The position numbers and the translations under genes were made by a program. Positions 1 to 33,940 of a stretch of 33,940 bases of DNA are shown here, piece by piece. How positions within the stretch are numbered: position 1 is the first letter of the stretch; each line of letters begins with the position of its first letter. Source of the DNA: an uncultured Opitutaceae bacterium (GTDB taxonomy: Bacteria; Verrucomicrobiota; Verrucomicrobiia; Opitutales; Opitutaceae); contig CAIWXW010000053.1 in NCBI GenBank assembly GCA_903916755.1, forward strand, positions 1 through 33,940, written 5' to 3'. The notes under the pieces were generated by a model. The model ran no database searches and was not told where the DNA came from. It saw only the letters and a list, made by a program, of their open reading frames with translations.

Positions 1-977
1 CTGCCCAGGCGGGGGCCCGGCGGGATCACCACCTCGAACTCCCGCTCCTGCTCGGTCACGTTTTCGGCCAGCATGGCCTCGTAGGCGCTGATGCGCGCCT
101 GCGACTTGGCCTGGCGCGCGCGGGCGGACTGCCGGATCCAGGCGAGCTCGCGCGCCATGGCCTTCTGCCGGCGGTCCTCCGTCCGCTGCTCGACGGCGGC
201 GCGCTGCGCCTTCTGCTCAAGCCAGCCGGAATAGTTGCCCTTCCACGGGATGCCGTGCCCGCGGTCGAGCTCCAGGATCCATTGGGCGACATTGTCCAGG
301 AAGTAGCGGTCGTGGGTCACCGCGATGACCGTGCCCGGGTAGCGCGCGAGATGCTGCTCGAGCCAATGCACGCTCTCGGCGTCGAGATGGTTGGTCGGCT
401 CGTCGAGGAGCAGGATCGACGGCTTCTGCAGGAGGAGCCGCGCGAGCGCGACGCGGCGGCGCTCGCCGCCGGAGAGCCGGTCGACCAGGCTGTCGCCCGG
501 GGGGCAGCGCAGGGCGTCCATCGCCATCTCCACCTGGGGCGCCACGTCCCAGGCGTTCAGGGCCTCGATCTTCTCCTGCAGCTCGCCCTGCCGCTCCATG
601 ATCTTTTCCTTGGCGGCCTCGTCCGCCTCGGCCAGCTCGTCCCAGGTGGCGTCATAGGCGGCGGTCAGGTCCAGGAGCGGCTGCACCCCTTCCTCGACGC
701 AGGCCCGGACGGTCTTGCCCGCCGCCAGGGAGGGCTCCTGCTCGAGGAGGCCCACCGTGTAGCCGGGCTCGACGTGCACGCGCCCCTCGATGTCGGTGTC
801 GCGGCCGGCCAGGATCCGCAGGAGCGAGGACTTGCCGGAGCCGTTGAACCCGAGAACGCCGATCTTCGCGCCGTAGTAAAAGGACAGGGAAATGTCGCGC
901 AGGATCTCCTTGCGCTCGATTTTCTTCCCGACGCCGAGCATCGAGAAGATGATTTTGGGCTCTTCCGCTTTGGCCAT
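1..977 (-). CDS. ettA: Energy-dependent translational throttle protein EttA (ABC-F), C-terminal part missing
   Basis: This is an ABC-F ATPase of the EttA type. Known family members bind the ribosomal E site and gate the first peptide bond according to the ATP/ADP ratio; they are soluble and lack membrane domains. About 325 N-terminal residues are present and the frame runs off the left edge; the family is usually about 555 residues. Visible are Walker A GFNGSGKS (residues 43-50), the signature LSGGERRRVALARL, Walker B with DEPTNHLD, and the H-switch of the first cassette (VTHDRYFLD). After these comes the charged linker between the cassettes. The start is the ATG at 977, which gives the family's usual N-terminus (MAKAEEPKIIFSM). 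No Shine-Dalgarno is visible. The dUTPase-like gene ends 31 bases upstream on the same strand, so the two may be co-transcribed. Identity is firm; the second cassette cannot be checked. Confidence 0.93.
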   Translation of the reverse strand, partial: MAKAEEPKIIFSMLGVGKKIERKEILRDISLSFYYGAKIGVLGFNGSGKSSLLRILAGRDTDIEGRVHVEPGYTVGLLEQEPSLAAGKTVRACVEEGVQPLLDLTAAYDATWDELAEADEAAKEKIMERQGELQEKIEALNAWDVAPQVEMAMDALRCPPGDSLVDRLSGGERRRVALARLLLQKPSILLLDEPTNHLDAESVHWLEQHLARYPGTVIAVTHDRYFLDNVAQWILELDRGHGIPWKGNYSGWLEQKAQRAAVEQRTEDRRQKAMARELAWIRQSARARQAKSQARISAYEAMLAENVTEQEREFEVVIPPGPRLG

Positions 978-1008
978 CGGGAAACGAGGACGGGCTGGGG
1001 CCGCCGGC

Positions 1009-1380
1009 TCAGATGTGCCGCGAGTCGGCCTCGTCCTTCTTCACGTAGCCCGTCTCCTGGCGCTGGTGGTTCACCGCGTTCTTCTTGAGATAGGCCTGGT
1101 AGACGTCGTCGGCGCTCATGCCGAGGGTCTGCGCGAGCGAAATCAGGAAATGGAAGAGGTCGACCACCTCCACGCGCGCGTTCTGCTCGTCGAACTTCTG
1201 GTACTTGGCCCACCATTTCCACGGCACGGAATCGACCAATTCGGCCATTTCCTGCTGCATCGCGCGGGTATAGTTGAGGATCCACTTGGCCTTTTCCTCC
1301 TCGGTGGCGGGCGGGAGGGCGACGCCGATCCGGCGGTTCAGGGCGTCCTGCATCTGGAAGATTTCCTCAAGTTTGTCCAT
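1009..1380 (-). CDS. dUTPase-2/MazG-like all-alpha nucleotide pyrophosphatase
   Basis: A 123-residue all-alpha NTP pyrophosphatase most like the dimeric dUTPase (dUTPase_2) group. Family members hydrolyse dUTP or related nucleotides to the monophosphate plus pyrophosphate, using magnesium held by Glu and Asp side chains. The helix QQEMAELVDSVPWKWW gives the first E-x-x-E metal motif, and EVVDLFHFLISLA gives the second (E-x-x-D followed by H). The N-terminus MDKLEEIFQMQDALN is typical of the group. The ATG at 1380 is preferred because the 27 residues upstream in the same frame are low-complexity and unlike the family. The gene probably shares a transcript with ettA. The substrate (dUTP, dCTP or another nucleotide) cannot be told from sequence. 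Confidence 0.8.
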   Translation of the reverse strand: MDKLEEIFQMQDALNRRIGVALPPATEEEKAKWILNYTRAMQQEMAELVDSVPWKWWAKYQKFDEQNARVEVVDLFHFLISLAQTLGMSADDVYQAYLKKNAVNHQRQETGYVKKDEADSRHI

Positions 1381-1489
1381 GCGCCCCAAGCTGCACGGTG
1401 GAAAACCGGAGCGCCAGCGAAATGGCGCGGAGCCGGCGCCCCTGCCGAAATGATTTCCCAACGCAGCCGCCCCCCCCTAAACCTCCGCG

Positions 1490-2191
1490 GTGACCTTCCT
1501 CGAGCTGCGCGCCCCCGGCTATGCCCTGCTCTCCGGCACCGGGATCGAGATCGGCGGCTTCGAGCATCCCGCGCACGTGCCGCATGCCGACCGCTTGATT
1601 CGCTGCGACCGATTCAGCAAGGCGGAGGCCGCGCGCATCTTCACGGAAATCGACCCGGCGGCGCTGCCCGAGGTCGACGTCATCGTCGACCTGGACGCCG
1701 GTGGGCTGAAGCCCTTCGCCGACACCTCGCTCGACTTCGTCGTCTGCTGCCACGTCCTCGAGCACCTGAAGAATCCCGTCCATGCCCTCGGGGAGTTCTT
1801 CCGGGTGCTCCGCCCGGGCGGCCGGGCGGCCCTGGCGATCCCCGACAAGCGGTTCACGTTCGACCGGGACCGTCCCGTCACTCCCTGGGAATCCCTCGAG
1901 GCCTTCTTTCGGCAGGGCACCTTCCAGCCCGTGCCGGCCGACTACATGGACATCGTCCGCTACCTGCATCCCCAGATGCTCCAGGTCGGCGAGGCGGAGC
2001 GACAGGGCTACCTCGAGCACCTCATGAATCGCCGGGAGCACCTAAATATTTGGGATTCAGCTGGTTTTGAATCGTTTTTGATTCGCGCCGTGGCGGCGGT
2101 TGGCGAGCCGCTGCAGGTCCTTTATGAGGTCGATGGAGACCAGAGCCGGTTCGAGTCCTTCGTCGTGCTCGAAAAAGCGCACCGAAGCTGA
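1490..2191 (+). CDS. Class I SAM-dependent methyltransferase (Methyltransf_11-like)
   Basis: A 233-residue methyltransferase. An N-terminal GIEIGGFEHP segment resembles the SAM-binding Gly-rich loop. DFVVCCHVLEHLKNP (motif IV region, with the common HVLEH signature) and VLRPGGRAALAIPDKRFTFD (post-motif strand) follow. The FEHPAHVPHADRLIRCDR and DKRFTFDRDRPVT segments recall a subgroup often encoded near glycosyltransferases or methylating sugars and small metabolites, but no partner gene lies here. GTG at 1490 is the only start that keeps the complete N-terminus; no Shine-Dalgarno precedes it. The leftward dUTPase-like gene starts 109 bases away, so the promoters are divergent. Bases 2041-2100 are noticeably AT-richer than the surroundings, still in frame. 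The substrate is unknown. Confidence 0.8.
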   Translation: MTFLELRAPGYALLSGTGIEIGGFEHPAHVPHADRLIRCDRFSKAEAARIFTEIDPAALPEVDVIVDLDAGGLKPFADTSLDFVVCCHVLEHLKNPVHALGEFFRVLRPGGRAALAIPDKRFTFDRDRPVTPWESLEAFFRQGTFQPVPADYMDIVRYLHPQMLQVGEAERQGYLEHLMNRREHLNIWDSAGFESFLIRAVAAVGEPLQVLYEVDGDQSRFESFVVLEKAHRS

Positions 2192-2214
2192 GCCGGGCGG
2201 GATTCAGATTGCAG

Positions 2215-2243
2215 TTGCGCTCGGCGCAAAACCGAGGGATAAT
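2215..2243 (+). promoter_or_regulatory. Sigma-70-type promoter with an inverted repeat over the -35
   Basis: TTGCGC (2215-2220) and GATAAT (2238-2243) are separated by exactly 17 bases and lie about 115 bases upstream of the RGG-protein gene. The -10 matches consensus at five of six positions, the -35 at three. The -35 is the left arm of a perfect inverted repeat, TTGCGC-TCG-GCGCAA (2215-2229), a possible operator. The local AT-rich stretch stands out from its GC-rich setting. The leader of about 110 bases contains no clear hairpin. Confidence 0.5.
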
Positions 2244-2360
2244 TATCTCTTATAGTTCGCGTCGAGCGTTTTACACGCGCTCCGCAGGACTGACAAACCC
2301 ACGGGCCACTCCCCCTCGCGCAAGCGGGACTCGGACGCCCTTCAGAGAAAAACCACAAAC

Positions 2361-3695
2361 ATGAGTGATATACATACGTCCGGCGCGAATTCCGCCCCGG
2401 GTGCCGGCCCGTCGCAGACGGATGGCCAGGCGCCGGCGGCCGCGTCCGACATCGGCGCCTTCGGCGCCTTCCCGACGGGTGCCGTCGGCGCAGTGCGGGG
2501 CTCCGGCCTCGCCCGCGGCAAGCGCACCAGCTCCCCCGCGGCCTCCGCCGCCCCCGCCGCCCACAGCGGCGAATACAAGCCCACCGCCCTCGAGGTCATC
2601 GTGACCCAGCGCGAATACAAGAACCCGTTCGCCGAAGAGACGGCAGCGACCCCCGCGGCGGAAACGCCCGCTCCGGTCGCCGCGGTTGCCCCGGTCGCCC
2701 CGGTCGCCCGGACCTTCACCGCCACCCCGGCCGTCCGTGAGTACATCACGCCCCAGCCCGCCGCGGAATCCGAGCCCCTGCCCGAGCGTCCGACGCCGGC
2801 CGAGGCCACGATCGCCCACGAGGACGAAGCGGACGAGTCCGAGGAAACCGCCCAGCCGGAACTGACCATCCTGCCCCCCGCGCAGTCGGCCCAGCCCGCG
2901 CTGAGCTGGGAAAACGGCTCCGCCGCCGGCGCCCAGGCCCCGATCTTTCCGCTCACCCCGGGTGGCCAAGGCCAGCGGGAGCCCCGCGGCGACAATCGCG
3001 GCCCCCGCCGCGACGGCCGTCCGGACCAGCGTGAACCCCGCGCGCCCCGTCCCGAGAATCGCGAGGCGTCGTCCGAGCCGCGTCCGCCCCGCCCGGATCA
3101 CCGTGAGCCCCGCGCCGATGGCCGCGGCCCGCGCCCGGACGGCCGCGAGCAGCGCTATGGCCAGCGTTCCGACGGCCCCCGTACCGAGGGTCACCGGTCC
3201 GACGGTCACCGCAGCGACGGCCGTGAGCCGCGCCGCGAAGGCCGCGAGGGCTTCCGTCCCCGTGAAGAATTCCGCAGCCGCGAACAGGCGGCCCGCGAGA
3301 TCCGTCCCGCCCCGGTCCCGCCGCCCCGCGGCTTCCTGGCGTGGCTGAAGGGTCTCTTCGGCGCCAAGCCGGCCGCCACCACCCCCTCCGCCCGCGCCGA
3401 CGGCCCGCGCCCCCAGCACGACGGCGAGCATCGCGGCCGCCGCCGGCGCGGCGGTCGCGGCCGTCACGGCGGCGAACATCGCGGCGGCGGCTTCAATGCC
3501 GAGCACGGCGGTGGCGAGCAGGGCCACTCCCCCGAGGGCGGCCAGCGCGCCCCCGGCGGCGAGCCGCGCGAGCACCGCGGTGATTACCCGGGCGGCGAGC
3601 GCCGTCGCAGCCGCGGCGGACGCGGGCGCGGTCGCGGTCGGGATGATCGCGGCGGCCCCCGTTCCGAGGGCAGCCAGGGCGGCGGGGCAATCTGA
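2361..3695 (+). CDS. Disordered Arg/Gly-rich (RGG) protein of unknown function
   Basis: A 444-residue protein that I do not recognise as a named family. Residues 1-200 are Ala/Pro-rich and mildly acidic, with short conserved-looking pieces such as EYKPTALEVIVTQREYKNPF (71-90) and REYITPQP. Residues about 206-313 are an Arg-rich block built on degenerate repeats of the type EPR-x-DGRGPR. Residues 322-336 (PPRGFLAWLKGLFGA) form the only hydrophobic segment and look like a short amphipathic helix. The tail (358-444) is rich in RGG/RGR boxes. RGG tracts in known proteins bind RNA, and an amphipathic helix within a disordered Arg-rich protein is reminiscent of RNase E-type scaffolds, but no catalytic domain is visible. 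The gene has its own promoter and a strong terminator, so it appears monocistronic. The ATG at 2361 follows GAGAAAAACCACAAAC, a poor ribosome site. Confidence 0.7.
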   Translation: MSDIHTSGANSAPGAGPSQTDGQAPAAASDIGAFGAFPTGAVGAVRGSGLARGKRTSSPAASAAPAAHSGEYKPTALEVIVTQREYKNPFAEETAATPAAETPAPVAAVAPVAPVARTFTATPAVREYITPQPAAESEPLPERPTPAEATIAHEDEADESEETAQPELTILPPAQSAQPALSWENGSAAGAQAPIFPLTPGGQGQREPRGDNRGPRRDGRPDQREPRAPRPENREASSEPRPPRPDHREPRADGRGPRPDGREQRYGQRSDGPRTEGHRSDGHRSDGREPRREGREGFRPREEFRSREQAAREIRPAPVPPPRGFLAWLKGLFGAKPAATTPSARADGPRPQHDGEHRGRRRRGGRGRHGGEHRGGGFNAEHGGGEQGHSPEGGQRAPGGEPREHRGDYPGGERRRSRGGRGRGRGRDDRGGPRSEGSQGGGAI

Positions 3696-3718
3696 TAAAA
3701 CTTGCCACGCGCAGAGCC

Positions 3719-3750
3719 AAGGCGTCCGCTTCCGCGGGCGCCTTTTTTTT
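3719..3750 (+). terminator. Rho-independent terminator after the RGG-protein gene
   Basis: The stem GGCGTCCGC / GCGGGCGCC (3721-3729 and 3734-3742) closes on a TTCC loop and has one G-T wobble. It is flanked by AA on the left and followed at once by eight T residues (3743-3750). It sits 25 bases after the stop of the RGG gene and separates it from murA. This is the clearest intrinsic terminator in the window. Confidence 0.9.
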
Positions 3751-3783
3751 GCGCGCACCCCTTCCCTTCCTCCTCCTTCCTTA

Positions 3784-5073
3784 ATGTCCGATCTCATCGT
3801 TCACGGCGGCAAGCCGCTTTCCGGCACCATCCTGCCGTCGGGCAACAAGAACTCCGTCCTGCCGATCCTGTGCGCGACCCTCCTCACCGACGAGCCGGTC
3901 ACCCTCACGAACGTCCCGGACATCACCGACCTGAACAAGCTGGTGGAGTTCTTCCGGGCGCAGGGCTCAAAGATCGACTGGGACCGGACGAAGGGAACGC
4001 TGCGGGCGGAGCACGCGGGCTTCCGCTCCACCCTCACCGATGACGAACTGCCGCAGGACATGCGCTCGACCGTGCTGCTCTACCCCGCGCTGCTGCGACG
4101 GCTGGGCCGGATCAGCCTGCGGTCCAACGCCAAGGGCTGCTCCCTCGGCGTCCGCGAGATCGACCCGCATCTGGACATCCTGCGGGCGCTCGGGGCGGAC
4201 ATCTCGGCGGGCGAGCCGCTGACGATCGCGCTGCCCGGGGGCTTCCGCGGCGCGCGGCACTGGCTCGACTACATGTCGGTGACCGTGACCGAGAACTTCG
4301 CGATGGCCGCCGCCCTGGCCCGGGGCGACTCCACCCTGCTGAACGCCGCCAGCGAGCCGCACGTGCAGGACCTCTGCGCCGCCCTGGTCGCCATGGGTGC
4401 GCGGATTTCCGGGCTGGGCACGAGCCGGCTCGAGATCACCGGCGTCGCCCGGCTCCACGGCGCGACGATCGCGATCAGCACCGACTACCATGAGGTCGTG
4501 ACCTTCCTCGCCCTCGGCGCCATCACCGGCGGCGACGTCCGCGTCGAGCGGGCGGTGCCGCAGCATTTCGACCTCATCACCCGCGCCTTCGCCAAGCTGG
4601 GGGTCGCGATCGAGCACGAGGGCGACACCGCGCGGGTCCGCAGCGGCCAGAAGCTCGTGATCGAGAAGCCCTACACGACCAACCTCCTGCCCAAGATCGA
4701 GGCGGCGCCCTGGCCCTACTTTTCGGTGGACCTCCTGCCCCTGATGATCGCCCTCAGCACGCGGGCCGAGGGCACGATCCATTTCTGGAACAAGGTCTAT
4801 GAGAATGGCTTTTCCTGGATTCCCGAACTGGCCAAGTTCGGCGCGCACGCGGTGGTGAGCGACCCGCACCGGATCATCGTCTTCGGCAACCAGCCGCTCC
4901 ACGCCGCGGTGGTCGACTCCCCCTACGTCATCCGGGCGGCCGTCGCCCTCACCATGGTGGCGGCCTCGGTCCCGGGCCGCAGCGTCGTGCGCAACGCCGA
5001 GATCATCAAGCGGGCCCATCCCCGCTTCGTCGAGAACCTGCGCTCCCTCGGCGCGGAACTGGAGTGGAAATGA
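3784..5073 (+). CDS. murA: UDP-N-acetylglucosamine 1-carboxyvinyltransferase (MurA), divergent type
   Basis: A 429-residue enolpyruvyl transferase of the MurA/EPSP synthase fold. It catalyses the first committed step of peptidoglycan synthesis, adding enolpyruvate from PEP to UDP-GlcNAc in the cytoplasm. The PEP/sugar-binding Lys-Asn pair is in SGNKNSVLPIL (K22, N23). The flexible loop with the catalytic cysteine is NAKGCSLGVREID (C119, R124). The Asp that acts as base in the reaction probably lies in PYFSVDLLPL. Several segments differ from the Escherichia coli enzyme: SVTVTENFAMAAALARG and TDYHEVVTFLALGAITGG replace the usual sequences, although EPHVQDL is known from other MurA-like proteins. 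A C/T-rich, SD-less leader precedes the ATG at 3784. The stop overlaps the start of ruvB (ATGA). A second MurA elsewhere in the genome cannot be excluded. Confidence 0.88.
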   Translation: MSDLIVHGGKPLSGTILPSGNKNSVLPILCATLLTDEPVTLTNVPDITDLNKLVEFFRAQGSKIDWDRTKGTLRAEHAGFRSTLTDDELPQDMRSTVLLYPALLRRLGRISLRSNAKGCSLGVREIDPHLDILRALGADISAGEPLTIALPGGFRGARHWLDYMSVTVTENFAMAAALARGDSTLLNAASEPHVQDLCAALVAMGARISGLGTSRLEITGVARLHGATIAISTDYHEVVTFLALGAITGGDVRVERAVPQHFDLITRAFAKLGVAIEHEGDTARVRSGQKLVIEKPYTTNLLPKIEAAPWPYFSVDLLPLMIALSTRAEGTIHFWNKVYENGFSWIPELAKFGAHAVVSDPHRIIVFGNQPLHAAVVDSPYVIRAAVALTMVAASVPGRSVVRNAEIIKRAHPRFVENLRSLGAELEWK

Positions 5074-6116
5074 GCGGCCCGACCGATCCCGCCCCGAAGG
5101 GCCTGGGGTATATCAGCTCGGCCCTGGCCGCCCCCCTCACCCCGGCCGAGGCCGCGCGGCGGCCGCGGAGCTTCAGCGATTTTGCCGGGCAGCCGAAGAC
5201 GATCGAGCGCCTGCAGGTCATCGTCGCCGCCGCCAAGCGCCGCGGCGATCCGCTGAACCACATCCTCCTCTCCGGCCCCCCCGGCCTCGGCAAGACCACC
5301 CTCGCCTTCATCCTGGGGCACGAACTCGGCAAGGCCGTGCGCGTCACCTCGGGGCCGGTGATCGAGAAAGCCGGCGACCTGGCCGGCCTCCTCACCAGCC
5401 TCGAGGAGGGTGACATCCTCTTCATCGACGAGATCCATCGCATCTCCAAGACGGTCGAGGAATACCTCTACTCGGCGATGGAGGACTTTCGGCTCGACAT
5501 CATGATCGACCAGGGGCCGAACGCCCGCAGCGTGCGCCTGTCGATCCCGCGCTTCACGCTGGTCGGCGCGACCACCCGCAGCGGGCTCCTGAGCGCGCCG
5601 CTGCGCTCGCGGTTCACGCTCCAGACGCGCCTCGACTACTACGACACGCCCACCCTGGTGGGGATCGTGCGGCGCAGCTGCGGGCTCCTGCGGATCCCAA
5701 TCGAGGATGACGGCGCCGCTGAGCTGGCCGCCCGAGCGCGGGGCACCCCCCGCGTCGCCAACAACCTGATTCACTTCGTCCGCGACTACGCGCAGGAGCG
5801 GGCTGGAGGGATCATCAGCCGCCCGGTCGCCGCCGCCGCCCTGGCCCTCCTGGAAATCGACGCCGCCGGCCTGGACGAAATGGACAAGCGCGTCCTGCGC
5901 GTCATGGCCGAGAACTACCGCGGCGGCCCGGTGGGCTTGGGCACGATTGCCGTCGCCGTGGGCGAGGAGACCGAGACCCTGGAGGAGGTGCACGAGCCGT
6001 TTCTCATCCAGGAAGGCTACCTGCAGCGGACGCCGCAGGGCCGCGTCCTGACACCCAAGGGCTATGGCGCCGTCGGGCTCACGGCCCCCGGCGTACAGCA
6101 GGGAAACCTGCTGTAG
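5070..6116 (+). CDS. ruvB: Holliday junction branch migration ATPase RuvB
   Basis: A 348-residue AAA+ motor that, as a hexamer with RuvA, drives branch migration of Holliday junctions. Visible are Walker A GPPGLGKT (69-76), Walker B DILFIDEIHR (around 115-124), sensor 1 GATTRSG, the arginine-finger region LRSRF, and the C-terminal winged-helix part ending near PQGRVLTPKGY. The start is the ATG at 5070, whose last two bases begin the murA stop; the ATGA overlap implies translational coupling. An in-frame upstream codon at 5064 would only add two residues. No ruvA or ruvC is seen in the window. The last codons lie inside a perfect hairpin (6094-6115). Confidence 0.96.
   Translation: MSGPTDPAPKGLGYISSALAAPLTPAEAARRPRSFSDFAGQPKTIERLQVIVAAAKRRGDPLNHILLSGPPGLGKTTLAFILGHELGKAVRVTSGPVIEKAGDLAGLLTSLEEGDILFIDEIHRISKTVEEYLYSAMEDFRLDIMIDQGPNARSVRLSIPRFTLVGATTRSGLLSAPLRSRFTLQTRLDYYDTPTLVGIVRRSCGLLRIPIEDDGAAELAARARGTPRVANNLIHFVRDYAQERAGGIISRPVAAAALALLEIDAAGLDEMDKRVLRVMAENYRGGPVGLGTIAVAVGEETETLEEVHEPFLIQEGYLQRTPQGRVLTPKGYGAVGLTAPGVQQGNLL
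6094..6115. terminator. Perfect GAAA-loop hairpin over the ruvB stop, between convergent genes
   Basis: TACAGCAGG and CCTGCTGTA form a perfect nine-pair stem closed by GAAA, a GNRA tetraloop. It covers the last codons and most of the stop codon of ruvB. The facing gene ends at 6123. No T-run follows on either strand, so it may act as a weak bidirectional terminator, a Rho-linked 3' end or an RNA stabiliser. Confidence 0.45.
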
Positions 6117-6122
6117 CCCAGG

Positions 6123-6422
6123 TTAGAGGCGCACGCCGCCGCGCAGCTTGGAAAGGGAGAAGGCCGGGGCGGCCGGGGCCGCCTTGCGGGCAGTCGCCCA
6201 CCGCGCGAGGGCCGGAAGCGCAAAGTGACGGAGCACCAGGCCGCCGCCGAGCAGGAGCTGCACGACGCCCATGCCCTCGAGCCAGAGCGCCTGGCTGTTC
6301 GATCCGCCAAAATAGGGCGCCGGGAACAGTCCGGGAGTAAGGGCGGGCAGCAGCCACATGAAAAACCCCACGCCGAAGAAGGCAAAACCGTTCCGGGGAT
6401 CCATTTCTTGCTTCGATTTCAT
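6123..6422 (-). CDS. Small two-helix inner-membrane protein of unknown function
   Basis: A 99-residue protein that I cannot assign to a family. Two hydrophobic helices are visible, residues about 13-34 (FAFFGVGFFMWLLPALTPGLF) and about 47-70, joined by a short loop and followed by a basic tail rich in Ala, Arg and Lys. It would sit in the inner membrane. The ATG at 6422 is chosen because AAAGGGCGC stands just before it; a TTG at 6440 would add six residues, and an ATG at 6404 would remove six. A sigma-54-like -24/-12 element (6435-6451) lies so close that its transcript would start about two bases before the 6422 ATG. Either the mRNA is nearly leaderless, the 6404 start is used, or the element is not a promoter. 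The gene ends six bases from the convergent ruvB. Confidence 0.6.
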   Translation of the reverse strand: MKSKQEMDPRNGFAFFGVGFFMWLLPALTPGLFPAPYFGGSNSQALWLEGMGVVQLLLGGGLVLRHFALPALARWATARKAAPAAPAFSLSKLRGGVRL

Positions 6423-6434
6423 GCGCCCTTTTAC

Positions 6435-6451
6435 AGCCAACGCCGTGCCAA
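6435..6451 (-). promoter_or_regulatory. Sigma-54-like -24/-12 promoter element
   Basis: Read on the minus strand, TTGGCACGGCGTTGGCT matches the sigma-54 consensus YTGGCACGrNNNTTGCW at all but one defined position (TGGC for TTGC), with the GG and GC doublets at the correct spacing. Transcription would begin near 6424. The short distance to the start codon at 6422 is the main doubt. About 210 bases of gene-free DNA upstream (6441-6648) could hold activator sites; it contains the palindrome GCTGGCCAGC near 6594-6603. Confidence 0.45.
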
Positions 6452-6648
6452 GGGAACCAGGGGTGAATCAAATCGCAATGCCTCAGGCAGTTGGAGCATT
6501 CCCGCCGAAATCCGGAACATCGCGCGGTGGCATCTTGCACGAAATCGCCCCGTTTCCCGTGCAAACGGCAAGGGCGGGAGCTGATTCACAACCAGCTGGC
6601 CAGCAACGTTATACTTCCCCCTGGTAGGATCGCAGGAGGGCCGTCCGT

Positions 6649-7638
6649 CTAGCACACCAGCGACCTGAAATCGTAGAAGTCGGCGGTGAAGCCCCCCTTC
6701 ACGCCCTTGCAGATGACACTGACGGCGTCGTGGGAATGGAGGGATTCCAAATGGGAGCAGGCGATCCGGAAATCCCGGATCCGCTTGTCCTGGTCAAACT
6801 CCCGGTAGAGCAGCCGGGCCGCATCCTCGACGAACTTGACGTTGGCGCCGTTCAGCTCGGCGAACGCCTGCTCGTCCTCCCGCTTCACCATCACCTGGGT
6901 CTCGGTCTGCAGCGCCTGCAGGCAGTGGGCCTGCACGTCCTCGATCCAGATCTTCTTGCCGTCGGCCTCCTCGAGGGTCACGCGGGCCTTGCTCCGCTGG
7001 GAATGCGGGATCGCGTAGACGCCGCGCCGGTCGCGGGCGTGCTCGGAGAGCTCCGCCGAGCAGGGGCAGGCCGAGGAGTACACGAAGTCGAAATGGATGA
7101 ACCGCCGGTAGGCGCCCGAGCGCGTCATCACGCCCTCGAAAGCCACCTCATAGTACTGGTAGCCCTCGAGCCCGCTGCGCAGGCTCTGCTGCAGCATCGG
7201 ATAGGAAAAGCTGACGCGCAGGCGCGCGTCCTTGGTGCCGACCGAGCGGAGGTAGGACTTCAGCATCCGCCCCATCCACTCGCCGGTGAAGACCTCGTCC
7301 TTGCGCTCGTAGAACGAGCGGACGATCCGGCTCATGTTGATCCCCTTCAGCTCCGCCTCGAGGGAGACCGTGCCGGTGACGCTGGCCTCCAGGTTCAGCG
7401 ACCCGCCCCCCTTGGTGCGGAACGTGAGCGGCAGCCGAAAGTTGGACACTCCGACCTGCTGAATCGGCACGTGCGAACCCTGGATCGCGTCGTGCGCCGC
7501 CTCCATCATGTCGGGCAGCGACGCGCGGTAGGCGTCGTCCGCGCGAAACGCGCGGTCATAGCCGCGCTTGATGCGCGGCGCCGCCCCGGAGGCGGACGTA
7601 TGGAGGTACATCGGCTTGGACTTGGGCTTCTTTTTCAA
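6649..7638 (-). CDS. folE2: GTP cyclohydrolase FolE2
   Basis: A 329-residue type IB GTP cyclohydrolase. It converts GTP to 7,8-dihydroneopterin triphosphate, the entry compound for folate, pterin and queuosine routes. Unlike FolE it does not strictly require zinc. Family motifs are [11 protein letters not shown] (with the metal-ligand cysteine), [13 protein letters not shown], and the C-terminal [11 protein letters not shown]. The longest frame starts with TTG at 7638, overlapping the stop of the upstream pterin synthase gene (TTGA), which suggests coupled translation. An ATG at 7611 would give 320 residues and cannot be excluded, since residues 1-9 are a poorly conserved Lys-rich stretch. 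Pairing with a 6-pyruvoyl/6-carboxy-tetrahydropterin synthase indicates a dedicated H2NTP-using pathway. Confidence 0.93.
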
Positions 7639-8126
7639 GGGCGGGAGGGGCCCGCGGGCCCGTAGTAATCCACGAAGTTGCGGGGCGTCTCGTACAGGCG
7701 CACGCCGTGCAGGCGGCCGTGCTTGATCCGGGGCTCGATCCGCCGCCAGAAGGCGACGACGAGGTTCTCGGTCGTGGGGATGATCCCGCGCAGGAAGGGA
7801 ACCTCCTCGTTCAGGTGCCGGTGGTCGCAGGGCTCGCCCACGGCGCGCTGGAGGATCGCCTTCAGCTCGCCCAGGTCGATCACGTAGCCGGTCCGCGGAT
7901 CGGGCTCGCCGGCCACGGTGGCCTGGAGGACATAATTGTGGCCATGGCCGTGGGCATTGGCGCAGAGGCCGTACTGGCGCGCGTTCCAGGCCGCGCTGAA
8001 CGCCGGGTTGAAGAGGCGGTGCGCCGCGTTGAAGTGGATCTCGCGCGTCACGAAGACCTCCCCCGCCGGAGGGGGCGGGGTCGCGCGGAGCCGCGCCGGC
8101 TGGGAACGCTGGGTCTTTCCAGGCAT
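7635..8126 (-). CDS. 6-carboxy-/6-pyruvoyl-tetrahydropterin synthase family protein (QueD-like)
   Basis: A 163-residue T-fold enzyme that acts on dihydroneopterin triphosphate, the product of the FolE2 encoded next to it. The zinc histidines are in NAAHRLF and HGHNY, and the catalytic Cys is in [14 protein letters not shown]. The Cys is placed so that both the QueD pattern (CxxxHGH) and the longer-spaced PTPS pattern (CxxxxxHGHNY) are met, because the motif reads HGHGH. The conserved Glu is in LYETPRN. QueD would make 6-carboxytetrahydropterin for queuosine; PTPS would make 6-pyruvoyltetrahydropterin. QueD is more likely in a bacterium, but no queC or queE is present here. The ATG at 8126 begins a 26-residue Pro/Arg-rich extension before [11 protein letters not shown]. 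Confidence 0.85.
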
Positions 8127-8161
8127 GGGAGGGACAGCGTTAGCGGCAATCCCCCCGAGGT

Positions 8162-8181
8162 CAAACCCGCCCTCGGGCGGG
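8162..8181 (-). terminator. Probable intrinsic terminator after lpxC-fabZ
   Basis: On the minus strand a CCCGCC / GGCGGG stem with a four-base loop (8166-8181) is followed by TTTGA. It lies nine bases after the fabZ stop and before the QueD-like gene, so the two leftward genes probably belong to separate transcripts. The T-run is short. Confidence 0.45.
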
Positions 8182-8189
8182 CCCGCCGA

Positions 8190-9515
8190 CTACTCCGCCA
8201 TCACCAGCGTGAACATGAGCTCGGCCGAGGAGACCACCTGGTCGTCCACGGTGCATTGCACCGCGGCCGTCGCGAGCTTGCCCGCGCGCGACTTGGTCAA
8301 TTTGGCGGTGATCCGCAGCTGGTCGCCGGGGCGCACCGGGCGGCGAAACTTCACCTTGTCGGCGCTCATCAGGAAGGCCGAGTTGGCGGAGTTGGCCGTC
8401 AGCCGCAGCATCATGATGCCGGCGGTCTGCGCCATCGCCTCGAGCTGCAGGACGCCGGGCATGACGGGATTGCCCGGAAAGTGCCCGTTGAAATACGGCT
8501 CGTTGATCGTGACGTTCTTGATTGCGACGATCTCGTCGGAGCCCTTGAACTCGATCACGCGGTCGACCATGACGAAGGGATAGCGGTGCGGCAGGGTCTC
8601 GAGCACCCGGCGGATGTCCAGCTGGGTCTCGGAGGGATCGATCACCCGCGAGGTGTGCATCTCCTTGCGGGGGGCGCCGCCCTTCCCCTCCTTCATCTTC
8701 GCAAAGAGGGCCTTGGTCAGCTCGGCGTTCACCGCGTGGCCCGGCCGCATCGCGACGATGTGCGCCTTGAGCGGCATGCCCAGCAGCGCGATGTCGCCGA
8801 TGATATCGAGGATCTTGTGGCGGACGAACTCGTCCTTGAAGCGGAGCGGCTCCTTGGAAAGGATCTTGTCGCCCTTGATCACGACCGCGCAGTCGAGCGA
8901 GCCGCCGCGGATCTTGCCGAGCTTCAGCAGCTCCTCGATGTCCTCATAGATCGTGAAGGTGCGCGCGGGCGCGATCTGGGTCTGGAAGGATTCCGGATCG
9001 ATCACGATCGACAGGTGCTGGGTGTGCACGCCGCGGTCGTCCGTCGAGGTGCACGAGATCTTCAGCTCGTCGCTGGGGATCGCGATCAGGGACGAGGCGC
9101 CCCGCGTCACCGAGATCGGCGCGTCGAGGGTGAAGTACTTTCGCTCGAGGTCCTGCTCCTCCGGGCCGGCTTCGGCGATCAATTGCACGAACGGCCGCGA
9201 GGAGCCGTCCATGATCGGAGGCTCGGAGGCGTCCATCTCGACCAGGACGTTGTCGATCCCGCAGCCGCTCAGGGCGCTCAGGACATGCTCGACCGTGTGG
9301 ATCTTCGCGTGGCCGCTCTGGATCGTGGTGGCGCGGACCAGGTCGGTGACCTGCCCGATCCGGGCGGGCAATTCCGGCTGGCCGGCGAGGTCGGTCCGCT
9401 TGAAGACGATGCCGTGCCCGGCCGGGGCGGGCTTGAGGGTCAGGGTGACCGTCTCACCGGTGTGCATCCCACTGCCTTTGACTGAGATTGCGCGCGCCAA
9501 GGTCCGTTGCTTCAT
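8190..9515 (-). CDS. lpxC/fabZ: Bifunctional LpxC deacetylase / FabZ dehydratase fusion
   Basis: A 441-residue fusion of two lipid enzymes. The LpxC half (residues 1 to about 285) is UDP-3-O-acyl-GlcNAc deacetylase, the committed step of lipid A synthesis. Its zinc ligands are in [10 protein letters not shown] and [14 protein letters not shown], and the N-terminus [20 protein letters not shown] is typical. The FabZ half (from about 295) is 3-hydroxyacyl-ACP dehydratase with YPFVMVDRV and the active-site [20 protein letters not shown]. Linking the two puts control of lipid A and of fatty acid synthesis in one polypeptide; both draw on 3-hydroxyacyl-ACP. The start is the ATG at 9515; the frame upstream is not LpxC-like. 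The start is 112 bases from the divergent efp gene. Fusions of this type are known in other diderm phyla. Confidence 0.95.
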
Positions 9516-9559
9516 GTAAGACTCGCAGTGTCGGCAACTACCGGCACCAAGGGCAAGCC

Positions 9560-9588
9560 TTGACACGGTTGGGGCCGAGAGTACTTCT
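9560..9588 (+). promoter_or_regulatory. Possible efp promoter (perfect -35, poor -10)
   Basis: TTGACA at 9560-9565 is a perfect -35 hexamer in the short gap between lpxC-fabZ and efp. At 17 bases spacing the -10 reads ACTTCT, which is weak; TTCTAA at 9585-9590 would need a 19-base spacer. The efp leader that follows is C/T-rich and lacks a Shine-Dalgarno. Confidence 0.3.
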
Positions 9589-9627
9589 AACCCTCCTTTT
9601 CTAAGCTCAAACCCCACTTTTTCCGCC

Positions 9628-10185
9628 ATGGCAGCAGCCAACGACATCCGCAAAGGTCAGGTCATCCGGTTCAACGGCGAACCCCATCTGGTGATGGAGA
9701 CCCAGCACCGCACCCCGGGCAACCTGCGCGCCTTCGTCCAGGTCAAGATGCGCAACCTGCGCTACGGCAAGTCGCTCGACCAGCGCTTCGCCTCGACCGA
9801 GTCCCTGGAAGTGCTGCCAACCGACCGCCGCACGCTGGAGTTCAGCTACGCCGACCGCGAGGCGTTCGCCTTCATCGATCCGGAGACCTTCGACCAGATC
9901 GAGCTGAGCGCCGAAACCCTGGGCGACGTGAAGAATTACCTGACGGCCGGCGGCAAGGTGGAAGTCCTCTTCGTTGACGACAAGGCCCTCACCGTCGAGC
10001 TTCCCTCCGCCGTGAACCTGAAGGTGGTCGAATCCTCCGACGGCATCAAGGGCGACACCGCCAGCAACGTCCAGAAGCCGGCCAAGCTCGAGACGGGCCT
10101 CATGGTCCAGGTGCCCCTCTTCATCAAGGAAGGCGAAGTTATCCGCATCAGCACGGCGGACGGCACCTACCTCGGCCGGGTCTGA
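9628..10185 (+). CDS. efp: Translation elongation factor P, with Asn at the tip position
   Basis: A 185-residue EF-P that enters the ribosomal E site and relieves stalling at proline runs. All three beta-barrel domains are present, ending in [18 protein letters not shown] and GTYLGRV. The domain I loop reads [18 protein letters not shown]. Aligned without gaps to the Escherichia coli loop (PGKGQAFARVKLRNL), the residue at the place of the modified Lys34 is Asn32, and the next residue is Leu rather than Gly. Neither lysylation nor rhamnosylation as known could act on this residue. The ATG at 9628 gives the normal N-terminus. The gene is divergent from lpxC-fabZ and seems to stand alone. No modification enzyme gene (epmA, earP or ymfI type) is seen in the window. 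Confidence 0.96.
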
Positions 10186-10281
10186 TCGCGGCGAACCGCC
10201 GGAAGGCGACGCCCGGCTTTCGCCGGTCTGTCAGAAGCGGCGCAACCTGACCGCGGCCCGCGCGTCCTGCTGACTACACCT

Positions 10282-11466
10282 ATGGTCACCCCCCTCGCAC
10301 GCCCCGGGCGCAGCCTGCTCCGCCGCCCCGTCACGATCCTCGGCCTCAGCCTGATCGCCCTCACCTCCGCTGCGCGCGCCGCCACGGATTACTTCTCGTC
10401 TTGGCCCGCCGGATCGTCGCCGCAGGAGATCGGCCGCCGCGTGGCCGAGCGGTTCATCGCGAGCCCCCATCCGAACTTCGGGATCGGGCGCAATTTCATC
10501 ATCTATCCGGAAGTGTGTGCCTGGTACGGCTCGCTCACCTTCGCCCAGCTGGCCGGCGACCAGGACCTCACCGCCCAGCTGGTCCAGCGCTTCCAGCCCT
10601 TCTTCAGCACCGAGGCCTCCCTGATCCCCAAGCCGATCCATGTCGACCTGAGCGTCTTCGGCGCGGTCCCGCTCGAGCTCGCGATCGAGACCAAGGATCC
10701 CCGCTACCTGAAGATGGGCCAGGCGATGGCCGACGCCCAGTGGGACAATCCGGTCGACCTGGTCGAGCTGGCCAAGACCCCGTCGGCCGCCATCGAGCCG
10801 TCGGTCACGGCCGAGGCCATCCAGCGCGGCCTCAGTCCCCAGACCCGCTTCTGGGTGGATGACATGTACATGATCACGATCCTGCAGACGCAGGCCTACC
10901 GGGCGACGGGTGACGCCAAGTACATCGACCGCGCGGCCAAGGAGGCCGCCGCCTACCTCGACAAGCTGCAGGAGCCGAACGGCCTCTTCCACCACGCCCC
11001 CGACGTGCCCTATTTCTGGGGCCGGGGCGACGGCTGGTTCGCGGTCGGCATGGCCGAACTGCTGCGCTCGCTCCCCGCCGACCATCCGCTGCGCCCGCGG
11101 ATCATGGAAGGCTACCACAAGATGATGGCTTCCCTCCTGCAATATCAGGACCCGCAGGGCATGTGGCACCAGCTGATCGACCATCCTGAGGCCTGGCCGG
11201 AGACCTCCTGCACCGGCATGTTCGCCTTCGCCATGATCACCGGGGTCAAGAATGGCTGGCTCGATGCCGACCGCTATGGGCCGGCCGCGCGCAAGGCCTG
11301 GCTCGCCCTCATCCCCTATATCAATCCCAACGGGGACATCCGCGACGTCTGCGAGGGGACGAACAAGAAGGCCGACCTCCAGTACTATCTCACCCGCGGC
11401 AAGAAGGTCGGCGACATGCACGGGCAGGCGCCGCTCCTCTGGTGTGCCTCGGCCCTCCTGCGCTGA
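10282..11466 (+). CDS. Secreted glycoside hydrolase, GH88/GH105 (unsaturated uronyl hydrolase) type
   Basis: A 394-residue (alpha/alpha)6-barrel hydrolase. Residues 1-33 form a signal peptide (basic start, hydrophobic ILGLSLIALTSA, cleavage after ARA). RFWVDDMYM (190-197) holds the likely catalytic Asp (D193 or D194), and FWGRGDGWFAVGMAELL (from 245) is typical of GH105, the family of YteR-like unsaturated rhamnogalacturonyl hydrolases. Known members remove the terminal unsaturated uronic acid left by polysaccharide lyases, by vinyl-ether hydration. No lyase, transporter or SusC/D-like gene lies nearby, so the gene is not in a polysaccharide locus. Its stop is only three bases from that of the facing sigma-factor gene. 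The exact substrate (pectin, ulvan or another) is not predictable. Confidence 0.82.
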   Translation: MVTPLARPGRSLLRRPVTILGLSLIALTSAARAATDYFSSWPAGSSPQEIGRRVAERFIASPHPNFGIGRNFIIYPEVCAWYGSLTFAQLAGDQDLTAQLVQRFQPFFSTEASLIPKPIHVDLSVFGAVPLELAIETKDPRYLKMGQAMADAQWDNPVDLVELAKTPSAAIEPSVTAEAIQRGLSPQTRFWVDDMYMITILQTQAYRATGDAKYIDRAAKEAAAYLDKLQEPNGLFHHAPDVPYFWGRGDGWFAVGMAELLRSLPADHPLRPRIMEGYHKMMASLLQYQDPQGMWHQLIDHPEAWPETSCTGMFAFAMITGVKNGWLDADRYGPAARKAWLALIPYINPNGDIRDVCEGTNKKADLQYYLTRGKKVGDMHGQAPLLWCASALLR

Positions 11467-11469
11467 GGC

Positions 11470-13107
11470 TCAGGACCGCTTCGGGGAAGATGCGCGGCCA
11501 GAGCCGCGCTGCGCCCACGCCATGACCAGGAACAAAGGCAGCCAGATCACTAGGGGGCCCCACAGGAGCAGAGTGCGCGCGAACTTCGGATCGCGGTAGA
11601 ACAGCTGGTGCTGCACGAAGGCGACGGCCGCGGCGTCGTTGGTGTGCCGGGCGTGGACCATTCCGCCCACCGCAAAGTCGTGCGCCCACCCGAGTCCGGC
11701 CATCGCGGCCCTCCATCCAAAGGCCATGCCGCCGGCCGCCTGCCAGCCCTCCGCCATCCCGCCGAAGGCCCAGATTCCGGCGGCGAACCCGCCGCCACTG
11801 ACCAGGCCGAGGGCGCAGCCACCCAGCGCGAGCCCGCCCACGGCCAGCCCGCCCACGCTGATCGGAGCCACCGCCATGCCCCCGCAGGCGAAAAGGCCAC
11901 CCACGGCCGTGCCACCGACCGCGATCCAACCGCGGACCGGTTCCTGGCTTTCAGCCAAGTCCTGGGTCAGCCGGATGTTGACCAAGGGGAGGCCGAGGAA
12001 CGAGGCTCGGCTGCGGAAAGCAAGGACGCGGCGAGGGCCCGGCGCCGACCCCGTCCCGACGCGCGCGGCCCGGGCGGCGCGGAATCCCGGCTGCCGTTGC
12101 TCGAAGAGCGCCCGCGTCCGCTGCATGAGCGCCAACATCGCGAGCAGCGTCAGGTTCATCAGCGCGAAGAGAACCCACGGGTGGCGGCGGACCATCGCCT
12201 CGCCCCCGATCACGGTCACCGGCACGAGGATCGCCCAGGAGGCAAAAATGAAGATTACGATCCGTCGAAAGAATCGGTTGACGAAGCGGCGCTCTTCCTC
12301 CGATTCCGCGGCGGCGAGCGTCAGCCGGTAGCTCAGATAGGGGCCGACCAGGCTGATGATTGGGCCGAACAGCGCCGCTCCCCCACTCAGCGTCGTGGCG
12401 GTTTTGACCACCCCGCCGGCCTTGGCCGAGGCGGCGAAAGCGGCCAGGCCCGCCGACGCCCCCAGCGCCGGCAGCGCCGACAAGACGCCGGCGGTGAAGG
12501 GAGCGCCCGGAACGGTGCGCCGGAGGGCGCCGGCCACAAAGGCCGCTATCTCCTCGTGCAGCAGCTTCCGGCCCCGCGACAACCGCTGCCGGGCCGTCTC
12601 CGGACTGAGGTCCAGGATTTCTGCCACGCGTTCGGTCGACTCCGATTCGCGGTAGAATAAAATCAGCGGTTCCCGGTAAAGGCCCGGTATCCGCTCCAGC
12701 GCGCGCCAGAGGATCGCCGCCTCCTCGCCGGTGACGGCCGCCTCGAGCGGCGAGGGCCCGGGCTCAGGAATGGCGTCGGCCCGCTGCAGAGGTTCGGCGC
12801 CGTGCGTGGGTTCTCGGCCCTGGCGACGCAGCGCCATGCCCGCCTGGTGGCGGACGATACCGCAGAGCCAGGACCGAAGCTTGGCCGCCTCCCGCAGGTC
12901 GCGCAGCTTCCGCCACGCCACGATGAAAGTCTCCTGGGCCAGCTCCTCGCTCCGGCGGAGATCGCCGGTCGCATTGTACGCCACCGAGCAGACCAAGGAC
13001 TGGTATTGGGCCACGATCCGCCCGAAGGCGGCTCGGTCGCCCGCCAGGGTCTGGCGGACGCATTCCACATCGTCGAAGGCCGCGGCGGGGATCGGAGAGG
13101 GTCTCAT
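11470..13107 (-). CDS. ECF sigma-70 factor fused to a membrane domain with Gly-rich pentad repeats
   Basis: A 545-residue protein. Residues about 20-92 are sigma region 2 (FGRIVAQYQSLVCSVAYNAT and SEELAQETFIVAWRKL), and about 128-186 are region 4 (LSPETARQRLSRGRKLLHEE). The tail is unusual: hydrophobic segments at about 205-228, 283-301, 311-328 and 513-533, and between the last two a Gly/Ala repeat at 395-482. No anti-sigma gene adjoins it, so the membrane tail may itself hold or release the sigma part. Proteins of this general build are, to my knowledge, found in Planctomycetes and Verrucomicrobia, but their signal is not known to me. The start is the ATG at 13107; the frame continues upstream but is not sigma-like. 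It lies downstream of rlmI on the same strand, with a possible hairpin between. Confidence 0.85.
   Translation of the reverse strand: MRPSPIPAAAFDDVECVRQTLAGDRAAFGRIVAQYQSLVCSVAYNATGDLRRSEELAQETFIVAWRKLRDLREAAKLRSWLCGIVRHQAGMALRRQGREPTHGAEPLQRADAIPEPGPSPLEAAVTGEEAAILWRALERIPGLYREPLILFYRESESTERVAEILDLSPETARQRLSRGRKLLHEEIAAFVAGALRRTVPGAPFTAGVLSALPALGASAGLAAFAASAKAGGVVKTATTLSGGAALFGPIISLVGPYLSYRLTLAAAESEEERRFVNRFFRRIVIFIFASWAILVPVTVIGGEAMVRRHPWVLFALMNLTLLAMLALMQRTRALFEQRQPGFRAARAARVGTGSAPGPRRVLAFRSRASFLGLPLVNIRLTQDLAESQEPVRGWIAVGGTAVGGLFACGGMAVAPISVGGLAVGGLALGGCALGLVSGGGFAAGIWAFGGMAEGWQAAGGMAFGWRAAMAGLGWAHDFAVGGMVHARHTNDAAAVAFVQHQLFYRDPKFARTLLLWGPLVIWLPLFLVMAWAQRGSGRASSPKRS
11662..11925 (-). repeat. 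Coding repeat: period-5 Gly/Ala pentads in the sigma factor tail
   Basis: Residues 395-482 of the sigma-factor protein repeat about every five residues with the pattern x-A-[VLF]-G-G: IAVGG, TAVGG, ISVGG, LAVGG, LALGG, CALGL, VSGGG, FAAGI, WAFGG, MAEGW, QAAGG, MAFGW, with occasional one-residue slips. The regular period suggests a stacked structure, possibly a beta-helix-like fold as in pentapeptide repeat proteins, or a tightly packed Gly-zipper in the membrane. Confidence 0.75.
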
Positions 13108-13145
13108 GTCAGCATAGGTGGCTCGCGGGGGCGGAATGTGACAGG

Positions 13146-13170
13146 AAATGGAGCCATCCTTCCGGGCTCC
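13146..13170 (-). terminator. Weak terminator-like hairpin after rlmI
   Basis: On the minus strand GGAGCC / GGCTCC with a nine-base loop is followed by ATTTCC. It lies 11 bases after the rlmI stop and 43 bases before the sigma-factor start. The stem is short and the T-run poor, so it could equally be part of the sigma-factor leader. Confidence 0.3.
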
Positions 13171-13181
13171 CCGGCCCCCGG

Positions 13182-14420
13182 TCAGAGCACCCGCGCCCAG
13201 AGCACCTTGAGGTATCGGCTTTCCAGGCAGTTCGAGTAGATCGGATGGTCGGGGCCGGCCTCCGTGCGGTCGAAGAACTGCAGCCTGCGGTTGAGCCGGT
13301 GGGCGCCCTTGATCACGTGCTGCTCGAAATCCTCGAGGCTCAACAGCCCCGAGCAGGAGCAGGTGACGAAGATCCCGCCCGGCTTGACCAGGCTGATCGC
13401 CAGCTGATTCAGGTCCTCGTACTTCTGGCGGCCCTCCCAGTTGCCGTGCCCCTCGCGGGTGAAAAGGAACTTGGGCGGATCGAGGACGACCACGTCCCAC
13501 GACTCGCCGTTCTGCTGCATCTGGCGCGCGTAGGCGAAGGCGTCCGCGTGCACGAACTTGAGCCGCGCCTGATTCAGGTTGGCGTTGCGCTTGGCCTGCG
13601 CGATCGCGACCTCGTCGAGATCCACGCTGGTCACCTCGTCGGCGCCGCCCGCTAATTTGGCATTGAGGGAAAAGCCGCCGGTGTAGCAGCAGAGGTCGAG
13701 CACGCGCGCCCCCGGCGTGAACCGCCCGATCGCCTTGCGGTTGTCGCGCTGGTCGCAGAAGAAGCCGGTCTTGTGGCCCTCGGTGAAGTCGACCTCGTAG
13801 CGGATGTCGTTCTCGCGGATCTTGACCGTCTTGGGCGCCGCGGCGTTGGTCTCTTTGAACCAGGACGGCTTGATCCCCTCGAGGCTCCCGAGGTCGTGGT
13901 CGACGTGGACGCGGGCAAACGTGGTGCCCGCGAGTTCGTGGAAGAGCGGGAGCCAGTCGGGGAGGCGCTGCGCCATCCCAAGGCTCGTCACCTCGCAGAG
14001 GAGCGTGTCGGCGTAGCGGTCGATGATCAGGCCGCTCAGGCCGTCGCCGTCGGAGTTCACCAGGCGGTAGGCGTCGGTCTTCTCGTCCAACGTGAAGAGG
14101 GTGCGGCGAAGGGCCACCGCGCGGCGGATCGCCGCCTCGAAATACTCCTCCCCCATCGGCTCGGCGCCGTGGGCCACGACCCGAATCGGGATCTTGGCGC
14201 GGGGATTGTAGAGGCCGGAGCCGAGCCGCTCGCCCTTCTTGTCGTAGACGGCGACGAGATCGCCCGGACGAGCCTCCTGGGAGACCTGGCCCAGGAGCCG
14301 GGGGAAGATTTGCGGCTGAAACGTGAAGTACTTCAGCTGGGCCCAGGGACGCGGCCAGCCCGATCGGTCGATCGGGGCGATGGGAGCCTTGTCTTCGGGC
14401 TCTGGAAACTCTTCGGACAT
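13182..14420 (-). CDS. rlmI: 23S rRNA (cytosine-5) methyltransferase RlmI-like
   Basis: A 412-residue class I rRNA methyltransferase with an N-terminal PUA domain, the COG1092 group to which RlmI (m5C1962 of 23S rRNA) belongs. Visible are the PUA part (RPGDLVAVYDKKGERLGSG), the middle EEHI-like domain (SDGDGLSGLIIDRY), the SAM motif I VLDLCCYTGGFSLNA, motif IV VVVLDPPKF, and the catalytic-cysteine region FVTCSCSGLLS. The ATG at 14420 follows AAAGGGATG-rich sequence on the plus strand but no clear Shine-Dalgarno on its own strand. The divergent VapBC-type pair begins 123 bases away. Function as an RlmI is well supported; the exact target base is inferred from the family. Confidence 0.9.
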   Translation of the reverse strand: MSEEFPEPEDKAPIAPIDRSGWPRPWAQLKYFTFQPQIFPRLLGQVSQEARPGDLVAVYDKKGERLGSGLYNPRAKIPIRVVAHGAEPMGEEYFEAAIRRAVALRRTLFTLDEKTDAYRLVNSDGDGLSGLIIDRYADTLLCEVTSLGMAQRLPDWLPLFHELAGTTFARVHVDHDLGSLEGIKPSWFKETNAAAPKTVKIRENDIRYEVDFTEGHKTGFFCDQRDNRKAIGRFTPGARVLDLCCYTGGFSLNAKLAGGADEVTSVDLDEVAIAQAKRNANLNQARLKFVHADAFAYARQMQQNGESWDVVVLDPPKFLFTREGHGNWEGRQKYEDLNQLAISLVKPGGIFVTCSCSGLLSLEDFEQHVIKGAHRLNRRLQFFDRTEAGPDHPIYSNCLESRYLKVLWARVL

Positions 14421-14511
14421 ATCAAAAAGGGATGAACGCGACCGGACGATGAATCTACCCTAATTCTCGGGGCTCAAGGCATAGCACTTAGTCCAAAAGA
14501 CTCAGAGTTGA

Positions 14512-14543
14512 CATAATGGCGTCATGACGCCACTTGTCGCCAC
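14512..14543 (+). promoter_or_regulatory. Toxin-antitoxin promoter and operator (16-bp palindrome plus a third half-site)
   Basis: CATAAT (14512-14517) is a good -10 hexamer; its -35 is weak. Directly after it comes the perfect palindrome TGGCGTCATGACGCCA (14517-14532), covering the expected transcription start. A further half-site GTCGCCAC (14536-14543) repeats GACGCCAC (14526-14533 region) ten bases on, one helical turn, and ends at the antitoxin start codon. This fits autorepression by an antitoxin-toxin complex, the usual control of vapBC-type operons. Confidence 0.6.
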
Positions 14544-14873
14544 ATGAAGAAGAAAAGCGGCACCCCAGCAGGCTATTCGCAACCCGAACCGACAGCCCAT
14601 GAGCTCAAAGAGGCGGCGCTCGCCTACGGCGTGCGGTGCGACGTTATGAACGTACGAGAAGCTCGCGACCAGTTCTCCAGCCTTTTGGATCGAGCAGCCA
14701 GCGGGGAGCAAATCATCATCACCAGCGACGGACACCCGAAGGCGATGATCGTGCAATATCGCCCAATCATTGATGGACCGAAATGGATCTCGCTGCGCGC
14801 CTTCCGGGAAACGATGCCCATGGGGCCTGATTCCGCTGCCCTGCTGGATGAAATCCGAGGCGATCGATTCTGA
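14544..14873 (+). CDS. Phd/YefM-type antitoxin (VapB role)
   Basis: A 109-residue antitoxin. The core MNVREARDQFSSLLDRAA (from residue 35) followed by SGEQIIITSDGHPKAMIV is the classic Phd/YefM fold, which dimerises, binds the operator and supplies a C-terminal toxin-neutralising tail. The ATG at 14544 adds a 34-residue N-terminal extension (including AHELKEAALAYGVRCDV), longer than the usual 80-residue members; an internal ATG at 14646 would give a standard-length protein. Neither has a good Shine-Dalgarno. The operator ends exactly at 14543, which favours transcription through the longer form. The stop TGA is part of the ribosome site of the toxin gene (GAGGAG), so the two are coupled. GC content is clearly lower than in the flanking genes, consistent with transfer. 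Confidence 0.82.
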   Translation: MKKKSGTPAGYSQPEPTAHELKEAALAYGVRCDVMNVREARDQFSSLLDRAASGEQIIITSDGHPKAMIVQYRPIIDGPKWISLRAFRETMPMGPDSAALLDEIRGDRF

Positions 14874-14885
14874 GGAGCTTTCAAA

Positions 14886-15305
14886 ATGTATATCGACACC
14901 TCTGTTGCGGTTAAGCTTTTCACCCGGGAGCCCGATTCCGATGCCTGCGAATCAACGGTTGGAGGTTTCACCCTGGTCTCCTCAGAACTCACCTATTGCG
15001 AACTGCGCTCAGCTCTTCGCTCGAAAAAGCGCGATGGTCTGATCCCAGCGGAAACCATGACTGCTGCATGGGCGCTCTTCGAACGATACTTGGAGGAGCG
15101 CAGAATTCATCTGATGGCCCTAAATTGGGACATCGTACAGGAGGCTACAGCAGTTCTGGGCAAGCTTCCCGCCCCCCTGATCTTACGAACGCTCGACGCG
15201 CTTCATCTCGCAACCTTCGCCCGAATCGCCGTCGGACCATTTTTCACCAAAGACAAGCGCCTGCGGGCGGCGGCGCAGCATTTGAAACTGCCATTGGCCG
15301 AGTGA
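14886..15305 (+). CDS. vapC: PIN-domain toxin ribonuclease, VapC family
   Basis: A 139-residue PIN-domain protein. The acidic active-site residues are visible: D4 in MYIDTSVAVK, E39 in LTYCEL, D104 in TLDALHLATF and D123 in FTKDKRL. VapC toxins are magnesium-dependent RNases that cut initiator tRNA or rRNA and stop translation until the antitoxin binds them. The start at 14886 has the best ribosome site in the region, GAGGAG eight bases upstream, overlapping the antitoxin stop. The operon is therefore antitoxin then toxin, in the usual order. Length is normal and no frame is broken, so the toxin appears intact. It ends 188 bases before the facing phosphorylase-like gene; that gap contains no convincing gene. 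Confidence 0.9.
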   Translation: MYIDTSVAVKLFTREPDSDACESTVGGFTLVSSELTYCELRSALRSKKRDGLIPAETMTAAWALFERYLEERRIHLMALNWDIVQEATAVLGKLPAPLILRTLDALHLATFARIAVGPFFTKDKRLRAAAQHLKLPLAE

Positions 15306-15493
15306 AACCGGAGAATTGCGTTTCGTGAGCCCGGAGGAGATGCCACGAATGATCGCGCGCAAAAAGAGCCGCGCGGGCAGCGCTAGACGCAACAAGCGGC
15401 GGCTACCGTAACCGCCGACCCCCTCTACCGGCTCTGGTCACCATCCGCGCGCCGCGAGAGCGGCGCCGATGGGTCGGCAGCAATCAAAGCCGC

Positions 15494-16840
15494 CTACGCC
15501 ACCCGCTCGACGATCAACGGCGGGGGCGTCGGACGCTTCGGCGCGAGCCGGAAGGCGTTCTTGAAGTACTCGAGCGCCTGCTCGAGCTTCGCCTCGTCGT
15601 TGTAATGGATCATCATGAGGGGCTCGCCCTGCTTGACCTGGGTGCCGACCTTCTTGATTTCCGAGACGCCGATCGCGTGGTCGATCTTGTCGCCCTCGCG
15701 CTCCCGGCCCGCGCCGAGGATGTGGACGCCGCGGGCAATCATGGCCGCGTTGATCGTGTGCACATAGCCGCGCTTCGGGGCCGGCAGTTTCCGGATGTGC
15801 CGGGCCGCCGCGAACTTCTCGGGGTGATCGATGTAGGAAGTGTCGCCGCCCTGGGCCTTGACCAGCTCCTTGAACTTGGCGAGGGCCGAGCCGTCCGCCA
15901 GGTGGCGCTGGACGGTCTGCTTCGCCGAAAGGGTCGAGCCGGCGACGCCGGCCAGGCGGACGATTTCCATGCCGAGCTTGAGGACCAGCTCCTTCATGTC
16001 GGCCGGGCCCTCGCCCTTCAGCAACTGGATCGCCTCCTTGATCTCGAGGGAGGTGCCGACCGTGTCGCCCAGGGGCTGGTTCATGTCGGTGACAAGCGCG
16101 ACGCAGCGGCGCTTCATCGAGCGGCCGACCCGCGTCATCGAGCGCGCGAGCTGCTTGGCCTGCTCGAGGTCCTTGATGAAGGAACCGTTGCCCCACTTGA
16201 CGTCGATCACCAGGCCCTCGGCGCCCTCCGCCAGTTTACGGGAGAGGACGCTGCCGGTGATGAGGGGAAGGCTCGGGATCGTGCCGGTCTCCTTGCGCAG
16301 CTCGTAGAACTTCGCGTCGGCCGGGGCCAGGTCCTCATTCTGGGCGATGATGGCGCCGCCAATGCGGTTCAGCTGGGAAGTGAACTGCTCGTTGCTCAGG
16401 TTGCCCTTGAAGCCGGGAATCGAGGCCAGCTTGTCCAGGGGGTTGATCACGTAATCGTGCTCAATGCCGCACATCATGGGCACCACGACCCCCGCCGCCA
16501 TGGCGAAGGGGACCAGGACCAGCGCCGTTTTGTCGCCCACGCCGCCGGTCGAGTACTTGTCGATCTTGGGCTTGGCGATGTGCGAAAGGTCGATCACTTC
16601 GCCGGAAAGCATCATTTCCTCGGTCAGATCCGCGGTTTCCTGGGCCGACATGCCCGAGAAGTAGATCGCCATGGCCAGGGCCGCCAGCTGGTGCTGGGGC
16701 ATTTCCCCGTCGAGAATGCTGTCGATGATGAAACGAATCTCCTCCTGGCTGAACTCACCCCCGTCCCGCTTCTTTTCGATCAGAAAACTGAACGACGGCT
16801 TGATAAAACGGCGGGCGGGAATGTTTCGTTTGCTAGTCAT
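15494..16840 (-). CDS. Thymidine/pyrimidine-nucleoside phosphorylase homologue lacking the family signature
   Basis: A 448-residue protein plainly homologous to thymidine phosphorylase (DeoA) along its whole length: FLIEKKRDGGEFSQEEIRF, DKYSTGGVGDKTALVL, LDKLASIPGF, LAPADAKFYELR, PLITGSVLSRKLAEG and ALVTDMNQPLGDTVG. Pyrimidine-binding residues equivalent to R171, S186 and K190 of the Escherichia coli enzyme are kept (R182, S197, K202), as are the phosphate residues K84 and S86 (K95, S97). However, the signature SGRGLGHTGGT is replaced without gaps by CGIEHDYVINP (124-134), so S113, H119 and T123 become Cys, Tyr and Pro, and H85 becomes Tyr. The DNA shows no frameshift. The enzyme may have a new substrate or another role. 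The start is the ATG at 16840, divergent from argS; the first 15 residues exceed the family norm. Confidence 0.85.
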   Translation of the reverse strand: MTSKRNIPARRFIKPSFSFLIEKKRDGGEFSQEEIRFIIDSILDGEMPQHQLAALAMAIYFSGMSAQETADLTEEMMLSGEVIDLSHIAKPKIDKYSTGGVGDKTALVLVPFAMAAGVVVPMMCGIEHDYVINPLDKLASIPGFKGNLSNEQFTSQLNRIGGAIIAQNEDLAPADAKFYELRKETGTIPSLPLITGSVLSRKLAEGAEGLVIDVKWGNGSFIKDLEQAKQLARSMTRVGRSMKRRCVALVTDMNQPLGDTVGTSLEIKEAIQLLKGEGPADMKELVLKLGMEIVRLAGVAGSTLSAKQTVQRHLADGSALAKFKELVKAQGGDTSYIDHPEKFAAARHIRKLPAPKRGYVHTINAAMIARGVHILGAGREREGDKIDHAIGVSEIKKVGTQVKQGEPLMMIHYNDEAKLEQALEYFKNAFRLAPKRPTPPPLIVERVA

Positions 16841-16907
16841 TGGCTTTTAGAATGGACGGAGGGGCCGCTGTGCGGAAAAGTGTACGAGCCAAACGTATAC
16901 CCAACGA

Positions 16908-18677
16908 ATGTCGAGCCGAAACAGCACCCCCTTCCACCTCCTCACGGGGCTCGATTCCGCTCTGAAAACCGCGGCCGGGGCCGCCGGTTTGGACCTCGCG
17001 CTTTTCAACCCGGAAGTGCGCGCCGCGGAGGCCCGGCACGGCGATTTCCAGGCCAACGGCGTCCTGGCCTATGCCAAGCAGGCCAAGGCCAATCCCCGGG
17101 ACCTGGCCACCAAGCTCGTGGCGCAACTGCCTGATTTCGTTAGGGAAACGTGCGAGGTTACGATCGCCGGCCCCGGTTTCATCAATTTCACCCTCAAGCC
17201 GGCCGCCCTTCTGGGCTGGATGCAGGCGTATTCAACCCCCGCCCTTCTGGCCGCCGGAGCCGCGGCCGCCCGCCCGGGTGAGGTCTGGATCGTCGACTAT
17301 AGCTCGCCCAACACGGCCAAGCAGATGCACGTCGGGCACCTGCGTTCGGCGGTCATCGGCGAGGCGCTGGCTCGGATCATGGCCTTCTCCGGAGCTAAGA
17401 TCATCCGGGACAATCATATCGGCGATTGGGGCACCCAGTTCGGCAAGCTGATCTGGGCCTACAAGCGGCAGCTGGATGCCGCTGCCCTGGCCCGGGACCC
17501 CATCGAGGAGTTTGAGCGGCTCTACAAGGCCGGCAACGCCGCGGCCGAGGCCGACCCGGCCATTCTGAAGGAAGCCCAGCAGGAGCTGGTGAAGCTTCAG
17601 TCCGGCGATGCCGAGGACCTGGCCATCTGGCGGCAGATCATCGACGCCAGCCTGACCGCCTTCCAGCAGATCTACGACCGGCTAGGTATCCACTTCGACG
17701 AGACCCTGGGGGAGAGCTTCTATAATGACAAGGTGCCGCTGGTATACCGGGAGCTGGCCGACACCGGCCTCGCCGCGGAAAGCCAGGGTGCCCTGGTCGT
17801 CTTCCACGAGAGCCACCCCAGGTTCAAGACCCAGCCCTTCATCATCCGCAAGTCCGACGGCGCCGCCAACTATGCCTCGAGCGACCTGGCGACCATCCTT
17901 TATCGGGCGGACCATTTCAGGGCCCGCGGCATCATCTATGTGGTCGATTCGCGCCAGCGGGACCACTTCGAGCAGCTGTTTCTCACGGCCGCGGAATGGT
18001 TCAGGCGGACACGCCGCACCCTCCCCGCCCTGCACCACGTCGACTTCGGGACCGTCCTCGGCGAGAACAACAAGCCGCTCAAGACCCGCGACGGGGAAAA
18101 CATCAAGCTAAAGGACCTGCTCGGCGAGGCCGAGGAGCGGGCCTACGCGCTCGTGAGCGCCAAGAGCCCGGATTTCCCGGAGGCCGAGCGCCGCTCCATC
18201 GCCGCCATTGTCGGGGTCGGCTCCGTGCAATATGCGGACCTGGCCCAGAACCGGTCGAGCGACTACCTGTTCGCGTGGGACAAGATGATTTCCCTCGAGG
18301 GCAACACGGCGGCCTACCTCCTCTATGCCGTCTCGCGGATCCACTCGATCTTCCGCAAGGAGGGCCTCCAGCCCGGGGACCCGGAGGCCGAGGCCGGCGC
18401 CGGCGCGCCCGAGACCCCGGCCGAGATCGCCCTGGCCCGCAAGATCCTCAAGTTCGCGGACGCCGTGCGGCTGGCCAATGATTCGCTCCGCCCCCACTTC
18501 CTCTGCCTGTACCTCTATGAGCTGGCGGGCGAGTTCAGCGCCTTCTACAGCGCCGACAAGGTCCTGGTCGACGATCACGCGATCCGCGCCCGCCGGCTGC
18601 TCCTGTGCGCGCGGACGGTCCTGATGCTGGAAACCGGCCTCCACCTGCTGGGCCTGCGCACGCTGACGCGGATGTGA
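16908..18677 (+). CDS. argS: Arginyl-tRNA synthetase
   Basis: A 589-residue class I aminoacyl-tRNA synthetase that charges tRNA-Arg. The N-terminal Add-1 domain (1 to about 110), the HIGH motif as HVGH in PNTAKQMHVGHLRS, and the ArgRS-specific GTVLGENNKPLKTRDG in place of KMSKS are all visible; many bacterial ArgRS lack a canonical KMSKS. The DALR anticodon-binding domain fills the last 120 residues and ends, as is normal, in LRTLTRM. The ATG at 16908 fits the family N-terminus; no Shine-Dalgarno is seen. The divergent phosphorylase gene starts 67 bases away; the gap contains an imperfect dyad GTGTACG-N7-CGTATAC (near 16882-16902). Confidence 0.96.
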   Translation: MSSRNSTPFHLLTGLDSALKTAAGAAGLDLALFNPEVRAAEARHGDFQANGVLAYAKQAKANPRDLATKLVAQLPDFVRETCEVTIAGPGFINFTLKPAALLGWMQAYSTPALLAAGAAAARPGEVWIVDYSSPNTAKQMHVGHLRSAVIGEALARIMAFSGAKIIRDNHIGDWGTQFGKLIWAYKRQLDAAALARDPIEEFERLYKAGNAAAEADPAILKEAQQELVKLQSGDAEDLAIWRQIIDASLTAFQQIYDRLGIHFDETLGESFYNDKVPLVYRELADTGLAAESQGALVVFHESHPRFKTQPFIIRKSDGAANYASSDLATILYRADHFRARGIIYVVDSRQRDHFEQLFLTAAEWFRRTRRTLPALHHVDFGTVLGENNKPLKTRDGENIKLKDLLGEAEERAYALVSAKSPDFPEAERRSIAAIVGVGSVQYADLAQNRSSDYLFAWDKMISLEGNTAAYLLYAVSRIHSIFRKEGLQPGDPEAEAGAGAPETPAEIALARKILKFADAVRLANDSLRPHFLCLYLYELAGEFSAFYSADKVLVDDHAIRARRLLLCARTVLMLETGLHLLGLRTLTRM

Positions 18678-18685
18678 GTCGGCGG

Positions 18686-18704
18686 GGCCCGGCGCGCCCG
18701 GGCC
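18686..18704 (+). terminator. GC-only hairpin after argS
   Basis: GGCCCGG / CCGGGCC form a seven-pair stem with a five-base loop nine bases after the argS stop. No T-run follows, so termination by this element alone is uncertain. Confidence 0.3.
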
Positions 18705-18721
18705 GCGTCCGCACCAATGTC

Positions 18722-18749
18722 TTGCCACCGCCCCCTCCCCCTCTAGCGT
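18722..18749 (+). promoter_or_regulatory. Possible promoter for the PpiD-like gene
   Basis: TTGCCA (18722-18727) and TAGCGT (18744-18749) are 16 bases apart. The -35 is five of six to consensus, the -10 only three of six. The spacer and leader are almost pure C/T and contain no Shine-Dalgarno before the ATG at 18766. Confidence 0.25.
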
Positions 18750-18765
18750 CATTCCCCTTCCCCCT

Positions 18766-20478
18766 ATGATTTCCTGGATCCAGCGTTCCTTCCAGCACCA
18801 CTTTAAGTTCATCTTCGCCGTCATCCTCGGCGCCACGATCATCTCCTTCGTGGTGACGATCGGCGCCCAGGGGGGCGTCGGCCGCGCGGACCGCACCCTC
18901 GCCCGCCGGGATTTCTTCGGGCACAATCTCGGTTCGGCCCCGGACTACCAGCAGATGGCCTCGGACGCCCGCGTCAGCGTGATGCTCCAGATCGGCGATG
19001 CCTCCGGCCTGGATGACGAGCAGCTCAAGAACTACACCCTGCAGCGCGTCGCCGCCCTGCACTTTGCCGACGAACTGCACCTGCCGCAGGCGACGCCCAC
19101 CGAACTGGAAGGCTTTATTCGCAACCTGCGCATTTTTGCCGGTGAAAATGGCCAGTTCGACGCCAACCGCTACGCGGCCTTCCGGGCCAATGGCGAGCGC
19201 ATGCTCGGCGTGACCGAGGCCGACGTGGCCCGCGTCCTGGCCGAGGACATCCGGATGAACCGCGTGCAGCAGTTGCTCGACGGGCCCGGCTACGTCCTGC
19301 CTGGCGACGTGCGCGACCAGTTCGTCCACATGGAGACCTCCTGGACGGTCGGCATCGCCACCGTCGACTACGCGAGCTTCCACCCCGCGATCGAGCCGAC
19401 GGAGGCCGAGCTGACGAAATATTTCAACGAGAACGAGCTCCGCTACCAGATCGCGCCCCGCGTCGAGGCGACCTATGTCGCCTTCCCCTCGGCCCCGCAT
19501 CTGCCCGAGGTAAAGGTGACCGACGCCGAAGTCCGCGCCTTCTATGACGCCGACCCGACCCGTTTTCCCTCCAAGGTGAAGCCGGCGGCACCCATCACTT
19601 CCGCCCCGGCGGGCGGCCCGAAAGGCCCGACCATCACGCCCCCGGTCACGCCCGATGCGGCCTTTGCCTCCGTCCGCGCGGACGTGGAGACCACCTTCCG
19701 GCAGGAGCGCGCCCGCCGCGCCGCCCTCAAGGCCGCATCGGATTTCGGGTATGACCTGTACCAGAACAAGGTCGCCGCGGGCGCCTTTGACGCCTTTCTC
19801 GCCTCGCGCCAGCTGACGGCCAAGCCGCTGGCCCCGTTCACGCAGGACGCGGGCCCGGCCGAGCTGGGCAGCTCCGCCGACATCGGCGAGGCCGCCTTCA
19901 AGCTGGATGCCGACCACTACTATTCCGAGGCCCTCGCCACGCCCGACGGGGCCGCGATCGTGATCTGGAAGGCGGTCGAGCCGACCCGCAAGCCGGCCCT
20001 GGCCGAAGTGCGCGCCAAGGTCCTCGCCGACTATCAGGATGACCAGCGCCACCAGCGCTTCATCGCCCTCGGCCACGCGATCAAGGCGGATCTGCAGGCC
20101 CGCCTCAAGGGCGGCCAGAACTTCGTCCAGGCCGCGGCCGCCGCCGCCGCCACCGCGGCGGTCAAGATCGACGCCAAGGTGCTGCCGGCCTTCACGCTGC
20201 ACGCGCCGCCCACCGGCCTCGATGACACCGTGACCGCCACCCTCGAGCACCTTGAAAAGGGGACCCTGTCCGACATGGTCGCGACCGCCGACAAAGGCTA
20301 CTTGGTCTACGCCCTCGACCGCAAGGAGCCGGACCCCAAGTCCAGCGCCCCGCGGGTCGCCGAAGTGCGCGGGCAACTGGCGGCCTATTCGGCGCGCAGC
20401 GGATCGAGCGCCTATTTCTCGGAAATGGTCGCCGCCGAGCTGAAGCGCAGCGAGGCCGCGACGGCGCAGGCCCAGTAG
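18766..20478 (+). CDS. PpiD/SurA-like membrane-anchored periplasmic folding factor
   Basis: A 570-residue protein with one N-terminal membrane anchor (about residues 14-34, FKFIFAVILGATIISFVV) and a large periplasmic part, the PpiD layout. A SurA_N-like helical region follows (LQRVAALHFADELHLPQATP and FDANRYAAFRANGERM). A catalytic parvulin domain is not obvious. Two stretches, EAAFKLDADHYYSEALATPD and LEHLEKGTLSDMVATADKG, resemble the second half of parvulin folds but lack the usual GGDLGW-type strand, so isomerase activity may be lost. An Ala/Pro-rich insert at about 270-300 links the halves. Known PpiD proteins (about 620 residues) sit at the SecYEG exit and help outer-membrane proteins. 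The TolC-family gene follows on the same strand. Confidence 0.75.
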   Translation: MISWIQRSFQHHFKFIFAVILGATIISFVVTIGAQGGVGRADRTLARRDFFGHNLGSAPDYQQMASDARVSVMLQIGDASGLDDEQLKNYTLQRVAALHFADELHLPQATPTELEGFIRNLRIFAGENGQFDANRYAAFRANGERMLGVTEADVARVLAEDIRMNRVQQLLDGPGYVLPGDVRDQFVHMETSWTVGIATVDYASFHPAIEPTEAELTKYFNENELRYQIAPRVEATYVAFPSAPHLPEVKVTDAEVRAFYDADPTRFPSKVKPAAPITSAPAGGPKGPTITPPVTPDAAFASVRADVETTFRQERARRAALKAASDFGYDLYQNKVAAGAFDAFLASRQLTAKPLAPFTQDAGPAELGSSADIGEAAFKLDADHYYSEALATPDGAAIVIWKAVEPTRKPALAEVRAKVLADYQDDQRHQRFIALGHAIKADLQARLKGGQNFVQAAAAAAATAAVKIDAKVLPAFTLHAPPTGLDDTVTATLEHLEKGTLSDMVATADKGYLVYALDRKEPDPKSSAPRVAEVRGQLAAYSARSGSSAYFSEMVAAELKRSEAATAQAQ

Positions 20479-20566
20479 AAAGCCTGCAACTTTCCGACGC
20501 ATGAAGCGTCTCCCGGGAAAATTCCGCAACTTTTGTCCGCGCTCGGTGTTATCTTGGAATCCCCTC

Positions 20567-22228
20567 ATGTCACGTACCTTCGCCCGCGTCTCCGCCTTCG
20601 CCCTTAGCCTCGCCGCCTTCACCGGCGCGCGCGCCCAGGACACCGCCTCCGCCCCGGCGCCCGCCAATTCCAAGTACGCCGCTCCGGTCGCGCCGACGCC
20701 GATCGTGACCGACGCGACGCCCCAGGAGAACGGCATTCCGCTGTCGATCGACCAATGCGTGGCGCAGGCCCTCGCCAAGAACTTCTCGGTCCAGATCCAG
20801 ACCTTCTCGATCGATTCGGCCAAGGCCGGTGTGATCATCGCGCAGTCCACCTACGATCCCACCTTCGGCGTCAGCTGGGAGAAGGTCGTGAACAAGTCCG
20901 ACCAGCTTTCCTTCGTCAACCAGACCACCACCTCGGGGGGCACCACCACGACCACCGGCAACGGCGGCGCGAGCACGACGGGCGGCACCACCACGACCGG
21001 CGGCAGCGGCACCACGACGACCACGACCTATTTCCCGCGCAGCAACGACCAGACGACGACGCTCTCCGCCAGCCAGAACATCATCACCGGCGGCTCGGTC
21101 ACGGCGAACTACATCGTCGCCCACAACATGAGCAACTCGGCGCAGGCGTTCCTCAACCCGGCCTACGACGGCAACGTCTCGCTCAACATCACCCAGCCCC
21201 TCCTGCAGGGCGCCGGCACCGATTACGCCCGGGCCGCGATCCAGATCGCGCGCTACAACGTCTCCCTCTCCAAGCTGAGCTTCAAGAGCACGATCCTCAG
21301 CACGATCCTCAACGTCGAGACGGCCTACTACAACCTCATCTTCGCCCGCCGCCAGCTGATGGTCGGCCAGGACAACGTGGTGCTCGCGCAGCGGCTCCTC
21401 GACGAGAACACGACCAAGCGCCAGACGGGCGTCCTCACCGACCTGGACGTCGTCCAGGCGCAGGCCGGCCTCGCCACCGCCCAGAGCCAGCTGATCAGCG
21501 ACCGCCAGCAGATGGAGAACGCCGAGGACACCCTTTTCGCCGCCATGGGGGAGCGCGAGTTCAAGGCGCCCGTGGGCGTCGTCGCGTTCCCCACCCTCCC
21601 GGACACCAACGTCTCCTTCTACGTCTCGTACAAGCACGCCCGCGACGACGGCCCCAACCTGGCGATCGCCCAGACCATGATCGAGCAGCTGAAACTCGAC
21701 GCCCTGCGGGCCAAGCGGAACTTCCTCCCGCTGCTCGACGTGAACGGCGGCGCCGGCTACCTGACCGCGCGCGATTCCTTCTACAATGCGGCCACCAAGG
21801 TGTGGAACGGCCCGGGCTACAACTGGCAGGCCGGCGTCACCCTGAGCGTGCCGTGGGGCCTGCGCCAGAGCAAGGCGCTCTACCGCCAGGCGCGCGACAG
21901 CATGAACGCCGAGCAGGTCACCTACGACCAGACCGACCAGCAGCTGACCGTGCAGGTCCGCGCGGACGTGCGCGCCGTGACGGCCAACCTGGAGAACGTG
22001 ACCGCGGCCGGCCAGGCCGCGACCCTGAGCCAGAAGCAGTATGACCTGCAGAAGGCCCGGTTCGACGCCGGGCTCGCGACGTCCTACGACGTCCTCCAGG
22101 CCCAGCTGCTGCTCTCGCAGGCCCGCGTCTCCGAAATCCAGGCCGAGGTGAACCTCCGGCTGGCCTTGGCCGCCCTGCATTTCCTCGAGGGCAGCTCCCT
22201 CGCGTTTTACCACGTCAACCTGGAGTAG
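20567..22228 (+). CDS. TolC-family outer membrane efflux/secretion channel
   Basis: A 553-residue outer membrane factor. MSRTFARVSAFALSLAAFTG with cleavage after ARA is the signal peptide. The two tandem OEP repeats of the family are visible: the first begins at LSIDQCVAQALAKNFSVQIQ and includes ILNVETAYYNLIFARRQLMV and TGVLTDLDVVQAQAGLATAQ; the second ends with QKARFDAGLATSYDVLQAQL and VNLRLALAALHFLEG. Trimeric TolC homologues form the exit duct of efflux pumps or type I secretion. A Thr/Gly-rich tract at 120-153 lies between the first two beta strands, the extracellular loop in known structures. The ATG at 20567 is preferred to one 66 bases upstream because it begins the signal peptide directly. 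No membrane fusion protein or pump gene adjoins it. The stop is six bases from the facing miaA stop. Confidence 0.9.
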   Translation: MSRTFARVSAFALSLAAFTGARAQDTASAPAPANSKYAAPVAPTPIVTDATPQENGIPLSIDQCVAQALAKNFSVQIQTFSIDSAKAGVIIAQSTYDPTFGVSWEKVVNKSDQLSFVNQTTTSGGTTTTTGNGGASTTGGTTTTGGSGTTTTTTYFPRSNDQTTTLSASQNIITGGSVTANYIVAHNMSNSAQAFLNPAYDGNVSLNITQPLLQGAGTDYARAAIQIARYNVSLSKLSFKSTILSTILNVETAYYNLIFARRQLMVGQDNVVLAQRLLDENTTKRQTGVLTDLDVVQAQAGLATAQSQLISDRQQMENAEDTLFAAMGEREFKAPVGVVAFPTLPDTNVSFYVSYKHARDDGPNLAIAQTMIEQLKLDALRAKRNFLPLLDVNGGAGYLTARDSFYNAATKVWNGPGYNWQAGVTLSVPWGLRQSKALYRQARDSMNAEQVTYDQTDQQLTVQVRADVRAVTANLENVTAAGQAATLSQKQYDLQKARFDAGLATSYDVLQAQLLLSQARVSEIQAEVNLRLALAALHFLEGSSLAFYHVNLE

Positions 22229-22234
22229 CCGGCG

Positions 22235-23110
22235 CTAGGGCACGGCGGTCCGGTGGGCCGGCAGCTGCGTGCGGAACCACGTGCGCTGCTTTTTCACGAG
22301 GGCGCGCGTGTTCCTGACGATCTCGGCGGCGAGCTGGCCCGGCGCCAGCCGGCCGTCGAGCAGCGCGCGGACCTCGCGGTAGCCGATCGCACCCGCGGCG
22401 CTGGGGTTCTCCTCGAGCCCGGCCGCCCGCAGCCGCCGCACTTCCTCGACCAGGCCCTGCCGCAGCATGCCCGCCACCCGGGCCTCGATGCGCGCCTCGA
22501 GCTCGGCCGGCGGCCGCTCCAGGAGCGTGACCTCCTTTTCCCACGCGGCGAACGGCGCGGGGATCCGGGCGAACTCCGCGGCCAGCTGCGCGAGCGATTG
22601 GCCGGAGGCCAGGCAGCGCTCGAGGGCCCGCGTGACCCGCCGGGGATTGTCGCGGTCGAGGGCGCCCAGGCCCGCCGGGTTGAGCCGCTCCAGCTCCGCG
22701 ACCAGGGCGGCCAGGCCCTCGGCGGCCAGCCGCGCCGCCACCTGCGCCCGCAGGTCCGCCGGCACCTCGACCGCGTCGGTCACCGCCGCGAAGAACGCCT
22801 TGAGATAGAATCCGCTGCCGCCCGCCACGAGCACCCGGCGGCCGCGCGCGACAATTTCCTCGGCCACGATGCGGGCCAGCATGGCATAGCTCGCCACGTT
22901 CATCGGCTCGTTGACCGCGCGGACGTCAATCAGGTGATGGGGGATCCGCGCGCGCTCCGCCGGCGTCGGCTTCGCCGTCCCGATGTCCATTCCCCGGTAA
23001 AAAAGCAGCGAGTCGCAGGAGATGATCTCCGCTCCGTGCGCCTCCGCCCAGCGCAGCGCCCACTCCGTCTTCCCGGCCGCCGTGCAGCCCGTGACGACGT
23101 GCAGCTTCAT
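22235..23110 (-). CDS. miaA: tRNA dimethylallyltransferase MiaA
   Basis: A 291-residue enzyme that adds dimethylallyl to N6 of A37 in tRNAs reading codons that begin with U. Family motifs are the P-loop TGCTAAGKTEWA, CDSLLFYRGMDIGTAKPTP (target Asp and substrate site), VAGGSGFYLKAFF and the C-terminal KKQRTWFR. The P-loop has Cys where most MiaA have Pro (GPTASGKT). The start is the ATG at 23110, ten bases after the trpA stop, so the two genes form an operon. The protein is slightly shorter than the usual 300-316 residues, mostly at the C-terminus. Confidence 0.94.
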   Translation of the reverse strand: MKLHVVTGCTAAGKTEWALRWAEAHGAEIISCDSLLFYRGMDIGTAKPTPAERARIPHHLIDVRAVNEPMNVASYAMLARIVAEEIVARGRRVLVAGGSGFYLKAFFAAVTDAVEVPADLRAQVAARLAAEGLAALVAELERLNPAGLGALDRDNPRRVTRALERCLASGQSLAQLAAEFARIPAPFAAWEKEVTLLERPPAELEARIEARVAGMLRQGLVEEVRRLRAAGLEENPSAAGAIGYREVRALLDGRLAPGQLAAEIVRNTRALVKKQRTWFRTQLPAHRTAVP

Positions 23111-23120
23111 CGGGCCGGCC

Positions 23121-23921
23121 TCAGCGGGCGGTGCCCGCCGCCAGATCGGCCGTCCTCGCCTGCAGTTCCGGGCCGATCCGCGCGCGCTGGTTGAGATTGT
23201 CCCGGATCACGTTCACGAGGGCGCTGCCCACCACGACGCCGTCGGCCTGCGCGGCCACCTCGGCGACCTGGGCCCGGGAAGAGATGCCGAATCCGACCGC
23301 CACGGGCAGCGGCGTGAAGCGCCGGATCCGGGCCACCGCGGCGCCGATGCCGACGGCCAGCTGCTCGCGGACGCCCGTCACGCCCTCGCGCGAGACGTAA
23401 TAGATGAAGCCGGTCGCGGCGGCGGCGATCTTGGCCAGCCGGGCGTCCGGCGTGGTCGGCGCGACGATGAACACCGTCTCGAGGCCGTGGCGCTGCGCCG
23501 CGGCCCTGACCTCCCCCGCCTCCTCGGGCGGCAGGTCGAGGGTCAGCAGGCCGTCCACGCCGGCCGCCCGCGCGGCCTGGATGTAGGCCTCGACGCCGTT
23601 GGCGAAGACCAGGTTGTAGTAGGTGTAGAAGACGATCGGCACCTGGCTCTCCTGCCGGATCCGCCGGACGAGCTCGAGCACCTTGGCGGCGGTCATCCCG
23701 CTTTCGAGCGCCCGCTGGGCGGCAAGCTGGTTGGTCGGGCCGTCGGCCAGGGGGTCGGAGAACGGGACGCCGATCTCCAGGATGTCAGTCCCGCCCGCGA
23801 TCACCGCGCGGCAGGCGGCGAGCGAGCTGTCGAAATCCGGGTCGCCGGCGCACAGGTAGGCGATGAAGGCGGCGCGGTTCTGGGCGCGCGCCCCGGCGAA
23901 AGCTTGGGCGAGACGGGACAT
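23121..23921 (-). CDS. trpA: Tryptophan synthase alpha subunit
   Basis: A 266-residue TIM-barrel enzyme that splits indole-3-glycerol phosphate into indole and glyceraldehyde 3-phosphate, passing indole to TrpB. The catalytic pair is in LEIGVPFSDPLADGP (E49 and D60), and phosphate-binding loops are visible in VAVGFGISSRAQV and GVVVGSALVN. YYVSREGVTGVRE is the usual loop 6. trpB is not adjacent; here trpA heads an operon with miaA. The ATG at 23921 gives the normal N-terminus MSRLAQAFA. On its strand a GATAAT -10-like hexamer lies near 23967-23972, next to a perfect palindrome that may be an operator. Confidence 0.95.
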   Translation of the reverse strand: MSRLAQAFAGARAQNRAAFIAYLCAGDPDFDSSLAACRAVIAGGTDILEIGVPFSDPLADGPTNQLAAQRALESGMTAAKVLELVRRIRQESQVPIVFYTYYNLVFANGVEAYIQAARAAGVDGLLTLDLPPEEAGEVRAAAQRHGLETVFIVAPTTPDARLAKIAAAATGFIYYVSREGVTGVREQLAVGIGAAVARIRRFTPLPVAVGFGISSRAQVAEVAAQADGVVVGSALVNVIRDNLNQRARIGPELQARTADLAAGTAR

Positions 23922-23976
23922 GCGACCATGGAAAGCCTAAAACTTGAAAGCGGGAAGCGGAAAACATTATCATTGA

Positions 23977-23990
23977 AAGGGGCGCCCCTT
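23977..23990. promoter_or_regulatory. 14-bp perfect palindrome between divergent trpA and the regulator gene
   Basis: AAGGGGCGCCCCTT is perfectly self-complementary. It lies 55 bases before trpA (leftward) and 30 before the response-regulator start (rightward). GATAAT on the trpA strand (about 23967-23972) adjoins it, so a protein bound here would cover the trpA -35 region. On the other strand TTGAAA (23944-23949) and CATTAT (23965-23970) could be a promoter with a short 15-base spacer. Operator function is inferred from position and symmetry only. Confidence 0.4.
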
Positions 23991-24020
23991 CCGGCGCATT
24001 GCTCGGGGAGATGCCCGCGG

Positions 24021-25424
24021 ATGCCTCCCTCCCTCCCTCCCGGCAGCGAAATCCTCCTCCTGGAGGATGACGCGGGCCTGCGCAAGCGGCTCGCCGCCCA
24101 TCTCCGCGCCCTGGCGGCCCAGGTGACGGAGGCCGGCACCCTGGCGGAGGCGCGGCGGCTGCTGGCCACCCTCCGCTTCGATTTCGCGCTGGTCGACCTG
24201 CACCTGCCCGATGGCGAGTCGCTCGATCTCCTCCGCGCGGGGGCCTTCTCCGAAAACACCGGGGTCGTGGTGATGACCGCCTTCGGGGGCGTCAAGCAGG
24301 CGGTCGAGGCCATCCGGCTCGGCGCGGGCGACTACCTCGCCAAGCCCTTCGAGCCCGAGGAGCTCCCGCTCGCGTTCCTGCGCTGCCGGGCCTCGCGCGG
24401 GGCCGCCCGCCGCGAGGAACAGCGCGCGTCCGAGCAGGCGGCGGAGACCGAGCAGCTCTTCTTCGGGGAAAGCCTCGCGCCCGTCCGCGCGGAACTCGAG
24501 GCGATCCTCGCCGCGGAGCGGCGCCTCGAGCGCCGGCTGCCGCCGATCCTGATCGAGGGGGAGACCGGAACCGGCAAGACGCTGCTCGCCCGCTGGCTGC
24601 ACCGCCAGGGCCCCCGCGCCGACCGCCCCTTCATCACCATCAACTGCGCGGCGCTCACCGAGACCCTCGTCGAGGCCGAGCTCTTCGGGCATGAGCGCGG
24701 CGCCTTCACCGACGCCAAGCGCGCGCGGATCGGGCTCTTCGAGGCGGCCGACGGGGGCACGCTGTTCCTCGACGAGATCGCCTCGCTCTCGCCCGCCACG
24801 CAGGCGAAGGTGCTGGTCGCCGTCGAGGAGGGCGTCATCCGCCGGCTCGGCGCCACCCGCGAGACGGCGGTGGACGCCCGGCTGATCGCCGCGAGCAACC
24901 GCCCGCTGGCGGCCATGGTGGAGGAGGGTGCGTTCCGGGAGGACCTCTACCAGCGCCTCAATCTCCTCCGCATCGGGCTGCCGCCGCTGCGCGAGCGCGC
25001 GCGGGACCTCCTGCCGCTCGCCCGCCATCTGCTCGCCCGGATATCGCGGCGGCACCGCCGGGGCGAAGGCCGGATCAGCGCGGCCGGCGAAGCCCGGCTC
25101 CTGGCGCAGCCCTGGCGCGGGAATCTCCGCGAACTCGCCCACGAGCTCGAGCGGGCGGTCATCTTCGGGGGCGAAGGTCCCTTCGATTTTGCGCACCTGG
25201 CCGGAGACGCCGTGGTCCCGGCCGGAGGCTGGCGCAATCCGGCCTGGCGGCTGCCGGAGGAAGGCTTCTCGCTGGACGCGGCGATGAACGACCTGATCGC
25301 CGACGCCCTGCGCGCCACCGACGGCAACGTCTCGGCCGCCGCGCGGCGGCTGGGGGTCACCCGGGAATTCCTGCGCTACCGCCTCGACGGGGCCAAGGGA
25401 GATTCGGCCGGGGCCGCTGGCTAA
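24021..25424 (+). CDS. Sigma-54-dependent response regulator (NtrC family)
   Basis: A 467-residue bacterial enhancer-binding protein. The receiver domain (about 10-120) has the acidic pair in LLLEDDAG, phospho-acceptor D59 in ALVDLHLPDG, T86 and K108 in YLAKPF. The AAA+ domain has Walker A GETGTGKT (180-187), the sigma-54 contact loop GAFTDA (228-233; GAFTGA in most members), Walker B GTLFLDE, and the arginine-finger region FREDLYQRLN. A Fis-type helix-turn-helix closes the protein (ATDGNVSAAARRLGVTREFL). When phosphorylated such proteins open sigma-54 promoters from upstream sites. GGGGAG stands ten bases before the ATG at 24021. A -24/-12 promoter and two dyads follow it, and the sensor kinase is encoded three genes on. 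Confidence 0.93.
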   Translation: MPPSLPPGSEILLLEDDAGLRKRLAAHLRALAAQVTEAGTLAEARRLLATLRFDFALVDLHLPDGESLDLLRAGAFSENTGVVVMTAFGGVKQAVEAIRLGAGDYLAKPFEPEELPLAFLRCRASRGAARREEQRASEQAAETEQLFFGESLAPVRAELEAILAAERRLERRLPPILIEGETGTGKTLLARWLHRQGPRADRPFITINCAALTETLVEAELFGHERGAFTDAKRARIGLFEAADGGTLFLDEIASLSPATQAKVLVAVEEGVIRRLGATRETAVDARLIAASNRPLAAMVEEGAFREDLYQRLNLLRIGLPPLRERARDLLPLARHLLARISRRHRRGEGRISAAGEARLLAQPWRGNLRELAHELERAVIFGGEGPFDFAHLAGDAVVPAGGWRNPAWRLPEEGFSLDAAMNDLIADALRATDGNVSAAARRLGVTREFLRYRLDGAKGDSAGAAG

Positions 25425-25425
25425 A

Positions 25426-25484
25426 TGGGGGCAAGCACCCAATTTGCCCGTCGAGGCGGATCCATCGCTGGTTGCCAAGCACCA
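25426..25484 (+). promoter_or_regulatory. Two similar dyad sites, likely activator-binding (enhancer) sites
   Basis: Site 1 is TGGGGGCAAGCACCCA (25426-25441) and site 2 is TGGTTGCCAAGCACCA (25469-25484). Each is an imperfect dyad of the form TGG..GC-AA-GCA.CCA, and both contain CAAGCACC, 44 bases apart (about four helical turns). They lie about 94 and 137 bases upstream of the -24 element, the normal range for NtrC-family enhancers. Site 1 starts just after the regulator's stop codon. Confidence 0.55.
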
Positions 25485-25567
25485 GAAGCGGGCCCCCTCG
25501 CGGACCTCCCCTGCCCTAAAAAACCCCATCCTGTTGAACTAAAGTAATTTATGGGCCGCCTTTTCCC

Positions 25568-25584
25568 TTGGCACGGAACGCGCA
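25568..25584 (+). promoter_or_regulatory. Sigma-54 (-24/-12) promoter of the lipoprotein-repeat protein-kinase operon
   Basis: TTGGCACG (25568-25575) is a perfect -24 element. Four bases later GCGCA (25580-25584) supplies the -12 GC at exactly the required spacing from the GG, followed by A, though the preceding TT is GC. Transcription would start near 25594, giving a leader of about 29 bases before the lipoprotein ATG. It lies 144 bases after the stop of the sigma-54 activator gene. Confidence 0.65.
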
Positions 25585-25622
25585 AAGATACTCCCGGCCT
25601 TCTCCCTCACTCTCCTCCCAAC

Positions 25623-26129
25623 ATGAAAACAAAACTCCTCGCCCTCGCCTCGTTCCTGATGGTCGCTCTCCTCGCTGGCTGCAACACCGCCGCCCAGCTC
25701 AACAATGTCCGCATCGGGATGACCAAGGACCAGGTCATAGCCCTCCTCGGCACGCCCGACAGCACGAGCGCCCAGGCCAATGTCGAGTATATGACCTATT
25801 ATCTGGAGAACGGCGCCGACATCGGAAACAGCAGCCGCGACCGCGCCTACATGGTGCGGCTGGTCGACGGCAAGGTCGAGTCGTTCGGCCGCTTCGCGCA
25901 GCTCTTCGATCTCTACAACCGGCCGGTGACCTCGGCGCAGCCGGGCGAGGCGGCGTTTCCCACCACCCAGAATACGCTCAATGGCATGATGGTCACTCCC
26001 ACCGCGGCGGTCGCCCCCCAGGCGGGGATCGCCGACCAGATCCAAAAGCTGAAGAGCCTGAAGGATCAGGGCGTGATCACCGATGACGAGTTCCAGCGCG
26101 CCAAGGCCAAGCTGCTTTCGAACCCGTAA
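25623..26129 (+). CDS. BamE/SmpA-like lipoprotein with C-terminal SHOCT domain
   Basis: A 168-residue lipoprotein. MKTKLLALASFLMVALLAGC gives a lipobox (LAGC) with lipidated C20. Asn at +2 does not give the Asp that retains lipoproteins in the inner membrane, so the outer membrane is likely if the Lol rule applies. Residues about 24-75 (NNVRIGMTKDQVIALLGTP) are a SmpA/OmlA (BamE-like) domain, a fold that occurs in outer-membrane assembly and inhibitor proteins. Residues about 137-166 (QKLKSLKDQGVITDDEF) are a SHOCT motif, a short helical oligomerisation module. The ATG at 25623 is preferred because it begins the signal sequence; its leader is C/T-rich. It is the first gene of the putative sigma-54 operon; the next gene starts 32 bases on. 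Confidence 0.8.
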   Translation: MKTKLLALASFLMVALLAGCNTAAQLNNVRIGMTKDQVIALLGTPDSTSAQANVEYMTYYLENGADIGNSSRDRAYMVRLVDGKVESFGRFAQLFDLYNRPVTSAQPGEAAFPTTQNTLNGMMVTPTAAVAPQAGIADQIQKLKSLKDQGVITDDEFQRAKAKLLSNP

Positions 26130-26161
26130 TCGTCACGCGTACCGGCCGAAGCGACCGCCCC

Positions 26162-27652
26162 ATGAACGCTGCAGCCCGCCGCGGTAGGAGGCGCAGCGCG
26201 CCCGGAGGGGCCGCGCTGCTCGGGCTGCTGCTCGCCCTGGCGCCGCTCGCGCGCGCGCAGCCCGTCGGCCCAATTGGCTCCGGCGAGAACAGCCCAGGCT
26301 ACCCCCCGCCGCGGGCGCTGGCGGGGATGCCGCCGCTGGCGGGAGCCGTGCAGATCTACTTTCCGCCGGACATCCCGCGGCTGGGCGCGGCCCCCGCCGC
26401 GCGTCCGGCCACCCATGGGGGATGGCCCGCCCCGGCCGGGCTGGCCCCGTTCGTGGATGAGCCGTTTTACGCCCCGCTCAGCACGCTCCTCGCGCATCGC
26501 GCGGTCAGCGCAGAGCCGCAATTCCAGCTGGAGGCCTACCGGGCGACAAAGACGGCCCTTCAGACGGAGCTGCGGGCCCGCCTCGACACGCTGAAGGACG
26601 CCGATCCCGAGTCGCGGCGCCGAAGCCTGCAGGCCTTCGCGCAGGAGCAGAGCCCCCGGGTCGCCGCGCTGGAGTCCACCGCGGAGGCACTGCGGGTCCG
26701 GATCCTCAATGCGCGCATCAGCGTGAACGAATACGTGCGCTGGACCGTCGACTTCGGGGCCGACCCCAAGCCCCAGCCGGACCAGCTCTCCGCCCGCTTC
26801 CGTGAGCTCGCCCTGATGGACGACTTCTATCAGGCGGGCCTGTCGCCGGCCCAGCGCCGCCTGCTCCGGGAGGTCACGCTCGACCGGACCGACGGCACGG
26901 ACGGCTGGATTTTTTTCTCGCCTGAGACTGCTCGCATCCACCTCCAGCGCGGGCTCCCGCCCGAGCTCACGGCGAAAATCGCCGCCTATCGCGGGGAGAA
27001 GACCGCCCTCAAGACCGAGCTCGTGACGATGCTTTATTTCCGCCGGCCGGCCGCCGGCCATCGCGCCGCGAGCCTGCGGGCACTGGCCCTGGCCCAGGCG
27101 CCGCGCTTTGCGGCCCTGGAAGCGATGGCCGAGGAAATCCGCCAGGGCTTCGCGGCCCTCCGCGATCCGGCCCAGCCACCCCCGGTGTCCGGCCTTCCGC
27201 CCGAACTGGCCGACCGGATCGCCTCGTATCGCCACGACAAGCTCGCGATCCAGCAGGAGCTTCTGGCGCGGGTCGAGGCGGTGAAAGCTTCGGCCGCGCC
27301 GGCCGACCGGGCGCTCCTGGCGGACCGGATCCGCGAGGCCATAACCCGCTACACCCGCGAAAACGCGGAGCGCTACTCGGCCCTGGAGAAGAGCAAGGAC
27401 GCGATCCGCGACGCCCTCGCCCATCTGCCGGCGCCCAGCCCGGGGCCGGGGGACGCGGCCACCGCCGACACCCTGGTGAAGACGTTCTCCGACTCGCTCC
27501 AGCAACTGCAGACCTACTGGGACTATCGCGACTACCAGACCGCCGTGTTTCAACCCGGGCTCTCCCCCGAGCAGCGCCGGCTCCTCTTCGACGGGGCCCT
27601 GGATAAACTTGCACTTCCGCTGCCCGACGCCGCAATCGATCCCAATCGGTAA
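26162..27652 (+). CDS. Exported repeat protein of unknown function, between lipoprotein and sensor kinase
   Basis: A 496-residue protein that I do not recognise. A signal peptide is clear (hydrophobic residues about 18-31, cleavage after ARA at 32). Two kinds of internal repeat are visible. A-type helical units of about 60 residues start with AYR-x-x-K-T-A-L at 125, 276 and 355 (third copy SYRHDKLAI) and continue with a SLxAxAxxQxPRxAALE segment in the first two; copies two and three are preceded by GLPPEL. B-type units, GLSPAQRRLLREVTLD (226-241) and GLSPEQRRLLFDGALD (466-481), lie after the first and third A units. The sequence is mostly charged and helical, suggesting a periplasmic solenoid or coiled-coil. 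It is 27 bases from the kinase gene and probably co-expressed; a role in sensing or as a target is inference. Confidence 0.7.
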   Translation: MNAAARRGRRRSAPGGAALLGLLLALAPLARAQPVGPIGSGENSPGYPPPRALAGMPPLAGAVQIYFPPDIPRLGAAPAARPATHGGWPAPAGLAPFVDEPFYAPLSTLLAHRAVSAEPQFQLEAYRATKTALQTELRARLDTLKDADPESRRRSLQAFAQEQSPRVAALESTAEALRVRILNARISVNEYVRWTVDFGADPKPQPDQLSARFRELALMDDFYQAGLSPAQRRLLREVTLDRTDGTDGWIFFSPETARIHLQRGLPPELTAKIAAYRGEKTALKTELVTMLYFRRPAAGHRAASLRALALAQAPRFAALEAMAEEIRQGFAALRDPAQPPPVSGLPPELADRIASYRHDKLAIQQELLARVEAVKASAAPADRALLADRIREAITRYTRENAERYSALEKSKDAIRDALAHLPAPSPGPGDAATADTLVKTFSDSLQQLQTYWDYRDYQTAVFQPGLSPEQRRLLFDGALDKLALPLPDAAIDPNR

Positions 27653-27679
27653 TGACCTGAGGCCGTCCGTCCCCGCCCG

Positions 27680-29077
27680 ATGCCCCGCTCCCCCCTCCCC
27701 CTTGCCGTGGTGACCGTGGCGGCCGGGGGCCTGCTGGTGGCGATCCTGGTCGGGACCGTGGTCCCGTTTCGAGCCGAGGAGCGGGCGACCTATGACCGCG
27801 CGCTCATCGAGCGCGACGCCGCGGTGCTCTACCCCGAGGCCCTGGAACAGCTCGCCCAGAGCGAGGCAGCGGCCGGCGGCCACGCCGCCAGCGTGGCTGA
27901 TCTGCTCGCGCCGGTCCTCCGCAACGCCAATATCGAGAGCCGCGGCGCCCCCCCGGCCGAGGGCATGCTCGCCGCGGCGGTGTTCGACGGCGAGGGCAAG
28001 TTGGTCCAGTTCGCACCGGCCACGCTGCTTCTGCCCGAGCTCTCGCCCGAGATGTATCCCCGTCTCCTCGGCGGCGAGCAGATCAGCCTCTACCATCCCG
28101 ACTTTCCCCTCGACCAGTACTTCGCCGGGGTGGCGCAGCCGGCGGGCGGGGCCGGGCTGCCCGTCCTGGAAGTCCTCCTGCCGCTGCCGGGGCGCGACGC
28201 GGCCGGCCCCGTGGGCTTCGTCCAGTATTTCATCGACGCGCGACGCCTGGCCGTGGAGCTGGCGGCGGTCGACCGCCGGTTCAACCGCGAAACCACGGCG
28301 ACCCTGGCCATCGGCGGGGCGCTGATCGCCCTCGTGCTCGGGGCGGCGTACTTCGGCTTCCGCCGGGCGCAGGGCCTGATCGCCGAGCGCAACGAGCGGC
28401 TGGTGCGGGCCAACTTCGAACTCACCCTGGCGGCGAAGGCCTCCGCCCTGGGCCAGATCACCTCGCACCTGATCCATGGCCTGCAGGGCTCGGTCGCGGG
28501 GCTCAGCGCCGTCGTGACGGAGCGCAGCCATGACTCGGCCGGGGCCTTGGAGTGGCGCTCGGCCGCGACCTACACCGCGCGGCTCCAGGCCATGATCCAG
28601 GAGACGGTCGCCCTTCTCGGCGACGAGGGCGCGCAGGTGAGCTATGTCCTGACCGGCCGGGAGCTCGCCGACACCATTCGCCGCCGCAATGCGCAGGCCG
28701 CCGCCGACAAGGGCGTCGGCCTGCGCGTCACGGGGGAGTTCGAGGCCACGATCGACAGCCACCGCGGAAGCCTCCTCTGCCTCATCGCCGCCAATCTGGT
28801 TCAAAACGCGATCCAAGCGACGCCGGCCGGGGGCCGCGTTGAGGTGGTCCTCCGCGACGAAAACGAGGCGATCACCCTGGCGGTGACGGACGACGGGCCC
28901 GGCATCCCTCCGGCGATCCAGGCCCATCTCTTCGAGGCCGGCCGCAGCGGCCGGCCGGGCGGCACGGGCCTCGGTCTGGCCATCAGCCGGCTCCTCGCCC
29001 GGCAGATCGGGGCCAACCTCGGGCTGGAAGGCACCGGGGCTGCCGGCACCACTTTCCAGCTGACCCTGCCGCGCTGA
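27680..29077 (+). CDS. Membrane sensor histidine kinase
   Basis: A 465-residue kinase with two membrane helices (about 7-29 and 208-226) around a periplasmic sensor domain of about 180 residues (with AAAVFDGEGKLVQFAPA and GPVGFVQYFIDARRL, perhaps a Cache/PAS-like fold). The dimerisation box KASALGQITSHLIHGLQGSV holds the likely phospho-acceptor H266, followed by Gly rather than the usual Glu. The ATPase domain is complete: N box AANLVQNAIQA, DDGPGIP (404-410) and GGTGLGLAIS. It likely phosphorylates the sigma-54 response regulator encoded at 24021, since no other regulator or kinase is in the window. It sits last in the sigma-54 operon, so activation would raise its own level. It ends four bases before the facing gene. 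Confidence 0.9.
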   Translation: MPRSPLPLAVVTVAAGGLLVAILVGTVVPFRAEERATYDRALIERDAAVLYPEALEQLAQSEAAAGGHAASVADLLAPVLRNANIESRGAPPAEGMLAAAVFDGEGKLVQFAPATLLLPELSPEMYPRLLGGEQISLYHPDFPLDQYFAGVAQPAGGAGLPVLEVLLPLPGRDAAGPVGFVQYFIDARRLAVELAAVDRRFNRETTATLAIGGALIALVLGAAYFGFRRAQGLIAERNERLVRANFELTLAAKASALGQITSHLIHGLQGSVAGLSAVVTERSHDSAGALEWRSAATYTARLQAMIQETVALLGDEGAQVSYVLTGRELADTIRRRNAQAAADKGVGLRVTGEFEATIDSHRGSLLCLIAANLVQNAIQATPAGGRVEVVLRDENEAITLAVTDDGPGIPPAIQAHLFEAGRSGRPGGTGLGLAISRLLARQIGANLGLEGTGAAGTTFQLTLPR

Positions 29078-29081
29078 GGCG

Positions 29082-29855
29082 TCAGTCGATCACAAACTCC
29101 AGCAGCACGGGCCGGTGGTCGGAGAGCATCGTCTTGACGACCTCGCAGTGCACCATCCGGCAGCCCGCCGGCATGAAGATGAAGTCGAGGGTCCGCCGCG
29201 GCAGGGGCGACGGATAGGTGCCGCCCGACTGCGGGTGGATCACATAGTCGCCGTAGGCGGCGAGGTGCCCGTGCAGCAAGGAGGTCGCGTCGTGCGCCGT
29301 GTTGGGGTTGTTGAAGTCCCCGCAGATGACCGGCGAGACGGCCCAGCGCTTCCCATGGCTGCGCTGCTTGAGCTTCAGCCACGCCACCAGCAGGTCGAGC
29401 TGGCGCAGCCGGTGCGCGCGCGAGCCAAAATGGAAATGCAGGTTGACGAAGGGGACGCAGTGGCCCCCCACGTTGATCTCCGCATAGAGGAAGCCCTTCT
29501 CGCCCACCCGGCGCTGCCCGAACACCACCGTCTCCATCTCGATCAGGGGATGGCGGGACAGGAGCGCGTTGCCATAGCAGAGGTTGAGCAGGCCCGCCCG
29601 GCGGTTGTTGATCCCAAAGGCGGCATGGGGAAAGCCGCCGTGCACCCGCAGGTAGTCGAGATGGTCGAAGTTGCCCGACCACCGGGAGCATTCGTCGATC
29701 TCCTGGAGGGCGACCACGTCCGGGGCGAGCCGGTCGAGCAGGGCCGCGATCTTCCGGAGGTTCAGCCGCAGCTTCCGGGGGGAAGTGAGGCCCTGGATCG
29801 GGGTGAGCCCGCGGCCATGCGCGATGTTGAAGGTGACGAGGCGCAGGCGGGTCAT
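29082..29855 (-). CDS. Endonuclease/exonuclease/phosphatase (EEP) family hydrolase
   Basis: A 257-residue EEP-fold metal-dependent phosphoesterase. Catalytic motifs are in order: RLVTFNIAHG (N10), VVALQEID (E52), FVNLHFHFG (H140), VICGDFNNP (D180, N182), RTLDFIF and MLSDHRPVLLE (D246, H247). The family includes DNA repair nucleases, sphingomyelinases and inositol phosphatases, so the substrate is open. No signal peptide is seen, which argues for a cytoplasmic role. The ATG at 29855 is chosen because it begins the first catalytic strand; the 52 residues upstream in frame are not family-like. It is divergent from tag, 106 bases away. Confidence 0.85.
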   Translation of the reverse strand: MTRLRLVTFNIAHGRGLTPIQGLTSPRKLRLNLRKIAALLDRLAPDVVALQEIDECSRWSGNFDHLDYLRVHGGFPHAAFGINNRRAGLLNLCYGNALLSRHPLIEMETVVFGQRRVGEKGFLYAEINVGGHCVPFVNLHFHFGSRAHRLRQLDLLVAWLKLKQRSHGKRWAVSPVICGDFNNPNTAHDATSLLHGHLAAYGDYVIHPQSGGTYPSPLPRRTLDFIFMPAGCRMVHCEVVKTMLSDHRPVLLEFVID

Positions 29856-29961
29856 TGCGTCCGAGCAGCCTAACACGGAAACCGCGGTCCGCAATCGCTC
29901 GTCGTCATCGGAAGAAGGTTGGCCTGCCACCAAGGCGGGACAAAAGTTCCCCCTGTTCCGC

Positions 29962-30540
29962 ATGAAAACCGCCGCCCGCCGCTGCCCCTGGCCCAAAACG
30001 CCGCTCGACATCGCCTACCATGACGCGGAATGGGGAGTGCCCGAGCACGATGACCGGGCGCTCTTCGAATTGCTCACGCTCGAGGGCGCGCAGGCCGGGC
30101 TCAGCTGGTCGATCGTCCTGCGCAAGCGCGAAAGCTACCGCGCCGCCTTTGACGGGTTCGACGTGAAAAAGATCGCGGCGTATGGCGCCCGCAAGACCCG
30201 CGCGCTCCTGGCCGATCCCGGCATCGTCCGCAACCGGCTCAAGGTCGCGGCCACGATCGCCAATGCGCAGGCCTTCCTGGCCGTGCAGCGGGAATACGGG
30301 AGCTTCGACCGCTACATCTGGGGTTTCGTCGGCGGGCGGCCCCAGGTCAACCGGCGCCGTTCCCTGCGCGGCCTGCCCGGGCGTTCGGCGGTGTCGGACG
30401 CGATGAGCGCCGACCTGCGGCGGCGCGGCTTCCGCTTCGTGGGGTCCACCATCTGCTACGCCTACATGCAGGCGACGGGCATGGTAAACGACCACCTCGT
30501 GACCTGCCCGCGCCACGCCGCCTGCGCCCGGCGGCGCTGA
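29962..30540 (+). CDS. tag: DNA-3-methyladenine glycosylase I (Tag)
   Basis: A 192-residue glycosylase that removes 3-methyladenine from alkylated DNA, starting base excision repair. Typical motifs are RCPWPKTPLDIAYHDAEWG (with the first zinc Cys and His), FELLTLEGAQAGLSWSIVL with the substrate-binding Glu, FVGSTICYAYMQATGMVNDH and the closing zinc ligands His and Cys in DHLVTCPRH. The length matches the family. The ATG at 29962 begins MKTAARRCPW; the frame upstream is unrelated. No Shine-Dalgarno is visible. It stands beside an EEP-family gene on the opposite strand, which could be a repair nuclease, though that link is only suggestive. Confidence 0.93.
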   Translation: MKTAARRCPWPKTPLDIAYHDAEWGVPEHDDRALFELLTLEGAQAGLSWSIVLRKRESYRAAFDGFDVKKIAAYGARKTRALLADPGIVRNRLKVAATIANAQAFLAVQREYGSFDRYIWGFVGGRPQVNRRRSLRGLPGRSAVSDAMSADLRRRGFRFVGSTICYAYMQATGMVNDHLVTCPRHAACARRR

Positions 30541-30634
30541 ACGGGCGCCGGCGGCCTGGGTCGTTTTCGCGGGCGGGAAATCCGCGCGCGATTGTTCGCT
30601 TCCTAACCGCTCTTGCTTTTCTCTAGCCCTCTCC

Positions 30635-33600
30635 ATGGCCGTGTCCCATTCCACTCCCTCCGCCCCTGGCGGCCGCGCCCCCGTGCGGCCCTGGCAGTGG
30701 GCGGCGGGGCTCCTGCTGATCGGGCTCGCCCTCGTCATCGGCCTCGCGACCGTGCCCGCGCTGCAGCAGGCCTGGCTGCGGCGGCAGCTGCTCCGGGCGG
30801 GCGCGCGCGACATCGATCTGGCGGGGCTGCAAGTGACGCCGGGCGGCCTGACCGCCCAGCGGATCGCCTTCGGGCGCGGCCCGCTCGCGCTGCGGATCGA
30901 CGCTCCCATTGTCCGGCTGCGCCCCTGGTCTCTCCTGTGGCACCGCCGCCTGGAATTCGCGCAGGTTTCGACCGGGGGCATCGCGGCCTCGTGGGACCTC
31001 GCCGCCCCCGGGCCGGCCGGGCCTCCCGGGCCGGCGGCCCCGCCGCCCGCGCCCGCGGCCTTCGCCGGCCTGCTCGCCTCGCTGGCGCCCCCGCTGCCGG
31101 TGGCGCTCCAGTCGCTCGACTTGCTGGGCAGCTTCACCCTTCGTCGTGGCGCGGACGTTCTCGGCGTCTGGCAATGGAGCCTGCGCGGCGGCGGCCTCGC
31201 GGCGAACCGGACGGCGACCTTTGCCTGGCAAGTCACGGCGGAAAAAGGGCATGCGGCAGCCCTCGGCTGGGATACGGAGGGCGTTCTCCGGCTCGTGCCC
31301 GCGGCGACGGGGCTGGCCCGCGTCGAGCTGACCGGCGGCGCCGCGCCGCCCGCCGGCGCGCTGCCGCCCTTGAAATTCTCCGCGAGCATCGCCGCCACCG
31401 GCGCGGGCGAATCCTACCAGGTTCACCTCGAAGCGGGTCCGGGCACCGGGGTCGACGGCCACGCCCTCTATGATCGCGCGAGCGGGCGGACGACCGGGCA
31501 GGTGACGGCAGGTTCGACTTCCGCGGCGCTGGCCCCGCTCCTCGGCCAGCCGCTGCCGCCCGGCAACCTCTCCGCTTCCGCGGACCTGATGGCGGACACC
31601 CGCGCCCACGTCACCCATATCACGTTCCTCGCGCGGGGCGCGGTCGCAGCGCTCGGCGCCTGGCAGCCGGCCCGGGGAACGCTCGACGCCGCGGCGGTCG
31701 ACCTGGGCGGGACGCTCGACGGTTCCGCCGGCGCCTGGACCCTGGCCGCCGGCCATGCGACCCTGACGGCGGGCCAGCCCGCGCGGCCGGTCGTCCAGGT
31801 GTCACTTCTGCGCCCCTGGGCGGTGGCGCCGTGGGTGCCCGGCGCGGCCCCGCTGGCGGAGATCCGGCTGGCCCACCTGCCGCTCGCGTGGGCCAATCCC
31901 GCGCTCGCCTCCCGGGCCCTCACCCTCGGCGCCGGTGAAATCAATGGCGCCTGGAGCGTCCTGAGCCCGGTGCCGGCCGCCGGGGCCGCGCCGGTCCTCG
32001 TCATTGCCCCCAGCGAACCCCTGGTCGCGGGACCGCTGCAGCTCCATGGCGGCGGCCTGCCCGTCCTGCCGGCCCTCACCCTGCGGGGGATGCCCCGCCT
32101 CGAGTGGTCGGCGGGCACGGCCCATCTCACGCTGCCCGACCTTCGGCTGGAGAGCGCCGGCGGCGACGTGGTCCAGTTGCGGGCCGACACGACCTGGGCG
32201 CCCGGGGACCTGCGCACGCGGGGCGCGGTCGACGCCACCCTGCCAACCCTCCTCGGTGGCACGGATCGGCCCGTCCCCTTCATCCTTACCGGCCACTGGG
32301 CGGCCGAGCAGCGGGGCCCGCGCCTGCGGCTGGAGGCCCTGCAGGCGGCGGTGCGGTCGGCGCCGAGGGAGCCGACCCTCCTCGAACTGAATCTGGCCCG
32401 GCCAGTGGAGCTGGACCTGGCCGACCCGGGGGCAGGCCTGGCCGATGCCAATGCCGATCTGGCCACGCTCCACGTCCACGGCGTGCCGCTCGCCTGGCTC
32501 TCCCGCTGGCTGCCGGGCCGCGACCTGGCGGGCACCTGGTCCGAGGGCGAATCGCGCCTGCGCTTTCTCCCAGGCCATGGCTTCACCCTGGAGACCACGC
32601 AGCCGTGGCGCCTGACCGGTGTCCGGTTCGCCGAGGGCGGCCATGAATTCTTCCAGGGGCGGGTCCAGGTTTCGCCCAGCCTGGCCTACGGGCCAAAGGA
32701 GCGCTGGGTGCGCTTCGCGGGCTTCGACCTGCGGGATGACCGCGGCCCCTGGCTCAGCGGCCGGTTAGGTTTCGCCTTGCGCGGCGCCGACGACACGCTC
32801 GGCGGCGGCATCGCGCTCACCGGCGAGATCCCCGAGCCCGGCCGGTGGCACGGCACCTTCGGACTCCTCTCCTTCGCCATCGCGGCCTCGGCCCACCTCG
32901 ACCCGGGTGCGGCGGCGGAGCTGCGCCGGCTCTCGATCACCGTCACCCACGACCATGGCGCTCCTCTCCTCGCCCTCACCGCCGCCGAACCGCTCCACCT
33001 CGAGCGGACCTCCGCCGCCGAGTGGCTGGCCCGGTCCGACGCGCCGCTCCGCCTGGTCACCGGCCGCCTCCCCCTCGCGTGGCTCAACCCGCTGCTGGTT
33101 TCGCGGGCGACGGTGGTCGATGGCATCCTCCCCGCCACGGAGCTGCAGCTGGCACTTTCGCCGCGGCACGCGCAGCTGAGCGCCAAGGCCCCCCTCGCCG
33201 TGTCCGGCTTCCGGCTCGCGCGCGACGGCGAATTGCTGGTCGACCAGGGCGTCCTGCGGTTCACCCCGGCGCTGACGGTCGACCTGACCCACACCCTCCT
33301 GCCGGTCTTCCACCTCCGCTACAACGTGGTGGCCGGCGTGACCTTTGGCTACGTCGCCGCCGCCAATACCCGCCTCGCTCTCTTCGACGGAAAAATTCAG
33401 GCCGGCGGCGACGAGCGGAGCACGTCGACCGGCCGCGCGTCGGGCAACCTCTGGGTCGATCTCGGCGCCCTGGGCCGTCTCCCGCTGCTCGCCGCGGAGC
33501 GGCTGCCGGGCCGCGGCGAGCTGCGCGTGACCGTCACCAACGACGAATCCACCACGCAGGCGGTGGATTTCAGGATCAACGTGGACCGGCTCGCCGGCCG

Positions 33601-33940
33601 CGACGGGAAGCCCGCGGCCGCCTTGGAGGTCAAGGGGCACGCGCACCTAAAGCCCGGGGAGCGCGTGGGCGGCTTTGCGATCGAGGCGGTGCTGCAGTCC
33701 GCTCCGCACCCCTCCGACCTGCATTTCGGGGCGCGGATCGACCGGCAAAACCTGTCGGTCACGGGGTTTAATTCCAAGCTCGAGGGCAACTCCATCGACT
33801 TCGGCGCGGTCCGGGCCTTCGCCGGCGCGTTTTCGCCCGCCCGGGCGGCGATGGCCCCGGCGCCGACGGCCGCTCCGGGGGCGGCGGCGCCCGCCGCGCG
33901 ACTGTCCGCGCCCAGCCCGGCGGCGGCCCCGCGCCCGGGC
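30635..33940 (+). CDS. Very large AsmA/TamB/YdbH-like envelope protein, C-terminal end missing
   Basis: At least 1102 residues, running off the right edge with no stop. Residues about 22-42 (WAAGLLLIGLALVIGLATV) are an N-terminal membrane anchor, and the rest is Ala/Leu/Pro-rich beta-repeat sequence such as LPLAWANPALASRALTLGAG and LPLAWLNPLLVSRATVVDG, the repeating-groove style of AsmA-like proteins. The later part (RLARDGELLVDQGVLRFTP) recalls the C-terminal half of YdbH. Known relatives bridge the periplasm and carry phospholipids to the outer membrane. The last 50 visible residues become Ala/Pro-rich. The ATG at 30635 follows a C/T-rich leader (TTTTCTCTAGCCCTCTCC) with no Shine-Dalgarno. 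The family call rests on overall style, not on one decisive motif. Confidence 0.65.
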   Translation, partial: MAVSHSTPSAPGGRAPVRPWQWAAGLLLIGLALVIGLATVPALQQAWLRRQLLRAGARDIDLAGLQVTPGGLTAQRIAFGRGPLALRIDAPIVRLRPWSLLWHRRLEFAQVSTGGIAASWDLAAPGPAGPPGPAAPPPAPAAFAGLLASLAPPLPVALQSLDLLGSFTLRRGADVLGVWQWSLRGGGLAANRTATFAWQVTAEKGHAAALGWDTEGVLRLVPAATGLARVELTGGAAPPAGALPPLKFSASIAATGAGESYQVHLEAGPGTGVDGHALYDRASGRTTGQVTAGSTSAALAPLLGQPLPPGNLSASADLMADTRAHVTHITFLARGAVAALGAWQPARGTLDAAAVDLGGTLDGSAGAWTLAAGHATLTAGQPARPVVQVSLLRPWAVAPWVPGAAPLAEIRLAHLPLAWANPALASRALTLGAGEINGAWSVLSPVPAAGAAPVLVIAPSEPLVAGPLQLHGGGLPVLPALTLRGMPRLEWSAGTAHLTLPDLRLESAGGDVVQLRADTTWAPGDLRTRGAVDATLPTLLGGTDRPVPFILTGHWAAEQRGPRLRLEALQAAVRSAPREPTLLELNLARPVELDLADPGAGLADANADLATLHVHGVPLAWLSRWLPGRDLAGTWSEGESRLRFLPGHGFTLETTQPWRLTGVRFAEGGHEFFQGRVQVSPSLAYGPKERWVRFAGFDLRDDRGPWLSGRLGFALRGADDTLGGGIALTGEIPEPGRWHGTFGLLSFAIAASAHLDPGAAAELRRLSITVTHDHGAPLLALTAAEPLHLERTSAAEWLARSDAPLRLVTGRLPLAWLNPLLVSRATVVDGILPATELQLALSPRHAQLSAKAPLAVSGFRLARDGELLVDQGVLRFTPALTVDLTHTLLPVFHLRYNVVAGVTFGYVAAANTRLALFDGKIQAGGDERSTSTGRASGNLWVDLGALGRLPLLAAERLPGRGELRVTVTNDESTTQAVDFRINVDRLAGRDGKPAAALEVKGHAHLKPGERVGGFAIEAVLQSAPHPSDLHFGARIDRQNLSVTGFNSKLEGNSIDFGAVRAFAGAFSPARAAMAPAPTAAPGAAAPAARLSAPSPAAAPRPG

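Follow-up and report, generated by a model that had tools for sequence, protein, structure and literature searches.

A conserved, probable sigma-54 promoter with paired putative enhancer sites downstream of an NtrC-type regulator gene in Opitutaceae

The DNA analysed here, referred to as the window, is a stretch of 33,940 nucleotides from an uncultured Opitutaceae bacterium and corresponds to contig C53 of a 3.35-Mb genome (227 contigs, 93% complete). At the locus of interest, a tryptophan synthase alpha gene on the reverse strand is followed by a regulator gene, a gap of 198 bp and the genes for a BamE/SHOCT lipoprotein, a protein designated P3 and a histidine kinase. The regulator gene (24021–25424, forward strand) encodes an NtrC-type response regulator, the proposed activator of the downstream genes. 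Its product combines a receiver, an AAA+ sigma-54 activator domain and a Fis-type helix-turn-helix domain with the helix VTREFLRYR, and its Pfam matches (Response_reg, Sigma54_activat, AAA_lid_14 and HTH_8) all lie above the gathering cut-off. The regulator stays below the NCBIfam equivalog cut-offs for AtoC (300.6 bits, cut-off 714), ZraR (261.2, cut-off 760), PrsR (270.4, cut-off 502.6) and NtrC (282.6, cut-off 558.6). The first gene after the gap (25623–26129, forward strand) encodes a lipoprotein with BamE and SHOCT domains in Pfam and an N-terminal lipobox in its translation. The second gene (26162–27652, forward strand) encodes P3, a secreted helical protein for which no Pfam or NCBIfam family was found at E ≤ 0.001. 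The last gene (27680–29077, forward strand) encodes a histidine kinase with a HATPase_c domain in Pfam. This kinase gene is linked to the regulator gene, and its product contains the phospho-His and ATPase boxes expected of a two-component pair. Residues H263, H266, N372 and those of the G-box are invariant among 20 aligned kinases, and the kinase is likely to be the cognate sensor of the regulator.

The locus was compared with its relatives. A search for the regulator in 252 genomes of the same GTDB family identified 122 matches at E ≤ 1e-90 in 108 genomes. Of these matches, 101 were examined (the window, 20 and a further 80 loci), and 99 were usable, with at least 250 nt after the regulator stop codon. 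In a regulator search of contigs, L061 was the sole close relative kept among 80 loci; the other 79, at 33–43% identity, were left out. In two loci, L200 and L206, the end of the regulator was set past an internal stop. The window belongs to clade A (63–77% identity), and a second group, clade B, shows 51–58% identity. The receiver Asp, Thr and Lys and the Walker Lys are retained in the regulator family, the phospho-Asp column holding D in 100 of 101 loci and the Walker Lys being present in all 101. The window regulator and 96 of the 101 family loci carry the loop GAFTDA in place of GAFTGA. GAFTDA appears among the loop variants listed as keeping activation in the part of PMC4641369 available to us. 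P3 has a tblastn match in 30 of the 37 clade A loci, the window included, and is the partner of the kinase in this clade; the lipoprotein has one only in L041 among the 100 other loci.

A putative sigma-54 −24/−12 promoter, TTGGCACGGAACGCGCA, lies in the 198-bp gap at positions 25568–25584 of the forward strand. It was recognized from the sequence itself and from the family comparison. The initial annotation had placed TTGGCACG-N4-GCGCA with exact GG-to-GC spacing at this position, which is borne out by direct reading: the GG-N10-GC spacing is exact, and the element has the TGGCAC and TTGCW-like halves of a sigma-54 promoter. The −12 half is the weaker of the two and has C at position 14, a base found there in 10 of 83 loci, T occupying this position in 62 of 83. 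The pattern TTGGCACGNNNNGCGCA matches the window without mismatch only at this element; allowing up to three mismatches gives 17 matches, which is not above the 24.5 expected by chance. The looser pattern YTGGCAC-N7-GCW occurs 21 times in the whole genome compared with 70 times for a reversed control pattern. By arithmetic from the genome count, its chance of falling on one strand of a given 198-nt gap is about 6 in 10,000. Transcription would be expected to start near position 25594.

Upstream of the promoter lie two putative regulator dyads of 16 bp each, to which no strand is assigned. The distal dyad, TGGGGGCAAGCACCCA, occupies 25426–25441 and starts at −142 from the −24 element; the proximal dyad, TGGTTGCCAAGCACCA, occupies 25469–25484 and starts at −99. 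Both assignments draw on dyad positions in relatives, those of the family for the distal and those of clade A for the proximal site. The conserved element of the dyads is TGG-N10-CCA. Six of the eight symmetric base pairs are kept in the distal dyad and four, the outer TGGT/ACCA, in the proximal one. The two dyads proposed earlier, with centres about 94 and 137 bases ahead of the promoter GG, were thus found again, but the 44-base spacing of the octamer CAAGCACC shared between them did not hold as the dyad spacing. The octamer copies (25432–25439 and 25476–25483) are 44 bases apart and the dyads 43 bp, so the octamer is shifted by one base relative to the dyad axes, and it was rejected as the operator.

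Comparison of the orthologous intergenic regions, the check proposed together with the annotation, showed that both the dyads and the GG-N10-GC element are kept in most relatives' loci and at preferred mutual distances. With score weights set by hand, a −24/−12 element scoring at least 13 was detected in 82 of the 99 family loci, among which close relatives are not independent, versus 9.2% in dinucleotide shuffles. At a score of at least 14.4, the element was detected in 61 of 99 loci versus 0.9% in the shuffles. Upstream of the −24 in the 82 loci, 65 exact TGG-N10-CCA dyads were observed versus 3.5 expected. Counted without binning, 22 of the 25 exact dyads of clade A start at −99 to −103 or at −142 to −147. 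Within preset bins, the family set has 14 exact dyads at −142 to −147 (bin −148 to −140), and clade A has 15 exact proximal dyads at −99 to −103 (bin −106 to −86). The standard deviations of the distances were computed within such bins, of 20 and 8 bp. For the proximal dyads of clade A, the distance to the −24 has a standard deviation of 1.0 bp (within the 20-bp bin) and that to the stop codon one of 93 bp, the dyads lying 22 to 368 nt past the regulator stop. As the distance is fixed to the −24 and variable to the stop codon, the dyad belongs to the promoter. This bears on a reading of the dyads as RNA hairpins, for instance as the terminator of the regulator transcript. The distal dyad does begin two bases past the regulator stop codon, and a short hairpin could arise there. 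However, no terminator-like site was found in 25300–25700, and the dyads of the relatives follow the −24 and not the stop codon; terminators were rejected on these grounds, and the hairpin reading is exceedingly improbable.

When the threshold was reduced to 12.4 and the search extended to 600 nt, 89 loci showed a −24/−12 element. At least one exact dyad at −60 to −160 is present in 52 of them, 17 of which have two; 37 have none, some of these showing near matches. In the 17 two-dyad loci the spacing is 42–44 bp in thirteen, 32 bp in three and 35 bp in one. The dyads cluster at −144.5, −134, −122.5, −111, −101.7, −91.1 and −67, the clusters at −134, −111 and −67 consisting of a single site each. 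These positions fit a period of 10.5–11 bp, with p = 0.013 in a cluster-centre test at 10.5 in which three of the clusters are one site each. Such positions would put the dyads on the same face of the helix, a reading that has modest statistical support. The lineage keeps the predicted promoter and dyad layout almost to the base.

The use of such a promoter requires consideration of sigma-54 itself, since the window's assembly gave no match to either Sigma54_DBD or Sigma54_CBD. Read literally, this would mean that sigma-54 has been lost, that the GAFTDA regulator works with another sigma factor and that the −24/−12 element is a relic. Sigma54_DBD is present in 184 of 200 family genomes, 16 being without a match. 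Within the genus it is present in 9 of 11 genomes searched, and the two lacking it include that of the window. Five same-genus stretches were compared. In G148, G188, G162 and G038, tsaD lies tail-to-tail beside rpoN, the G038 gene being a PF04552 match that the G148 protein hits weakly; in G176, tsaD and rpoN face each other 2.8 kb apart. The sole tsaD match in the window's genome covers residues 1–88 and is cut by a contig end on the rpoN side. On the other rpoN flank, contig C197 has ubiE close to its end, and the kinase that follows ubiE in the relative G148 was not found there. Since tsaD is cut at a contig end and adjoins rpoN in relatives, an assembly gap is the likeliest, if unproven, reason for the missing rpoN; true loss was rejected as the likeliest reading on the same two grounds. 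In the same genome, −24/−12 matches lie 48 and 106 nt before genes labelled PII-like (L222, contig C33) and glutamine-synthetase-like (L236, contig C153) from their N-terminal sequences, as expected of an organism that uses sigma-54. Given these matches, an assembly that is 93% complete in 227 contigs and the listing of GAFTDA, in the part of PMC4641369 available to us, among variants held to keep activation, loss of sigma-54 is very unlikely.

The question of which protein binds the dyads was approached through covariation between the recognition helix and the half-sites, using 48 loci with 61 exact dyads and 122 half-sites. When the residue after the helix Arg is Gln, base 4 of the half-site is C in 12 of 12 cases (4 loci), and C was found in 0 of 110 half-sites with other residues. 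With Asp at this position, base 4 is G in 68 and T in 6 half-sites, and with Glu it is T in 23 and G in 13. The residue before the Arg shows a further association: TG at bases 5–6 occurs in 39 of 64 half-sites with Thr and in 3 of 42 with Ser. The Gln/C combination corresponds to two changes on the best tree, a single clade not being rejected (AU p 0.095), and the Thr/TG association yields at most six independent tree pairs and no significance. The genome G074 contains two copies with different half-sites, TGGCTG in L051 and TGGGTG in L053. These helix residues are presumably equivalent to those of Fis. The part of PMC4784862 available to us describes that in Fis, Arg85 contacts the conserved guanine and Asn84, the residue before the Arg, contacts the purine of the base pair three positions inward, contacts which fit the helix and half-site geometry found here. 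Recognition here would share with Fis a conserved Arg and a conserved G; unlike Fis, the regulator is an activator carrying an AAA+ domain, and its putative site is 16 bp long and even-centred. As the half-sites covary with the recognition helix, the neighbouring regulator has good support as the binder of the dyads, with few independent events.

The dyads could instead be bound by another regulator, such as a global NtrC or a repressor, with the adjacent regulator acting elsewhere. At least 16 regulator-like matches exist in the window's genome (67 candidates, 16 scored), and some relatives have such dyads ahead of the regulator gene as well. It would have to be explained, however, why the half-site follows the helix of the neighbouring regulator, why the two copies in G074 differ in their half-sites and why an exact TGG-N10-CCA is found 60–160 bases upstream of only one of the 21 genome-wide −24/−12 matches, that of the window. 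Control by another regulator is therefore considered very unlikely. The dyads upstream of the regulator gene lie 112–175 nt before it, without a −24/−12 element, in L046, L047, L052, L149, L152, L153, L154 and L156, and in the last five of these and in L052 a block like GCGAnTAnnGTTGAnGC is present nearer to the regulator start. Autoregulation through another promoter is possible in these relatives.

The gene content downstream of the promoter provides natural controls. For 91 loci the sequence extends 3.5 kb or more past the regulator, and these were scored for a promoter (score of at least 13 within 500 nt) and for same-strand matches to eight kinase queries. A promoter is present in 75 of the 82 loci in which an insert is followed by a same-strand kinase versus 1 of the 9 others. 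In these nine, the kinase is directly adjacent (L048) or none was found, and the sole promoter-positive one, L142, reaches the score with no kinase within 6.5 kb. The promoter score is not reached in seven of the 82 loci. Among them, L041, L053 and L159 carry a weaker −24/−12 element accompanied by dyads in phase, the expected promoter position of L160 is covered by Ns, L043 retains TGGCACG and not the GC, and L152 and L215 show no −24/−12 element at score 12. In clade A, a same-strand kinase lies behind the regulator in 32 of 37 loci; of the five without, four end within about 1.1 kb and the fifth is L142. For a regulator subgroup (L188, L195, L202, L206, L216 and L219), no same-strand kinase was found within about 6.5 kb downstream, and the regulator gene is not followed by a promoter; the regulator of L216 carries GAFSDA.

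The slot between the promoter and P3 is variable. It holds the BamE/SHOCT lipoprotein in the window and in L041 and barrel-like or other secreted proteins in the others looked at; when the window, L041, L042, L044, L049, L050 and L051 were compared, the gene differed. It is an apparently swappable cargo slot beneath a fixed promoter. Many clade B loci encode a small secreted helical protein and a putative outer-membrane barrel of about 400 residues, followed by the kinase; in 4 of 20 cases the barrel matched DUF481 weakly. When profiles of the barrel, the small secreted protein and P3 were compared with solved structures, none gave a hit at E ≤ 0.1, and the single-sequence model of P3, helical with a pLDDT of 52, is too poor for a fold search. 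A comparison of P3 with the small secreted protein by hhalign (probability 10.7%, E 0.003) is a lead only. For the function of the operon, the signs point to the cell envelope. This agrees with the title of PMC3162934, which argues for sigma-54 as a central controller of the bacterial exterior.

The predictions were noted before loci from other families of the order were fetched. Of 65 matches, 60 were fetched, the five left out being truncated, and 57 loci were usable. The helix residue after the Arg is Asp in all 57, so that the Gln and Glu cases are absent. In the dyads before a scored promoter, base 4 is G in 25 of 28 half-sites, and TG at bases 5–6 was found in none of the 28. Eleven of 14 dyads are in phase (p 0.019 in a binomial test that ignores relatedness). 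The promoter prediction failed at the threshold, 18 of 57 loci reaching a score of 13. Ten of the remaining 39 have a TTGGCAC-like −24 located 98–100 bp after a dyad and have lost the C of the −12 GC. In these ten loci (L276, L277, L283, L286, L288, L299, L303, L304 and L307 of family f2, and L309 of f11), the −12 element ends in TGA, TGT or TGG, not in TGC. The altered ending is possibly a lineage variant of the sigma-54 −12 element.

We propose that the locus very probably carries a sigma-54 promoter with a two-site enhancer, driven by the adjacent regulator and raising expression of the lipoprotein, P3 and the kinase. The regulator would be made independently of the promoter at 25568–25584, as no dyad or −24/−12 was seen ahead of its gene in the window. 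The kinase, product of the last operon gene, would sense a signal, presumably from the envelope, leading to phosphorylation of the regulator. The phosphorylated regulator would bind both dyads on one face of the helix and loop over 83–126 bp to the promoter, where its AAA+ ring would open the sigma-54 polymerase. We infer that the lipoprotein, P3 and the kinase itself would then be raised; because the operon contains the kinase as well as the cargo, feedback is likely, probably as a self-reinforcing, envelope-sensing loop. The original proposal that the regulator encoded at 24021–25424 binds the dyads and switches on the genes at 25623–29077 is supported, at the level of sequence, by the conserved dyads and promoter, by the match between helix and half-site and by the promoter usually missing where an insert plus kinase is missing. 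Counting against this explanation are the lack of an RpoN domain in the assembly, GAFTDA, the 7 of 82 loci with insert and kinase below the promoter score, the 37 of 89 loci without an exact dyad, L142, the 18 of 57 in other families, the imperfect proximal dyad and the weak −12.

What had been a motif guess is now a defined circuit common to much of one Opitutae lineage. Its mechanism is textbook; what merits a specialist's attention is the conserved geometry together with the possible code linking helix to half-site. The recognition code, promising and unproven, is the main novelty. It may be formulated as a Fis-type helix code of enhancer-binding proteins, in which the residue after the Arg would set base 4 (Gln/C, Asp/G, Glu/T or G) and the residue before it would influence bases 5–6 (Thr/TG). 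The enhancer-promoter distance would shift in whole helical turns, and the cargo from the promoter to the kinase would be exchanged. Taken as a whole, this generalization is tentative, a little short of an even chance. Regulator and docking sites appear to have changed together. If the code is real, knowing a few helix residues could allow the operators of other regulators in the family to be predicted.

The circuit is of an ordinary NtrC type, here in the form of a lineage-specific two-component operon of predicted envelope function. In the open-access literature, no paper was found that combines Opitutaceae with sigma-54, or Verrucomicrobia with sigma-54 and an enhancer-binding protein. Tandem NtrC sites are located upstream of glnAp2, three helical turns apart. 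The locus shares with this enhancer the −24/−12 element and two dyads about 90–145 bp upstream, roughly integral helical turns apart. It differs in its half-site (TGGkTG, and not the NtrC consensus), in its dyad spacing (43 bp here; 42–44 bp in 13 of 17 two-dyad family loci and 31–35 bp in the others) and in controlling envelope-type genes and a kinase. ZraSR/ZraP is an envelope-stress two-component system, and ZraR is among the relatives with a solved structure. Like this system, many clade B loci have an NtrC-type regulator, a membrane kinase and a small secreted protein in the operon. Unlike it, the regulator stays below the ZraR cut-off (261, cut-off 760), and its gene lies outside the regulated operon. 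The small protein of L196 has a Metal_resist match below the cut-off, and 21 others scanned had none at E ≤ 0.01. Regulator and kinase both match the models of PrsK/PrsR of the XrtA/PEP-CTERM system, but reach 270.4 bits (cut-off 502.6) and 68.5 bits (cut-off 300), respectively. The H-box of the window kinase, HLIHGLQGSVAGL, has G after the His and no NP, while most of the aligned kinases from clade B show NP or a variant (for example HELKNP and HGLKNP), and the form in the window might alter the phosphatase activity.
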